The translations under genes and the position numbers were made by a program. From Sabulicella rubraurantiaca (GTDB lineage Bacteria; Pseudomonadota; Alphaproteobacteria; Acetobacterales; Acetobacteraceae), in contig NZ_JAFEUU010000010.1 of NCBI RefSeq assembly GCF_017355885.1, positions 1-64,000 on the forward strand: a stretch of 64,000 nucleotides of DNA. The letters are read 5' to 3'. Below, piece by piece: positions 1 to 64,000 of this stretch. The notes beneath the pieces were generated by a model. That model was given only the letters and a program-made list of their open reading frames with translations, did not search any database and was not told the DNA's origin. Each line of letters starts with the position of its first letter. Positions within the stretch are counted from its first letter, which is position 1.

Positions 1-123
1 ACCACCCGTCTTCGCCAGAACCTTCGTGATCGCCGCCGTCAGGGACGTCTTGCCATGATCCACATGGCCGATCGTCCCAATGTTGCAGTGCGGCTTGGTG
101 CGCTCAAACTTCGCCTTGGCCAT
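1..123 (-). CDS. tuf: Elongation factor Tu, N-terminal fragment
   Basis: The first 41 codons of EF-Tu, the GTPase that delivers aminoacyl-tRNA to the ribosome; the rest lies beyond the window edge. The reading starts [12 protein letters not shown] and contains the G1 loop GHVDHGKT (about residues 19-26), diagnostic of EF-Tu rather than EF-G. The start lies 27 bases after the rpsG stop, so it is the third gene of the rpsL-rpsG-tuf unit. fusA, which normally sits between rpsG and tuf, is absent here. The Cys and Ser next to the P-loop (HCNIG, GKTS) are, as far as I recall, common in alphaproteobacteria. Confidence 0.95.
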
Positions 124-150
124 CGTCGTCAGTCCAATCCGAAAGGGGTG

Positions 151-627
151 TTACCAGCGGTAGTGGCTGAAAGCCTTGTTGGCCTCCGCCATCCGGTGCG
201 TGTCTTCGCGCTTCTTGACGGCCGTGCCGCGGTTGTTCACCGCATCCATCAGCTCGGCCGAAAGCCGCTCTTCCATCGTGCTCTCGCCACGCTTCCGCGC
301 GGCATCGATGATCCAGCGGATCGCCAGCGCCTGGCGCCGCTCCGGCCGGACCTCGACGGGAACCTGGTAGGTCGCGCCGCCGACACGGCGCGAACGCACC
401 TCGACCGCCGGCTTCACGTTGTCCATCGCCTCGTGGAAGAGGCGCAGCGGATCGCTGTTGGGCCCGCCCTTGCGCTTCAGCGTGTCCATGGCGGCATACA
501 CGATGCCTTCGGCCGCGGACTTCTTGCCGTCATACATGAGCACATTCATGAAACGGCTCAGCACGACATCGCCGAACTTCGGATCCGGCAGGACTTCGCG
601 CTTCTCGGCGCGGTGACGACGCGACAT
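151..627 (-). CDS. rpsG: 30S ribosomal protein S7
   Basis: Primary 16S rRNA-binding protein that nucleates assembly of the small-subunit head and contacts E- and P-site tRNA. The 158-residue product starts [20 protein letters not shown] and matches S7 in length (about 156) and throughout, including the central [19 protein letters not shown] block. It lies 11 bases after rpsL and is certainly cotranscribed with it. In E. coli S7 also represses translation of the str operon; nothing in the short intercistronic gap here lets me judge whether that applies. Confidence 0.97.
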
Positions 628-638
628 CTCTCAGCCCC

Positions 639-1010
639 TCACTTCGGACGCTTGGCGCCGTACAGCGAGCGCCGCTTGCGCCGCTTCGGCAGGCCCTGCG
701 TGTCCAGCACGCCGCGCAGGATGTGGTAGCGAACGCCCGGAAGGTCCTTCACGCGGCCGCCGCGGATCAGCACAACCGAGTGCTCCTGCAGGTTGTGGCC
801 CTCACCCGGGATGTAGCTCACCACCTCGAAGCCATTGGTCAGGCGCACCTTCGCGACCTTGCGGAGCGCCGAGTTCGGCTTCTTCGGCGTGGTCGTGTAG
901 ACGCGCGTGCAGACGCCGCGCTTCTGCGGGCATCCCTGCAGCGCGGGCACCTTGTTCTGGCTCTTCCGGGGCTCGCGGCCCTGGGCGATGAGCTGGTTGA
1001 TCGTCGGCAT
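639..1010 (-). CDS. rpsL: 30S ribosomal protein S12
   Basis: Decoding-centre ribosomal protein of 123 residues starting [12 protein letters not shown]. The frame is open about 90 bases further upstream, but this ATG is the family start and has an AAGGGG ribosome-binding site seven bases before it. The loops that carry streptomycin-resistance mutations elsewhere are wild type (TPKKPNSAL and [11 protein letters not shown] with both key lysines), so no S12-based resistance is expected. The Asp in VKDLPG is the residue methylthiolated by RimO in other bacteria. It is the first gene of rpsL-rpsG-tuf, 269 bases downstream of rpoC. Confidence 0.97.
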
Positions 1011-1200
1011 GACGCCCCTTCGTGAACTCGTTCTGCAATCCGCCCGCCCCGAACGAAGCGAGGCCCACCCGGACGCAAGAGAGCGTCGCGGGCGGGCCAC
1101 CGCATCGAACCCGAGGTCTCAGCGGCGTGACGGCCGCGGCACCTCAGGCAAGGCGTTTGAACCAACATGCCGCAAGGCCAAGCCCCGCAGCGAGAGGCGC

Positions 1201-1229
1201 CTTCTACTGCCCGCCCCATGAGGAGTCAA
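1201..1229 (-). promoter_or_regulatory. Candidate sigma-70 promoter of rpsL-rpsG-tuf
   Basis: Read on the minus strand: -35 TTGACT (1224-1229), a 17-base spacer and -10 TAGAAG (1201-1206). It lies just after the hairpin that follows rpoC and would give a leader of roughly 185 nt before rpsL. It resembles the rplK and tRNA promoters of this window in having TAGA at the -10 and exactly 17 bases of spacing. Inferred by eye. Confidence 0.45.
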
Positions 1230-1249
1230 GCAATGGAAGGCGGTTCGGC

Positions 1250-1269
1250 GGGGCGCCGTACTGCGCCCC
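1250..1269 (-). terminator. Hairpin after rpoC
   Basis: A perfect 7-bp stem (GGGGCGC/GCGCCCC) with a 6-base loop begins ten bases beyond the rpoC stop codon. There is no U-run after it, so it may be a weak terminator or an mRNA 3'-end stabiliser at the end of the rplK-rpoC unit. Confidence 0.35.
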
Positions 1270-1279
1270 GCGCATGGCC

Positions 1280-9830
<8,551 letters not shown>

Positions 9831-9888
9831 GCGTGTCCCGCTTTCCTCAAACGCCCGGCCAGAAGTCGGCCGGCTGAAATGGATGCTC

Positions 9889-9909
9889 CAGGGGACACCC
9901 CGCCCCCTG
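9889..9909 (-). other. Hairpin in the rplL-rpoB gap
   Basis: A 6-bp stem CAGGGG/CCCCTG with a 9-base loop lies in the 177-base rplL-rpoB spacer. Further complementary GC blocks (GGGGCGG with CCGCCCC, about 9916-9956) lie closer to rplL. In E. coli this gap holds a partial terminator and an RNase III site that set the ratio of ribosomal protein to polymerase expression; the same role here is inferred from position. Confidence 0.35.
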
Positions 9910-10007
9910 AAACGGCGGAAGGGGCGGCAACCGCACGGTTCCCGCCCGCCCCGTAGAAAACCGATCCGGACCCGCCGGGCGCGGAGCCCCCGGCAAGTCC
10001 GTAGAAG

Positions 10008-10391
10008 TTACTGGACCTTGACGGTCGCGCCGTTCTCTTCCAGCACCTTCTTGATCTTGTCCGCCTCGTCCTTCGAGACGTTCTCCTTGACGGTCTTGGG
10101 CGCGCCCTCGACCAGATCCTTGGCTTCCTTCAGGCCCAGGCCCGTGATGCCGCGGATCTCCTTGATGACGTTGATCTTCTTGTCGCCCGCGTTCTCGAGG
10201 ATGACGGTAAACTCCGTCTGGGCCTCGGCGGCAGGGGCAGCAGCGCCACCACCGGCGGCCGGCGCGGCGGCAACCGCCACCGGAGCGGCGGCGGAGACGC
10301 CCCACTTCTCCTCGAGCATCTTGGAGAGCTCGGCAGCCTCCAGGACGGTCAGGGCGGACAGCTCGTCAACGAGCTTAGCGAGATCGGCCAT
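10008..10391 (-). CDS. rplL: 50S ribosomal protein L7/L12
   Basis: Stalk protein (127 residues) that recruits translational GTPases. It shows the N-terminal dimerisation helices ([20 protein letters not shown]), the flexible Ala/Gly/Pro hinge (about residues 38-55) and the conserved C-terminal domain with [20 protein letters not shown]. The start is set by a GAAGGAA ribosome-binding site; an earlier in-frame ATG would add 19 residues unlike the family. It lies 91 bases after rplJ. Confidence 0.97.
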
Positions 10392-10482
10392 GTTCGTGTT
10401 CCTTCGATCTAATGGCTTGACTGTGGCTTGACAACCCCAGCCGGACACCCGGCCAGGGGAAATTCACTTCCAACCGAAACCC

Positions 10483-10998
10483 TTACGCGGCTTCCTTGTC
10501 CGCATAGGCCTTCAGCACCCGTGCCAACTGCCCGGCGGGGGCCTGCACAACCCCCGCGATGCGCGTCGCCGGGGTCTGGATCAGACCCACGAGCTGCGCG
10601 CGCAGCGTCTCGAGCGAGGGCAGCTCGGCCAACGCCCTGACCCCGTCGAGGGCCAGGGTCTGGGTGCCGAGCGCACCGCCCAGGATCACGAACTTGTCGT
10701 TCGTCTTGGCGAACTCCACGGCGGTCTTCGCCACGGCCACGGGGTCCACAGACCACGCGAGCGCGGTCGGACCCTTCAGCAGCGGCTGGATGCCCTGGAA
10801 GCGGGTGCCGTCGAGGGCGCGGCTGGCCAGGCGGTTCTTCGCAACCTTGTACGTCGCGCCCGCGGCCTTCATCTTGCGGCGCAGATCGTCCACCGCCGCC
10901 ACCGTCAGACCCTTGTTCTGGGCGACGAGGACGAAGGACGTCTCACCGAAGACGTTGACCAGGGACTCGACGAAGGCGCGCTTTTCCGTGCGGTCCAT
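10483..10998 (-). CDS. rplJ: 50S ribosomal protein L10
   Basis: L10 (171 residues) anchors the L7/L12 dimers to 23S rRNA. It begins [17 protein letters not shown] and carries the RNA-binding core with [12 protein letters not shown], then a C-terminal helix that binds L12 dimers. The ribosome-binding site GGAGAG lies eight bases before the ATG. A 295-base leader separates it from rplA, in keeping with feedback control of rplJL by L10 binding its own leader in other bacteria. Confidence 0.96.
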
Positions 10999-11293
10999 TC
11001 ACACTCTCCGTCGGTGGCCGGATGCCTTGTGGAGGGGCCCCGGCCGGTTCAACCCGAGGCAAGGAGACCACCCCCCTGCCCCGTTCGCCTGTCGTCGCCG
11101 GAAAGCCAAGCCACGCGCGCCCGGAAGGCCGGGCCGCGCGAATATCTCGGTTCCCCGTCTCATGCTGGCTGGGCGGAACCCTCAGGCCCGTCCATTCAAG
11201 CCCACCAGGGGCACCTGCAATCTCCGACAGGAGCGGCGGGACCGAAGTCCCGCCTGCGCGTCCCGGCCCCTGGGGACCGGGACGAATTCACAA
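10999..11293 (-). promoter_or_regulatory. rplJ leader with two strong hairpins
   Basis: A 295-base gap without a gene between rplA and rplJ. Just past rplA are two perfect GC hairpins: 11259-11284 (CGTCCCGG/CCGGGACG arms, with an inner CCCC/GGGG) and 11235-11254 (8-bp stem GGCGGGAC/GTCCCGCC, loop CGAA). They could end or attenuate rplKA transcripts. The rest is the probable L10-L12 autoregulatory leader; I cannot draw its kink-turn with confidence, and I see no convincing separate promoter. Confidence 0.45.
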
Positions 11294-11992
11294 TCAGGCG
11301 TTGCCCAGCGTCGAGGGGTCCACCTTCACGCCGGCGCCCATGGTCGAGGTCACGGCGACCTTCTTCACATAGGTGCCCTTGGCGCCGGTCGGGCGGGCGC
11401 GCTGGATGGCCTCGGCGAAGGCGCGGGCGTTGGCCGCCAGCTTGTCCGCGTCGAAGGAGGCCTTGCCGATGCCGGCATGCACGATGCCCGCCTTCTCGGC
11501 CCGGAACTCCACCTGCCCGGCCTTGGCGGCCTGCACGGCGCCCCTCACGTCCATGGTCACGGTGCCGAGCTTCGGGTTCGGCATCAGGCCGCGGGGGCCC
11601 AGAACCTTACCGAGGCGACCCACCAGCGCCATCATGTCCGGCGTGGCGATGCAGCGGTCGAAGTCGATCTTGCCTTCCTGCACCGCGGCGGCGAGGTCGT
11701 CCGCGCCCACCACGTCGGCGCCGGCAGCCTTCGCCTCTTCGGCCTTCGGGCCACGGGCGAAGACGCCGATGCGGACCGTCTTGCCGGTGCCGTTGGGCAG
11801 GCCGACCACGCCGCGGACCATCTGGTCGGCGTGGCGCGGGTCGATGCCCAGGTTCATCGAGATCTCGACCGTCTCGTCGAACTTCGCCTTGGCGTTCTGC
11901 TTCACGAGGGCGATCGCCTCGTCCAGCCCGTAGAGCTTCTCTGCCTCGACAGTCGAGGTCAGGGCCTTCATGCGCTTGGTCAGCTTCGCCAT
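11294..11992 (-). CDS. rplA: 50S ribosomal protein L1
   Basis: L1 (232 residues) forms the mobile stalk at the ribosomal E site and represses its own operon in many bacteria. It starts [13 protein letters not shown] and holds the L1 signature region ([16 protein letters not shown], about residues 127-142). The start is four bases after the rplK stop, so the two are translationally close. Length and ends are normal for the family. Confidence 0.97.
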
Positions 11993-11996
11993 GGGA

Positions 11997-12431
11997 TCAG
12001 CCCTCCACCACGGTCATGCCCATGGAACGGGCGGAACCAGCCAGCATGCGAACCGCGGACTCCACGTCGGTGCAGTTCATGTCCTTCATCTTGGTCTGGG
12101 CGATCTCGGCCAGCTGGGACTTGGTGACGCGGCCGACATTGCCGCCCTTGCCCGGCGTGTTGGAGCCCTTCTCGATCTTCGCCGCCTTCAGCAGGAAGTA
12201 GGTGTTGGGCGGAGTCTTGGTGATGAAGGAGAAGGTGCGGTCCGTGTAAGCGGTGATGACCACGGGCGTCGGCGTGCCCGGCTCCATCCCCTGCGTCGCC
12301 GCGTTGAATTCCTTCACGAACTGCATGATGTTCAGGCCGCGCTGACCCAGGGCGGGGCCCACGGGCGGCGACGGGTTGGCCTTGCCGGCCGGAATCTGCA
12401 GCTTGATGTAGCCAGCGATCTTCTTCGCCAT
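11997..12431 (-). CDS. rplK: 50S ribosomal protein L11
   Basis: L11 (144 residues) belongs to the GTPase-associated centre, is needed for RelA activation and is the target site of thiopeptides. The N-terminal domain reads [20 protein letters not shown] with [15 protein letters not shown]; the C-terminal rRNA-binding domain ends [26 protein letters not shown] ribosome-binding site precedes the ATG. It is the first gene of the block; nusG and secE, usually upstream, are replaced by the tRNA-Pro island. Confidence 0.97.
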
Positions 12432-12505
12432 GGCCCGATCTCCTCAAGGTGAGGGACCCGCGGTCCAGACGGCCCGTCCGGGCCTCCCGCGTTTCCGAAG
12501 GGCGC

Positions 12506-12534
12506 CGTCTAAGGCAGGCGCGTACGCCTGTCCA
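12506..12534 (-). promoter_or_regulatory. Candidate promoter of the rplK operon
   Basis: On the minus strand: TGGACA (12529-12534), 17 bases, TAGACG (12506-12511), about 75 bases before rplK. The same -35 hexamer, spacing and TAGA core recur before tRNA-Phe in this window, which raises confidence. It lies outside the island, so the ribosomal operon kept its own promoter when the element inserted. Confidence 0.5.
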
Positions 12535-12606
12535 GCGCGCAGCCCCGCGCGCCCTGCATGGCAGTCTCGATAGATGAAACCCAGCTGACGCCTCGCCCCA
12601 GAAGGG

Positions 12607-12658
12607 CGGCTGGTCGGAGTGAGAGGATTCGAACCTCCAGCCCCTGCGTCCGGGACAC
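12607..12658 (-). repeat. Distal attachment site: copy of the tRNA-Pro 3' half
   Basis: Matches 15013-15064 over 52 bases with three differences (12639, 12652, 12654). It covers the CCA end, acceptor 3' strand, T arm, variable loop and part of the anticodon arm, plus four shared bases beyond CCA. The 5' half of a tRNA is absent, so it is not a gene but the duplicated att core left by integration. Confidence 0.85.
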
Positions 12659-12763
12659 TAGTTCAGGGGGTCAGCGAGCGCAAGAGTGGCGGTTTTCCGT
12701 GGGGCGAACTGTGCCTCAGGCGGGTTATACCGCGAACTTCCATGGCCGACCGGGCAAGACGTG

Positions 12764-12780
12764 CAATCGCGCACTGTGCG
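12764..12780 (+). repeat. 17-bp repeat, copy 1 (candidate integrase arm site)
   Basis: caatcgcgcactgtgcg occurs here and, in the same orientation, at 14973-14989. Its core is a near-palindrome GCGCACtGTGCG. One copy lies about 105 bases inside the distal att and the other 27 bases inside the tRNA end, as expected for integrase or excisionase arm-binding sites. Confidence 0.6.
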
Positions 12781-12858
12781 TGAAGAAGGCCGCTTGGTCA
12801 GGCGCTTGCTAACCTTACCATTTTGGGCTTCCATTCGGTCTGTCCGGGGGGAGAAACG

Positions 12859-12996
12859 ATGCTTGACGAACAGACCGACGAGGCCGATCCCACCGTCTAC
12901 AGTCGGGCGGATGTGGACCGTGCGTTCCTGTGGGGCTTCGTGGTCGCCCTCGCCCCCTGCATCGTTGTCCTGATGACCCTGCTCACCAGGGCGTAA
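12859..12996 (+). CDS. Small single-pass membrane protein (hypothetical)
   Basis: A 45-residue frame starting MLDEQTDEADPTVYSRADVD, followed by one hydrophobic helix (FLWGFVVALAPCIVVLMTLL) and a short basic end. A strong ribosome-binding site (GGGGGAG) lies five bases before the ATG, which is the main support for its being real. The acidic N-terminus and single helix suggest a small inner-membrane protein. I recognise no family. It is carried by the tRNA-Pro island. Confidence 0.5.
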   Translation: MLDEQTDEADPTVYSRADVDRAFLWGFVVALAPCIVVLMTLLTRA

Positions 12997-13021
12997 AGCC
13001 CCGCCCCGGCGGGGAACCGGA

Positions 13022-13713
13022 TCAGGCGCGGCGCAGAATGCCGAGGCCGAGCCTGCCCAGCGCCAGGAAGGCGAGCCCGGCCGGCGCGGGAACGGCGATG
13101 GTGGTCTGCCCGGAAAACTGACAGTTCCCGTTCCAGCAGGGGCTGATCTCTGTCCCCGCGAAGCCGGTGAAGGTCTGCCCGCTGAAAGCGAGGCTGATGC
13201 CGAACTCGGGCGCCCTGGCATCGGTGATAAGCAGGAAGTTCCCCGTCAGCCCGGCCCCTCGCCGCCTTGAAGGGAAAACTCCTTGGCGTGGGTGGAGCCG
13301 AAGGCGAACTGCTGCAGCTCGCGCAGATAGGCCAAGTCCACCCCGGGCCCGCCGCTGGCTTCGCTGCTGAGCGCGACCTTCAAATCCAGCAGCCCCTGTG
13401 TCTGGTCGAGGAAGTTCGGGGCGGAAAGGACCACCCCATTCGGGTCAATCCGGCCATCGGTTTTGTTGAACTGGAAGTCGAAGCCATCCCGAGAGGCCTC
13501 GGCCATTATGGTGATCGAGCCCTGGACCGTGACCGTGAAGGGGGCGGACTGGCTGGGCTCGGTCGTGTGCAGGAACGTGGTGGTAAGGCCGATGGTCACA
13601 TGGACGCCGGGTGCCGAGGCCCGGCCTGGCAGCGGCCCCCATGCGGCCTGTGCCGCCCCGGCTGCGAGGGTGAGCGCCGCGGCGAGAAGCGCGCCGATGG
13701 ATCTTCGCTGCAT
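13022..13713 (-). pseudogene. Frameshifted exported protein with PEP-CTERM-like tail
   Basis: The protein starts MQRRSIGALLAAALTLAAGA, a clear signal peptide, preceded by a GGAAGGA ribosome-binding site. The frame stops at 13246, but the -1 frame continues for about 75 codons through a Cys-containing segment (SPCWNGNC) to VPAPAGLAFLALG, a hydrophobic helix and the end LRRA. That is the tripartite tail of PEP-CTERM/VPxPA exosortase substrates. The break is consistent with loss of one G in the run at 13255-13258. A repaired product would have about 230 residues with a beta-rich body. It could be a pseudogene, or intact if the run is a sequencing error; no exosortase is visible in the window. 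Confidence 0.65.
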
Positions 13714-13753
13714 GGAGTCCTTCCATCACACGCGGGGAGGGTAGCATTCCCCT

Positions 13754-13957
13754 TCATGGGAGGGGTAACCGGAATCCGTCCGGCGGTGGCGCGTCCTGTC
13801 TTGCACCGCTTGCCTCCTCCGGCGCCGCACCCGGCACGGCGGCCGCGTTCGCGAAAAGCACCTTCAACAGCGCGATGGCGAGCGTGACCGCATCCTCTGT
13901 GCCTTGTTCCCAATCGGAAATGACCCGCACGGCTTCCATGAGCATCTCGCTAGTCAT
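13754..13957 (-). CDS. Small hypothetical protein
   Basis: A 67-residue frame starting MTSEMLMEAVRVISDWEQG, with an acidic, helical N-terminal half (VTLAIALLKVLFAN) and a Pro/Ala-rich end. The ribosome-binding site is weak and I recognise no family. Within the island it lies between the broken exported protein and the integrase remnant. It may be a real accessory gene or chance coding. Confidence 0.3.
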   Translation of the reverse strand: MTSEMLMEAVRVISDWEQGTEDAVTLAIALLKVLFANAAAVPGAAPEEASGARQDAPPPDGFRLPLP

Positions 13958-14040
13958 CCCTGGCGGGAGCGTGAAGATGCTGACTTGTATCGGCGAGGTC
14001 GTTTGCGGAACCGGCGGGCGAACGCTATAGCAGTAAGGGC

Positions 14041-14962
14041 ACTTACCGAAGTAGTCCGAGCACCTCGCGCAGTTGGTGGTGGTATGCCGTCTGGCGAGAG
14101 GCCGGGGAGACCCAGCGCCGCGCCCTCCGCACCCAGGATCGTGATGCCGCCCAGCGGGCGCTAGACGACTTCAAGCGCGTCCTTGCCCGCCCGACCGACA
14201 CCGTGGCCGGCATCTTCGCCGCCTACTTGGCCGACAAGGGCAAGCCGCGCGCCGAATGGGCCTGGGCGCGGCTGCGCGACACCTTCGGCGCCCTGCGTCC
14301 CGATCGGGTTACCCGCCCCGCCTGCCGCGACTACGCCAAGGCCCGCCGGGCACAGGGCGCCAGCGATGGCACCATCCAGGGGCACAATCCCGCCAGCGGC
14401 GCGACGGTCGAGCTGCCGTCGAAGCCGCCGCCCAAGTCGCGCCACCTCACCCGGTCCGAATACCTCGACCTGTTGAACGCCGCCACGACGCCGCACGTCC
14501 GGCTGTTCATCATCGTGGCCCTGGCCACGGCCGGGCGTATGGGGGCGGTGCTTGGATCTGACCTGGGATCGGGTGGATTTCGAGCGCGGGGTCATCATGC
14601 TCGCCAACGGGGCGCAGACCCGCAAGGGCCGCGCCACCGTGCCGATGACCGACACAGCCCGCCGGGCTCTACTGGAAGCCTACGCCGCCCGCACGACTGA
14701 TCACGTCATCGAATTCGGCGGGAAGGCGATGGGAAGGATCCGCAAGGCCTTCGAACGCGCTGCCGAGGCGGCCGGGCTGGCCTGGGTGACGCCGCACGCC
14801 CTTAGACATAGTGCTGCTGTGTGGATGGCCGAGGCGGGAACGCCCATGGCGCAGATCGCGCAGATGCTCGGGCACACCAACGAGAAGATCACATTCTCGA
14901 CCTACGCCCGGTTCAGCCCCGCCTATCTGCGTGGCGCGGCCAGTGCGCTGGAGGTGGGGTGA
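14041..14962 (+). pseudogene. Tyrosine recombinase (integrase), frameshifted
   Basis: A phage-type integrase remnant in two frames. The first frame (open from 13984, no good start codon) gives WWWYAVWREAGETQRRALRT, typical of an integrase N-terminus, then a reduced core-binding domain and the catalytic-domain start with the first catalytic Arg (ATAGR). At about 14551-14554 one extra T shifts the frame; the second frame continues LTWDRVDFERGVI to the end with HALRHS (His and second Arg), LGH and the nucleophile Tyr in TYARF. The core-binding domain also looks shortened before LPSKPPPKSRHL. All catalytic residues except the Lys, which I cannot assign, are visible, so decay is recent. It would have integrated the element at tRNA-Pro. 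Confidence 0.8.
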
Positions 14963-14972
14963 GCAGTCTTGC

Positions 14973-14989
14973 CAATCGCGCACTGTGCG
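14973..14989 (+). repeat. 17-bp repeat, copy 2 (candidate integrase arm site)
   Basis: Second, identical, same-orientation copy of the repeat at 12764-12780, between the integrase stop and the tRNA-Pro 3' end. Here the core extends to a full palindrome GCGCACtGTGCGC. Confidence 0.6.
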
Positions 14990-15016
14990 CTGCGGGGGCT
15001 AAGTCCTTGAAACGGC

Positions 15017-15093
15017 TGGTCGGAGTGAGAGGATTCGAACCTCCGGCCCCTGCGTCCCGAACACAGTGCTCTACCAGGCTGAGCTACACTCCG
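15017..15093 (-). tRNA. tRNA-Pro (anticodon CGG)
   Basis: A 77-nt tRNA on the minus strand with encoded CCA. The acceptor stem CGGAGTG/CACTCCG pairs perfectly; the D arm (GCTC/GAGC), an anticodon arm with loop TTCGGGA (anticodon CGG, followed by G37 as expected for Pro) and a T arm with loop TTCGAAT are all present. It reads codon CCG. It is the attachment site of the island lying downstream of its 3' end; the intact copy was kept. Confidence 0.95.
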
Positions 15094-15107
15094 GCGCCGT
15101 GCGCGAG

Positions 15108-15136
15108 GCTCTAGCGGCAAGACGCACGACGCGCAA
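15108..15136 (-). promoter_or_regulatory. Candidate promoter of tRNA-Pro
   Basis: Minus strand: TTGCGC (15131-15136), 17 bases, TAGAGC (15108-15113), about 15 bases before the mature tRNA 5' end. The -10 context CGCTAGAG is shared with the tRNA-Phe promoter. Confidence 0.35.
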
Positions 15137-15150
15137 GCGGGGGAGGCGCC

Positions 15151-15861
15151 CTACCCCTTCGCGAGACCCGCCAACATGGCCTCCCGCGCCTCCGCCGGCA
15201 GGAAGAAGAAGGTGAAGACGTAGGGCCCTTCGGCGCCGAACACGGCCGGGTCGGGGCTGGCGCGCTGCATGGTGGCGGCATCGAACGCGGGAAGGGGGCG
15301 CAGCCCGTCCAGGAAGAAGAACCCCGCATAGCCCAGGCTTTCCAACAGTGCCGGGACGGCGCGGGTGGAGCCGGGGGCGTGGCGCTCCTCCACCTCCACC
15401 GACAGGACGGGGCGGCAGCGGCGCAGCGTGTCGGCACCGCCGCGCAGGATCGCTTCCTCCGCCCCCTCCGCATCCAGCTTCACCGCCACGAGGTCCGTCA
15501 GGGCCAGCGAGTCGAGCGTGACGACGGGCACGACATGCTGCTGCACCGTGACGCCGGAAAAGCCGCGGTAATCCTTGCTGGTGCTGGCCCACTGCTCCTG
15601 TGCCACGCCGTCCAGCATCGGCAGGCTGAGCATGGCCTCGCCGGGGCGCTCGCCCAGCGCTTCCGGCCGCAGCTCGATGTTGGATCGGCCGGCACAGGCG
15701 GCGGCGAGGCGCGCGAAGGCGCTCGGCAGCGGCTCGAAGGCCAGGACGCGGGTGCCGGGTAGCTCAGACAAGGGAAGGGCCAGCAGCCCATCATGCGCGC
15801 CGATATCCAGGATGGTGCCGGGGCGGTGGAGGCGGCGATGGAAGGTAATCTCGTCCATCAA
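15151..15861 (-). CDS. FkbM family methyltransferase
   Basis: A 236-residue SAM-dependent methyltransferase of the FkbM family. Motif I is TILDIGAHDGLLAL (about residues 16-29), the acidic residue after strand 2 is in AFEPLP, and the family block VKLDAEGAEEAILRG (about residues 127-141) is clear. FkbM enzymes usually O-methylate sugars or polyketides; the substrate is unknown. The start overlaps the phzF stop by 4 bases (ATGA), so thiE-phzF-fkbM form one operon. Confidence 0.85.
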   Translation of the reverse strand: MMDEITFHRRLHRPGTILDIGAHDGLLALPLSELPGTRVLAFEPLPSAFARLAAACAGRSNIELRPEALGERPGEAMLSLPMLDGVAQEQWASTSKDYRGFSGVTVQQHVVPVVTLDSLALTDLVAVKLDAEGAEEAILRGGADTLRRCRPVLSVEVEERHAPGSTRAVPALLESLGYAGFFFLDGLRPLPAFDAATMQRASPDPAVFGAEGPYVFTFFFLPAEAREAMLAGLAKG

Positions 15862-16712
15862 AGATCCAGCACACCACGCCCGACCGGCACCACCCCGCCT
15901 CCGACGCGGACACGGATCCTGCCGTCATCTTCCCGCCGGGCAGCGAGGCGAAGCTGGCTGGGGCGGTGCATCTCGATCCCCTGCTCTACCTCCAGCGCGA
16001 GGGCAGAACCGCCATTGACCTCCAGCAGTAGCCCGGCGAGGGCGCAGTTGGCGCTCCCCGTCGCCGGGTCCTCGGCAATGCCGGCCAGGGGGGCGAACAT
16101 GCGCGCCCGCCGCCGCCCGATGCCGAGGGGCGTGTGCAGCAGGAGCCCGACCACCTCGGGAAGCACGCGCCTGAAAGCAGCCACATCCGGCATGGCGGAG
16201 GAGAGCAGCGCGGCATCCTCCACCTCGGCCAGAGCGAAGGGCGTGCCGCAGCCTGCCACCAGCGGGACATGGAGGTTGAGGTGCAACGCCCCCACGGAAA
16301 GCCCAGCGCAGGCGGCGACCGCCTCTGGGTCCAAAGCGTTGCCCAGGGCCAGCGGCTTCGGCGCCTCGATCTCCGCCTCGCTTCCCGACACCTCCGCCAC
16401 CACCACCCCGGCCGCCTGACCCAGCCGCAGAACCCCTTCACGGCCCAGGCGCCGCGCCAGCAGCGCCGCGGCGCCCACATTGGGATGGCCGGCGAAGGGC
16501 AGTTCCCCGAAGGGGGTGAAGATACGGAGGAAGGCATCTTGCCCCGCCTCGCGCGGCGCGAACGCGAAGACCGTCTCGCTCAGGTTGAACTCCCGCGCGA
16601 TGGCCTGAAGCGTCGCGTCGTCCAGCGCCTCCGCGCCATGCACGAGGGCAAGCGGGTTGCCGCCGAAACGCGTCGTGGTGAAGACGTCCGCTGTCTCGAA
16701 CTCAAGCGGCAT
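15858..16712 (-). CDS. PhzF family isomerase-like protein
   Basis: A 284-residue protein of the PhzF/diaminopimelate-epimerase fold. It starts [11 protein letters not shown] and has GGNPLALV, the probable catalytic Glu in NLSETVFAF (about residue 46), [14 protein letters not shown] and the C-terminal [15 protein letters not shown]. PhzF homologues catalyse isomerisation or hydration steps; most chromosomal ones have no known substrate. The frame is open far upstream, but this ATG gives the family start and an 11-base overlap with the end of thiE. Confidence 0.85.
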
Positions 16713-17340
16713 CGGCGGAGGCCCCGCGGATGGCGGCTTCGAGGGCACGGATGCCCGCGGCCTCGCCCTCGGGGTGGTTCCAGACGGCGCCCACCACCGC
16801 CAGGAAATCCGCACCAGCCCGCACCAGCGGGCCGCAATTCGCCGCGGTGATCCCGCCAATGGCGACGGAGGGGATCTCCATCATCTCGCTCCACCATTCG
16901 AGGAGGTCCGTCCCGGCCGTGTGGACGGTCTCCTTCGTCGTCGTGGGGAAGAAGGCGCCGAAGGCCACATAGTCGGCGCCGATCTCGCCCGCCTCCATGG
17001 CGAGATGGCGGGACGCGTGGCAGGTGATGCCCAGGGTGCGGTCGCCCAGGAGGCGCCGCGCCGCCGCGTGGTCGCCATCGCCCTGGCCGAGATGCGCGCC
17101 GTCGCAGCCCGTCTCCACGGCCAGGGCAGCGTCATCATTCAACAGGAACGCCACGTCGCGCGACTGGGCAACGGGGCGCAGCGCGTCCACCGCGCGGCGG
17201 ATGGCGTCGCGCGGGGCGTCCTTCAGCCGCAACTGCACGCAGGCCACATCCCCCGCATCGAGGGCGCGCGCCACGCGATCGGGGAAGCCCGGCTCCAGCA
17301 CCGGCGGAGTGATGAGGTAGAGGCGGCAGCGCGTGTCCAT
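16702..17340 (-). CDS. thiE: Thiamine-phosphate synthase
   Basis: ThiE couples HMP-pyrophosphate and thiazole phosphate to give thiamine phosphate. The 212-residue TIM barrel starts [13 protein letters not shown], with VQLRLKD near residue 37, [38 protein letters not shown] and the C-terminal phosphate loop IPSVAIGGI. It is the first gene of thiE-phzF-fkbM. The open frame runs on for 300 codons upstream, opposite the TerB-like gene; that part is shadow. Confidence 0.9.
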
Positions 17341-17442
17341 GCCCCGACCTTCGCCCGTGCCGCCCCCGCGCCACAAGCCCGGTTGGGAACCCCGGCGGGG
17401 GCCGGGCGTTCCCCGCCCGATATCAACGAACCGGAGGCCACC

Positions 17443-18318
17443 ATGGACACGCGACGCATCCTCGAACAATTCACCGGCCACCGCGCAGGCCAGAGCCGGG
17501 GCGGGCTGGAGGAGTTGCTGGGCGGGCTGCTGGCCGGGCGTGGCGGCACGGGCGGCATGAGCGCCGGCGGGATGCCGGGCGGGGGCGGACCCGGCATGGG
17601 CGGGCTCGGCGGCATGCTGGACGCGCTCGCAGGCGGATCCCGCAGCAGCACGGGCGCGTCGGGCGGCGGTCTGGGCGGGCTCGGCGGAATGTTGAACCCC
17701 CCCATGGGCTCGGGCATCGGCGCCGCGGCGGCGGGCGGGCTGCTCGGCTCGCTGCTGGGCGGCGGGCGCCGGGGCGGCGGGTCGGGGCTGCTGCGCCTGG
17801 GCGGCCTCGCCATCCTGGGCACGCTGGCGCACCGCGCCTACCAGGCTTGGCAGGAGCAGCAGGCGAGCGCCGCCGGCAAGGCCCCGCCGCCCGCCCCGCC
17901 GGCCGCGGCGGAAGCCACGCCCGACTCCGCAGCCGCGGACAACCAGCCCTTCGGCCTCGCGGTGATCCGGGCGATGATCGCAGCCGCCAAGGCCGACGGC
18001 CACATCGACGCGCAGGAGCGCGAGCGTATCTTCAACGAAGTGGAGCGGCTGGAGCTCTCCAACGAGGAAAAGGGCTTCGTGTTCGGCGCGCTGGAAGGCC
18101 AGGCCGATCCACGCGCCATCGCCGCGCTCGCGAAGACGGAAGGGCAGAAGGCGCAGATCTACCTCGCCTCCCGCCTCGTGGCCGAGCCGGACACGGCGGC
18201 GGAGCGTGCCTGGATGGAGGCTCTGGCGCATGAGCTTCGGCTGCCGGGCGGGCTGCAGCAGCAGCTGGACCAGCAGGCGAAGGACGCGGCTGCGGCGGCC
18301 GCCCAGGCCGGGCTCTAG
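17443..18318 (+). CDS. TerB-like/DUF533 protein with glycine-rich N-terminus
   Basis: A 291-residue protein. The first 115 residues are very rich in Gly and Met/Leu (repeats such as [13 protein letters not shown] and [10 protein letters not shown]), then comes a short hydrophobic stretch ([15 protein letters not shown]), a Pro/Ala linker and a C-terminal helical domain (from about residue 165) beginning [20 protein letters not shown], which matches the DUF533/YebE family related to tellurite-resistance TerB. The last 30 residues are Gln/Ala rich. The function of YebE-type proteins is not established; envelope stress has been suggested. The ribosome-binding site is GGAGG. Confidence 0.8.
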
Positions 18319-18336
18319 GCCCGGCGCTGGAGTGCA

Positions 18337-18392
18337 GGACCGGGGTCTAGTCCCGGTCCGGGGAAACGGGGCCGGGCCGCGATGCCCGGCCC
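18337..18392. terminator. Two hairpins between convergent genes
   Basis: Two perfect hairpins lie between the TerB-like gene and the lipoprotein gene: 18337-18359 (GGACCGGG/CCCGGTCC, 8-bp stem) and 18369-18392 (GGGCCGGGC/GCCCGGCCC, 9-bp stem, 6-base loop). Neither has a long U-run, but their position suits a bidirectional terminator. Confidence 0.5.
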
Positions 18393-18396
18393 TTCG

Positions 18397-18873
18397 TCAA
18401 TTGGCCTGGTACTGCGGATAGGGGCCGGGACCCCAGCCCGGAGGCGGATAGGACGGGTCGCGGGTCGGCGGGTCATCCCAGGGCAGGCGGCGCGGGTCGC
18501 GCTGGTAGCCATAGGAGGGCGGCGGGACGTAGCCCTGCGGCGGCGCGTCGCGATAGGCATAGGGATTCGACGGCGCGTTCCAGGAAGGGGGCGCCTCATA
18601 GCCATAGCGCTCGCGGCGGTTCTCCCAGTCCCGGCGATTGTTCCAATCGCGTCGGTTGTCCCAGTCGCGCCGGTCGCTCCAGTCGCGGCGATCGTCCCAG
18701 TCACGCGGCCTGGACCATTCGCGGGGCGGCACCGGCGGTGGAACATAGGAAGGCGCGGGCGCAGCATAGGGGCCTGACCCCCAGGCCGGGGCGCCCCCAT
18801 AGGCGGCCTCATCGGCCACGCAGCCGGCCAGCGCCAGCGCGGCAATGGGAAGGACGAAAACTAGGCGGGACAT
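18397..18873 (-). CDS. Outer-membrane type lipoprotein with RDW repeats
   Basis: A 158-residue predicted lipoprotein: signal MSRLVFVLPIAALALAG with the lipidated Cys at 18 (lipobox LAGC). The mature chain is low in complexity: Pro/Tyr-rich flanks and a central tandem array of the hexapeptide RDWxxR (five units, about residues 56-86). Arg, Asp and Trp alternate so densely that a structured domain is unlikely; cell-wall or envelope-surface contact is possible. I recognise no family. Confidence 0.75.
   Translation of the reverse strand: MSRLVFVLPIAALALAGCVADEAAYGGAPAWGSGPYAAPAPSYVPPPVPPREWSRPRDWDDRRDWSDRRDWDNRRDWNNRRDWENRRERYGYEAPPSWNAPSNPYAYRDAPPQGYVPPPSYGYQRDPRRLPWDDPPTRDPSYPPPGWGPGPYPQYQAN
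18617..18706 (-). repeat. Five 18-bp tandem coding repeats
   Basis: Five consecutive 18-bp units that encode the RDWxxR repeats of the lipoprotein. Units differ mainly at wobble positions and at the two variable residues (DD, SD, DN, NN, EN), which suggests selection on the protein rather than recent slippage. Confidence 0.75.
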
Positions 18874-18948
18874 CGGGATGGTTCCTCCGGGCCTATCTCC
18901 GATGCAACGCCGCGGACGCGGCGCGGTGGTGGCGGCGCCGTGGCAGGA

Positions 18949-21462
18949 TCAGGGCGCGTCCAGCCGCTTCTTCGCCAGCATCACCTCCGCATCCTCCTCC
19001 GAACGCGACAGGGTGAAGCCCAGGCGGCGCGCGAAGGCCAGCATGGGCGCATTGTCGGCGAGGATGTGGCCGGTCAGTTCCCGGAGCCCCAGGGAACGGC
19101 CCCACTCGATGGCGCGGTCCATCAGGTGGCGCGCCAGCCCTGTCCCCTTGGCCGAGGGCGCGACCACCACGGCGAATTCCGCCCCCTCCCCGCCCGGCTC
19201 GCGGATCAGCCGCGCCGTGCCATGCGTGGCGCCGTCGTGCTGGGCCACGAAGGCCATCTCCCGGTCGTAGTCGATCTGGGTGAGGCGGGCGAGCAGCGCG
19301 GGCGGCAATTCGCGCATGGTGGAGAAGAAGCGGAAGCGCACATCCTCGGGCGGCAGGGCGCGGAACAGCTTGCCCTGCGCCTCGGCATCCTCCGGGCGGA
19401 TGGGCCGGATGAGGAAGCGCCGCCCGTCCCGCGCCATCCATTCGGATTCGAGATGCGCCGGATAGGGCTGGATGGCGAGCAGCGCCGCCTCGCCCGCTGG
19501 GCGCAGGGTGATCGCTGCATCGGCGGCCACCGCGCCCCCCGCATCGGCAAAGAGCGGGTTCACCACGACGCGCGCGATGACAGGGAAATCCACCGCCAGC
19601 TGCGACAGCCGCACCAGCGCGTCGGCGATGGCAGGCTCGTGCACCGGCGGCCGGTCGCGATAGCCGGGCAGAAGCCGCGCCAGCCGCGTACGCGCGATCA
19701 GCGCATGGGCGAGCGGCAGGTTGAGGGGCGGGAGGTCGAAGGCCTCGTCCTGCGCAAGATCGGCGGCGGTGCCGCCCTGGCCGAAGCCGATCCAGGGGCC
19801 CCACATCGGGTCCTCGTCGAGGCGCAGGCGCAGCTCCATCGCCCGGCGCGGCATCTGCCGCTGCACCAGGAATCCCGTCAGCTTTGTGCCGGGGGCGCGC
19901 CGCGCCACCTCCTCCGTCATGGATTGCGCGGCGGCGCGCAGCGCGGCCTCGGCGCGCAGCCCGGTGACGACGCCGCCCGCCTCGCTCTTGAAGCGCAGCA
20001 GGGCGCGGGCCTTCAGCACCACGGGGAAGCCCAGCGCCTTGGCGACCCGCACCGCTTCCTGCGCGTCGCGCGCCACGCGTCCCGGTGCCGTGGCGATGCC
20101 ATAGGCGGCGAGGATGAACAGCGCCTCGTCCTCGAAGAGCCGGTCGCGCCCCTCCGCCTGCGCCGCATCCAGGATGGACCGCACTGCATCGCGCTCGGGC
20201 GCGATCTCCAGCAATTCGGCGGGCGGAAGCTCGGCGGCGGCGGCGCGGTTGCGGCGTTCCCGCGCCAGATGCACCGCACCGCGAATGGCGGCTTCCGGCG
20301 TCGCGAAGACAGGCAGCCCGGCCTCGGTCAGGGCGCGGCGCTCGTCATGCGCGCTGGCCTCGCCGACCCAGCCAAGCAGGATCGGCGCGCCGCGATTGCC
20401 GCGCGCTGCCTCCACCAGCGTCGCAGTGGGCGCTGGCTCGTCCGTGGGCGCATGGACCGCGATCACCGCATCCACCCCCGGCAGGGCGGCGAGGCGCTTC
20501 GCCTCCTCTGCCAGCGCGACGCCGGGACTTGGGCCGAGGGAATGCGGGTTGCGCACGCCTGTCTCCGCGAGGCGCAGCCCGTGTGCCACCGCCGCGTCGG
20601 CGGCAAGGCGCGCCAGGCCGATGCCGTTGGACAAGATGGCGACGCGATCGCCCTCGCCGCGCGGACGGGCGCGTGCCAGCGTCTCTGCTGCCGCCAGCCA
20701 TTCCTCCAGCCCGGCCGCACGTAGCACGCCGGCGCGGCGCAACGCCGCCTCCATCACCGATTCTCCGACCCCTGAAGGATCGTCGAGGCGTGCGCCTGGG
20801 CGCAGCGCCAGGACGGGGCGGGTGCGCGCCGCCGCCCGCGCCGCCGAGACGAAGCCGCGCCGGTTCTTGATGCGCCGCAGTTCCAGCAGGACCAGCGCGG
20901 AGCGCGAGTCGCGCGCCAGCCAGTCGAGCCCCGACGCGAAGCCCAGATCGTCATTCGCGCCGATGCCGATGATGTGGGAGAAGCCCAGCCCCTCCGCCGC
21001 CGCCCAGTCCAGCACCGCCCGCGCCACCGCCGAGGATTGCGTCATCAGGGCAAGGCGTCCGCGCGGCACCGGGATGTGCGACAGCGTGGCGTTCAGCCCC
21101 AGATGCGGCAGGGCGAGGCCGAAGGAGCGCTCGCCCAGGGCGCGCAGCCCGGATGCGCGCGCCAGGGCAGCGAGGTTCGGCGCGGGAACCGGCACGACGG
21201 CGGCGTGGCAGCCCGCCTCGGCGACGCGGCGCAGCGCCTCCCCCATCGCGTCGGGCGCGACGCTCACCACGGCGAGGTCCGGCGGTTCCTCCGGCGGCGC
21301 GTCCAGGGCGAGGCGGCCGGTGAAGCCGCCGGCAAGGAGGTTGCGGCGCAGGATGGCGCTTTCCGGCAGCTCCGGATCGGCGATCAGCCAGGCCGAGCGG
21401 GGACTGAACAGCGCGATGTCTCGGAAGCCCTTGCCTGGGCGGCCGGTGAGGATCAGGGACAT
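18949..21462 (-). CDS. Acyl-CoA synthetase (NDP-forming)-like protein fused to GNAT acetyltransferase
   Basis: An 837-residue three-part protein: a CoA-binding domain (about residues 10-130), a succinyl-CoA-ligase-like domain (about 130-440), an ATP-grasp domain (about 470-690, with ALGFPVVLKARALL and ELRLRLDEDPMWGPWIGFGQGG) and a C-terminal GNAT domain (about 690-830, with VAPSAKGTGLARHLM as acetyl-CoA loop). This is the layout of the Pat/YfiQ lysine acetyltransferase. The motif around the phosphorylated His of true ADP-forming acetyl-CoA synthetases (SHTG) is not seen; the matching segment reads LDDPSGVGESV. So the synthetase half is probably a ligand sensor and the GNAT half acetylates proteins. 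It is divergent from the hydrolase gene, 38 bases away. Confidence 0.8.
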   Translation of the reverse strand: MSLILTGRPGKGFRDIALFSPRSAWLIADPELPESAILRRNLLAGGFTGRLALDAPPEEPPDLAVVSVAPDAMGEALRRVAEAGCHAAVVPVPAPNLAALARASGLRALGERSFGLALPHLGLNATLSHIPVPRGRLALMTQSSAVARAVLDWAAAEGLGFSHIIGIGANDDLGFASGLDWLARDSRSALVLLELRRIKNRRGFVSAARAAARTRPVLALRPGARLDDPSGVGESVMEAALRRAGVLRAAGLEEWLAAAETLARARPRGEGDRVAILSNGIGLARLAADAAVAHGLRLAETGVRNPHSLGPSPGVALAEEAKRLAALPGVDAVIAVHAPTDEPAPTATLVEAARGNRGAPILLGWVGEASAHDERRALTEAGLPVFATPEAAIRGAVHLARERRNRAAAAELPPAELLEIAPERDAVRSILDAAQAEGRDRLFEDEALFILAAYGIATAPGRVARDAQEAVRVAKALGFPVVLKARALLRFKSEAGGVVTGLRAEAALRAAAQSMTEEVARRAPGTKLTGFLVQRQMPRRAMELRLRLDEDPMWGPWIGFGQGGTAADLAQDEAFDLPPLNLPLAHALIARTRLARLLPGYRDRPPVHEPAIADALVRLSQLAVDFPVIARVVVNPLFADAGGAVAADAAITLRPAGEAALLAIQPYPAHLESEWMARDGRRFLIRPIRPEDAEAQGKLFRALPPEDVRFRFFSTMRELPPALLARLTQIDYDREMAFVAQHDGATHGTARLIREPGGEGAEFAVVVAPSAKGTGLARHLMDRAIEWGRSLGLRELTGHILADNAPMLAFARRLGFTLSRSEEDAEVMLAKKRLDAP

Positions 21463-21500
21463 GGCTTCCAGTCTATGCGACGCGGGCGCAGGATGCCGCC

Positions 21501-22466
21501 ATGAGTGATCCGCGCCTCGATTCCGAAATGGCCGCCTTCTCCGAGATGATGGCGGAGCGGATGGCCGCGCAGCCCGCCATCATCCTGCCGAATCCGCCGC
21601 GTTCCGCGCCTTTCGACAAGCTGCGCCGCCTGAATGACGGCCCGCAGGAACCGCTGGCCGAGGGCGGCCCGCAAATGGCGGAGACGCAGGAGATGTGGTG
21701 GCCCATCCGGGGCCGGCGGATGCTGGTGCGGATGCACCGTCCGGTGAGCGCCGCCAAACTGCCGGTGCTGGCGTATTTCCATGGCGGCGGCTGGGTCTGG
21801 GGCTCCATCGACACGCATGACCGGCTGATGCGCGCCTATGCCGCCACATCCGGCTGCGCCGTGCTCGGCGTGGACTATGCGCTGTCGCCCGAGGCGGTGT
21901 TCCCGCAAGCGCTGGAGGAATGCGCCGCCGTGCTGCGCCACATCGCGGAGCAAGGCGAGCAGCTTGGGCTGGACGCGTCGCGCATCGTGCTGGGCGGCGA
22001 CAGCGCCGGCGCCAACCTCGCTGCCGCGACCGCGCTGCTCAATGCCGAGGCGGCGGAGCCGGTCCCGCTGCGCGGCCTGCTGCTGAATTACGGCGTCTTC
22101 GACCATGACCTCTCGACGCCCTCCTACCGCGAATTCGCCGATGGCTACGGGCTGACCGAGGCGAAGATGCGCTTCTATTGGGATGCCTATTGCCCCGACC
22201 CGGTGGCGCGGCTTTCCCCCCTCGCCTCGCCCCTGCGCGGCGATTTGTCGCGCCTGCCCTCCACGCTGCTGCACATCGCCGAGCTGGACGTGCTGGCCTC
22301 GGAGAACCACGCCTTCGCCGAGCGGCTGCGCCAAGCCGGTGTGTCGCTGGAGATGGAGGTCTTCCCCGGCACGGTGCACGGCTTCCTGCGCGCGCTGGGC
22401 CATGTGGGCGCCGCCGACCGTGCGGCGGAGGCGGCGGGGCGCTGGCTGCGGGCGCGGGTGGGGTAG
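21501..22466 (+). CDS. Alpha/beta hydrolase, hormone-sensitive-lipase family
   Basis: A 321-residue esterase-like enzyme. The oxyanion motif HGGG is at residues 94-97 and the nucleophile elbow GDSAG at 166-170 (Ser168); acid (ELDVLASENHAF) and His (VHGFL) follow at the normal spacing. Such enzymes cleave short-chain esters; the real substrate is unknown. It is the first of three plus-strand genes (hydrolase, SAF-type dehydrogenase, SDR) that may form a small catabolic unit. Its N-terminal cap is usual for the family. Confidence 0.85.
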   Translation: MSDPRLDSEMAAFSEMMAERMAAQPAIILPNPPRSAPFDKLRRLNDGPQEPLAEGGPQMAETQEMWWPIRGRRMLVRMHRPVSAAKLPVLAYFHGGGWVWGSIDTHDRLMRAYAATSGCAVLGVDYALSPEAVFPQALEECAAVLRHIAEQGEQLGLDASRIVLGGDSAGANLAAATALLNAEAAEPVPLRGLLLNYGVFDHDLSTPSYREFADGYGLTEAKMRFYWDAYCPDPVARLSPLASPLRGDLSRLPSTLLHIAELDVLASENHAFAERLRQAGVSLEMEVFPGTVHGFLRALGHVGAADRAAEAAGRWLRARVG

Positions 22467-22521
22467 CGCGCACAGCCCCCGCGGGGCACCTTGCGGCCGG
22501 ACCACCGCCGGAGGAACCGCC

Positions 22522-23874
22522 ATGAACCTGTCCCGCATGCTCGCCGCCCGCGCGGCGGAGGGCCGTCCCGTGACGGTGGGCGTCATCGGCGCGGGCAAGT
22601 TCGGTTCCATGTTCCTTGCCATGGCGACGCGGCGGCCCGGCATCCAGGTCGCCGCCATCGCCGACCTCTCCCCTGCCCGCGCGCGCGAGAATCTGGAGCG
22701 CATCGGGTGGGAGAAGGAGCGTGGGGCGGCACGCAGCCTGGACGACGCGCTGGCGCGCGGCACCACCTTTGTCACCGAGGATTCTTCGGCGGTGAACGAC
22801 CCGCGCATCGAGGTGGTGGTGGAAAGCACCGGCAACCCCGCCGCCGGCATCCGCCACGCGCTGGCGGCCATCGAGGCGCGGCAGCACGTCGTGATGGTGA
22901 ACGTGGAGGCCGACGTGCTGGCCGGGCCGGCCCTGGCGGCGCGTGCGGCGAGGGCAGGCGTCGTCATCTCCATGGCCTATGGCGACCAGCCCGCCCTGAT
23001 CTGCGAGATGGTGGACACGATCCGCGCCATGGGTCTGCCCGTCGTCGCCGCGGGCAAGGGCACGAAGTACCTGCCGCGCTTCCACGAAAGCACTCCGGAG
23101 ACGGTCTGGGGCTACTACGGATTGTCGCCGGAGGATGCGGCCAAGGGCGGCATGAACCCGCAGATGTTCAACTCCTTCCTCGATGGCACCAAGAGCGCGA
23201 TCGAGATGGCCGCCATCGCCAATGCCACGGGGCTGGAGCCGCCGGAGGACGGGCTGATGTTTCCGGCCTGCGGCGTGCAGGACCTGCCGCACCTGCTGCG
23301 CCCGTCCGCCGAGGGCGGCATCCTGCCGCGCAAGGGCATGGTGGAGGTGATCAGTAGCGTGGAGCGCGACGGCCGTCCCGTCGCCGGCGACCTCCGCTGG
23401 GGCGTCTATGCCACCTTCGAGGGCGAGACGGACTATATTCGCCGCTGCTTCAGCGAATACGGCGTGCGCACCGATGACACCGGCCGCTACGCCGCGCTGT
23501 GGCGCCCCTATCACCTGATCGGGCTGGAGCTGGGCGTTTCCGTCGCCTCCGTCGCGCTGCGGCGGGAGCCGACGGGGTGCAGCGATTCTTGGCGCGGCGA
23601 CGTGGCCTCCACCGCCAAGCGCGACCTCAAGGCTGGCGAGGTGCTGGATGGCGAGGGCGGCGCCATGGTCTGGGGCAAGTGCATCCCCGCCACGCGCGCG
23701 CTGCGCGAGGACACGCTGCCCATCGGCCTCGCGCATGGGGTGAAGCTGCTGCGCGACGTGCCCAAGGGCGCCGCGCTGCGCCAGTCCGACGTGGCGCTGG
23801 ATTCGGCGAGCGAGGCGGTGCGGCTGCGGCGCGAGATGGCGGAGGCGGCGCGGGGGGTTCTGGCTGCCGAATAG
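22522..23874 (+). CDS. NAD(P)-dependent dehydrogenase with C-terminal SAF domain
   Basis: A 450-residue protein. The Rossmann dinucleotide motif VGVIGAGKFGSMF lies at about residues 19-31, followed by a homoserine-dehydrogenase-like catalytic part (VVVESTGNPAAGIRHALAA, MVNVEADVLAG) and a C-terminal SAF domain (about residues 370-440, with KRDLKAGEVLDGEGG). Proteins with this layout are found in sugar-acid catabolic loci, but the substrate cannot be told from sequence. The ATG at 22522 has GGAGGAA seven bases upstream; the frame is open further back but unlike the family. It lies 55 bases after the hydrolase. Confidence 0.75.
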   Translation: MNLSRMLAARAAEGRPVTVGVIGAGKFGSMFLAMATRRPGIQVAAIADLSPARARENLERIGWEKERGAARSLDDALARGTTFVTEDSSAVNDPRIEVVVESTGNPAAGIRHALAAIEARQHVVMVNVEADVLAGPALAARAARAGVVISMAYGDQPALICEMVDTIRAMGLPVVAAGKGTKYLPRFHESTPETVWGYYGLSPEDAAKGGMNPQMFNSFLDGTKSAIEMAAIANATGLEPPEDGLMFPACGVQDLPHLLRPSAEGGILPRKGMVEVISSVERDGRPVAGDLRWGVYATFEGETDYIRRCFSEYGVRTDDTGRYAALWRPYHLIGLELGVSVASVALRREPTGCSDSWRGDVASTAKRDLKAGEVLDGEGGAMVWGKCIPATRALREDTLPIGLAHGVKLLRDVPKGAALRQSDVALDSASEAVRLRREMAEAARGVLAAE

Positions 23875-23915
23875 CGAGGCTAGCCTCTCGGCCACGCAAG
23901 AAGGGGGAATCGTCC

Positions 23916-24701
23916 ATGCCCAGCCTGTTCGACCTGTCCGGCAAGGTCGCCATCGTCACCGGCGGAAGCCGCGGCATCGGCCGCGCCATCTGCGAGCGCC
24001 TCGCCGAGCACGGCGCCAAGGTCGTCGTCAGCAGCCGCAAGCGCGACGCCTGCCAGGAGGTCGTCGACACCATCAAGGCGCGCGGCGGCGAGGCCATGGC
24101 GGTGGCCTGCAACATCGGCCGCAAGGACGAGCTCCAGGCGCTGGTGAACGAGACGGTGCGCGCCTACGGCCAGGTGGACATCCTGGTCTGCAACGCCGCG
24201 GTGAACCCGTATTTCGGCCCGTCCCAGGACATCCCGGACGAGGCCTATGACCGCATCATGAACTCCAACGTGCGGTCGAACCTCTGGCTCTGCCAGATGG
24301 CGATCCCCGGCATGGCGGAGCGCGGCGAGGGGAGCGTCATCATCGTCTCCTCCATCGGCGGGTTCCGCGGCTCGCCGCGCCTCGGCATCTATGGCGTCTC
24401 CAAGGCGGCCGACATGCAGCTGGCCCGCGCCCTGGCAGTGGAATGGGGGCCGAAGGGGATCCGGGTGAACAGCATCGCGCCGGGGCTGGTGAAGACCGAC
24501 TTCGCCCGCGCGCTGTGGGAAGACCCGGTGAACCTGAAGAAGCGGACCCGCGACACGCCACTGCTGCGCATCGGCGAGCCGGACGAGATCGCCGGCGCCG
24601 CCGTGTTCCTCGCCAGCAAGGCCTCGGGATTCATGACCGGGCAGGCAATGGTGATCGATGGCGGCGTGCTGGCCGGCCCGCCGCTGGTCGAGGAGGAGTG
24701 A
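23916..24701 (+). CDS. SDR family oxidoreductase
   Basis: A 261-residue classical short-chain dehydrogenase. The cofactor loop TGGSRGIG is at residues 15-22 and the catalytic Ser146, Tyr159 and Lys163 (YGVSK) are in place, with CNAAVNP for NAG and the C-terminal FMTGQAMVIDGG. An Arg directly after the Gly-rich loop's strand (SSRKR) suggests NADP(H). The start ATG follows an AAGGGGG site. It is probably cotranscribed with the SAF-domain dehydrogenase 41 bases upstream; the two may act in sequence on the same carbohydrate-like compound. Confidence 0.85.
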   Translation: MPSLFDLSGKVAIVTGGSRGIGRAICERLAEHGAKVVVSSRKRDACQEVVDTIKARGGEAMAVACNIGRKDELQALVNETVRAYGQVDILVCNAAVNPYFGPSQDIPDEAYDRIMNSNVRSNLWLCQMAIPGMAERGEGSVIIVSSIGGFRGSPRLGIYGVSKAADMQLARALAVEWGPKGIRVNSIAPGLVKTDFARALWEDPVNLKKRTRDTPLLRIGEPDEIAGAAVFLASKASGFMTGQAMVIDGGVLAGPPLVEEE

Positions 24702-24718
24702 GGGGCGGGAGGCCCCTC
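24700..24718. terminator. Hairpin between convergent SDR gene and speE
   Basis: A 7-bp stem GAGGGGC/GCCCCTC with a 5-base loop fills the 21-base gap between the two convergent stop codons; it is probably a bidirectional terminator. Confidence 0.5.
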
Positions 24719-24722
24719 CCCT

Positions 24723-25583
24723 TCACAGATTCTCGGCGATGTAGGGCGGCAGGTTGAAGGCGCCCACATGGATCTCGGGCGTCCAGTAGCGGGTCTGGCC
24801 CAGGATGCCCGCCTTCTCCGCCCGCGCCTTGATCGTCGCCGCGTCATGCGTGCGCAGCTTGGCGTCCTTCGCCGCCCAGCCCAGCGTCATGAAGCCGCCG
24901 ACATAGGTCGGCACGGCGGCGACATAGGCCCAGGTGTCGGGGAAGGACTTGGCGCGACGCTGGTTCGTGTCGCGCAGCTCATCCGCCTGCATGAAGGGCA
25001 CGCCGCACTGGTTCACGATCAGCCCGCGCTCCGAGAGCAACCGCGCAGCGTTGTGGTAGAACTCCTCGGTGAACAGCACCTCGCCGACGCCGATCGGGTC
25101 GGTGGAGTCCACGATCACCACGTCGAAGGAGCCGGCGGGGGCGGTGCGAACGTAGTCGATGCCGTCGCCTACGATCACCTCGGCCCGGGGGTCGTTCCAG
25201 GCATCGCCGGCGATCATCGGCATGTGCTCCTTGGCCAGCCGGATCACCTCGCCGTCGATCTCCACCATCACCGCCTTCTCGACGTTGCGGTGCTGCAGGA
25301 CGCGCTTCAGCACGCCGCCATCTCCGGCGCCGATGACGAGGACGCGCTTCGCCTCGCCATGTGCCAACAGAGGCACGTGGGTCAGCATCTCCTGGTAGAC
25401 GAATTCGTCGCGCTCGGTGATCTGCACGACGCCGTCCAGCAGCATGACGCGGCCGTGGCTCGGGCTTTCGAAGACCATGATATCCTGGAAATCGCTCTTC
25501 ACTCGCGCCAGCTCGCGCCCCACCAGGAAGCGCTGGCCCCACTCGGCGTAGAGCGTCTCGTTCACCCAGGAATCCGTCGCCAT
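24723..25583 (-). CDS. speE: Spermidine synthase
   Basis: SpeE transfers an aminopropyl group from decarboxylated SAM to putrescine. The 286-residue protein has the N-terminal beta-strand domain (LYAEWGQRFLVG), the substrate loop MLLDGVVQITERDEF, the nucleotide motif VLVIGAGDGGVLKRVLQH and the active-site DSTDPIG (catalytic Asp). Two ATGs are adjacent (25583 and 25586); the first listed leaves seven bases after GGAG, so I prefer it. It lies downstream of speD, but a good terminator separates them. Confidence 0.93.
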   Translation of the reverse strand: MATDSWVNETLYAEWGQRFLVGRELARVKSDFQDIMVFESPSHGRVMLLDGVVQITERDEFVYQEMLTHVPLLAHGEAKRVLVIGAGDGGVLKRVLQHRNVEKAVMVEIDGEVIRLAKEHMPMIAGDAWNDPRAEVIVGDGIDYVRTAPAGSFDVVIVDSTDPIGVGEVLFTEEFYHNAARLLSERGLIVNQCGVPFMQADELRDTNQRRAKSFPDTWAYVAAVPTYVGGFMTLGWAAKDAKLRTHDAATIKARAEKAGILGQTRYWTPEIHVGAFNLPPYIAENL

Positions 25584-25619
25584 CATTGATCTCCGTGTGA
25601 TGGAAATGGCCGCGTCATG

Positions 25620-25646
25620 AAAAAGGCCGGACGTTGCCGCCCGGCC
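25620..25646 (-). terminator. Rho-independent terminator between speD and speE
   Basis: After speD on the minus strand, an 8-bp stem GGCCGGGC/GTCCGGCC (one G-U pair, 6-base loop) is followed by TTTTT. This is the best intrinsic terminator in the window. As it lies inside a two-gene pathway unit, it may attenuate speE. Confidence 0.75.
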
Positions 25647-25672
25647 CTCTTTGTTCCGACCTCGGTCCGGCT

Positions 25673-26113
25673 TTAGCCGACCAGGCCGCGCTTGTGCTCG
25701 GCAAGCTGCACGCGCTCCGGCAGGAAGCCGCGCTTCAGGTGCTCGATCGCCTTGTACGGGTCGCAATCGCCGCAGACGAAGATGTCCAGCGCCGCGTAGT
25801 CACGCTCCGGCCAGGTGTGGATGGAGACGTGGCTCTCGGCCAGCACCAGCACCCCCGACACCCCGCCATTCGGCGAGAAGTGGTGGAAGTGGCCATGCAG
25901 GATGGTGGCGCCGGTGGCGATCGCCGCTTCGCGCAGCACCGCATCGATGTGGCCAGGGTCGTCCAGGTTGGTCGCGCCCCAGAGGTCGATGATCAGGTGC
26001 GTGCCGGCATAGCGGACGCCATTGCGCTCGACGAAGTAGTCCTTCTGCTCACCGTGCGAGATGTTCTGGGCGTCGCTCGTAAGCGCATCCCCCAGCCGAA
26101 CGAGAGTGTCCAT
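25673..26113 (-). CDS. speD: S-adenosylmethionine decarboxylase proenzyme
   Basis: Class 1 (bacterial, short) AdoMet decarboxylase of 146 residues, supplying decarboxylated SAM for spermidine. The self-cleavage site is in LAESHVSIHTWPE: cut between Glu93 and Ser94, the Ser becoming the pyruvoyl cofactor. The catalytic Cys lies in IFVCGDCDPYKA (about 114-117). With speE it gives a complete spermidine route from putrescine. The start is preceded by a GGAAAGG site. The leader of about 150 bases has no recognised riboswitch. Confidence 0.94.
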   Translation of the reverse strand: MDTLVRLGDALTSDAQNISHGEQKDYFVERNGVRYAGTHLIIDLWGATNLDDPGHIDAVLREAAIATGATILHGHFHHFSPNGGVSGVLVLAESHVSIHTWPERDYAALDIFVCGDCDPYKAIEHLKRGFLPERVQLAEHKRGLVG

Positions 26114-26250
26114 CCGGGCAAACCCTTTCCAGTCGGGAAGATGACCTGATCAATCGGCTGTGCGGCCACCGCGGCCGTCGGTTCGATGGGGTCAACGGAG
26201 GCGGCATATGGGGCAGTGGAACCCCGGGGTCAAATGAAAATCGGCCTCAT

Positions 26251-26273
26251 CGCCCCGAAAAAAACACGGGGCG
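26251..26273. other. Hairpin with A/T-rich loop upstream of speD
   Basis: A perfect 7-bp stem CGCCCCG/CGGGGCG encloses a 9-base loop with seven A (plus strand). It lies between the speD leader and a decayed minus-strand gene and may end transcripts of the latter, though no U-run follows. Confidence 0.3.
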
Positions 26274-26294
26274 CCCCCCCACCGGACGCAAGAC

Positions 26295-26864
26295 TCATCC
26301 GGCAGGCAGCGCGGCGGTCCGCAACCGCTCCCGAGAATACGGGAAACTCCGGAAGAGGTTCAGCTCAAGCGCCAAACGCGGGACATCCGCGAGGCCGCGC
26401 ACCGGATCGGCCGTCAGCGCCCGGAGTGCCTGGGCCAGGGCGGGCGTGGCGATTCGCGCGCCGCGCGACCGATGCAGCGCCACGATTCCGCGCTCGTCTC
26501 CCGCCAATGCCAGGAGCGCCGTGACGTGCAGGGGGACGCGCTCCGCCGCATCCGGCAAGGGGCCTCCCACAGGGGTGAGCGTCGCAAGATGGCGGCACAG
26601 CGCCGCCGCGGCCGCCGCGCAGTCACAAGATTGGGCGAGGATCACCACCCTTGCCTCGTCCCCGCCGGACCCAGGGCTTCCAGAGCCTCTGTCGCCACGT
26701 CGCGCCGGCCTCGCCTCGCCTCGGCCCTTGCGGCGAGAAGGGCGCGGCGCGCCACCAGCGGGGACGACAGCTCTCCACCGCCGGTCGCGGCCAGGGCGGC
26801 GGCGAAAGCGCCCCTCTTCCAATAGTCCCATAAGACGATCCGTGGCGCCCGGGGCTTGAGTCAT
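26295..26864 (-). pseudogene. Hypothetical protein with two compensating frameshifts
   Basis: The frame from 26864 reads MTQAPGATDRLMGLLEEG, then turns into implausible Arg/Gly/Pro-rich sequence, and ends with a normal-looking helical protein (AQALRALTADPVRGLADVPR, stop at 26295). In the +1 frame the middle reads GAFAAALAATGGG, LVARRALLAARAEA and ATEALEALGPAG, a smooth continuation. So there seem to be a one-base insertion in the C-run at 26811-26814 and a one-base loss in the C-run at 26660-26663. The repaired protein would have about 189 residues, all helical and Ala-rich, perhaps TPR-like. I do not recognise it; its divergent overlap with flgH suggests flagellar context. Confidence 0.5.
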
Positions 26865-27392
26865 GCGCCCTGCCCTCTTCCTGCTCCGCCTCGCCCTCAT
26901 TGCCTACGGACAAACGGAGCATTTATCGCCGATGATGCGCAGTCGAAGAACAGGACGCAGCGCAGCCGCAACCGGGCAGAAAGCCTGGGCGTGCCGAACC
27001 TGCTGGGGCTGGAGACGCAAACGCGGCGCCTCCTGCCGCGCGGCGCCAACCCGGCGAACCCCGTCTCCGCCACCGGCACGGGCACCAGCGACGGCAACGG
27101 ACAGGTGCGACGGACCGAGACGATCAACCTTTGCCTCGCCGCAACCATCACGCAGACCCTGCCGAACGGGAACATGGTGGTGCAGGGACGCCAGGAGGTG
27201 CGGGTGAACGCGGAGCTGCGCGAGTTGGAGGTGCGCAGCGTGGTCCGCCCACAGGACATCGCCAGCGACAACACGGTGCGGCACGAGCGGCTGGCCGAGG
27301 CGCGGATCTCCTATGGTGGGCGGGGCTCCTTGTCCGACATCCAGCAGCCGCGACTGGGGCAGCATTTGCTGGACATCCTCAGCCCCTTCTGA
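26863..27392 (+). pseudogene. flgH: Flagellar L-ring protein FlgH, internally deleted
   Basis: The C-terminal ring domain of FlgH is clear in one frame (from about 26927: DDAQSKNRTQRSR, GVPNLLGLE, VNAELRELEVRSVVRPQDI, LAEARISYGGRG, end DILSPF). The signal peptide lies in another frame from 26863 (MRPALFLLRLALIAYGQTEH), where the lipobox Cys codon TGC has become TAC (Tyr). The 60-90 residues that normally link the two are missing, the join falling near 26925-26930. FlgH needs its lipid anchor and its N-terminal part to build the outer-membrane L ring, so this copy cannot work. Confidence 0.8.
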
Positions 27393-27401
27393 GCGCCAAG
27401 C

Positions 27402-28022
27402 CTATCTTGACCGCAAGCCTTCCAGATAGGCGGAGATCTCGGCACTCTCCGCCTCGCTCAGCCGGCCGGAGATCTCGCGCATCACGCCGGCCACGTCGTT
27501 GCGGCGCGCCCCTTCGCGCCAGGCCTGGAACTGTGCCTGTGCATACTCGGCGTGCTGGCCAGAGATCCGGGGGAACAGCGGAGGCAGGCCTGCCGCCTCC
27601 GGCCCGTGGCAGTTCACGCAGGCCTGCAAGCCGCGCGACTGGTCGCCCTGCATCACAAGGCGCTCGCCCAGCTCCGAGGGGCGGGGGTCGGTCGTGGCCT
27701 CGCCAAAGCGCTGCGCCCCGTACCACGCGGCGACGGCCTGCCGGTCCGCCTCGGACAGGGCCTGCGCGATCGGCGTCATGATCTCGTTCCGGCGCGCCTC
27801 GCCGGCATAGTCGTTGAGCTGTTTCAGCAGGTAGGACGGGTGCTGGCCGTCGAGGCGCGGAAATTGCGCGGCGCCGACGCCGCGCCCGTCCATGCCGTGG
27901 CAGGAGGCGCAGGGCGCGATGTCGCCCGCGCCGTTCTCCGCAATCTCACGCCCGCGCGATGCGTCCTGCGCGAAGGCGGGAAGCGGCGCTAGCAGCGCCA
28001 CGGTGAGAAGGAGCGCCCTCAT
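27402..28022 (-). CDS. Diheme cytochrome c, dehydrogenase electron-acceptor subunit
   Basis: A 206-residue periplasmic cytochrome: signal MRALLLTVALLAPLPAFA, then two cytochrome c4/c553-like domains with heme motifs CASCH (about residue 38) and CVNCH (about residue 134) and a distal Met candidate in each (EIMTP, GVMRE). The start overlaps the stop of the FAD subunit by 4 bases (ATGA). It is the last gene of a four-gene operon and should carry electrons from the FAD dehydrogenase to the respiratory chain. Confidence 0.85.
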   Translation of the reverse strand: MRALLLTVALLAPLPAFAQDASRGREIAENGAGDIAPCASCHGMDGRGVGAAQFPRLDGQHPSYLLKQLNDYAGEARRNEIMTPIAQALSEADRQAVAAWYGAQRFGEATTDPRPSELGERLVMQGDQSRGLQACVNCHGPEAAGLPPLFPRISGQHAEYAQAQFQAWREGARRNDVAGVMREISGRLSEAESAEISAYLEGLRSR

Positions 28023-29794
28023 GCCGGCACCAGCGGGCGCCCGGGCGCGCGAAGGTACTGGTCCTTCAGCGCCGCCGCCGTCCAGTAGGCCAATGCGCCG
28101 ACCGTGTCCGTGGGGTTGTAGGTCGCGTTCTGCGGGAAGAGCGCGGCGCCGGTGACGAAGACATTGGGCACGTTCCAGGACTGCCCGAAGCGGTTCACCG
28201 CCGTCTCCGTGGGGTCCGCGCCCATGATCGCGCCGCCCGTGTTGTGCGTGGTCTGGTAGGGAACGACCGACCAGGGGGCGGTGCGGGGCGCCGCCACGAT
28301 CTGCCGCGCCCCCATGCGCCGCGCGATCTCCACGGCGCGGTCGGTGACGAAGCGCGACATGCGCAAATCGTTCTCGGGAAAGTCGAAGGTGATGCGCGCC
28401 AAGGGCTGGCCGTAGGCATCGCGGTAGGTCGGGTCCAGGCTCACGTAGTTGCCGCGGCGCGCATTGCTCTGCCCGTGGCACTGCAGACCACCCGTGTGGT
28501 TGTAGTGCCGAGCCACGGCCTGCTTCCAGGCGGCGCCCCAGCGCGGCGTGCCGGGCGGCACCGGATGGAACTCGATGGGCCGCGCCCCCGTGGTGTAGGC
28601 GGCGATGTAGGCCCCCCCGACGAAGCCCAGCCCGGTGTGATCGAAATTGTCGCCGGAATAGTCGTCGATGACCGTGCCCAGCGCGCCGGCGCCCATGAAC
28701 TGGTTGAGGTTCACGTCCTCGTCGAAGAAGAGCGTAACGGCGCTCATCGTCTGGTAGCAGTAGTTGCGGCCCACCTGCCCCTCGCCCGTCGCCGGGTCGT
28801 AGGGCGTGCCGATGCCGGACAGCAGCATGAGGCGCGCGTTGTTGTAGGCGAAGGCGGAGAGCACGACGATCTCCGCCGGCTGGATCAACTCCTCGCCCGT
28901 GTTCACGTCCACATAGGTCACGCCGGTGGCGTGCCTGCGGTCCTCGCTGAGGTTGACGCGCAGCACGTGGGCGTGGGTGCGCAGCTCGAAATTCGGCTGC
29001 TCGCGCAGCGCGGGCAGGACGGTGGTCTGAGGGCTGGACTTGGCGAAGTGCTCGCAGCCGAAGCGCTCGCAATAGCCGCACACCATGCAGGGCTCGAGGC
29101 GCACTCCCTCAGGGTTGGTGTAGGCGCGCGTCAGGTTGGCACTGGGCACCTGGAAGGGGGAATAGCCCAGTTCCATCGCTGCCTTGGCGAAGATGGCGCC
29201 GAGATAGGCGGGGGCGGTGGGCGGGTTAGGATACTCGCTGGAACGCGGCGCCTCGTGCTGGTTCCCCCCCGGCTGGAGCTGGCCGTTCAGGTTGCCCGCC
29301 TTGCCGCTGATGCCCAGCAGCTTCTCGAACCGGTCGTAAGACGGCTCCAGCTCCGCATAGGTCAGGCCCCAGTCGCGGATCGTCAGCTCCTCCGGCACGA
29401 AGTCGCGCCCATAGCGGCGCTCGTGATGGGAGCGGAGTTCGAAATCCGCCGCCTGGAAACGGAAGGTCTGGCCGTTCCAGTGCACCCCGGCGCCGCCGAG
29501 GTCTGTGCCCGGCAAGAAGGAGCCGAGCTGCCGCATGGGCAGCGCGTGCTGGTCCGGCGTGTTGCGGACCGTCACCGTCTCCTTCGCCACGTCCTGCATC
29601 AGCCCGTGGCGCACGGCGAAGCCGAGTTCGTCGTGCATGGAGGGGCCCTGGAAATCCGGCACGGTGTCGCGCGGCCGCCCCCGCTCCAGCCCCACGATGG
29701 ACAGGCCACTTTCCCGCAGCTCCCGCGCGATCACGGCGGCGGTGAAGCCGAAGCCGACGAAGACGATGTCCTTCTTCGGCAGGGTCCTAGCCAC
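28019..29794 (-). CDS. GMC-type FAD dehydrogenase, large subunit (gluconate/sugar dehydrogenase family)
   Basis: A 591-residue flavoprotein of the gluconate 2-dehydrogenase/FAD-glucose dehydrogenase family. It has the family's FAD motif VFVGFGFTAAVIARELRE (about residues 11-28), DLGGAGVHWNG, a Cys cluster CMVCGYCERFGC (about residues 237-248; the homologous cluster in FAD-glucose dehydrogenases binds 3Fe-4S) and the catalytic THNTGG and NPTDTVG region near the end. It oxidises a sugar, polyol or sugar acid in the periplasm; the substrate is unknown. There is no signal peptide: the small subunit carries the export signal. It overlaps both neighbours. Confidence 0.85.
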   Translation of the reverse strand: MARTLPKKDIVFVGFGFTAAVIARELRESGLSIVGLERGRPRDTVPDFQGPSMHDELGFAVRHGLMQDVAKETVTVRNTPDQHALPMRQLGSFLPGTDLGGAGVHWNGQTFRFQAADFELRSHHERRYGRDFVPEELTIRDWGLTYAELEPSYDRFEKLLGISGKAGNLNGQLQPGGNQHEAPRSSEYPNPPTAPAYLGAIFAKAAMELGYSPFQVPSANLTRAYTNPEGVRLEPCMVCGYCERFGCEHFAKSSPQTTVLPALREQPNFELRTHAHVLRVNLSEDRRHATGVTYVDVNTGEELIQPAEIVVLSAFAYNNARLMLLSGIGTPYDPATGEGQVGRNYCYQTMSAVTLFFDEDVNLNQFMGAGALGTVIDDYSGDNFDHTGLGFVGGAYIAAYTTGARPIEFHPVPPGTPRWGAAWKQAVARHYNHTGGLQCHGQSNARRGNYVSLDPTYRDAYGQPLARITFDFPENDLRMSRFVTDRAVEIARRMGARQIVAAPRTAPWSVVPYQTTHNTGGAIMGADPTETAVNRFGQSWNVPNVFVTGAALFPQNATYNPTDTVGALAYWTAAALKDQYLRAPGRPLVPA

Positions 29795-30593
29795 GACGCG
29801 ATTCTCCCTGCGGACGGCCGTGTCCCTGCCCTGGTGTGTGCTGGTGCCGCGCGGTCTCGCCCATCGGCAGCGGCTCCTCGTCGTACTTCATGCCATGATG
29901 CGTGTAGAGCGGCAGGTAGGCGGCATGGGCGCCGGGGAAGCCGATCATGCGCCAGCCCACCATGTCGCGGTTCCCGCCATACTCCGGGTCGGACAGGAAG
30001 CCTTCGATCGTGTTGGCCAGGAAGGTCTCGAAGAACACGTCGGAGCGGAATCCGCCGCAATCCACCTCTCCCGCCTCGATCGCGCGCAGGAACGCATCCT
30101 GCGCTGCGGGCGCGGCGCGGGCGAAATCCAGCTGCCGCGCTTCCGCCTCGCGCAGGATGGCGGTGAGCGAGGTGCGGTAGAGCTGCGCGGGGTTCAGCGG
30201 CAGCTGATAGCCCTGGGTGGGCAGGCCAGGCGCCCAGGGGCCGGCGGCGTAGAAGCGCGCGCCCTGCCCATGCGCGCCGGCGAGGCTCTGGTCGATGTAG
30301 CGCACGACGCCAGCCCAGCGCGCGCCGGGCCACTGGTCGTCGGGCGGGATGATGCGGTCCACCGCCGCATCCAGGAAGGCGGCCTCCGGCGCGTTGAGGA
30401 AGCGCCACGAGGAGACGGGCTGAACCTCCCGGCTTCCCGCTCGCCACGCGGCGACGGAACCGGCCGGCGGCGCCGCAGGTGCGGCAACGGGCGGCGTGGC
30501 CTGCGGCGCGGGCTGCGCGGCGGCCGGCAGCGCCGTCGCTGCCCCGAAGCCGGCGACGCCGCGGAACAGGCCGCGTCGGTCGAGGCGGCTCAT
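29787..30593 (-). CDS. Dehydrogenase small subunit (gluconate 2-dehydrogenase subunit 3 family)
   Basis: A 268-residue protein. The N-terminus MSRLDRRGLFRGVAGFGAAT is a twin-arginine type signal, followed by an Ala/Pro-rich stretch and a helical domain with FLDAAVDRIIPPDDQWPGA and a Cys (EVDCGGF), typical of subunit 3. In related FAD-glucose dehydrogenases this subunit carries the large subunit through the Tat system and is needed for its folding. It overlaps the large-subunit start by 8 bases and the upstream gene's stop by 4. Confidence 0.85.
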   Translation of the reverse strand: MSRLDRRGLFRGVAGFGAATALPAAAQPAPQATPPVAAPAAPPAGSVAAWRAGSREVQPVSSWRFLNAPEAAFLDAAVDRIIPPDDQWPGARWAGVVRYIDQSLAGAHGQGARFYAAGPWAPGLPTQGYQLPLNPAQLYRTSLTAILREAEARQLDFARAAPAAQDAFLRAIEAGEVDCGGFRSDVFFETFLANTIEGFLSDPEYGGNRDMVGWRMIGFPGAHAAYLPLYTHHGMKYDEEPLPMGETARHQHTPGQGHGRPQGESRRG

Positions 30594-30931
30594 GGTGCGC
30601 CTCCCGGGGGCGCGGGCGGTTCGCGCAACGCCTCGCAGCGCGCGCGGGCGCGGGGGTCGCCGATCTCGCCACAAAACAGTCGCTGCGGCGAGGTGAGGCG
30701 AACGGAGCTCGGCAGGACCAGCCCGCTTCCCGGCTGCTCGGGCCGCGGCACTGGGACCCCCAGTGGCTCGACGCGCTGGCCCGAAGGCACCGACACCGTG
30801 GCGATGGAGGAGCGGAGAGGCGCGGGGCGTGCCGTGGTCTGCGGCCCCATGGGTGCCGCGACGCTCTCCTGGCCCTGGCCCCATGCGGGTCCCGCAAGAA
30901 GAAGGAGGAGAGGGAGCAGGCGGAACGTCAT
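30590..30931 (-). CDS. Small periplasmic protein heading the dehydrogenase operon (hypothetical)
   Basis: A 113-residue exported protein: signal MTFRLLPLLLLLAGPAWG, then a Pro/Val-rich chain with two cysteines near the end (LFCGEIGDPRARARCEAL), which may form a disulfide. A GGAGGG site precedes the ATG. It overlaps the Tat-signal subunit by 4 bases and so is the first gene of the operon. I know no family; a role in assembly or attachment of the dehydrogenase is an inference from position. Confidence 0.6.
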   Translation of the reverse strand: MTFRLLPLLLLLAGPAWGQGQESVAAPMGPQTTARPAPLRSSIATVSVPSGQRVEPLGVPVPRPEQPGSGLVLPSSVRLTSPQRLFCGEIGDPRARARCEALREPPAPPGGAP

Positions 30932-31073
30932 GGGCCCTCCACGGGCGCAGTCATCCTCGCCGAACGCGGCCGGGAGAGACCGGCTTCGCAACATATGCAA
31001 TTTCATGCTGAACGGATGAATTCCTCCACCCGCCGATCTGCCCTAGCCTGCCTTCCAAAGAACCGAGGGCGCG

Positions 31074-32699
31074 ATGGCAGACGAGTTCGACTACGTGATC
31101 GTTGGCTGCGGCGCGGCGGGATCGCTGCTCGCGGCACGGCTTTCGGAAGACCCCGGGGCAACGGTCTGCGTGCTGGAAGCCGGGCCGCGCGACCGCAACC
31201 CGTGGATCCATGTCCCCGCCGGCTTCATCAAGACGCTCAAGGACCCGGGCGTGACCTGGCAGTTCTCCACGGAGCCGACGGAGAACACGGGCGGGCGGCG
31301 CATCGCCACGGTGCAGGGGCGCACCCTCGGCGGCTCCTCCTCGGTCAACGGGATGATCTACAACCGCGGCCAGCCGGGCGACCTGGATTCCTGGGCGCAG
31401 CGCGGCAATCGCGGCTGGGGCTATGCCGATTGCCTGCCCTATTACATGCGGACCGAGCGGCGCATCGGCTTCGGCAGTCCGGAGCGGCGCGGGCGTGAGC
31501 AGGGCATTCCTGTCACCGACATGGACTGGATCCATCCGGTCTCCGAGGCCTTCATCGAGGGCTGCGTCGGCCTCGGCATTCCGCGCAACCCCGACTACAA
31601 CTCGGGCGAACAGGCGGGGGTGGGCTATTACCAGCGCGCCATCCTGAATGGGCGCCGCGTCTCGGCCTACCGGGCCTTCCTGCATGGCGCGCTGTCGCGG
31701 CCCAACCTCAACCTGCGCACCAATGCCCGGGCCTGCGAGGTGGTGCTGGAGGGCAAGCGCGCCGTTGGCATCCGCTACCTCAGCGAGCGCGGCGGCACAC
31801 CGGTCGAGGTGCGGGCGCGGCGCGAGGTGATCCTGTCCGGCGGCACCGCCAACACGGCGCGGCTGCTCCAGGTCAGCGGCATCGGTCCCGCCTGGATCAA
31901 GGACCGGCTGGGCGTCGAGATCCGGCATGCCCTGCCGGGGGTGGGCGAGAATTTCCGTGATCACTACGCCTCGCGCTTCGTCATGCGGGCGAAGCCGGGC
32001 GTGCTGACCTTGAACGAGTTGGCGCGCGGCCTGCGCCTCGGCGGGCAGGTGGCGCGCTGGGCGGCGCGGCAGCCGAGCATCCTCGCCACCGCCCCCTCGC
32101 ACGTCCATGTCTTCTGGAAGAGCTTCGAGGGGCTGGACCAGCCCGACCTGCAATGCGTCTTCACCCCCGGCTCCTACAAGGAGGGGATGGTCTACGTGCT
32201 GGACGACTATCCGGGCGTGACGGCGGGGGCATGGCAGCACCGGCCGGAAAGCAAGGGTTGGGTGCGGGCGCGCTCACGCGACGTGTTCGAGGACCCGGAG
32301 CTTCAGCCCAACTACCTCTCGGACCCGATGGATGTGCGCGTCCACCTCGCGGGCATGCGGCTCACCCGGCGCATGCTCACCACGCCGCAGATGATGGCGC
32401 TGATGGAGAAGGAAACGCTGCCTGGCGCGCAGGCGCAGACGGATGACGAGCTGCTGGACTTCGCCAAGCGCAACGGCAGCACCACCTACCACCTGATCGG
32501 CACCTGCAAGATGGGGCCGGGAACCGACCCAATGGCGGTGGTGGATGACCGGCTGCGCGTGCACGGGCTTTCCGGGCTGCGCGTGGTGGACGCCTCCATC
32601 ATGCCGAGCATGACCAGCGCCAACACTTACGCCACCACGCTGATGATCGCGGAAAAGGCCAGCGACTTCATCCGCGGGCGCGAGGCGGTGGCGGCCTGA
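31074..32699 (+). CDS. GMC family oxidoreductase (choline/alcohol dehydrogenase type)
   Basis: A 541-residue flavoprotein with the FAD motif VIVGCGAAGSLLAARLSE (about residues 8-25), the GMC signature around GRTLGGSSSVNGMIYNRG (about 82-99), the second signature SGGTANTARLLQVSGIGP and the C-terminal catalytic region (TYHLIGTCKMGPG, then SANTYATTLMIAEKASDFI). It has no signal peptide, so it is cytoplasmic, unlike the sugar dehydrogenase next door. It probably oxidises an alcohol; the substrate is unknown. The gene is divergent from the dehydrogenase operon, 142 bases away. Confidence 0.88.
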   Translation: MADEFDYVIVGCGAAGSLLAARLSEDPGATVCVLEAGPRDRNPWIHVPAGFIKTLKDPGVTWQFSTEPTENTGGRRIATVQGRTLGGSSSVNGMIYNRGQPGDLDSWAQRGNRGWGYADCLPYYMRTERRIGFGSPERRGREQGIPVTDMDWIHPVSEAFIEGCVGLGIPRNPDYNSGEQAGVGYYQRAILNGRRVSAYRAFLHGALSRPNLNLRTNARACEVVLEGKRAVGIRYLSERGGTPVEVRARREVILSGGTANTARLLQVSGIGPAWIKDRLGVEIRHALPGVGENFRDHYASRFVMRAKPGVLTLNELARGLRLGGQVARWAARQPSILATAPSHVHVFWKSFEGLDQPDLQCVFTPGSYKEGMVYVLDDYPGVTAGAWQHRPESKGWVRARSRDVFEDPELQPNYLSDPMDVRVHLAGMRLTRRMLTTPQMMALMEKETLPGAQAQTDDELLDFAKRNGSTTYHLIGTCKMGPGTDPMAVVDDRLRVHGLSGLRVVDASIMPSMTSANTYATTLMIAEKASDFIRGREAVAA

Positions 32700-32709
32700 G
32701 CGTCCCGAT

Positions 32710-33414
32710 ATGTGCGGGCGCTACTTCCTCCAGCGGCCCAATGCCGAGACGGCGCAGTATTTCGAGGTGACGGCGGGCGTGCCGAACTGGCCGCCCTCCT
32801 TCAACATCGCGCCCACGCAATCCGCGCCGGTGGTGCGGCGCAATCCGGAGACGGGTGCGCGCCACCTGGATGTGCTGCAATGGGGACTCGTCCCCTCCTG
32901 GGCCAAGGACGCCAAGGGCGGCGCGCGGCTGATCAATGCCCGCGCCGACGGGGTGGCGACCAAGCCCTCCTTCCGCGAGGCGTTCCGCCGCCGCCGCTGC
33001 CTCGTCCCGATGGACGGGTTCTTCGAATGGCATGCGGGCGAAGGCCGCAAGCAGCCCTATGCCGTCGCCCTGCGGAATGGCAGCCCGATGGCGGCGGCGG
33101 GCCTCTGGGAGGGGTGGAAGGCGGAGGACGGGTCCTGGCTGCGCACCTACAGCGTCGTCACCACCGATTCGGCGGGGCGGCAGGCGCTGCTGCACCACCG
33201 CATGCCCGTGCTGCTGGAGCGCCCGGACTGGCCGCTCTGGCTGAGCGAGGAGGAGGGGGACGCCGAAGCGCTGCTGCGTCCGCTTGATGATGGGAAGCTG
33301 CGCTTCTGGCCAGTGGACCCGCGCGTCGGCCGTGTCGGCGAGAACGATGCGGCGCTGCTGGAACCCTGGGCGGACGCACCGCCCGTCGCCGGGCTGATGG
33401 ACGACCGGCCCTGA
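32710..33414 (+). CDS. SRAP domain protein (YedK/HMCES type)
   Basis: A 234-residue protein that in homologues forms a covalent thiazolidine link with abasic sites in single-stranded DNA and so shields them. The catalytic Cys2 follows the initiator Met (MCGRY), and the active-site Asn (INARAD), Glu (DGFFEW) and His (HHRMP) are present. In most homologues INARA is followed by Glu; here it is Asp. The start lies ten bases after the GMC stop. Confidence 0.9.
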   Translation: MCGRYFLQRPNAETAQYFEVTAGVPNWPPSFNIAPTQSAPVVRRNPETGARHLDVLQWGLVPSWAKDAKGGARLINARADGVATKPSFREAFRRRRCLVPMDGFFEWHAGEGRKQPYAVALRNGSPMAAAGLWEGWKAEDGSWLRTYSVVTTDSAGRQALLHHRMPVLLERPDWPLWLSEEEGDAEALLRPLDDGKLRFWPVDPRVGRVGENDAALLEPWADAPPVAGLMDDRP

Positions 33415-33417
33415 TCC

Positions 33418-33834
33418 TCAGTCGTCGCGGTGGACTTTTTCCATCCGTTCGTGGCGCTCCTGCGCCTCGATGGACAGGGTGGCGATGGGGCGGGCTTCCA
33501 GGCGGCGCAGGCCGATCGGCTCGCCGCTTTCCTCGCAGAAGCCATAGGTGCCCTGGGCGATCCGCTCCAGCGCCTGGTCGATCTTGCTGATCAGCTTGCG
33601 CGCCCGGTCGCGGGTGCGAAGCTCCAGCGCGCGGTCGGTCTCGACGCTGGCCCGGTCGGTCAGATCAGGCTCGGCGATGCCGCCGGCGGAAAGCGAGTTG
33701 AGGGTGACGCCGGCCTCACGCAGCAACTCGTGCCGCCAGCGGAGCAACTTCTGCCGGAAGTATTCCAGCTGCAGCGCGTTCATGAACTCTTCGTCGTCAG
33801 ACGGGCGATAGTCAGGCGGGAGGGTGACGACCAT
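33418..33834 (-). CDS. dksA: DksA-type transcription factor
   Basis: A 138-residue DksA/TraR protein that binds RNA polymerase in the secondary channel and, with ppGpp, retunes promoters. It has the coiled-coil region with the acidic tip (LTDRASVETDRALELRTRDR) and the globular end with CEESGEPIGLRRLEARP. Only one Cys remains of the classical four-Cys zinc finger, a variant known from alphaproteobacteria. The start chosen (MVVTLPPDYRPSDDEEF) has a GAGGCAAGG site. Lying between flgH and fliX, it keeps the flagellar-cluster position it has in relatives. Confidence 0.88.
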   Translation of the reverse strand: MVVTLPPDYRPSDDEEFMNALQLEYFRQKLLRWRHELLREAGVTLNSLSAGGIAEPDLTDRASVETDRALELRTRDRARKLISKIDQALERIAQGTYGFCEESGEPIGLRRLEARPIATLSIEAQERHERMEKVHRDD

Positions 33835-33956
33835 GTTGAACCTTGCCTCACCCCGGAAATCAGGCCGACCCGGCGCCAACCCCCACCCCAGGGCGGGCGG
33901 ACCATAGGGGGAGGCCATGCGCTCGCCAAGTGCCAATCTGCAACAACTGCATGACG

Positions 33957-34352
33957 TTACGGCGAATATGGATTTCTGCGCAAAGAATAGCGTGCCATTT
34001 CAACCTTCGCGCGAAGGCTGATCGCTTCCAGAGCTTCACGCAACCCTGGGTCGTCCCCTGCTTCGCCTCCTACTAGCAACGACAGGCGTGACAGCCTCGA
34101 CGGGTCTATCCCGCCGCGCAACAGGTCGCGGCGCAGCCCCTCCATCTCCTCGAGCAGGGCGTGTCCGCGACGGCGGGCGGCATCGTCCTCCTCCTCCGGG
34201 CTGCGCTTCGCGGCAGGGGCGACCGGCGCGGCACTCCCCGTGGCGGCCAGCGGCGCAGCCTGTGCATCGGGTAGGTGGAACCCCGCCCCGCGCTTGGCTG
34301 CTGCAAAGGGCCGTGCCCCCGGGCCGGGGGCGTAGCGGATGCCGCCGATCAT
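33957..34352 (-). CDS. fliX: Flagellar assembly regulator FliX
   Basis: A 131-residue protein. In Caulobacter FliX links basal-body assembly to the sigma-54 activator FlbD. It starts MIGGIRYAPGPG, has an Ala/Pro-rich N-terminal half and a helical C-terminal half (HALLEEMEGLRRDLLRGGID, then ALEAISLRAKVEMARYSL) matching the FliX family. It is divergent from flgI, the usual arrangement, and the sigma-54 promoter for flgI lies in the gap. It is intact even though flgH and flgI are broken. Confidence 0.8.
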   Translation of the reverse strand: MIGGIRYAPGPGARPFAAAKRGAGFHLPDAQAAPLAATGSAAPVAPAAKRSPEEEDDAARRRGHALLEEMEGLRRDLLRGGIDPSRLSRLSLLVGGEAGDDPGLREALEAISLRAKVEMARYSLRRNPYSP

Positions 34353-34434
34353 CGCCTGCCCATCCCTGCCGCCCTTCCCCGGCGGGAAACGCCAGGGGCC
34401 GGCGGATTTTGCCGGGCGCTGTGCCGGGGTGCGG

Positions 34435-34450
34435 TGGCACGCGACTTGCG
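34435..34450 (+). promoter_or_regulatory. Sigma-54 promoter of flgI
   Basis: TGGCAC (34435-34440), five bases, TTGCG (34446-34450): a perfect -24/-12 element, the only one I noticed. It lies 50 bases before flgI. Inverted repeats just upstream (CCGGC-N7-GCCGG at about 34400-34416, GGCGGGAAACGCC at 34381-34393) could be sites for an FlbD-like activator. It supports class III flagellar control through FliX/FlbD. Confidence 0.8.
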
Positions 34451-34466
34451 GAGGGAGGAACGAAGC

Positions 34467-34496
34467 ATGGGCGGAGCCTCGCTCGGATGGGTTTAA
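34467..34496 (+). other. Possible leader minicistron before flgI
   Basis: A nine-codon frame (MGGASLGWV) with a strong GAGGGAGGAA ribosome-binding site ends three bases before the flgI ATG, which itself has only a weak site. Translation could therefore be coupled from the leader into flgI. Seen in sequence; function is speculative. Confidence 0.3.
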
Positions 34497-34499
34497 CCG

Positions 34500-35590
34500 A
34501 TGATGAAACACGCGCTGCTCCTGCTGCTCTCGCTCCTCGCCGTGCCGGCGCTGGCGCAGACCGCGCGCATCAAGGACATCGCCGACATCGAGGGCGTGCG
34601 CGACAACCAGCTGGTGGGCTATGGGCTGGTTGTTGGGCTGCCCGGCACGGGTGACCGGCTGCGCACCGCCATCTTCACGCGGCAATCCCTGGTCGGCATG
34701 CTGGAACGGCTGGGGGTGAACACCCGCGACAACGAGGCGCGGCTGGACACGCGCAACGTCGCCGCCGTGATGGTGACGGCCAATCTCCCTGCCTTCGCGC
34801 AGCCCGGCTCGCGCATCGACATCGCCACCTCCTCCCTCGGCGATGCCTCCAACCTCACGGGCGGGACGCTGCTGGTCACGCCGCTGCTGGGCGCGGATGG
34901 CGAGGTCTATGCGGTGGCGCAGGGCGCGGTGGCCACGGGCGCCATCGCGGCACGGCGGTCAGCGTGCAGCGCGGCGTGCCGACATCCGCCCGCATCAGCG
35001 CCGGCGCCATCGTGGAGCGCGCCGTGCCCTACACACTCGCGGGGCGGGACCATGTGCGGCTGTCGCTCCGCAACCCGGACCTGACGACGGCGCGGCGCGT
35101 GGCCCAGGCGGTGAACCGCGCCACGGGCGGCCCGTCCGCCCGCGCCACCGACCCGCGCACCGTGCTGCTGAAGCTCGGCGGGCGTGACCCGGTCGCCTTC
35201 CTCACCGACATCGAGCAGCTTCGGGTAGAGCCGGACCAGGCCGCGCGCGTCGTGATCGAGGAGGCCTCGGGCACGGTCGTGATGGGGGCGCAGGTGCGCG
35301 TCTCCACCGTCGCCATCGCCCAGGGCAATCTCACCATCCGCATCAGCGAGACGCCGCAGGTCTCGCAGCCTAACCCGCTGGCGGGGGGCGAGACGGTGGT
35401 GGTCCCGCGCACCCAGATCGAGGTGGATGACGGGGCGGAGCGGCGCATGGGCATCCTGCGCGGCGGTGTGACCCTGGCAGAGCTGGTCCGGGGGCTGAAC
35501 AGCCTGGGCGTCGGCCCGCGCGATCTCATCACCATCCTGCAGACGATCAAGGCGGCGGGCGCCCTCCAGGCCGAGTTGGAGGTGCGCTGA
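34500..35590 (+). pseudogene. flgI: Flagellar P-ring protein FlgI, frameshifted
   Basis: Two frames together give a full FlgI. The first (from 34500: signal MMKHALLLLLSLLAVPALA, then ARIKDIADIEGVRDNQLVGY and NLTGGTLLVTPLLGADGEVY) runs normally to about residue 149; the second (-1 frame) continues SVQRGVPTSARISAGAIVER to the correct end TILQTIKAAGALQAELEVR. The join near 34948-34952 lacks one base, consistent with GGG becoming GG. As read, translation would end at 35084 with 45 wrong residues, so no P ring. The stop overlaps the flgJ start (TGATG). Confidence 0.85.
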
Positions 35591-35901
35591 TGCTGCCGGG
35601 CCTCCTCCCCATGCCGCCACGCGGCGCCGAGCAGACCCCCGCCCGGATGCGCCAAGCGGCGCAAGCCTTTGAGGCGCAGGTGCTGGCCCAGATGCTCCAG
35701 CCCGCCTTCGCCGCCGCGCAGGACCCGCGTTCCGCCTTTGGTGGCGGCGCAGCCGAGGCGCAGTGGCGCCCCATGCTGGTCGAGGCCTTCGCCGCCACGG
35801 CGGCGCGGGCCGGGCGCGGCATCGGGCTGCAGGACACCGTCTTGAATCACATGCTTCGCCTTCAGGAAGCGGCAAGGAACAACCAGGAGACTCGCCCATG
35901 A
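35590..35901 (+). CDS. flgJ: Rod-binding protein FlgJ (N-terminal domain type)
   Basis: A 103-residue protein matching the rod-binding domain of FlgJ: ARMRQAAQAFEAQVLAQMLQ followed by FGGGAAEAQWRPMLVEAFA and GIGLQDTVLNHML. Alphaproteobacterial FlgJ lacks the muramidase domain, so the length is normal. It caps the growing flagellar rod. Its start overlaps the flgI stop, so its translation would normally depend on flgI and may suffer from the frameshift there. Confidence 0.75.
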   Translation: MLPGLLPMPPRGAEQTPARMRQAAQAFEAQVLAQMLQPAFAAAQDPRSAFGGGAAEAQWRPMLVEAFAATAARAGRGIGLQDTVLNHMLRLQEAARNNQETRP

Positions 35902-36287
35902 TGGATGCCGTGATCACCGCCGGGGAACGCTTGGTCGAGGCGCTGCACGCCGAGAACGAGGCGCTCGCCGCCCTCGACCTCACGCGCGCGGCCGCGTTGG
36001 CGCAGCGCAAGATGCAAGCCTCGGACGCCTTTGCCGCCGCGGCCGCGGCCGCTTCCCGCGCCCTCCCCGCCACGCGCGAGCATGCGGAGCGGATGACCCG
36101 CGCGCTGGAGGCGCTGGGCGAGGAGAACCGCAAGCTGCTGGAGGACGCCATCGCGTTGCAGTCCCGCGTCATCGAGGCCATTGCCGGCGCAGCACGCCCG
36201 CTCAATGCGGCCCCAGGCTATGGCCGTGCCGGAATGCTGCGCCCGGCGCGGCAGGCGGCCGCCCTTGCAGTGACCACCAGAGCCTGA
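35898..36287 (+). CDS. FlgN-like flagellar chaperone (probable)
   Basis: A 129-residue, almost wholly helical protein (LVEALHAENEALAALDLTRA, ALEALGEENRKLLEDAIALQ) with a short tail GYGRAGMLRPAR. Two long helices with Leu/Glu repeats fit FlgN-type export chaperones, which often follow flgJ in alphaproteobacteria. Sequence similarity alone is weak; the call leans on the overlap with the flgJ stop (ATGA) and on gene order. Confidence 0.5.
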   Translation: MMDAVITAGERLVEALHAENEALAALDLTRAAALAQRKMQASDAFAAAAAAASRALPATREHAERMTRALEALGEENRKLLEDAIALQSRVIEAIAGAARPLNAAPGYGRAGMLRPARQAAALAVTTRA

Positions 36288-36299
36288 CAAGACCGCGCC

Positions 36300-37034
36300 A
36301 TGGATGGCGCGTCCACCGACGGGGAATGGCAGGCTCTGCTGGCGGGCGACGTGTCGCAGGCCGGCTGCCTTGCGCCGCTCTTCGGTCCCATCCTCGCGGA
36401 CGGCGGATGCGTGGTGGGGCGGCTGGCGCAAAGCCTCGACGGGCGGATCGCCACCGGCAGCGGCCACTCGAAATGGATCGGTGGGCCAGGCGATTTGCGC
36501 CACACCCACCGGCTGCGCGCCCTGTGCGACGCGGTGATCGTCGGCGCTGGAACTGTGCGTGCCGACGATCCGCGCCTGACCACACGCCTCGTCCCCGGTG
36601 TCTCGCCGCTGCGCGTGGTGCTCGACCCGTCGCGCCGCCTCGGGGCCGATTACGCGTTGTTCCGCTCCGGCCCGCCCACGCTGCTGGTTGCCGCCACGCC
36701 CGGCCCCGAGCGACATGGCACGGCGGAGGTGATGGTGGTGCCGCGGGACTCGACGGGCGGGCTCGACCTCGGCTTCCTCCTGCGCAGCCTGCGCGCGCGC
36801 GGGATGCGCCGCTTCTTCGTGGAGGGCGGCGGGCAGACCGTGTCCGGATTCCTGCTGGCGGGGCTGCTGGACCGGCTGCACGTCACCGTCGCGCCACTCA
36901 TCCTCGGCTCCGGCCGCCCGGCCTTCTGCCTGCCCGAGGTGGCGCGGATCGAGGACGGAATGCGCTTCCGCTGGAGCGTGCACGACATCACCCCCGACGT
37001 GTTGTTCGACATCGCGCTGGAGCATCCCGCGTGA
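36300..37034 (+). CDS. RibD C-terminal domain (dihydrofolate-reductase-like) reductase
   Basis: A 244-residue stand-alone reductase of the RibD_C/DHFR-like fold, without the deaminase half of RibD. Recognisable parts are GRLAQSLDGRIATGSGHSKW, CDAVIVGAGTVRADDPRLTT, VVLDPSRRLG and MRRFFVEGGGQTVSGFLLAG. Such proteins reduce ribosylamino-pyrimidine or pterin-like compounds with NADPH. It is the first gene of a five-gene operon and overlaps the next by 4 bases (GTGA). The true substrate is unknown. Confidence 0.75.
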   Translation: MDGASTDGEWQALLAGDVSQAGCLAPLFGPILADGGCVVGRLAQSLDGRIATGSGHSKWIGGPGDLRHTHRLRALCDAVIVGAGTVRADDPRLTTRLVPGVSPLRVVLDPSRRLGADYALFRSGPPTLLVAATPGPERHGTAEVMVVPRDSTGGLDLGFLLRSLRARGMRRFFVEGGGQTVSGFLLAGLLDRLHVTVAPLILGSGRPAFCLPEVARIEDGMRFRWSVHDITPDVLFDIALEHPA

Positions 37035-37996
37035 ACCGCGCGCTTTGGCACGTCGCCCCGGGCGTGGCGGAGTTGCGCCCCGCTCCGGAGCCCGCGCCGC
37101 GCGAGGGCGAGATCGTGGTGCGCGCCCTCGCCTCCGCCTTGTCGCGCGGGACGGAGCGGCTGGTGCATCACGGCCGCGTGCCGCCCTCGCAGCACGCCGC
37201 GATGCGCGGGCCGATGCAGGAGGGCGAATTCCCCTTCCCGGTGAAATACGGCTACTGCGTCGTGGGCGAGGCGGGGGACGGGCGCCGCCTGTTCTGCCTG
37301 CACCCACATCAGGAGCGCTTCGCCCTGCCCGCAACGCTCTGCGCGACGGTGCCCGACGCGGTGCCGACGCGACGCGCCGTGCTCGGCGCCAACATGGAGA
37401 CGGCGCTGAACGCGATCTGGGACGCCGCGCCCCTGCCAGGGGAACGGGCGCTGGTGATCGGCGCCGGGGTGGTCGGGCTGCTCTGCGGCTTCCTGCTGGC
37501 GCGCATCCTGGGCGTCACCGTCACCGTCACCGACCGCGACCCGTCGCGCCGCGCCATCGCGGAATCCTTCGGCACGCGCTTCGCCGCGCCGGAGGAAGCG
37601 CCCGACGAACAGGAACTCATTCTCCATTGCAGCGGCAGCGAGGCGGGGCTGCGCCTTGCACTGGAGCGCGCGGCCTTCGAGGCCCGCATCGTCGAGGCCT
37701 CTTGGTTCGGCGATGCGGAGCCCGCGTTGCCGCTGGGTGCGCGCTTCCATCAGCGGCGCCTGCGCCTCCTTTCCACCCAGGTCGGCAGCGTGTCGCCGGC
37801 GATGCGCGGCCGGCGCAGCCATGCAGAGCGCATGGCGCTGGCGCTTTCCCTGCTGGACGATCCGCGCCTCGACGCGCTGCTTGGCCCTTTCGTGCCCTTT
37901 GCCGAGCTGCCAGACCGCATCGGCGCTCTGCTCGACCCGCCACACGGCGCGCCGCAGCCCCTCTGCCCCGTCATCCTCTACGGAGATCCCGCGTGA
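37031..37996 (+). CDS. MDR-superfamily dehydrogenase without zinc ligands
   Basis: A 321-residue protein of the zinc-alcohol-dehydrogenase superfamily with GTG start. The Rossmann part is clear (GERALVIGAGVVGLLCGFLL, about residues 138-157). The catalytic-domain position where MDR enzymes carry a zinc-binding Cys reads LSRGTERLVHHG (Ser), no GHE motif is seen and the structural four-Cys lobe is absent. So it is probably zinc-free, or a non-classical reductase. Similar proteins are often annotated as BchC-like. It overlaps both neighbours. Confidence 0.7.
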   Translation: MNRALWHVAPGVAELRPAPEPAPREGEIVVRALASALSRGTERLVHHGRVPPSQHAAMRGPMQEGEFPFPVKYGYCVVGEAGDGRRLFCLHPHQERFALPATLCATVPDAVPTRRAVLGANMETALNAIWDAAPLPGERALVIGAGVVGLLCGFLLARILGVTVTVTDRDPSRRAIAESFGTRFAAPEEAPDEQELILHCSGSEAGLRLALERAAFEARIVEASWFGDAEPALPLGARFHQRRLRLLSTQVGSVSPAMRGRRSHAERMALALSLLDDPRLDALLGPFVPFAELPDRIGALLDPPHGAPQPLCPVILYGDPA

Positions 37997-38397
37997 TGTT
38001 CAGCCTGACGGTCGTGGACCACATCATGGTCGCGCATTCCTTCCGCGGCGCGGAGTTCGGCCCGGCGCAAAGGCTGCACGGCGCGACCTTCGTGGTGGAG
38101 GCGGAGTTCCGCGCGCCGCGCCTCGACCATGCTAATTTGCTGGTGGACATTGGCCTAGCGAAGGACGAGCTGCGGAAGATCCTTGCCGCGCTGGACTACC
38201 GTAACCTGGACGAGGAGCCGGCCTTCGCCGGGCAGAACACCACGACCGAGCACCTGGCCTTCCACATCCATGGTCTGCTCTCCGCCGCCTGCCGCGACGG
38301 GCGGCTCGGTGCGGGCGGCGAGGGGGTGACGGCGATCAAGGTGCTGCTGCGCGAAAGCCACGTGGCCTGGGCGGCCTATGAGGCGGCGGTCGCGTGA
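37996..38397 (+). CDS. 6-pyruvoyl-tetrahydropterin synthase-like protein, altered metal site
   Basis: A 133-residue T-fold protein of the PTPS/QueD family: MFSLTVVDHIMVAHSFRGAE, then LHGATFVVEAEF, TTTEHLAFHIH and a C-terminal VLLRESHVAWAAYE. In the canonical enzyme the motif CxxxHGH supplies the catalytic Cys and two zinc His; here it reads AQRLHGAT, so the Cys and the second His are missing, while the first His (AHSF) and the substrate-binding Glu (RES) remain. It may bind a pterin or do different chemistry. Start and stop overlap its neighbours (TGATG). Confidence 0.75.
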   Translation: MFSLTVVDHIMVAHSFRGAEFGPAQRLHGATFVVEAEFRAPRLDHANLLVDIGLAKDELRKILAALDYRNLDEEPAFAGQNTTTEHLAFHIHGLLSAACRDGRLGAGGEGVTAIKVLLRESHVAWAAYEAAVA

Positions 38398-39425
38398 TGC
38401 GCATCGCCCTGCTCGTCCCCGGCCCGTTCAGCGCCACCTCCGGCGGTTACATCTATGACCGCCGCATCCTCGAAGGGCTGCGGATGCTGGGCCATGAGGT
38501 CCGCGTGCTGGAGCTGAAGGGGCGCTTCCCCACTCCCGACGACGAAGCGCGCCACTCGGCGGCCGAGGCCCTGGCAACGCTGCAGCCCGGCGAGGCGGCT
38601 GTGATCGACGGGCTCGGCCTGCCGGCCTTCGACCCCGCCTCCCCCGCGCTGCGTCGCGCCGTGGGCCTCATCCACCACCCGACCTCGCTCGAACCCGGGG
38701 TGGACAAAGCAGTGCAGGAGGCGCTGGAGCGGCCGCTTTTCGCGGTGCTGACGCGGCTCATCGCCACCTCGCCCCTGACGGCGCGCGGCCTGCCCGCCCT
38801 GGGCGCCGATCCGGACCGCGTGGGGGTGGTGGAGCCCGGCACCGACCCGGCGGCGCGCGCGCCGGGCAACGGGGCGGAGCGGGTGCGCATCCTCGCCGTC
38901 GGCTCGCTGATCCCGCGCAAGGGACATGACGTGCTGCTGCGGGCCCTGGCGCGGCTGACCGACCTCGACTGGGAATTGCGCATCGCCGGGCCGGAGGCCG
39001 ACCCGGTCCACGCCGCGACGCTGCGGGCCCTGGTGGGGGAACTCGGGCTCGAAGGGCGCGTCACCTTCCTTGGCGCGCTGGGCGGGGATTCGCTGGAGTT
39101 GGAGTATCAGTCCGCCGACATCTTCGCCCTGGCGACACATCACGAAGGCTACGGCATGGCGGCGGCCGAGGCCCAGGCGCGCGGCCTTCCGCTGGCCATC
39201 TGCACCGGCGGCGCCATCGCCGAGGTGGTGGGGCCGGGCGCGGCCATCGTGGCGGCACCGGGCAATCACGACAGCCTGTCGCGCGGGCTGCGCCGCGTCA
39301 TCATGGACCCCGATCTGCGCGCCCAGATGGCCGAGGCCTCCTGGCGTGCCGGGCAGCGCCTGCCGCGCTGGGAGGACCGTGCTGCCCTCTTCGCGGAGGA
39401 ATTGCGGAAGGCTGGGCATGGCTGA
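38397..39425 (+). CDS. Glycosyltransferase family 4
   Basis: A 342-residue GT-B glycosyltransferase. The N-terminal domain starts RIALLVPGPFSATSGGYIYD with the acceptor-side glycine loop; the C-terminal domain has RILAVGSLIPRKGHDVLLRA (about residues 161-180), IAGPEADP and the E-x7-E motif HHEGYGMAAAEAQARGLP (about 244-261) that binds the sugar nucleotide. It shares a base with the end of the PTPS-like gene, so a sugar is probably added to the product of the preceding enzymes. Donor unknown. Confidence 0.82.
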   Translation: MRIALLVPGPFSATSGGYIYDRRILEGLRMLGHEVRVLELKGRFPTPDDEARHSAAEALATLQPGEAAVIDGLGLPAFDPASPALRRAVGLIHHPTSLEPGVDKAVQEALERPLFAVLTRLIATSPLTARGLPALGADPDRVGVVEPGTDPAARAPGNGAERVRILAVGSLIPRKGHDVLLRALARLTDLDWELRIAGPEADPVHAATLRALVGELGLEGRVTFLGALGGDSLELEYQSADIFALATHHEGYGMAAAEAQARGLPLAICTGGAIAEVVGPGAAIVAAPGNHDSLSRGLRRVIMDPDLRAQMAEASWRAGQRLPRWEDRAALFAEELRKAGHG

Positions 39426-40296
39426 AGGCTTCGACGCCGACTGGCTGTCCCTGCGCGAACCCTTCGACGCCGCCGCGCGGGACGAAGGGCTGGCGCGCAT
39501 CCTGGCCGCGCATCTGCGCGCGGCGCGGCCGCATCTGCTCGATCTGGGCGCCGGAACTGGCAGCCTGACCCGCTGGCTCGCTCACTTCATCCGCAAGCCG
39601 CAAAGCTGGACCCTGGCCGACGCCGATCCCGACCTCATGGCCCGTGCCTTCGACACGATGCAGGAGGCGGCGTGGGAGATGGGCTGGGCCGCGACCTGGC
39701 CGGGCCGCAAGGCGCTGCTGGTCCATGCCCCCGCCGGGGCATGGAGGATCGAGGGGGTGCTGTACGACCTTGCCGGGGCGCCGCAGGGCCTGCCACTGGA
39801 TAAGGTCCACGCCGTCACCTGCACCGCCCTGTGCGACCTCGTTTCCGAGGCCTGGGTGGAGCGGCTGGCCACCGTGCTGGCGGCGCGGCGCCTGCCCTTC
39901 TACGCCGCGCTCAACGTGACGGGCCGGGAGCGCTTCGCCCCGCCCCACCCGGCAGACGCGCTGGTGGCGCGCGGCTTCGGCCGCGACCAGCGTCGCGCCA
40001 AGGGCTTCGGCGGCCCGGCCCTGGGACCCGCTGCCCCTGCCGCCATCGCCCGCGCCTTCAGCCGTCACGGCTATGCGGTGCACCGCGCCGCCTCGCCCTG
40101 GCGCATCCACCGGCGTGAGGGAGAGATGGCGGGAATCCTGGCCGCCGGCCATGCCGAGGCCGCGCTGGCGCATGAGCGGCGCGACTGGGCCAAGGTGGAG
40201 GCTTGGCGGGCGGCGCGGCTCGACCAGGCCGCGCGAGGGCAGCTCGCCGCGACGGTCGGACATGAGGATGTGCTATGCCTCCCCGCCGCGACCTAG
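39418..40296 (+). CDS. Class I SAM-dependent methyltransferase
   Basis: A 292-residue protein with motif I HLLDLGAGTGSLTRWLA (about residues 40-56) and the acidic residue after strand 2 (TLADADPDLMARA). The remainder (ALLVHAPAGAWRIEGVLYDL, VTCTALCDLVSEAWVERLA) is typical of a family usually found next to this kind of GT4 gene; the substrate is not known. It overlaps the glycosyltransferase end by 8 bases, closing the five-gene operon. Confidence 0.8.
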   Translation: MAEGFDADWLSLREPFDAAARDEGLARILAAHLRAARPHLLDLGAGTGSLTRWLAHFIRKPQSWTLADADPDLMARAFDTMQEAAWEMGWAATWPGRKALLVHAPAGAWRIEGVLYDLAGAPQGLPLDKVHAVTCTALCDLVSEAWVERLATVLAARRLPFYAALNVTGRERFAPPHPADALVARGFGRDQRRAKGFGGPALGPAAPAAIARAFSRHGYAVHRAASPWRIHRREGEMAGILAAGHAEAALAHERRDWAKVEAWRAARLDQAARGQLAATVGHEDVLCLPAAT

Positions 40297-40475
40297 AGCG
40301 CGAGGCCCGGCTGGCCGCGGCGCTGCGCGAGAACCTGCGCCGCCGCAAGGCCCAGTCCCGCGCCCGGGCGGCGGAGGCGGAGACTGGGGCGGAACGGCCC
40401 TCCGATGGACGGCAACCCCCGGAAGGGGCTAATCCCCCGGCCGATACGGACCCGACGCCCCCGAAGGACGACTGA
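40275..40475 (+). CDS. Small basic protein upstream of dcd (hypothetical)
   Basis: A 66-residue protein with a highly charged N-terminal helix (DLEREARLAAALRENLRRRK) and a disordered Pro/Asp-rich end. It overlaps the methyltransferase end by 22 bases and abuts dcd. I believe similar short basic proteins occur near murA/dcd in related bacteria, which supports its being real, but its function is unknown. Confidence 0.5.
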   Translation: MPPRRDLEREARLAAALRENLRRRKAQSRARAAEAETGAERPSDGRQPPEGANPPADTDPTPPKDD

Positions 40476-41030
40476 ATGCCCATCATGCCTGACCACTGGA
40501 TCCGCCGCATGGCGACGGAACACGGCATGATCGAGCCCTTCGTCGAGGCACAGAAGCGCGAGGGCGTGATCTCCTTCGGGCTTTCCTCCTACGGATATGA
40601 CGCCCGGGCGGCGGATGAGTTCAAGGTCTTCACCAACGTGGACAACGCGGTGGTGGACCCCAAGAACTTCAGCGAGACGGGGTTCGTGTCCCGCAAGGGA
40701 CAGGTCTGCATCATCCCGCCCAATTCCTTCGTGCTGACCCACACGGTGGAGTGGTTCCGCATCCCGCGCGACGTGCTGGTGATCTGCCTCGGCAAATCCA
40801 CCTATGCGCGATGCGGGCTGATCGTGAACGTGACGCCGCTGGAACCGGAATGGGAAGGCCAGGTGACGATCGAGATCAGCAACACCACCCCCCTGCCCGC
40901 CAAGGTCTATGCGAACGAAGGCATCTGCCAGTTCCTGTTCCTGAAGGGGGACTCGGCGCCCGAGGTCAGCTACGCCGACCGCGCCGGGAAATACATGGGG
41001 CAGCGCGGCGTCGCCCTGCCGCGACTGTGA
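40476..41030 (+). CDS. dcd: dCTP deaminase
   Basis: Makes dUTP from dCTP for thymidylate synthesis; 184 residues. It shows [19 protein letters not shown] (substrate loop), the active-site region [25 protein letters not shown] (catalytic Glu in LEPEWEG) and the C-terminal [12 protein letters not shown], which closes over the nucleotide. An AAGGA site precedes ATG 40476; a second in-frame ATG three codons on is possible. murA follows after 14 bases. Confidence 0.95.
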
Positions 41031-41044
41031 GCAGGCACTAGACC

Positions 41045-42307
41045 ATGGACCGCATCCGCATCCGCGGCGGCAAGCCGCTTTCGGGCAGCGTGCCCATTTC
41101 CGGCGCCAAGAACGCCGCCCTGCCGCTCATGGCCGCAGGGCTGCTGGCGGATGGGCCGCTGGTGCTGACCAACGCGCCCGACCTCGCCGACATCGCCACC
41201 ATGACGCAGCTTCTGCGCCATCACGGGCTGCTGGTGGAACACGACAAGGCGGCGCGCACTCTTTCCATCTCCGGCAATGCGAAGGAGCTGGAGGCGCCCT
41301 ACGACATCGTCCGCAAGATGCGCGCCTCGGTCCTCGTGCTCGGGCCGCTGCTGGCGCGGTACGGGCGGGCGCGCGTCTCCTTGCCTGGCGGCTGCGCCAT
41401 CGGCACGCGGCCGGTGGACCTTCACATCAAGGGGCTGGAGCAACTCGGCGCCGAGATCGAGATCACCAGCGGCTACATCGAGGCCCGCGCGCCCGGCGGC
41501 AAGCTGCGCGGGGCTCGCATCATCTTCCCCACCGTTTCGGTCGGCGCCACCGAGAATTTGCTGATGGCCGCGTGCCTCGCCGAGGGCGAGACGGAGCTGG
41601 TGAACGCGGCGCGCGAGCCGGAGATCGGCGACCTCGCCATGTGCCTGATGCGCATGGGCGCGCGGATCGAGGGGATCGGCACCGACCGGCTGCGGATCGA
41701 GGGCGGGGCGACGCTGCTCGCCGCCACCCACCCCATCGTTCCCGACCGCATCGAGGCCGGGACCTATGCCTGCGCCGCCGCCATCACCGGCGGGCAGCTC
41801 CATCTGGAAGGGGCGCGGCTGGAGCATCTGGGCTCCGTGGCACGGGTGCTGCGCGACGCCGGGGTGGACGTGGCCGAGACGCATACGGGCCTCACCGTCA
41901 CCCGCCGCAACGGGTTGCGCGGCGCCGATGTCATGACGGAGCCCTTCCCCGGCTTCGCCACTGACATGCAGGCGCAGTACATGGCGCTGATGACCGTCGC
42001 CGAGGGTGCCTCGATGATCACCGAGACGATCTTCGAGAATCGCTTCATGCATGTGCCCGAGCTGATGCGGATGGGCGCGCGGATCAACTTCCACGGCTCC
42101 TCCGCCATCGTGCGCGGCGTGCCGCGCCTGTCCGGTGCGCCGGTCATGGCGACCGATCTGCGCGCTTCCGTCTCCCTGGTGCTGGCCGGGCTCGCGGCGG
42201 AAGGCGAGACCATTGTGAACCGCGTCTACCACCTCGACCGCGGCTATGAGAGCGTGGAGGCCAAGCTGGCGGCGGTGGGCGCGGATATCGAGCGGCTGCC
42301 AGGCTGA
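41045..42307 (+). CDS. murA: UDP-N-acetylglucosamine 1-carboxyvinyltransferase
   Basis: First committed step of peptidoglycan synthesis: enolpyruvyl transfer to UDP-GlcNAc. 420 residues of the EPSP-synthase fold, with [12 protein letters not shown] near the N-terminus, the catalytic loop [20 protein letters not shown] whose Cys117 is the fosfomycin target, and the C-terminal [18 protein letters not shown]. Cys rather than Asp in the loop predicts fosfomycin can bind. Its stop overlaps the hisG start by one base. Confidence 0.96.
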
Positions 42308-42963
42308 TGACAGGCCTTGTTCTGGCGCTGCCCAAGGGGCGCATCCTGAAGGAACTCCGCCCCGTGCTGGACGGGGCGGGCATCCGGCCGGACGCGGATT
42401 TCGTCGACGAGGACAGCCGACGCCTTCGCTTCGGCACCAACCATCCTGGCCTCGACGTCGTCCGGGTCAGGCCCTTCGACGTTGCCGCCTTCGTGGCGCA
42501 TGGCGGGGCGCAGATCGGCGTCTGCGGCGGCGACGTGCTGATGGAATACGAGACGGACCAGATCTACGCACCGCTCGACCTGCGCATCGGCGCCTGCCGC
42601 GTCTCGGTGGCAGAGGCGGCGGAAACGGCGGGGCGGGACGATGCATCGCGCTGGTCGCGCGTCTCGGTGGCCACCAAGTATCCCAACATCGCGCGCCGCC
42701 ACTTCGCCGCGCGCGGGGTGCAGGCGGAGGTGGTGCACCTGAACGGCGCGATGGAACTTGCCCCCGCGCTCGGTCTCGCCCGCGTCATCGTGGATCTGGT
42801 GCAGACCGGCTCCACCCTGAAGGCGAATGGGCTGGTGGAGACGGAGGTGATCGCGCCCGTCACCTCGCGCCTCATCGTCAACCGCACCGCGCTCAAGACC
42901 CGGCCGGAGGAGATCGCTACCTGGGTCGCGCGCTTCCGGGAGGGGCTGGCATGCATCGCCTGA
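42307..42963 (+). CDS. hisG: ATP phosphoribosyltransferase, short form
   Basis: First enzyme of histidine synthesis (218 residues). It has LALPKGRILKELRPVLDGAG at the start and the PRPP loop region MELAPALGLARVIVDLVQTG. The short form lacks the C-terminal regulatory domain and elsewhere needs HisZ as partner; no hisZ lies in the window, so it must be elsewhere. It overlaps murA by one base and hisD by 13. Confidence 0.93.
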   Translation: MTGLVLALPKGRILKELRPVLDGAGIRPDADFVDEDSRRLRFGTNHPGLDVVRVRPFDVAAFVAHGGAQIGVCGGDVLMEYETDQIYAPLDLRIGACRVSVAEAAETAGRDDASRWSRVSVATKYPNIARRHFAARGVQAEVVHLNGAMELAPALGLARVIVDLVQTGSTLKANGLVETEVIAPVTSRLIVNRTALKTRPEEIATWVARFREGLACIA

Positions 42964-44240
42964 ACACCGCCGATCCGGGCTTCGCCGCTGCCTTCGCCGT
43001 GCTGCTGGAGGATGGGCGCAACGTCACCACGCGGGTGGACGCCGCGGTTTCCGCCATCATCGCCGAGGTGAAGGCCGAGGGCGACGCGGCGCTGCTGCGC
43101 CAGACCGCACGGCTGGATAGCTGGACGCCCAGCGGCCCGGGCGCGCTGCGCGTCTCCGCCGGCGAGATCGAGGAAGCCTGCGCCTCCCTCCCCGCGCCCC
43201 TGCTGGAGGCACTGGAATTGGCCGCACGGCGCATCGAAGCCTTCCACCGCGCCCAGCTTCCCGCCGACCTGGAGATGCCGGGCGAGGATGGGGTGGCGCT
43301 GGGGATGCGCTGGACGCCCCTGGATGCGGTTGGGATCTACGTGCCGGGGGGCAAGGCGGCCTATCCTTCCTCCGTGCTGATGAACGCGCTGCCGGCGCGC
43401 GCCGCCGGGGTGGAGCGCATCGCCATGGCGGTGCCGACGCCGGGCGGGACGCTGAACCCGCTGGTGCTCGCCGCGGCCCGCCGCGCCGGGGTGGAGGAGA
43501 TCTGGCGCATCGGCGGCGCACAGGCTGTCGCTGCGCTGGCCTGGGGGACGGAAAGCGTCGCCCCGGTGGACCGCATCGTCGGCCCGGGCAACGCCTATGT
43601 GGCTGAGGCGAAGCGGCAGGTCTTCGGCCGCGTGGGCATCGATTCCATCGCCGGTCCCTCCGAGGTGGTGGTGCTGGCCGATGGGGCGAACGACCCTGCC
43701 CATGTCGCCATGGACCTCCTGGCCCAGGCCGAGCATGACGAGGCGGCGCAGAGCATCCTCATCACCACCGATGCCGGCTTCGCCGACGCGGTCGCTTCCG
43801 CCGTCGAAGCGGCGCTGGCCGATCTGCCCCGTGCCGCCATTGCCGGGGAATCCTGGCGCCGGCACGGCGCCGTCATCATCACGCGCGACTGGGAGGAGGC
43901 GGTGGAACTCACCAACCGCCTCGCGCCCGAGCACCTGCAGGTGATGGTGGACGAACCGCACGCGCTCATGCGCCGCATCCGCCATGCCGGGGCCGCCTTC
44001 CTGGGCCGCCACACGCCCGAGGCCATCGGCGACTACGTGGCGGGGCCAAACCACGTCCTGCCCACCGGTCGCACCAGCCGCTTCGCTTCGGGGCTTTCGG
44101 TCTTCGATTTCCTCAAGCGCACCACCTGGGTGGAATGCGACGCGGCAGGGCTGCGCCGCATCGGCCCGGCCGCCGTCGCGCTGGCCGAGGCGGAAGGCTT
44201 AGACGCCCATGCGCGCAGCGTGGCCCTGCGCCTCGGCTGA
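42951..44240 (+). CDS. hisD: Histidinol dehydrogenase
   Basis: Last two oxidations of histidine synthesis; 429 residues. Family markers are GIYVPGGKAAYPSSVLMNAL (about residues 127-146), GGAQAVAALAWGTE, DRIVGPGNAYVAEAKRQVFG, the zinc/catalytic segment AQAEHDEAAQ and ELTNRLAPEHLQVM. The frame is open far upstream, but the ATG at 42951 inside the end of hisG has a GGAGGGG site and gives the normal start. Confidence 0.95.
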   Translation: MHRLNTADPGFAAAFAVLLEDGRNVTTRVDAAVSAIIAEVKAEGDAALLRQTARLDSWTPSGPGALRVSAGEIEEACASLPAPLLEALELAARRIEAFHRAQLPADLEMPGEDGVALGMRWTPLDAVGIYVPGGKAAYPSSVLMNALPARAAGVERIAMAVPTPGGTLNPLVLAAARRAGVEEIWRIGGAQAVAALAWGTESVAPVDRIVGPGNAYVAEAKRQVFGRVGIDSIAGPSEVVVLADGANDPAHVAMDLLAQAEHDEAAQSILITTDAGFADAVASAVEAALADLPRAAIAGESWRRHGAVIITRDWEEAVELTNRLAPEHLQVMVDEPHALMRRIRHAGAAFLGRHTPEAIGDYVAGPNHVLPTGRTSRFASGLSVFDFLKRTTWVECDAAGLRRIGPAAVALAEAEGLDAHARSVALRLG

Positions 44241-44355
44241 GACTGGGCCAGTAAACTTGACTTCACGCCGCGCGAGGCGCATCTCAGCCCCGCCGGCGCC
44301 GGGGGCTTGACCGCGGCGCAAATCCTTGCGCCCCAAGCCCAGCCAAAGGGATCTG
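44241..44355 (+). promoter_or_regulatory. infA leader with hairpins
   Basis: The 115-base gap before infA holds two hairpins: AGCCCC/GGGGCT arms within about 44286-44307 and a perfect 7-bp stem GGCGCAA/TTGCGCC with loop ATCC at 44315-44332. The first may end hisD transcripts. Two TTGAC-like boxes (TTGACT at 44257, TTGACC at 44307) have no convincing -10. Confidence 0.3.
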
Positions 44356-44574
44356 ATGTCGAAAGAGGATATGATCGAGTTCAGCGGCCAAGTGGTCGAG
44401 CTGCTGCCCAACGCGATGTTCCGCGTGAAGCTCGACAACGACCACATGGTCCTGGCCCACACCTCGGGGAAGATGCGCAAGAACCGCATCCGCGTCCTCG
44501 CTGGCGACCGCGTGAACGTGGAAATGACGCCCTATGACCTGACCAAGGGCCGCATCACCTTCCGCTTCAAGTAA
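44356..44574 (+). CDS. infA: Translation initiation factor IF-1
   Basis: The 72-residue OB-fold factor that blocks the ribosomal A site during initiation: [20 protein letters not shown], then [20 protein letters not shown], and the end GRITFRFK. The start is set by an AAGGGA site; the open frame extends ten codons upstream without family match. It is followed 36 bases later by maf, as usual in alphaproteobacteria. Confidence 0.97.
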
Positions 44575-44610
44575 CGCCTTTCCGCCCCGGCCAGCGGCCG
44601 CCGGAGGGCC

Positions 44611-45186
44611 ATGGACAATCCCCCTCTCATCCTTGCCTCCGCGAGTCCGCGCCGTCTTGAGCTGCTGGCGCGGATCGGCATCGTGCCCGATCGCGTCGCG
44701 CCCACCGAGCTTGACGAGACCCCGGGCCGCAAGGAATTGCCGCGCCAACTCGCTTCCCGACTCGCCCGCCTGAAGGCCGAGGCGGTGGAGGCGCCGGGCG
44801 CCCTGGTGCTGGCCGCCGATACGGTGGTGGGCGTCGGCCGCCGCATCCTGGGCAAGCCGACGGATCGCGAGGAGGCGCGACGCTTCCTTGAACTTCTCTC
44901 CGGGCGGCGGCACCGCGTCCACACCGGCGTGGCGCTGCGCCGGCCCGATGGTAGCCTCGGCACGCGGCTTGTCGTCTCCGTGGTCGCCTTCCAGCGTCTG
45001 ACGACGCAGCAAGTCGAAGCGTATCTCGACAGCGGCGAATGGCAGGGCAAGGCGGGCGGATACGCCATCCAGGGCCGTGCGGAGATGTTCGTCCGCTTCC
45101 TGTCAGGCAGCCATTCCAATGTCGTCGGCCTCCCCCTGTTCGAGACGGCCCAGCTTCTGCGCGGCTGCGGCTGGCTGCGCCCGTGA
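44611..45186 (+). CDS. maf: Maf family nucleoside triphosphate pyrophosphatase
   Basis: A 191-residue house-cleaning pyrophosphatase acting on non-canonical NTPs such as dTTP/UTP or m7GTP analogues. It has [20 protein letters not shown] at the start, [18 protein letters not shown], the [12 protein letters not shown] block and the C-terminal [18 protein letters not shown]. Its stop overlaps the RNase gene start (GTGA). Confidence 0.92.
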
Positions 45187-46244
45187 CCGTCGAGATCCGC
45201 GTGTCCCGCTCGCCCGGCGAGCGGCGCGTGGCGCTGCTGCGGGACGGGGTGCTGGCAGGCTACCGCGTCGAGCGCCCGGCACGCCCCGACGGGGTCGGAG
45301 ACATCCTGCGCGGGCGCGTCGTGTCGCGCATGCCGGCGCTGGCGGGCGGCTTCGTCGCCCTGCCGGACGGCACGAGCGGCTTCCTGCCTGAATCCGAATG
45401 CGAAGGGCGGCGCCTGCCGCCCGAGGGCACGATCCTGACCCTGCGCGTCACCCGCGCGGCGCAGAACGGCAAGGGGCTGCGCGTTTCCGCACGCGTGAAG
45501 CAGCGCCCCAGCGGGCCGCTCGCGCTGCTGGAGCGCGGGCCGGATCAGGCGCTGCGCTGGGCTGCTGCGCATCACGAAGCGCCCCTGGTTGTGGATGATC
45601 CGGCAGAGCTGGCGCGGCTGCGCGCGGCGCTGGGTCCGCGCGTGACGGGCGGCCAAGCCTTCGACGATGAGTTGGAGGCCGAGGCTGAATCCCTGGCTCT
45701 GGCCGAGGCAGCTTTGTCGGGGGGCGGCCGGCTGATCATCTCGCCCCTGCCCGCCCTGACCGCGGTGGACGTGGATTCGGGCGGCGCCGACCCGCGCGAG
45801 GCGAATCGTCAGGCCCTGCCGGAGCTGGCGCGTCAGATCGTGCTGCGCGACCTGGCCGGGCCGATCCTGCTGGACCTTGCCGGGCTCTCGCTCAAGGCGC
45901 GGGGCGCGCTGGAGCCGGCGATCCGTTCGGCCCTGGGCGGCGACGGGCTGGTGCAGGCGCTGGGCTTCGGGCCGCTGGGCCTGTTCGAGATGAAGCGCGC
46001 CCGCATTCACCCGCCGCTGCACGAGGTGCTGGCCGACCGCCCCCTGGCGCGTGGCCTCGCGCTGCTGCGCCTTGCTGCGCGGGAAGCGGCAGCGGCACCG
46101 CATCGCGCCCTTGCCCTGTCCGCCCCCGCGCCGGTGCTGGATTCCATCCGCGCCCTGCCCGGGGCGTTGGAGGAGTTCGCCGCGCGCGCCGGACGCCCCC
46201 TCGTGCTGCGCGACGCGTCCCTGGAGGAGGTGAGCGATGCCTGA
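45183..46244 (+). CDS. Ribonuclease E/G family protein, short form
   Basis: A 353-residue RNase E/G catalytic-core homologue with GTG start. An S1-like RNA-binding part is seen near residues 38-100 ([20 protein letters not shown]), then the 5'-sensor/DNase-I-like parts; the metal-binding aspartates are represented by [11 protein letters not shown] and [11 protein letters not shown]. The Zn-link (CPxCxG) and the long C-terminal scaffold of RNase E are absent, so it is probably an auxiliary enzyme and not the main degradosome nuclease. It lies between maf and yacG, its usual place. Confidence 0.85.
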
Positions 46245-46434
46245 TTCGCGCTGCCCGGTCTGCGGCCAGCCTTCCGCCCCGCGCCGTCCCGGCGAGCGGA
46301 GCGCCTTTCCCTTCTGCTCCGACCGCTGCCGCCAAGTGGACCTCGCCCGCTGGTTCGGCGAGCGCTACGGCATCGCCGCCGACGAAGAGGACACGCCGGG
46401 CGATGATGACGCCCCGGTGACTGGACAGGGCTGA
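46237..46434 (+). CDS. yacG: DNA gyrase inhibitor/zinc-binding protein YacG
   Basis: A 65-residue protein with the treble-clef zinc motif CPVC...FCSDRC (Cys 6, 9, 28 and 32 approximately) followed by RQVDLARWFGERYGI and an acidic tail. In E. coli YacG binds GyrB and inhibits gyrase. It overlaps the RNase gene by 8 bases. Confidence 0.92.
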   Translation: MPDSRCPVCGQPSAPRRPGERSAFPFCSDRCRQVDLARWFGERYGIAADEEDTPGDDDAPVTGQG

Positions 46435-46450
46435 CGCCCTCCGCTAGAGA
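46422..46450 (+). promoter_or_regulatory. Promoter of tRNA-Phe
   Basis: TGGACA (46422-46427), 17 bases, TAGAGA (46445-46450), with the tRNA starting 16 bases after the -10. The -35 sits in the end of yacG. It is the clearest member of the promoter set shared with rplK and tRNA-Pro. Confidence 0.55.
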
Positions 46451-46465
46451 GCCGCGACCAACGGC

Positions 46466-46541
46466 GCCCAGGTAGCTCAGTTGGTAGAGCATGCGACTGA
46501 AAATCGCAGTGTCGCTGGTTCGATTCCGGCCCTGGGCACCA
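46466..46541 (+). tRNA. tRNA-Phe (anticodon GAA)
   Basis: A 76-nt tRNA with encoded CCA. The acceptor stem GCCCAGG/CCTGGGC is perfect; the D arm GCTC/GAGC, an anticodon loop CTGAAAATC with anticodon GAA and a T arm with GGTTCGATTCC are standard. Its 3' half is duplicated at 49030-49086, which marks it as an integration target. Confidence 0.96.
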
Positions 46542-46603
46542 TTTCTTTCAAGCAAATTAAGAGCTTAGATGCGAGCGCATTGCGCTGCCGCGGAGCTGTG
46601 TGC

Positions 46604-46623
46604 CTAGCGCACTGCTAGCACAG
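46604..46623 (+). repeat. Paired CTAGCRCAS repeats, left end of the tRNA-Phe element
   Basis: CTAGCGCAC (46604-46612) and CTAGCACAG (46615-46623) are direct repeats spaced 11 bp start to start. A like pair lies at the right end. The stretch also forms an imperfect hairpin. Suggested arm-type integrase sites. Confidence 0.5.
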
Positions 46624-46822
46624 TCCCTGGGTGCTCCTTTCTGCATCAGCGCCGTAGGGCAGCGAGCGGTAGATGCGCGGAGCACGTCCCCCTCGGGACG
46701 CAGCAGGTAGGCACCCGACCACATCCGGTCTGGCCCTGCAGCGTCGCCAGGCACACCGCGCCTAGACTTGCCCGGAGAAGAGGGTCGCCGCCGAGACGTC
46801 CGGTGCGGCCCCCTCACGAGTT

Positions 46823-48160
46823 TCAGGCGTCGAGCGCGCCGTAGGTTAGCTGCATCAGCAGCCTGCGGTAGCCTGCACGGGCAACACTGGGCGCGGCCGT
46901 CATGCTCACGGTGACGAGTTCGGCCCGGGGGTCCACCCAGAAGTAGGTGCCGCCGTAACCTGCCCACATGAACTGCCCTTGGAAGCCCGGGACCAGCGCC
47001 CCACCGTCGGCCAGGCGCGTGGCGAAGCCGAGCCCGAAGCCGAAACCAGGCGAACCGAGCAGCAGCATGCCTGGGGGCAGCGGCTGCTGCAGGCCCGCGA
47101 CATGGTCCGATGTCATGAGGCGCACCGTCGCCGGCGATAGGATGCGTACGCCGTCAAGTTCGCCACCATTGGCCAGCATTTGTGCAAAGCGAAGGTAATC
47201 CGCAGCCGTCGAAACGCCGCCCGCGCCGCCCGACGCATTCCCGGGTGGGCGCGACACATCGATCATCTCGACGCGGGCGTTGTTGGCGGCCGGGTCCACC
47301 CCGCTGTGCATTGCCAGCCGCGATGCCCCACTGTCGCGCAGCACGAAGCCGGTGTCGTTCATCCGAAGGGGGCGGAACAGTCGCTCCTCCATGAACACCT
47401 CAAGGCGTTGCCCGGAAGCAGCCTCGACCACGCGTCCGAGCGCGTCACTCGAAAGGCTATACTCCCACGTCGTACCTGGCTGCCGCGCAAGCGGTGCCCC
47501 TGCGAGGGCACGCACGAACTCCTCCGGGCTCAGACCACGGCTATCGTAATCTCGCTGGTTGGGCAGGTAGAGACCCGCGCGGGTGTAGGCGTCTCGCACC
47601 GGTGCGTTCGCCGTTAGCTCGCCGTAAGCGAGGCCGGAAGTGTGGCGCAGCAGGTCGTAGACCAGCATCGGGCGCTGCGTTGGGATCGTGTCGTAACCGG
47701 CATCCGACGTGGCGCCGCGCGGCGCGCTGACCTGCAGCCGCTCAAACCCCGGCAGGAAGCGCCCGACAGGGTCGGCAAGGCCGATGCGCCCCTCCTCCAC
47801 CAGGATCATCGCGGCCACCGAGACCAGCGGCTTGGTCATGGAGTAGATGCGGAAGACCGCGTCTGGCGTCATCGCCGCGTTCGCTTGGCGATCTCGGAAG
47901 CCCATCGTCTCGGCAAACGCGAGGCGTCCGCGCCGGGCGATCATGACCACCGCGCCAGGCAACCGGCTTTCGGCGATCTCAGCCTCGAAGGCCTCCTTGA
48001 TCCGGCTGAGCCGCCCCGCATTCAGCCCCACATCCCCGGGCCTCGCCTGGGGTATGGGGGAGCCACCAGAAGCTGTCTGCGCGCGCGCGGAACCGGGGAA
48101 ACCAACAACGGATGCGGCTGCCAGTGCCGGCGGCACGGCAAGCAGGGCACGGCGGTGCAT
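46823..48160 (-). CDS. Serine hydrolase, beta-lactamase class C/S12 family
   Basis: A 445-residue exported protein with signal MHRRALLAVPPALAAASVVG. The nucleophile motif SMTK is at residues 107-110 and the second motif YSL at 234-236 (Tyr in place). The last part (MWAGYGGTYFWVDPRAELVT) is typical of EstB-like esterases and other non-resistance S12 proteins; a KTG-type third motif is not obvious, so beta-lactam resistance should not be assumed. It is the only clear gene on the tRNA-Phe element. No good terminator follows. Confidence 0.85.
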   Translation of the reverse strand: MHRRALLAVPPALAAASVVGFPGSARAQTASGGSPIPQARPGDVGLNAGRLSRIKEAFEAEIAESRLPGAVVMIARRGRLAFAETMGFRDRQANAAMTPDAVFRIYSMTKPLVSVAAMILVEEGRIGLADPVGRFLPGFERLQVSAPRGATSDAGYDTIPTQRPMLVYDLLRHTSGLAYGELTANAPVRDAYTRAGLYLPNQRDYDSRGLSPEEFVRALAGAPLARQPGTTWEYSLSSDALGRVVEAASGQRLEVFMEERLFRPLRMNDTGFVLRDSGASRLAMHSGVDPAANNARVEMIDVSRPPGNASGGAGGVSTAADYLRFAQMLANGGELDGVRILSPATVRLMTSDHVAGLQQPLPPGMLLLGSPGFGFGLGFATRLADGGALVPGFQGQFMWAGYGGTYFWVDPRAELVTVSMTAAPSVARAGYRRLLMQLTYGALDA

Positions 48161-49029
48161 GGTACGTCCCTTCTCCCTCCGGCGAGCCTTTGGGGCTCAT
48201 CCGACCGGGAACTGCACACCCGCCGTGCACATGTTGTCAACAGCGGCGCTCACCCGTTCGCGGCACGTCGCCTCGGGTCGAAAGAACCTGAATTTCGGAT
48301 GGCCGGTCCGGGGTTGCGTGACGAGGCCGACAATTTCGACCGCGTAGCGGTGCTCGCCTCTCCGGCACCCGGTAGATGGGAGGCGTCAGGTAACCACAGG
48401 GCTCGCGCTCCTCCTCGGGCCGACCTCCTTCGCGGGCGCCGCCACCCTCGTCGGCACCACCACGCCGATCGTCGCGGAGGTCCTCCTCGGCGTCATCGGC
48501 GCCACGCTGATGGCCGGTCTGTTCAACGCGGCAAGCGCGGGATCGCCCTCCTGGTCAGCAGCTGGCGCCCCGTCGAAACGACATGTCCGCTGGCGGGAAG
48601 AGCCAGACTGTCAGCGCATGACCGGAGTGGGCGTTGAATGGCCTTGCGGGCGGCGAAAGGCCGGGGCACGTCCAGTGGCGATCGCGCGCATGACGATACC
48701 GGCCGCACGCATCACATTGCCAAATCTCGACAACTGCGCCGGAGAGGGGCGCCCCGCGCGTCCAAGACCCGGACTCGGAGGTGGGTCACACCACTCCGTG
48801 CTCGCGCCGCATCCCTTGTGACACGCACGACGTCGGCATCGGCGTCGTCCGACCAATCGACAGGGTAAAAGGGCCCGGCCGTCTGTCGCGGGGTAGGCGG
48901 GAGAGGTTCATCTTGGGCCAGAGCCGATAGGTTCCGCTGAGGGATGAAACCGCGGCGCTGTTAGCACAGACTTAGCGCAGCGTTGTCCAGGGTATGCAAA
49001 ATCAAATGCTTAGCTGCAGGATCTCACAC
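48161..49029. other. Region without recognisable genes at the right end of the tRNA-Phe element
   Basis: About 870 bases. One plus-strand frame (48372-48821) has a hydrophobic run (LALLLGPTSFAGAATLVG, then AEVLLGVIGATLMAGLF) followed by Arg/Pro-rich sequence of shadow type; it has no good start or ribosome-binding site and looks like a gene relic. The rest has no coding signs. Paired repeats lie at 48961-48980. Confidence 0.5.
48961..48980 (+). repeat. Paired TTAGCRCAG repeats, right end of the tRNA-Phe element
   Basis: TTAGCACAG (48961-48969) and TTAGCGCAG (48972-48980) are direct repeats 11 bp apart, in the same orientation as the left pair, 50-69 bases inside the distal att. Confidence 0.5.
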
Positions 49030-49086
49030 CTGAAAATCGCAGTGTCGCTGGTTCGATTTCAGCCCTAAGCACCATTTCATCCAAGC
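49030..49086 (+). repeat. Distal attachment site: degenerate tRNA-Phe 3' half
   Basis: Matches 46497-46553 with six differences in 57 bases. Anticodon, variable loop, T arm, acceptor 3' strand and CCA are recognisable, but the 5' half is absent and two acceptor-strand G have become A (CCTAAGC), so it cannot be a tRNA gene. Confidence 0.85.
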
Positions 49087-49117
49087 CGCGCAGAGGCTCA
49101 AAGAAGCAGACGCCTCC

Positions 49118-50092
49118 CTACTCCGGCTGCGCGCCGCTGACCCTCACCATCTCCGCCCAGATCGGCTTCTCCTTCGCCAGCCGCTCCGCCAGCCCGTCGG
49201 GTGTAGAGCCGGTCAGCCGGGCACCCATCGTGATGGCCCGCTGCTGCAGCGCCGGGTCAGCCCAGGCAGCGCGCACCTCAGCCGAGATTCGGTCGACCAC
49301 CGCCTGCGGCGTGCCGCGCGGCGCCGCCCAGAGATGCCAGGGCGAGACCTCGAAGCCGGGCACGCCGGCCTCCGCCATGGTCGGCACGTCGGGCAGGGCC
49401 GGCCAGCGCTGCGGCAGCGCCACGGCGAGCGCCCGCATCCTCCCCTCTGCGATCACGCCGACATAGGAGGCGAGGTTGTCCACCGCGTATTGGATATCCC
49501 CCGCCAACAGCGCCGGGATGGTCTGGGCCGCACCGCGATAGCTCACATGCTGCGCCTCGAACCCCGTGCGCCCGGCGAGGAAGGCGCCGGAAAGGTGGAT
49601 GGTGGTACCGACCCCGGAGGAGCCGAAGCTGACCCGCCCCGGCCGTGCCTTCGCCCAGGTGACGAATTCCTGCAGCGTTCGCGCCGGGACGTGCTGGGCC
49701 GGGACCACCGCGACATTGGGCAGGTCCCACATCGCGCTGATCCAGGCGAAGTCCCGCTCCGGATCATAGGGCAGCCGCCGGAAGAGATGCGGATTGATCA
49801 GCAGATTGTGCATGCTGACGGTGCCGATGGTGTAGCCATCCGGCGTCGCGCGGGCGAGCGCCTCCGCACCGATATTGCCGGAGGCACCGGTGCGCGTCTC
49901 CACCACGAAGGGCTGGCCGAGGCGCTGCGACATTTGCTCCGCGGCCACGCGCGTCATCACGTCGAGCGAGCCGCCGGGCGGGAAGCCGACGATGACGCGC
50001 ACTGGCCGGTTCGGCCAGTTCTCCTGGGCGCGGCCCGCAAGGGGCAGGGCAGCAAGCATCGGCGTGGCAAGCAGCGCGCGGCGGTGCAGCAA
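49118..50092 (-). CDS. Tripartite tricarboxylate transporter substrate-binding protein (Bug family)
   Basis: A 324-residue periplasmic binding protein: signal MLHRRALLATPMLAALPLAG, then WPNRPVRVIVGFPPGGSLDV and the second ligand loop (FGSSGVGTTIHLSG), with DIQYAVDNLAS. Bug proteins bind carboxylates or related solutes and serve TctAB permeases. No tctA or tctB is near, so it is an orphan, a common state in bacteria rich in Bug genes. It lies just outside the distal att of the tRNA-Phe element. Confidence 0.88.
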   Translation of the reverse strand: MLHRRALLATPMLAALPLAGRAQENWPNRPVRVIVGFPPGGSLDVMTRVAAEQMSQRLGQPFVVETRTGASGNIGAEALARATPDGYTIGTVSMHNLLINPHLFRRLPYDPERDFAWISAMWDLPNVAVVPAQHVPARTLQEFVTWAKARPGRVSFGSSGVGTTIHLSGAFLAGRTGFEAQHVSYRGAAQTIPALLAGDIQYAVDNLASYVGVIAEGRMRALAVALPQRWPALPDVPTMAEAGVPGFEVSPWHLWAAPRGTPQAVVDRISAEVRAAWADPALQQRAITMGARLTGSTPDGLAERLAKEKPIWAEMVRVSGAQPE

Positions 50093-50193
50093 TGAAGGTT
50101 CCTCCCATTATTCGTTGCGCCCATCGTAGCATGGACAGAGGGCGAGTGGTCAGGATTTGGGCGGAGCAACCAGGGCTGCCCGAGGCGAGCCCG

Positions 50194-50664
50194 TCACGTC
50201 TCTGGCGCTTCGTCCACCTGTGACAGCGCCATCAACCCCGCCCGCAGCGCGTCCGGCTCCAGCAGATCCGCTTCAATGGCGCCATGGACAGCGCGCCAGA
50301 TCGGCACGGCCTGCGCCAGCACACCTCTTCCCTTTTCCGTAAGGCTGAGCAGGCGGCTGCGACGGTCCGCCGGGTTGTGACTGACCACGAGCAGCCCCTG
50401 CCGCTCCAGTGGCTTCAGCGCTGCGGTCAGCGTCGTCCGGTCCATCGCCAGCAGCTCGGACACCTGCTTCATCGCCGCGGGCTTCGGGCGGTTCAGAGAC
50501 ATCAACAGGGAGAACTGGCCGTTCGTCAGACCGACCGGCCGCAACGCCTCGTCAAAGCGGCGAGCCAAGGCCCGGGCCGCACGCTGCACATGCAGGCACA
50601 AGCAGGCATCCCGCACCTCCAGGGTCGCCTCGAACGGAACAAAAAGAGAAATTTCCGTTGACAT
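50194..50664 (-). CDS. MarR family transcriptional regulator
   Basis: A 156-residue winged-helix regulator: dimerisation helix with LCLHVQRAARALARRFDEAL, DNA-binding helix QVSELLAMDRTTLTAALKPL (about residues 66-85) and wing QGLLVVSHNPADRRSRLLSL. The Cys in the N-terminal segment (DACLC) could sense oxidants or electrophiles. It is divergent from the DUF1428/VOC operon, and a perfect palindrome lies in the gap, so it probably represses that operon and itself. Confidence 0.88.
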   Translation of the reverse strand: MSTEISLFVPFEATLEVRDACLCLHVQRAARALARRFDEALRPVGLTNGQFSLLMSLNRPKPAAMKQVSELLAMDRTTLTAALKPLERQGLLVVSHNPADRRSRLLSLTEKGRGVLAQAVPIWRAVHGAIEADLLEPDALRAGLMALSQVDEAPET

Positions 50665-50687
50665 GGCCTACATATGTTGATATCAAC
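50658..50687 (+). promoter_or_regulatory. Promoter with overlapping MarR-type operator
   Basis: TTGACA (50658-50663), 17 bases, TATCAA (50681-50686): a near-consensus sigma-70 promoter reading toward DUF1428. The perfect 12-bp palindrome GTTGATATCAAC (50676-50687) covers its -10. TTGATATCAA-type palindromes are usual MarR-family operators, so binding there would block the promoter. The -35 overlaps the marR start codon. Confidence 0.7.
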
Positions 50688-50768
50688 CTAAATGTCCAGC
50701 CGCGACAGCATGGCGGCACTGGAAAGAACATCCGGAAGACGCCGGCACGCAAAGGGGAAACGAGACAA

Positions 50769-51122
50769 ATGGACTACGTGGATGGCTTCGTGGTGGCCGT
50801 GCCCACCTCGAACAAGGAAACCTATCGCCAGCACGCCGCCGAGGCGGCACCGCTCTTCAAGGAGTTCGGCGCCATCCGCATGGTCGAATGCTGGGAGGAC
50901 GACGTGCCGGACGGCAAGCTCACTGATTTTCGCCGCGCTGTGCAGGCGAAGCCGGATGAAGTCGTGGTCTTCTCCTGGATCGAGTACCCGTCCAAGGAAA
51001 TCCGCGACGCCGCGAACCAGCGCATGAAGGCGGACCCGCGCATGAAGGCGATGGCCGACACCATGCCTTTTGACGGCAAGCGCATGATCTTCGGTGGCTT
51101 CGCGCCGATCCTGGACGTCTGA
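50769..51122 (+). CDS. DUF1428 family protein
   Basis: A 117-residue ferredoxin-like dimeric alpha/beta barrel protein (YbaA type) starting MDYVDGFVVAVPTSNKETYR, with MVECWEDDVPDGKLTDFRRA and the end DGKRMIFGGFAPILDV. No biochemical role is established. A GGGGAAACGAGACAA stretch precedes the ATG. It is the first gene of an operon with two VOC proteins, under the likely control of the divergent MarR protein, which hints at a response to a small toxic compound. Confidence 0.88.
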   Translation: MDYVDGFVVAVPTSNKETYRQHAAEAAPLFKEFGAIRMVECWEDDVPDGKLTDFRRAVQAKPDEVVVFSWIEYPSKEIRDAANQRMKADPRMKAMADTMPFDGKRMIFGGFAPILDV

Positions 51123-51135
51123 GGGGAAGCGGCAC

Positions 51136-51915
51136 ATGGCCAACCGGCACGGCGACTTCCTTTGGTACGAACTCACCACGCCCGACCCCATAGCGGCTTC
51201 GCGCTTTTATGGCGCCGTGCTGGGATGGCGGGCGCGCAAGGCGACGGTGCCGGGGGTGGATTACCATCTCCTCGGCACGGGGGCCGGGGATGTCGCCGGG
51301 ATGATGGCGCCCCCGCCCGGCGCCGGCGAGGCGATGCGGCCGCGCTGGCTGGGTTATGTTGCGGTGGACGACGTGGACCGGACGGCCGCCGCCATCCTCG
51401 CGGCTGGCGGGGCGCAGCACGTTCCGCCCACCGACATCCCGGGCGTCGGCCGCTTCGCCATCCTGACGGACCCGCAAGGCGTCGCGATCGGCATCATGCG
51501 TGGGGCGGATGACGGCACGAGCCACGCCTTCGCGCCGAACCACACCGGCCATTGCCACTGGAACGAGCTGGCGACGACCGACCCCGCGGCGGCCCTTTCC
51601 TTCCATGGAGGCCATTTCGGCTGGCAGACGGGCGACGCCATGCCGATGGGCGAGATGGGCGAATACCGCTTCCTCCTGCAGGGCGGCATGGCGATGGGGG
51701 CGGTGATGCGCGCAATCCCGAATGGCCCGCCCCCAGCCTGGAACTTCTACTTCGGCGTCCGCGGCATCGACGCTGCGGCCGCCGCCATCACGGAAGCGGG
51801 CGGCACCATCCATTACGGCCCGGCAGAAGTGCCGGGAAACCTATGCATCGTCGTTGCCAGCGACCCGCAGGGGGCGATGTTCGGCGTGGTGGGCCCGCGA
51901 GTGGCCGCGCCTTGA
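51136..51915 (+). CDS. VOC family protein, two-domain
   Basis: A 259-residue protein made of two glyoxalase/bleomycin-resistance (VOC) modules: the first begins GDFLWYELTTPDPIAASRFY, the second HCHWNELATTDPAAALSFHG. Such fused modules form a metal site between repeats; His and Glu candidates are present in each half. Substrate unknown; detoxification of an electrophile or an extradiol-type reaction is possible. It follows DUF1428 by 13 bases. Confidence 0.82.
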   Translation: MANRHGDFLWYELTTPDPIAASRFYGAVLGWRARKATVPGVDYHLLGTGAGDVAGMMAPPPGAGEAMRPRWLGYVAVDDVDRTAAAILAAGGAQHVPPTDIPGVGRFAILTDPQGVAIGIMRGADDGTSHAFAPNHTGHCHWNELATTDPAAALSFHGGHFGWQTGDAMPMGEMGEYRFLLQGGMAMGAVMRAIPNGPPPAWNFYFGVRGIDAAAAAITEAGGTIHYGPAEVPGNLCIVVASDPQGAMFGVVGPRVAAP

Positions 51916-52388
51916 CGCAGGTCGCCCAGCATCTCTGGTTCGCGCGGGACATGGAGGCGGCGCTGCGCTTCTACACCGCGCTCATCCCCGGCTCCGCCTT
52001 GGAGTGGATCGCGCCGCTGCCGGCGGACACGCCCAGCGGACCGGCGGGCAGCGTGCGGATCGCTGCCTTCACCCTCGGCGGCCAGCGCTACCGGGCGGTG
52101 GAGGCAGGGCCGCTCGACCCGTTCAATCACAGCTTCTCCGTCATGGTCGAATGCGAAAGCCAAGCGGAGATTGACCGGATCTGGGACGCGCTTCTGGAAG
52201 GCGGCACGGCGGAGCAATGCGGTTGGCTGCGCGATCGCTGGGGGCTACACTGGCAGGTCACGCCGCGCCGCCTGGGCGAGTGGCTGCGCGATCCGGACAC
52301 GGCGAAGGCGCGGCGCGTGGCCGAGGCGATGCTCGGCATGGTCAAGCTGGACATCACCGCGCTGGAGCGGGCGGCGCGGGTCGGCTGA
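51912..52388 (+). CDS. VOC family protein, PhnB/3-demethylubiquinone methyltransferase-like
   Basis: A 158-residue PhnB-type protein: VAQHLWFARDMEAALRFYTA, then GPLDPFNHSFSVMVECESQA, LEGGTAEQCGWLRDRWGLHW and the end with VTPRRLGEWL. The start is the TTG overlapping the previous stop (TTGA), with no other start near. The function of these single-domain VOC proteins is not known. It meets the convergent flavodoxin gene stop to stop with no gap. Confidence 0.82.
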   Translation: MTQVAQHLWFARDMEAALRFYTALIPGSALEWIAPLPADTPSGPAGSVRIAAFTLGGQRYRAVEAGPLDPFNHSFSVMVECESQAEIDRIWDALLEGGTAEQCGWLRDRWGLHWQVTPRRLGEWLRDPDTAKARRVAEAMLGMVKLDITALERAARVG

Positions 52389-52880
52389 TCAGAACACCCC
52401 CATCGCCAGCCCCGCCGCCAGCGCGGCTCCCGCTTCCTCGCACCGCGCCAGATCCTCGGCACCGATGGCCTTCGGCGCCTGGATCGCCTCCGGCGTCTGC
52501 GCGTGGACGCAGATGATCAGCGGCTCGGCCACCTCGCGCAGCCGCCAGCCCGTGGCGATGCGCGCCACCTGCCGGGCGGCGCCCGTGCCGTCGCTGCCGG
52601 CGCAGATCAGCGCGACGTAGGGGCGGCCATTGAGCCGGTCCAACGCCGGATAGAAGCAGCGATCGAAGAAATCCTTCATCAGCCCGGCCATGGTCGCCAG
52701 CATCTCCGGCGTCGCGAAGAGGAAGCCGTCTGCCGCCAGCACATCCTCCGGCCCCGCCTCCTGCGCGTGGAGGAGTCGGACGCGAACCCCTTCCTCCTGC
52801 TCCGCGCCGCGCGCGGCCGCCTCCGCCATCGCGCGCGTGCCGCCCGTCACGGAATGGAACACGATCAGCAGCGTCTTCAT
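52389..52880 (-). CDS. Flavodoxin family protein
   Basis: A 163-residue flavodoxin-fold protein starting MKTLLIVFHSVTGGTRAMAE; the phosphate loop is HSVTGGTRAM (about residues 9-18), and FATPEMLATMAGLMKDFFDR and ALICAGSDGTGAARQ supply the other FMN-binding loops. It is related to NAD(P)H-dependent FMN reductases or WrbA-like proteins. Electron partner unknown. It is divergent from the DenD-like gene, 65 bases away. Confidence 0.8.
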   Translation of the reverse strand: MKTLLIVFHSVTGGTRAMAEAAARGAEQEEGVRVRLLHAQEAGPEDVLAADGFLFATPEMLATMAGLMKDFFDRCFYPALDRLNGRPYVALICAGSDGTGAARQVARIATGWRLREVAEPLIICVHAQTPEAIQAPKAIGAEDLARCEEAGAALAAGLAMGVF

Positions 52881-52945
52881 GCGGTGCGGTTGCCCGCCCG
52901 CGCGGCGCGCGTCTAGCCTCGGGCGCGGCAAGGGATGGAGGCGGG

Positions 52946-53908
52946 ATGCGGGTCCTGGTGACGGGCGCGGCAGGATTCATCGGCCGCCACCTGACGGACG
53001 CGCTGCTGGCGGCCGGCACGCTGAACGGAGCCCCGTTGCAGCAGATCGTGCTGACCGACCTCCGGGCACCCGAGGCGCCGCAGGGATCGGCGGTTCCCAT
53101 CACCACCCGCTCGGGCGATTTGCGCGACCCGGCGCTGCTGGAGGCGCTGTTCGGCACGGAAGGGTTCGACAGCGTGTTCCATCTCGCCGCCAGCCTGACC
53201 GGCGCGGCTGAGGCCGATCTGGGCCATGGGCTCTCGGTGAATCTCCTCGCCCTTCTGCGGCTGCTAGAGCGCTGCCGGGGGCAGGGCCGGGTTCCGCGCC
53301 TGGTCTTCGCAAGCTCCATCGCGGCCTTCGGCGGCAGCTTGCCGGAGGTGGTGGAGGACGACACGCCGCGCCTGCCGCAGACCTCCTACGGCACGCAGAA
53401 GGCAATGGCGGAGTTGCTGCTGGCCGACCATGCCCGGCGCGGCGCGGTGGATGCGCGGTCGCTGCGCCTGCCCATCGTGATGATCCGCCCAGGCGTGCCA
53501 AGCCCCGCCGTGTCAGACCGCGTCGCCGCCATCCTGCGCGAGCCGCTCCTGGGGCGCGACGTCGCCTGCCCGCTTCGCCCGGACACGCCTCTGCCCCTCG
53601 CCTCCGTCCGCCGCGTCGCCCTGGCGCTGCGTGCACTGCACGACCTGCCCGGAGAGGCGCTGGGGCCGTCGCGGGCGATCAACCTGCCCGCCCTCACGGC
53701 CACGCCGGCCGAGATGGCCGGCGCCCTGCCTCGCCACGCGGCGGGGCGCAGCCTGGGCCGCGTCACCTGGGCGCCCGACCCGGCGCTGCAGGCGGTGGTG
53801 GATGGGTGGCCGCGCCGCTTCCAGTCGGCCGCCGCCGCGCGTCTCGGCCTGCGAGCCAGCGAGACACTGGACGACATCATCCGGAGCTTCCTACTCGAAG
53901 CAGGCTGA
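52946..53908 (+). CDS. NAD-dependent epimerase/dehydratase (D-erythronate dehydrogenase-like)
   Basis: A 320-residue extended SDR with the NAD motif VTGAAGFIGRHLTDALL (residues 5-21), HLAASLTGAAEADLGHG, the catalytic Ser in FASSIAAFGG and TSYGTQKAMAELLL (Tyr, Lys). It closely resembles the DenD family, which oxidises D-erythronate to 2-oxo-tetronate; the kinase and isomerase genes of that pathway are not beside it, so the substrate stays open. Confidence 0.78.
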   Translation: MRVLVTGAAGFIGRHLTDALLAAGTLNGAPLQQIVLTDLRAPEAPQGSAVPITTRSGDLRDPALLEALFGTEGFDSVFHLAASLTGAAEADLGHGLSVNLLALLRLLERCRGQGRVPRLVFASSIAAFGGSLPEVVEDDTPRLPQTSYGTQKAMAELLLADHARRGAVDARSLRLPIVMIRPGVPSPAVSDRVAAILREPLLGRDVACPLRPDTPLPLASVRRVALALRALHDLPGEALGPSRAINLPALTATPAEMAGALPRHAAGRSLGRVTWAPDPALQAVVDGWPRRFQSAAAARLGLRASETLDDIIRSFLLEAG

Positions 53909-53983
53909 CACGCATCGAAGCCCGGCGCCGCACGTTGCCTCGGAAGGCCGCAAGGCCGATCCATTGCCGGAGGCCCGTCACCC

Positions 53984-55918
53984 ATGCCGCCACGCGAAGC
54001 ACCACCGCCGCCGACGCCCATCGCCCCCGCCGAGGCGCCGGGCCTGACCAGCCTCCTGTCGCTGGCGATCGGTGTCGTGGTGGTGGCGGGGCTGGCGCTG
54101 GCACGGGACGTGCTGATCCCCATCACCCTCGCCCTGCTGCTGTCTTTCGTGCTGGCGCCGCTGGCCGACCTGTTGCGGCGCGTCGGAATCGGCCGCGCCG
54201 CCGCCGCGCTGCTGGCCTCCCTGCTCGCCCTGGGCCTGGTGCTGGCCTTGGGGGCGGTGATCGCCTCGCAGGTCGGTTCCCTGGCGGAGGACTTGCCGCG
54301 CTATCAGGCGACGATGCAGGAAAAATGGGCGGCGGCGCGCGAGCTCACCATGGGCCGCCTGTCAGGCCTCGTGGAGCAGGTCGGGCGCGGGATGGAGGAG
54401 GCGACGACCGAGGCACCCGTCCCCACCCCCAGCGGCGAGCGCCCGGTGCCAGTGGAGGTCCGCACGCCCAATCCCAGCCCATTGCAGGTGGCGGAACGCG
54501 TGCTGATGCCGGCGCTGGAACCGCTGGCGACCACCTTCATTGTCTTCGTCGTGGCCGTCTTCGTGCTGCTGCAGCGCCAGGACCTCCGGGACCGGCTGAT
54601 CCGCCTCTTCGGCGCGCGCGACCTGCATCGCACCACCGTCGCGCTGGATGACGCGGCGATGCGCCTGTCGCGCTACTTCCTGACGCAGCTTGGCATCAAC
54701 ACCGCCTATGGCATCGTCACCACTGGCGTGCTGCTGCTGATCGGGGTGCCCGGCGCGCCGCTCTGGGGCATCCTCGCGGCGCTGATGCGCTTCGTGCCCT
54801 TCATCGGCACCCCCATCGCCGCCATCCCGCCCATCCTGCTGGCCGCCGCGGTGGATCCGGGCTGGACCATGGCTCTCTGGACCACCGTCTTCTACGTGGT
54901 CGGCGAGGGGCTGATGGGCCAGGCGGTGGAGCCCTTGGCCTTCGGCCAGAGCACCGGGCTCTCGCCGTTTTCCGTCGTGGTGGCGGCGATCTTCTGGACC
55001 TGGCTCTGGGGCGCGCCGGGGCTTCTTCTCGCCACGCCGCTCACCGTCTGCCTAGCGGTGCTGGGCCGCCATATCGAGCGGCTGGAGTTCCTGGGCGTCA
55101 TGCTGGCTGATCGCCCCGCTCTGACGCCGGCGGAGAATTTCTACCAGCGCATGCTGGCCCGCGACCCGGACGAGGCACAGGACTATGCCGAACGCATCCT
55201 GAAGGAACGGTCGCTTATCTCCTACTACGACGAGGTGGCGCTCAAGGGGCTGCAGCTCGCCGCCGCCGACACGCAGCGCGGCATCCTCTCCGGCGCCCGC
55301 CTCGAAGGGGTGAAGGAGGCGATGCTGGACCTGATCGAGGGGCTGTCCGACCACGAAGACGTCCCGCACGAGCCGCAGCCCGCCAAGGAAGGCGACCCGG
55401 TGACGGATGAGGTTGCCCCCCGCCCCCCGCCCGGCCAGGCACCGCCGCGCGAGGCCCTGCCGCCGCGCTGGCAGGGCGAGACGCCCATCCTGTGCATCGC
55501 CGGGCGCGGCCCGCTGGACGAGGCGGCGGCGGCGATGCTGGCGCAGCTCCTGGGCAAGCACGGCCTGGGGGCAAAGGTAATGCCGCACCAGCGGGCGAGC
55601 CGCGCCGCCATCGGCTCCCTCGACACGGAAGGGGTGGCGATGGTGTGCATCTCCTATCTCGACATCAGCGGGAACCCGGCGCATCTGCGCCTCCTGCTGC
55701 GGCGCCTCCGCGCGCGTCTGCCAGCGGGCGCGCCGGTCCTGGTCGGTCTCTGGCCCGCCGAGGACGTGATCCTCACCGACCGCAAGCTGCAATCCGCCGT
55801 GGGCGCGGATCACTACGTCACGACGCTGGGGGCTGCCGTGGAAGCCTGCCTCGCCGAGGCGCGCAAGGCCGCGGAGCCCTCAGGCCAGGAAGGCGCGAAG
55901 GTGGAGTCAGCGCCCTGA
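53984..55918 (+). CDS. AI-2E family transporter with extra C-terminal domain
   Basis: A 644-residue protein. The first 380 residues are a PerM/AI-2E membrane protein: helices LLSLAIGVVVVAGLALARDV and ITLALLLSFVLAPLADLLRR, a second pair, then LGINTAYGIVTTGVLLLIGV and the FIGTPIAAIPPILLAA block. Most relatives stop near 350-380. The rest is cytoplasmic: a helical part (NFYQRMLARDPDEAQDYAE), a Pro-rich linker and an alpha/beta domain (ETPILCIAGRGPLDEAAAAM, EGVAMVCISYLDISG, PVLVGLWPAED) like a B12-binding or receiver Rossmann fold. Transport substrate unknown. Confidence 0.82.
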   Translation: MPPREAPPPPTPIAPAEAPGLTSLLSLAIGVVVVAGLALARDVLIPITLALLLSFVLAPLADLLRRVGIGRAAAALLASLLALGLVLALGAVIASQVGSLAEDLPRYQATMQEKWAAARELTMGRLSGLVEQVGRGMEEATTEAPVPTPSGERPVPVEVRTPNPSPLQVAERVLMPALEPLATTFIVFVVAVFVLLQRQDLRDRLIRLFGARDLHRTTVALDDAAMRLSRYFLTQLGINTAYGIVTTGVLLLIGVPGAPLWGILAALMRFVPFIGTPIAAIPPILLAAAVDPGWTMALWTTVFYVVGEGLMGQAVEPLAFGQSTGLSPFSVVVAAIFWTWLWGAPGLLLATPLTVCLAVLGRHIERLEFLGVMLADRPALTPAENFYQRMLARDPDEAQDYAERILKERSLISYYDEVALKGLQLAAADTQRGILSGARLEGVKEAMLDLIEGLSDHEDVPHEPQPAKEGDPVTDEVAPRPPPGQAPPREALPPRWQGETPILCIAGRGPLDEAAAAMLAQLLGKHGLGAKVMPHQRASRAAIGSLDTEGVAMVCISYLDISGNPAHLRLLLRRLRARLPAGAPVLVGLWPAEDVILTDRKLQSAVGADHYVTTLGAAVEACLAEARKAAEPSGQEGAKVESAP

Positions 55919-56293
55919 GGGGCGCTGGCGCAGCATCTCGTGCACGAGGCGGCATCGGCCGCGCCCGGGATGGCTGCTGACGAAGCGGCGCGCATTGTTC
56001 GCCCCTTCGAAGATCTGCCCCTCCCCTGCCTGGAACAGGCCGAAGCCGGGCAGTGCCACCTTGCCGTCCGAGCCGATCTCGCCTTCCAGCGGGGGGTCGC
56101 CCGGCAGACCGGGAATGGTGATGCGGCTGTCGCGCACCTCGCCCACCACCCGCGCCTGCCCGACACGCCCGCCAGCGCGGCCGCAATCCTGAAAACGCGT
56201 CCCCTCGTAGAGACCGTCATGCGGTCCGCCGCGCTGCGCCTCTGCTCCAGAGGCGAGGAGAAGGAAAGGCAGGATGAGCAGCGGCAGACGCAT
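55907..56293 (-). CDS. Small exported protein (hypothetical)
   Basis: A 128-residue protein with signal MRLPLLILPFLLLASGAEA, then GGPHDGLYEGTRFQDC and a beta-rich body (ARVVGEVRDSRITIPGLPGD), ending with a second Cys in RGRCRLVHEML. Two cysteines in the mature part may pair. The start follows the parC stop by two bases, so it is probably cotranscribed with parC. It overlaps the convergent AI-2E gene end by 12 bases. No family recognised. Confidence 0.7.
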   Translation of the reverse strand: MRLPLLILPFLLLASGAEAQRGGPHDGLYEGTRFQDCGRAGGRVGQARVVGEVRDSRITIPGLPGDPPLEGEIGSDGKVALPGFGLFQAGEGQIFEGANNARRFVSSHPGRGRCRLVHEMLRQRPSGR

Positions 56294-56295
56294 CG

Positions 56296-58527
56296 TCACT
56301 CCCCGAAGCTGTTGGACCTTGGAAAGCCGTTCGGCACCATCTTCCCTGCCCCGGCACGCTGGCCGCGCCAAGTGGCGAGGTCGGTCTCGGTGCGCGTCCG
56401 CTCGCCGAGCTTCCAGGTCAGCCCCTCCTTGCGGGTGAAGACCTTGGCATCGGCAAGGCCGCCATCCTTGTAAGACTGGAGCTGCACGCCGCGGCCGCGC
56501 GTCATCACCGGAAGCTGCTCCATCGGGAAGAGCAGGAGCTTGCGGTTGTCGCCCAGCACCGCGACCGTGTCGCCCTCGGCGCGGCGGCACAGCACGGCAC
56601 GGGCCGGGGCCTCGGTCACCAGCACCTGCTTGCCGGTGCGCTTCTCCGCCATCAGCTCCGACGCCTCGACCAGGAAGCCCTTGCCGTCGCTGCCGGCCAC
56701 GAGGTAGCGCGCGCCTTCCTCCGGCACGATCAGCGCCAGGATCGCCTCCTCGTTCGGCAATTCCACCAGCAGGCGCAGCGGCTGGCCATCGCCGCGGCCG
56801 CGCGGCAGCGCCTCCGCCTTCACCGTGTAGGCCTTGCCGTTGGAGGCGAAGGCGACCAGCCGGTCGGTGCTCATGCAATGGAGGCGGAAGGCCGGGCCGT
56901 CGCCCTCCTTGAACTTCACCTCCTGCTCCTCCGGCAGGTGGCCCTTGAAGGCACGGATCCAGCCCTTCTCCGAAAGGATGACGGTCAGCGGCTCCTTCTC
57001 GATGAAGGCACTCTCATCCACCGTCACCGCCGGCATGGCGCTGCCGGCCAGGGTGCGGCGGTCGCCCAGCGCGCCGGAGCCGAACTTCGCCCGCGTCGCC
57101 TCGATCTCCTTGCCGATCGCCGTCCAGCGGCGCGTCTCGGAGGCCATCAGGGCCTGGAGGCCCTTCTGCTCCTTGGAGAGGCGGTCATGCTCGCGGCGGA
57201 TCTCCATCTCCTCCAGCTTGCGCAGGGCGCGCAGCCGCATGTTGAGGATGGCCTCGGCCTGGATGTCGGACAGGCCGAACGCCGCCATCAGCTTGGGCTT
57301 CGGCTCGTCCTCCGTGCGGATGATACGGATCACCTCATCCAGGTTGAGATAGGCGATCAGGTAGCCGTCCAGCACCTCCAGCCGCCGCGCGATGGCGGCG
57401 AGGCGGTGGGTGGTGCGGCGCTGCAGCACCTCGTGCCGGTGGTCCAGCCAGGCGCGCAGCACGTCGCGCAGCCCCATGACGCGCGGGGTGCGGCTGGCAT
57501 CCAGCACGTTCATGTTCAGCGGGATGCGCGATTCCAGCGCCGTGGCGCGGAACAGCGTCTCCATCAGCACCGCCGGCTCCACCGTGCGCGACTTCGGCTC
57601 CAGCACGAGGCGCACCTTGTCCGTGCTCTCGTCGCGCACATCGCCAAGCAGCGGGAGCTTCTTCTCCTCCAGCAGTGCCGCGATCTGCTCGATCAGGCGC
57701 GACTTGGCGACCTGATACGGGATCTCGGTGACGACGATGTTCCAGGTGCCGTTCTTCTGCTTCTCCACCTCCCAGCGCGCGCGCAGGCGGAAGCCGCCGC
57801 GGCCCGTCTCGTAGGCGTCCGCGATGCTTTCGGCGGATTCCACCAGCACGCCGCCGGTCGGGAAGTCCGGCCCGGGCATGTGCTGGAGCAGCTCCGCCGT
57901 CGTGGCTTTGGGGTTGGCGATCAGCGCCAGGGCAGCGGCACAGAGCTCGCCCGCATTGTGCGGCGGGATGGAGGTCGCCATGCCGACCGCGATGCCGTTG
58001 GCGCCGTTCGCCAGCAGGTTCGGGAAAGCGGCGGGAAGGACAACGGGTTCCTTGTCCTCGCCATCATAGGTGGCGCGGAAATCGACCGTGTCCTCGTCGA
58101 TCTGAGCCAGCAGCGCCTGCGCCACCTCGGTCAGCCGCGCCTCGGTGTAGCGCATGGCCGCGGCGTTATCGCCGTCGATATTGCCGAAATTGCCCTGGCC
58201 CTCGACCAGCGGGTAGCGCGCGGCGAAATCCTGTGCGAGCCGGACCAGCGCCTCGTACACCGCCGCGTCGCCATGCGGGTGGTATTTGCCGATCACGTCG
58301 CCCACGACGCGGGCGCATTTCTTGAAGCCGCTCGCCGGATCGAGCTTCAGCTGGTGCATGGCCCAGAGCAGGCGGCGATGCACCGGCTTCAGCCCGTCCC
58401 GCACGTCGGGCAGGGAGCGCGCCATGATCGTGCTCATGGCATAGGCCAGATAGCGCTCGCTCAGCGCGTCGCTCAGCGGCGTCTCGCGGATCGCGCCGCC
58501 ATCCTTCAGGATCAGATCGTCAGGCAT
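56296..58527 (-). CDS. parC: DNA topoisomerase IV subunit A
   Basis: Decatenating type II topoisomerase subunit, 743 residues. The catalytic Tyr127 lies in AMRYTEARL. The quinolone-contact region reads [19 protein letters not shown]: Ala88 takes the place of the Ser (E. coli Ser80) that bridges fluoroquinolones, while Glu92 (E. coli Glu84) is kept. The C-terminal part has a shortened beta-propeller typical of ParC rather than GyrA. It starts 30 bases after recO. A large antisense open frame over this gene is a shadow. Confidence 0.93.
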
Positions 58528-58557
58528 GTATTCGCGTTTCGTTCTCTCGACCTGGAT

Positions 58558-59334
58558 TTAGTCGCGAACGGCCGCCAATGCCAGGGCCGTTACGCGGTCT
58601 TGCAGCCTTTCGCGCGCCGGTGGAAGGGGGCGGTGCTGCTGGCCGAAGGCGTCACGGGACAGGAAGTGTCCGGTGATGGCAAGCGCCTGCTCCCATTGCG
58701 CCGCATCCCCCGGCGCGGCGGGGTCCAGCAGGAAGGACGGCAGGGGGAAGAGCCGGTCGGCATAAGGGGCGCCCGCTTCCTCCGACACGGCCCGGCCGGA
58801 TTTCGGCGATACGAAGCGCAGCCCCTCCCGCCGACCTGTAGCGGCGCAGGCGGAAAGATCCAGCCCGTAGCCCAGCTCCGCCAGCAGCAGCGCCTCCCAG
58901 CGCACATAGGGGGCAAGGCCCGTCTCCCCGCCCCGGGCGAGGGCGCGGATCACCTCCACCAGGCCACGGAACACGGCGGGGTGCGGCTCGCGCTCCGGCA
59001 GGGCTGCATCGGCCATGGCGCAGCCGGAGGACAGGACGGCCAGCGCCAGCGGGTCATCCATGGCATGGGCGGCGGCGGCGTGGACCGGCTCGGCCGTGTA
59101 GGAGCCCAGCTGTTCCGCGAGGCGGGCCATCCAGCGCGCCTCAACCAGATTGCCGGGCTGCCACAGCGCCACCTGCCGGCGGGACTGGCCGCCCCGTGCC
59201 AGACCGGGATGCTTGCCATGCGCCTCGGTCAGCAGCGCCAGATGGAGGTCCGCCTCGCCATGCGGGCGCGCCGAGAGCACGATCGCCGGGGCGGACCATT
59301 CCACCGTCACGGCCGGGGCGTCCTCACCCCTCAT
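58558..59334 (-). CDS. recO: DNA repair protein RecO
   Basis: Recombination mediator of the RecFOR pathway (258 residues): an N-terminal OB fold (MRGEDAPAVTVEWSAPAIVL, HGEADLHLALLTEAHGKHPG) and a C-terminal helical part with RWEALLLAELGYGLDLSACA. The zinc-finger cysteines of some RecO are not all present, as usual in alphaproteobacteria. It overlaps the era end by 11 bases. Confidence 0.9.
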   Translation of the reverse strand: MRGEDAPAVTVEWSAPAIVLSARPHGEADLHLALLTEAHGKHPGLARGGQSRRQVALWQPGNLVEARWMARLAEQLGSYTAEPVHAAAAHAMDDPLALAVLSSGCAMADAALPEREPHPAVFRGLVEVIRALARGGETGLAPYVRWEALLLAELGYGLDLSACAATGRREGLRFVSPKSGRAVSEEAGAPYADRLFPLPSFLLDPAAPGDAAQWEQALAITGHFLSRDAFGQQHRPLPPARERLQDRVTALALAAVRD

Positions 59335-60247
59335 CCTCCAGGCCCAGGGCCCGGAGGCGGGAGCGCTCCTCGTCCCAGCCTGGCCGTTCCTTGACGTTCA
59401 GGAAGAGGTGGATGGGGCGTTCCAGCAATTCCGTCAGCTCCAGCCGGGCGCGGCGGCCGATCTCACGGATGCGGGCGCCCTTCTCGCCGATGATGATCGC
59501 CTTCTGACCAGCGCGGCCGACATAGATGGTGCAGTCCACCCGCGCTGAGCCATCCTCGCGCTCCGTCCACATCTCGGTCTCGACCGTGGCGTGGTGGGGG
59601 ACTTCCTCATGCGTCTGGCGCAGGATCTGCTCGCGCACCACCTCGGCCGCCAGCATCCGGTTGGGCAGGTCTGAGAGCTCGTCCTCGGGGAACATCCAGG
59701 GGCCGGGGGGCATGGCGGCGGCCAGCTTCTCCCGCAGCCGATCCAGGCCCTGCGACTTGGAGGCGCTGATCATGAAGGACTCCGCGAAGTCCAGCAGCCC
59801 GTGCAGCTCCGCGGCCAGGGGCAGCAGCGTCTCGCGTGGGATCAGATCCACCTTGTTCAGCGCCAGCCAGATCGGCCGCTGCCCCTGCACGGAGCGCAGC
59901 TTCTCGATGATCGCGCGCACCGGCTCGGTCAGGCCGGATTTCGCGTCCACCACCAACAGGGCGAAGTCGGCATCCTGCGCCCCGCCCCAGGCGGCGCTGA
60001 CCATGGCGCGATCCAGGCGGCGGCGCGGCGCGAAGATGCCGGGCGTGTCCACCAGCACGATCTGCGCCTCGCCCTCCATCAGCACGGCGCGGATGCGGAA
60101 GCGCGTCGTCTGCGGCTTGGGCGAGACGATGGAGACCTTGGTGCCCGCCAGCGCATTCACCAGCGTGGACTTGCCCGCATTGGGCGCGCCCAGGATGGCG
60201 ACGAAGCCGCAGCGCCGTCCGGCCTCGCCCTCGCTTTCCCCGCTCAT
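59324..60247 (-). CDS. era: GTPase Era
   Basis: Ribosome assembly GTPase of 307 residues. G1 VAILGAPNAGKSTLVNALAG (about residues 15-34), G3 DTPGI, G4 NKVD and the C-terminal KH domain with GEKGARIREIGRRARLELTE, which binds the 3' end of 16S rRNA. Its start overlaps the rnc stop by 4 bases (ATGA). Confidence 0.96.
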   Translation of the reverse strand: MSGESEGEAGRRCGFVAILGAPNAGKSTLVNALAGTKVSIVSPKPQTTRFRIRAVLMEGEAQIVLVDTPGIFAPRRRLDRAMVSAAWGGAQDADFALLVVDAKSGLTEPVRAIIEKLRSVQGQRPIWLALNKVDLIPRETLLPLAAELHGLLDFAESFMISASKSQGLDRLREKLAAAMPPGPWMFPEDELSDLPNRMLAAEVVREQILRQTHEEVPHHATVETEMWTEREDGSARVDCTIYVGRAGQKAIIIGEKGARIREIGRRARLELTELLERPIHLFLNVKERPGWDEERSRLRALGLEDEG

Positions 60248-60909
60248 CCTTCCAGTTCCTTCAGCCAGTTCTCAGCGGCCGCGGATTCCGCGGCGCGCTT
60301 GCTTTCGCCCATCCCCTCCGCCTCGCGCCCCTCGGCGCGCACGCTGACGACGAAGACCGGGGCGTGGGGCGGCCCCGCCGTGCTGACCAACCGGTATTCC
60401 GGCAGGCCCAGACCCTTGCCCAACGTCCATTCCTGCAAGCGGTTCTTGGCGCTGCTGCGCGGGCGCGGATCGGCCGCCATGGCGTCCGCCCATTCGCGGC
60501 GCACCACCTGGCGGGCCGGGTCCAGCCCGCCATCCAGGAACAGGGCGCCCAGCACCGCCTCCAGCGCGTCGGCCAGCACCGTGGCGCGGGCGCGAAGCCC
60601 GGTGCGCCCCTCTGCGGGCGGGACGTTCAGCGCCTCGGCCACACCCATGCGTTCGGCGATGGGGGCGATCACGTCCTGGGAGCAGAGTGTGGCGAGGCGC
60701 TTGCCCAGATCGCCTTCCCGCTCCTCCGGAAATCGCTGCACGAGCCATTCGGCGATCAGCAGGCCCAGCACCCGGTCGCCGAGGAATTCCAGCCGCTCGT
60801 TGCTGTCCAGCATCCGCTTGCGCGGATCGGCGGCGGAACGATGGGTGAGCGCGCGCTCCAGCAGCGCCGGGTCGCGGAATGCGTGGCCCAGCCTTTCCGC
60901 GAGCGTCAC
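60244..60909 (-). CDS. rnc: Ribonuclease III
   Basis: Double-strand-specific RNase (221 residues) with GTG start overlapping the lepB stop (GTGA). The nuclease signature NERLEFLGDRVLGLLIAEWL with the catalytic Glu and Asp, the second acidic site DALEAVLGALFLDGG and a C-terminal dsRNA-binding domain (KNRLQEWTLGKGLGLPEYRL to SKRAAESAAAENWL) are intact. The frame is open upstream over lepB, but only this start fits the family. Confidence 0.94.
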   Translation of the reverse strand: MTLAERLGHAFRDPALLERALTHRSAADPRKRMLDSNERLEFLGDRVLGLLIAEWLVQRFPEEREGDLGKRLATLCSQDVIAPIAERMGVAEALNVPPAEGRTGLRARATVLADALEAVLGALFLDGGLDPARQVVRREWADAMAADPRPRSSAKNRLQEWTLGKGLGLPEYRLVSTAGPPHAPVFVVSVRAEGREAEGMGESKRAAESAAAENWLKELEG

Positions 60910-61661
60910 CGCACCGCGCTCAGCAGGCGGGTCCAGCGGACGGCGAAGGGCCAGTTCCACACCTCCCAGATGCGGGCGCTGCCATCCACGGAGAAGAAGA
61001 TGAACTCGGCCCGCCCCACGAGGTTCTCCCACGGGATCATGCCCACGGCGGAGGGCACGCGGCTGTCCAGCGAGTTGTCGCGGTTGTCGCCCATGGCGAA
61101 GACATGGCCCTCGGGCACGGTGAATTCGGGCGTGTTGTCCAGCGGCGCGTCGTCCGACTGCTCCACGATCAGGTGGGACCGGCCGCCCGGCAGGAATTCC
61201 CGCAGGAGCCGGGCGGTGATGCGCGGCCCATCGCCCTCCACCACGTAGTTGCCCAGGCGCTCTAGCCGTACCGCCTGGCCATTCACGTGCAGCACGCCCT
61301 GGCGGACCTGGATGCGGTCGCCGGGCAGGCCGATGATGCGCTTGATGTAGTCCTGGCGCGTGTCGCGCGGCAGCTTGAACACCGCCACGTCGCCTCGGGC
61401 CGGCATCGCCCCCCAGAGGCGGCCGCCGAACAGGTTCGGGCTGAATGGCATGGAGTGGCGCGAGTAACCGTACGAATACTTGGAGACGAACAGGTAGTCC
61501 CCCACCAGCAGCGTCGGGATCATCGAGCCGGACGGGATGTTGAACGGCTCGAAGGCCACGGTGCGGATGCCGATCGCGATCAGCGCCGCATAGACGATGG
61601 TCTTGATGCTCTCGAGCCAGCCGCCCGACTTCTTCTTCGCCAAGGATGGGGTCTTCGACAT
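60906..61661 (-). CDS. lepB: Signal peptidase I
   Basis: Membrane peptidase that releases exported proteins; 251 residues. One N-terminal membrane helix (IKTIVYAALIAIGIRTVAF), the catalytic Ser46 in NIPSGSMIPTLL, the general-base Lys in GDVAVFKLPRD followed by YIKRIIGLPGDRI, and GDNRDNSLDSR. Alphaproteobacterial type with a single helix. It begins 56 bases after acpS. Confidence 0.94.
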   Translation of the reverse strand: MSKTPSLAKKKSGGWLESIKTIVYAALIAIGIRTVAFEPFNIPSGSMIPTLLVGDYLFVSKYSYGYSRHSMPFSPNLFGGRLWGAMPARGDVAVFKLPRDTRQDYIKRIIGLPGDRIQVRQGVLHVNGQAVRLERLGNYVVEGDGPRITARLLREFLPGGRSHLIVEQSDDAPLDNTPEFTVPEGHVFAMGDNRDNSLDSRVPSAVGMIPWENLVGRAEFIFFSVDGSARIWEVWNWPFAVRWTRLLSAVR

Positions 61662-61717
61662 GATGCGGGGGCTCGGGAGGGGTTGCAGCGGCGATCAAGC
61701 CGAGGCCCGGCAGGGTG

Positions 61718-62125
61718 TCAAGGAAGCGGCACCGCCTCGATGATCACCTGCGCCTCGGCATAAGGGTATTCGTCGGTCATGGTCAGGTGCACCACGGCCC
61801 GGTGCCCCGGCGGCGTCATCGCCGCGAGGCGCGCGGCCGCGCCGCCCGTCATGGCCAGGGTGGGCTGGCCGGAGGGCAGGTTCACCACGCCCAGATCGCG
61901 GTGGAAGATGCCATGGCGGAAGCCCGTGCCCAGCGCCTTACTCGCCGCCTCCTTCGCCGCGAAGCGCTTGGCGTAGGTGCCGGCGCGCAGCCGCTCCGTC
62001 CGCCGTTCCGCCTTGGCGCGCTCCGCCTCCGTGAAGACCCGCTGGAGGAAGCGTTCGCCATGCCGTTCCAGCACCGTCTCGATGCGGCGGATGTCGCAGA
62101 GGTCATTGCCGATGCCGAGGATCAT
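61718..62125 (-). CDS. acpS: Holo-[acyl-carrier-protein] synthase
   Basis: Transfers 4'-phosphopantetheine to acyl carrier protein; 135 residues. [20 protein letters not shown] carries the Mg-binding Asp8 and [16 protein letters not shown] the Glu. pdxJ, which commonly precedes acpS in alphaproteobacteria, is absent; rel lies upstream instead. Confidence 0.94.
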
Positions 62126-62216
62126 TGTGCGCCCTCAGGCGCCGGGCGGCCCCTCCGGGGCCTTGGCTTGCGCGCCTCAGACGTGTCGCGCCGGTGGGGC
62201 GGTTGCGAGCTGCGCG

Positions 62217-62234
62217 CGGCCGCCTTCGCGGCCG
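62217..62234 (-). terminator. Hairpin after rel
   Basis: A perfect 7-bp stem CGGCCGC/GCGGCCG with a 4-base loop, 26 bases beyond the rel stop. A second hairpin, GGCCCC/GGGGCC, lies nearer acpS (about 62146-62160). Neither has a U-run. Confidence 0.4.
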
Positions 62235-62260
62235 GAGGAATGCACGGGGGTGTGGTCACA

Positions 62261-64000
62261 CTAGCCCTTCGCCCGGTCCACGCGAATGACGCCCTCGCTG
62301 GCGCGCAGCGTCCCCATCAGCTCCGCGAGGTGGCGGGTGTCGCGCACCTCCACGTCGATCTGCAGTTCGCACTCGTCGTCGTCGCGCTTGCCGAGGCGGA
62401 GATTGGTCAGCGTGCCCTTCTGCTTCGCGATGGCATTGGCGACGCCGGAAAGCAGCCCCGGCCCGTTCACGGCCGAGAGCGCGAGACGCACGGTGTGGGA
62501 GGCGGGACCAAGGGCCGCCTCGTCCCACTCCACGTCCAGGAAGCGTTCGGGCGTCGCCGCGAAATTCTCCAGCATGTGGCAGTCATGGGTGTGGACCGTG
62601 ACGCCCTTGCCGGTGGTGACGATACCCACGATGCGGTCGCCCGGAATGGGGTGGCAGCAATGGGCGAAATGCAGCTGCATCCCAGCGACGAGCCCGGTGA
62701 TGGGCTGGGACGGCACCGCCCGCGTGCCCCCGGCGCGGGAGCGGTTGGCCATCAGCGCCGTCGGCTCCAGCGGGCGGGGCGGGCCGCGCAGCTCCGGGAA
62801 GGCGGCATGGACGACGTCCCGCGCCGAGAGCGAGCCGGAGGCGACGGCGTGGAACAGCTCCTCCACGCCCGACTGGCGCAGCGCCTTGGCCGCGGGCTCC
62901 AGCAGCTTCTCCTGGAAGTCGAGCCCCTGCTGGCGGAACGCCTTGACGATGGCGGTGCGTCCCTCCTCGCGCGCGCGCGCCTTCTCCTCCGCCACGGCGT
63001 AGCGGCGGATGCGGGCCTGCGCCTTGCCGGAGACGACGAACTTCATCCAGGCCGGGTTGGGCTTGCCGCCTTTGGCCGTGATGATCTCGACCTGGTCGCC
63101 ATTCTCCAGCTTGTCGTGCAGCCGGACGATGCGCCCATTCACCTTCGCGCCGACGCAGGCGTCGCCGACCTGGGAATGGACGTGGTAGGCGAAGTCCACC
63201 GGCGTCGCGCCCTGCGGAAGCTCGATCAGGTCGCCCTTCGGGGTGAAGCAGAAGACCAGGTCGCGATGGAGCTCGAGCTTCGTGCTCTCCATCGCGTCAT
63301 TGGCCTCGGGCTCCGTCTCCAGGATGTCGATCAGCGCCCGCACCCAGGGGTAGGAGCGCGCGGGAGCCGCCTCGTTGCTCTGCTTGTAGACCCAATGCGC
63401 CGCCAGGCCGTATTCGGCGATGTGGTGCATCTCCCGCGTGCGGATCTGCACCTCGATCTTCGCCTCGTCGCGACGGCCGGGCAGCAGCACGCCCGTGTGC
63501 AGCGACTGGTAGCCATTGGTCTTGGGCGTGGAGATGTAGTCCTTGAACCGCCCCGCGATCACCTTGAAGGCGTCGTGGATGGCGCCCAGCGCCATGTAGC
63601 AGGCCGGCTTCTCGCTCACGATGAGGCGGAAGGCCATCACGTCGGACAGGCCCTCGAAGGCCACGTTCTTGGCCTGCATCTTGCGCCAGATGGAATAGGG
63701 CGACTTTTCCCGCCCCTGCACCTCCTCGAAGGCGACGCCCGAGGCGGTGAGTGCGTCGCGCAGCTCCTGCTCGATCTCGGCGATGATGTCGGCGGAACGA
63801 CCGCGCAGATAGGTCAGGCGCTGGGCGATGGAGGCCCAGGCCTCCGGGTTCAGCTCACGGAAGCCGAGCGTCTCCAGCTCGGTCTTCAGCGCCTCCATGC
63901 CGATGCGCTCGGCGAGGGGGGCGTAGATCTCCAGCGTTTCGCGCGCGGTGCGGGCGCGCTTCTCCGGCTTCGGGACGAAGGCCAGGGTGCGCATGTTGTG
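62261..64000 (-). CDS. rel: Bifunctional (p)ppGpp synthetase/hydrolase, 3' part
   Basis: The C-terminal ~580 residues of a long Rel/SpoT protein; the 5' end lies beyond the window, whose last codons (HNMRTLAF) are the end of the HD hydrolase domain. Visible in order: the synthetase domain (EEVQGREKSPYSIWRKMQ, STPKTNGYQSLHT), TGS domain (LVFCFTPKGDLIELPQGATP), the zinc-finger/helical part with HFAHCCHPIPGDRIVG and an ACT domain at the end. The synthetase motif is RxKSPYS rather than the RelA EFDD type, in line with a bifunctional enzyme. With DksA at 33.4 kb it gives both arms of the stringent response in this window. Confidence 0.94.
   Translation of the reverse strand, partial: HNMRTLAFVPKPEKRARTARETLEIYAPLAERIGMEALKTELETLGFRELNPEAWASIAQRLTYLRGRSADIIAEIEQELRDALTASGVAFEEVQGREKSPYSIWRKMQAKNVAFEGLSDVMAFRLIVSEKPACYMALGAIHDAFKVIAGRFKDYISTPKTNGYQSLHTGVLLPGRRDEAKIEVQIRTREMHHIAEYGLAAHWVYKQSNEAAPARSYPWVRALIDILETEPEANDAMESTKLELHRDLVFCFTPKGDLIELPQGATPVDFAYHVHSQVGDACVGAKVNGRIVRLHDKLENGDQVEIITAKGGKPNPAWMKFVVSGKAQARIRRYAVAEEKARAREEGRTAIVKAFRQQGLDFQEKLLEPAAKALRQSGVEELFHAVASGSLSARDVVHAAFPELRGPPRPLEPTALMANRSRAGGTRAVPSQPITGLVAGMQLHFAHCCHPIPGDRIVGIVTTGKGVTVHTHDCHMLENFAATPERFLDVEWDEAALGPASHTVRLALSAVNGPGLLSGVANAIAKQKGTLTNLRLGKRDDDECELQIDVEVRDTRHLAELMGTLRASEGVIRVDRAKG

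Follow-up and report, generated by a model that had tools for sequence, protein, structure and literature searches.

What is made by five consecutive genes of Sabulicella rubraurantiaca that encode a RibD_C reductase, a zinc-less MDR dehydrogenase, a PTPS-like protein, a GT4 glycosyltransferase and a SAM-dependent methyltransferase, all on one strand? They lie within the stretch of 64,000 nucleotides that we analysed, hereafter the window (Table 1). An earlier note on this DNA had proposed an overlapping five-gene operon for one dedicated pathway. All four junctions overlap, and the gene calls bear the operon out at each of them. A 66-aa open reading frame was rejected as a sixth gene of the operon; it is found only in loci that hold dcd. 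The reading that we prefer, with a probability of about 0.58, is that the operon would encode the central part of a dedicated small-molecule pathway, one that diverges from riboflavin synthesis at an early stage and leads to a glycosylated, methylated compound derived from GTP.

Table 1. Genes of the operon, with positions in the window and the matches that define each product.
Product	Length (aa)	Position	Strand	Match
Stand-alone RibD C-terminal-type reductase	244	36300..37034	+	PF01872, 147 bits, residues 41-210
Zinc-less MDR dehydrogenase, distantly BchC-like	321	37031..37996	+	Weak MDR matches
PTPS-like T-fold protein, SCO6650 subfamily	133	37996..38397	+	PF01242, 79 bits
GT4-type glycosyltransferase	342	38397..39425	+	PF00534, 100 bits
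Class I SAM-dependent methyltransferase-like protein	292	39418..40296	+	SAM fold, G-x-G motif

The distribution of the genes was examined in 289 alphaproteobacterial genomes, comprising an even draw and the window's own. The PTPS subfamily is present in 36 of these (E <= 1e-12). The MDR subfamily occurs in exactly those 36 and in no other (E <= 1e-20), and the methyltransferase in 33 of the 36 and none of the remaining 253 (E <= 1e-12). The figure of 10^-46 calculated for this co-occurrence is not an independent-event probability. The set is kept even where the genes are not adjacent: in one genome (G268) the methyltransferase gene lies 63 kb away from the PTPS gene, and in another (G070) the MDR gene is on a different contig and absent from the 936 bases that the PTPS contig holds upstream. 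The gene set is a dedicated pathway, as had been claimed; the outcome that was to have refuted this, a failure of the genes to co-occur in other genomes, was looked for and did not come true. About one in eight of the sampled alphaproteobacterial genomes (36/289, the window's own included) carries this orphan pathway. The set recurs in other Pseudomonadota and in Actinomycetota, where several genera likewise carry it.

Using the PTPS gene in each case, we fetched 135 loci (123 + 12), some of them redundant and many ended by contig ends. The count does not include eight loci (L032-L039), and L102 and L142, which represent a single site in one genome, are both counted. The core genes are encoded in most loci: MDR in 130, GT4 in 127, the methyltransferase in 113 and RibD_C in 107. 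The gene order MDR-PTPS-GT4-MT, characteristic of the SCO6650-6655 type of cluster, is found in the window and its relatives. The five genes, which had been taken for the whole set, proved to be only a subset, since other lineages add genes for a CDP-alcohol phosphotransferase (40 of the 135 loci), GTP cyclohydrolase II (35), a flippase-like protein (29) and a creatininase-family protein (19). A 36th cyclohydrolase hit (L159) was judged false and is not counted, because the zinc Cys is absent from its aligned row. Sulfatase-like proteins (16 loci) and cytochrome b561 (12) are further additions. Clustering of 31 alphaproteobacterial loci, chosen from 35 by excluding four of the same genus, gave a membrane family-2 glycosyltransferase in 7/31 and a YceI-domain protein in 5/31, with one example per family checked by Pfam.

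Could these additions mean that the cluster makes an envelope glycolipid? The glycosyltransferase, methyltransferase, CDP-alcohol phosphotransferase, flippase-like and sulfatase-like proteins would then act on a lipid, with RibD_C, the T-fold protein and the cyclohydrolase supplying a separate redox or carrier cofactor. The frequencies of the phosphotransferase, flippase-like, sulfatase-like and cytochrome b561 genes, and of the two alphaproteobacterial families, are in favor of this. However, the near-invariant part of the cluster is MDR-PTPS-GT4-MT, mostly with RibD_C, and in the 55 loci most closely related to the window's (L040-L094) all four of these lipid-type families are absent (0/55), so that they look like an optional end stage. 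We therefore regard the glycolipid explanation as unlikely.

The dedicated GTP-derived pathway that we prefer draws in turn on genes that are not linked in the window's own family. Linked cyclohydrolase II and creatininase genes were likewise found in none of the 55 loci, and the window operon lacks this feature of the SCO6650-6655 type of cluster. The window genome has cyclohydrolase II, creatininase and CDP-alcohol phosphotransferase families on other contigs; its phosphotransferases hardly match the cluster type (25.8 bits, with one of three queries). Evidence for the GTP and lipid ends of the pathway thus comes from distant relatives.

In those relatives the cyclohydrolase and creatininase genes appear to be connected. 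The key Tyr is exchanged for Met or His in 12 cluster cyclohydrolases, and each of these adjoins a creatininase gene, while 19 of the 23 that retain the Tyr are without one, meaning that none lies in the sequence fetched around them, which spans about 20 kb at most; 4/23 have one. The non-Tyr enzymes form one clade in the tree (97/91), so the link corresponds to one evolutionary event, and Fisher's value of 2.2e-6 is not an independent-event probability. A strict rule, which had first appeared as 12/12 against 0/8, is weakened by the four exceptions and by the single clade. A formyl-retaining type of GTP cyclohydrolase II is known. Formamidases are known within the creatininase family, and by its link to the non-Tyr cyclohydrolases the creatininase protein of the relatives is a predicted formamidase. 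This protein scores 37 bits against the ArfB model (cut-off 180) and is closer to MftE (141 of 172 bits), also under the cut-off. In PMC9478397, the creatininase-family protein BrbF was shown to deformylate the formylated intermediate, like archaeal ArfB.

The first protein of the operon belongs to a type, RibD_C, that occurs in riboflavin synthesis. The profile of its family finds as best solved match 6p8c, a 2,5-diamino-6-ribosylamino-4(3H)-pyrimidinone 5'-phosphate reductase (187 bits). Pfam shows PF01872 only and no N-terminal deaminase domain, and thus it is not a bifunctional RibD. Against TIGR01508, the archaeal-type diamino-pyrimidinone phosphate reductase, it scores 109.6 bits (cut-off 186.45), so that another substrate is possible; it is also under the cut-off of TIGR00227. 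No RibD_C gene was found in 28 of the 135 loci, that of S. tendae included. Eight genomes with such loci were searched whole: two have a RibD_C protein scoring well above housekeeping RibD (G063, G070), three have a match at 185-191 bits (G210, G306, G268), two have housekeeping-level matches only (G131, G266) and one, an incomplete genome, gave no match (G099).

A paralogous branch of riboflavin synthesis, for example toward secreted flavins, would account for the presence of cyclohydrolase II, a creatininase-type formamidase and RibD_C, all of which occur in that synthesis, and two flavin branches are proposed for Sinorhizobium in PMC9478397. We nevertheless consider it improbable. A deaminase domain was not found, riboflavin genes form an operon of their own in the window genome (from reading its proteins), and seven annotated plasmid relatives have no entry for riboflavin synthase, lumazine synthase or RibB, in a gene table that is incomplete.

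The T-fold protein has a solved relative. Its family profile matches PDB 3d7j (SCO6650) with E 3.5e-57, and the window protein has 59% identity over 123 residues to the S. tendae orthologue (locus L117), itself identical to SCO6650 at 131 of 132 positions. The window protein also contains the pattern FGPAQxLHGAT, near-invariant in the family alignment. By these matches it is an orthologue of S. coelicolor SCO6650. We compared 136 T-fold sequences with what we take to be the QueD reference. The catalytic Cys is replaced by Ala in 135 and Ser in one, the third zinc His by Ala in 135 and Cys in one, and the catalytic His is kept in none; every one of the 136 retains the pterin-anchoring Glu. Two of the three zinc His of QueD are likewise conserved. 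The subfamily therefore lacks the full QueD set of three zinc His, catalytic Cys and catalytic Asp/His, and the window protein scores 41.4 bits against the QueD equivalog TIGR03367 (cut-off 89.25). With the Cys, the zinc His and the catalytic His all replaced, the T-fold protein cannot use the known QueD chemistry. The SCO6650 structure reportedly has no zinc and no catalytic triad, and the protein no PTPS activity. The description of this protein as a PTPS/QueD homologue thus holds for the family, but not for the QueD machinery.

It is very doubtful, then, that the T-fold protein replaces QueD in queuosine synthesis with the other genes incidental, even though it is the only PTPS-family protein found in the window genome, which also has QueC (232 bits) adjoining a Vut_1-family transporter gene. 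Four same-genus genomes hold both the T-fold protein and an HGH-type paralogue; together with the lost residues and the exact (MDR) and nearly exact (methyltransferase) co-occurrence, this led us to reject the role. The further view that the operon serves neither queuosine, folate nor riboflavin synthesis as known is supported. In annotated relatives its proteins are labeled as queuosine or riboflavin enzymes. A flagellin-glycosylation cassette, conceivable from the position directly after flgI-flgJ in Acetobacteraceae (of the 55 loci L040-L094, 32 have FlgI upstream, as do 27 of the 41 whose upstream sequence extends to at least 6.5 kb), is scarcely credible and was rejected, since the set is kept at loci without FlgI nearby (none was found outside L040-L094 among 123 loci searched), and also in Streptomyces, Amycolatopsis and Lentzea, which are not known to be flagellated.

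The remaining proteins would have tailoring roles in the preferred GTP-derived pathway. The MDR proteins are a family of their own, with SRGTE and YGY invariant in 48 aligned rows. The nearest solved chains to the GT4 protein include D-inositol 3-phosphate glycosyltransferase and phosphatidylinositol mannoside mannosyltransferase. The methyltransferase has the Rossmann-like SAM fold and G-x-G motif of class I, and fold comparison gives a general small-molecule methyltransferase fold without a readable substrate.

From the observed gene set, co-occurrence, residue changes and one fold we infer the following reactions, their order and their product. GTP cyclohydrolase II would open GTP to give 2,5-diamino-6-ribosylamino-4(3H)-pyrimidinone 5'-phosphate, in the window genome probably by an intact copy elsewhere; where the key Tyr is missing, the creatininase-family formamidase would take off the formyl group. 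The stand-alone RibD_C protein would reduce the ribosyl group to ribityl and, since it has no deaminase, leave the 2-amino group in place, a pterin-type substitution. With its pterin-binding Glu and two zinc His retained and the Cys/His machinery gone, the T-fold protein may bind the ring and aid a non-QueD step, either closing the ring or presenting it to the MDR enzyme, which would oxidise or reduce a side-chain hydroxyl or ketone. GT4 would attach a sugar, and a methyl group would come from the methyltransferase. In other lineages the CDP-alcohol phosphotransferase would probably link this compound to a lipid or phosphodiester, which the flippase-like protein would carry across the membrane. 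The family labels do point to the reduced ribityl-pyrimidine or pterin core named in the earlier note.

More tentatively, the product might be a membrane-anchored cofactor or pigment, a glycosylated, methylated 2-amino-ribityl-pterin or -pyrimidine that is joined to lipid by a dedicated CDP-alcohol phosphotransferase and flipped outward, with new T-fold chemistry that dispenses with the QueD machinery; it is similarly tentative that cytochrome b561 and YceI-like proteins serve the compound at the outer face in some lineages. We found no description of the cluster, pathway or product for either the window operon or the SCO6650 region in a search that reached few subscription papers, and this widespread pathway is apparently undescribed. 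Its study could bring to light a new cofactor, pigment or lipid head group, and it brings the SCO6650 structure and the formyl-retaining cyclohydrolase II type into a shared pathway context.

How does the operon compare with known systems? The T-fold protein belongs to the family of QueD, COG0720, which comprises PTPS-I (QueD), PTPS-II and PTPS-III (PMC5041015). It shares the pterin Glu and two zinc His with QueD, and differs in the three replaced residues. The MDR enzyme resembles BchC in a weak model match and in the absence of zinc residues, which we take to be a feature of BchC, but is far under the curated cut-off (TIGR01202, 38.6 against 291.25 bits). Like the archaeal riboflavin front end (ArfB; TIGR01508) and bacterial BrbF, the window's relatives combine a predicted creatininase-family formamidase with a stand-alone RibD_C-type reductase, but here these score under the ArfB and TIGR01508 cut-offs and are joined to MDR, GT4 and methyltransferase genes. 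The SCO6650-SCO6655 region of S. coelicolor has the same T-fold subfamily as the window operon. SCO6655 reportedly stops at a formylated product. In S. tendae the order is PTPS, GT4, MT, flippase-like, creatininase and GTP cyclohydrolase II, which would fit the numbers SCO6650 to SCO6655; PMC2853524 gives SCO6655 as a GTP cyclohydrolase II. The window operon differs from this type in starting with RibD_C, which was not found in the S. tendae stretch, and in having no cyclohydrolase, creatininase or flippase-like genes.

A scan of named genomes gave at least 594 matching stretches, and among those listed 591 encode relatives; Acetobacteraceae, Actinomycetota and Chromatiaceae are represented in the best 80 loci. 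The order MDR dehydrogenase, PTPS-like T-fold protein, GT4 glycosyltransferase and SAM methyltransferase is kept in most neighbourhoods of relatives, with the RibD_C reductase gene immediately upstream in Acetobacteraceae and elsewhere often nearby. We also analyzed 289 alphaproteobacterial genomes (an even draw plus the window's own), not picked by similarity. The PTPS subfamily occurs in 36 of these, from 24 families (E ≤ 1e-12), and the MDR family in exactly the same 36 and no others (E ≤ 1e-20). The methyltransferase was found in 33, every one inside the PTPS-bearing set (E ≤ 1e-12); in one of the remaining three (G088) the neighbourhood is interrupted by a contig end, and in the other two (G281 and G312) it is there, with the methyltransferase gene absent from it. 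The methyltransferase of G268 lies 63 kb off and the MDR gene of G070 on a different contig, each still in the genome. When 249 genomes drawn from the phylum were searched, 15 subfamily members scored at least 190 bits, 6 of these belonging to other classes, and a further 14 PTPS proteins scored 49 to 57 bits; the counts from both draws are raw, uncorrected for phylogeny, and come from a search that scores only the top candidates of a loose prefilter. The co-occurrence across alphaproteobacteria by which the earlier note proposed to judge its single undescribed pathway is thus seen for the MDR and methyltransferase families. We conclude that the operon encodes a real, dedicated pathway (probability about 0.97). 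No published description of the cluster was found in our literature search.

The cluster of Acetobacteraceae lies downstream of dksA, flgI and flgJ-type genes, both in the window and in L040-L094, the group of loci closest to it (FlgI in 32 of 55); a FlgN-like ORF (Pfam) is present in this region of the window. The dcd/murA genes were found in only three loci. A short ORF overlapping the methyltransferase gene was found only in loci also holding dcd. The N part of flgI (PF02119 positions 1-133) and its C part (136-343) are separate ORFs in different frames, and there is therefore a frameshift near 34950, either real or a sequencing error.

Coordinates of features in the window and in fetched loci
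Feature	Stretch	Position	Remark
Genes upstream of operon	window	33418-36287	
flgI, both parts	window	34500-35590	
66-aa ORF, no known family	window	40275-40475	22-base overlap with methyltransferase end
RibBA with diverged cyclohydrolase half, and separate intact GTP cyclohydrolase II	L135; L139	9431-10690; 7620-9581	
Membrane family-2 glycosyltransferase and YceI-domain protein, examples	L154; L144	10935-12911; 12374-13021	
Lone T-fold subfamily member	L127, Streptomyces anthocyanicus plasmid	10001-10426	adjoins MEKHLA-domain and cupin genes
QueC	L192, window genome	9759-10983	adjoins Vut_1-family transporter gene

A larger gene set was drawn from annotated plasmid relatives and from family searches over 135 loci (123 + 12), among which L102 and L142 are one place counted twice and many end at contig edges. 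MDR was found in 130, GT4 in 127, methyltransferase in 113 and RibD_C in 107, together with CDP-alcohol phosphotransferase (40), GTP cyclohydrolase II (35), flippase-like LPG_synthase_TM (29), creatininase (19), sulfatase-like (16) and cytochrome b561 (12) genes. Cyclohydrolase, creatininase, phosphotransferase and flippase-like genes were each found in none of the 55 loci L040-L094 (by title nearly all Acetobacteraceae), and in 17, 11, 18 and 20, respectively, of the 25 loci L095-L119 (mostly Actinomycetota). All six out-of-class loci of the 12-locus batch, three of which share one genus, hold in this order CDP-alcohol phosphotransferase, MDR, PTPS, GT4, methyltransferase and flippase-like genes.

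The order in S. tendae is PTPS, GT4, methyltransferase, flippase-like, creatininase and GTP cyclohydrolase II, fitting the numbering SCO6650 to SCO6655 of S. coelicolor; no RibD_C gene was found in the S. tendae stretch. SCO6655 is listed as GTP cyclohydrolase II (PMC2853524, in extract). Among 35 cluster cyclohydrolases, the key Tyr site holds Met or His in 12 and Tyr in 23. SCO6655 reportedly halts at the formylated product because this Tyr is Met. A creatininase gene adjoins all 12 Met/His enzymes, versus 4 of the 23 Tyr enzymes. In Sinorhizobium the formyl group is removed by the creatininase-family BrbF, like archaeal ArfB (PMC9478397, in extract). The cyclohydrolase-creatininase association is mechanistically apt, but the non-Tyr enzymes form a single clade (97/91). 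The top solved match of the RibD_C family profile is 6p8c (187 bits), a reductase of the deformylated product. This match, the cyclohydrolase-creatininase association and the BrbF/ArfB precedent together place the pathway on the line from GTP to ribityl-diaminopyrimidine, and a GTP-derived ribityl-pyrimidine or pterin is quite likely the core of the product.

The RibBA encoded in the riboflavin operon of the window genome reaches 118 bits in its cyclohydrolase half, but no zinc Cys cluster was seen in the protein by eye. An intact Tyr-type long-form GTP cyclohydrolase II (190 bits) lies on another contig and branches with the cluster copies of alphaproteobacteria (89/84).

The nearest solved chains to the GT4 protein include D-inositol 3-phosphate glycosyltransferase and phosphatidylinositol mannoside mannosyltransferase, a likeness that makes a polyol phosphate, e.g. 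ribityl phosphate, a reasonable predicted acceptor. Three Amycolatopsis loci (L110, L116 and L118) each carry a second GT4 copy near 17-18 kb, some 6 kb downstream from the other copy. The MDR protein carries SRGTE and YGY at the positions of the metal residues in zinc MDRs. The product is probably glycosylated and methylated. Among 31 clustered alphaproteobacterial loci, a membrane family-2 glycosyltransferase recurs in 7 and a YceI-domain protein in 5; by eye the glycosyltransferase is MdoH-like, and one neighbour in L125 is annotated mdoH. The membrane genes in the clusters of some lineages suggest that their product is finally attached to a lipid; we regard such lipid linkage, in part of the lineages, as tentative and somewhat doubtful. 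The window operon contains no membrane gene of the lipid-linking kind.

No MDR, GT4 or methyltransferase gene is listed in the annotation of the L127 stretch. QueC is present in the window genome, and the operon's protein was the only PTPS-family protein found in a search of that genome; QueD is therefore missing, missed or replaced. In four same-genus genomes (L193-L196) there is a further PTPS-family protein, which has an HGH motif but lacks Cys at the usual place.

The sole close solved relative of the window T-fold protein is SCO6650 (3d7j), from which the S. tendae orthologue differs at one of 132 residues. In 136 T-fold sequences, compared with a QueD reference, zinc His 1 and 2 and the pterin Glu never vary. 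Ala replaces the catalytic Cys in 135 of them (Ser in the other one) and likewise the third zinc His in 135 (Cys in the other one), and the catalytic His has given way to Tyr, Phe, Met or Leu. Given this pattern the known QueD reaction would not be expected, and ring binding is possible; the SCO6650 structure paper reportedly comes to a very similar view. The subfamily thus has in common with QueD two zinc His and the pterin Glu, whereas the catalytic Cys, third zinc His and catalytic His of QueD are all replaced.
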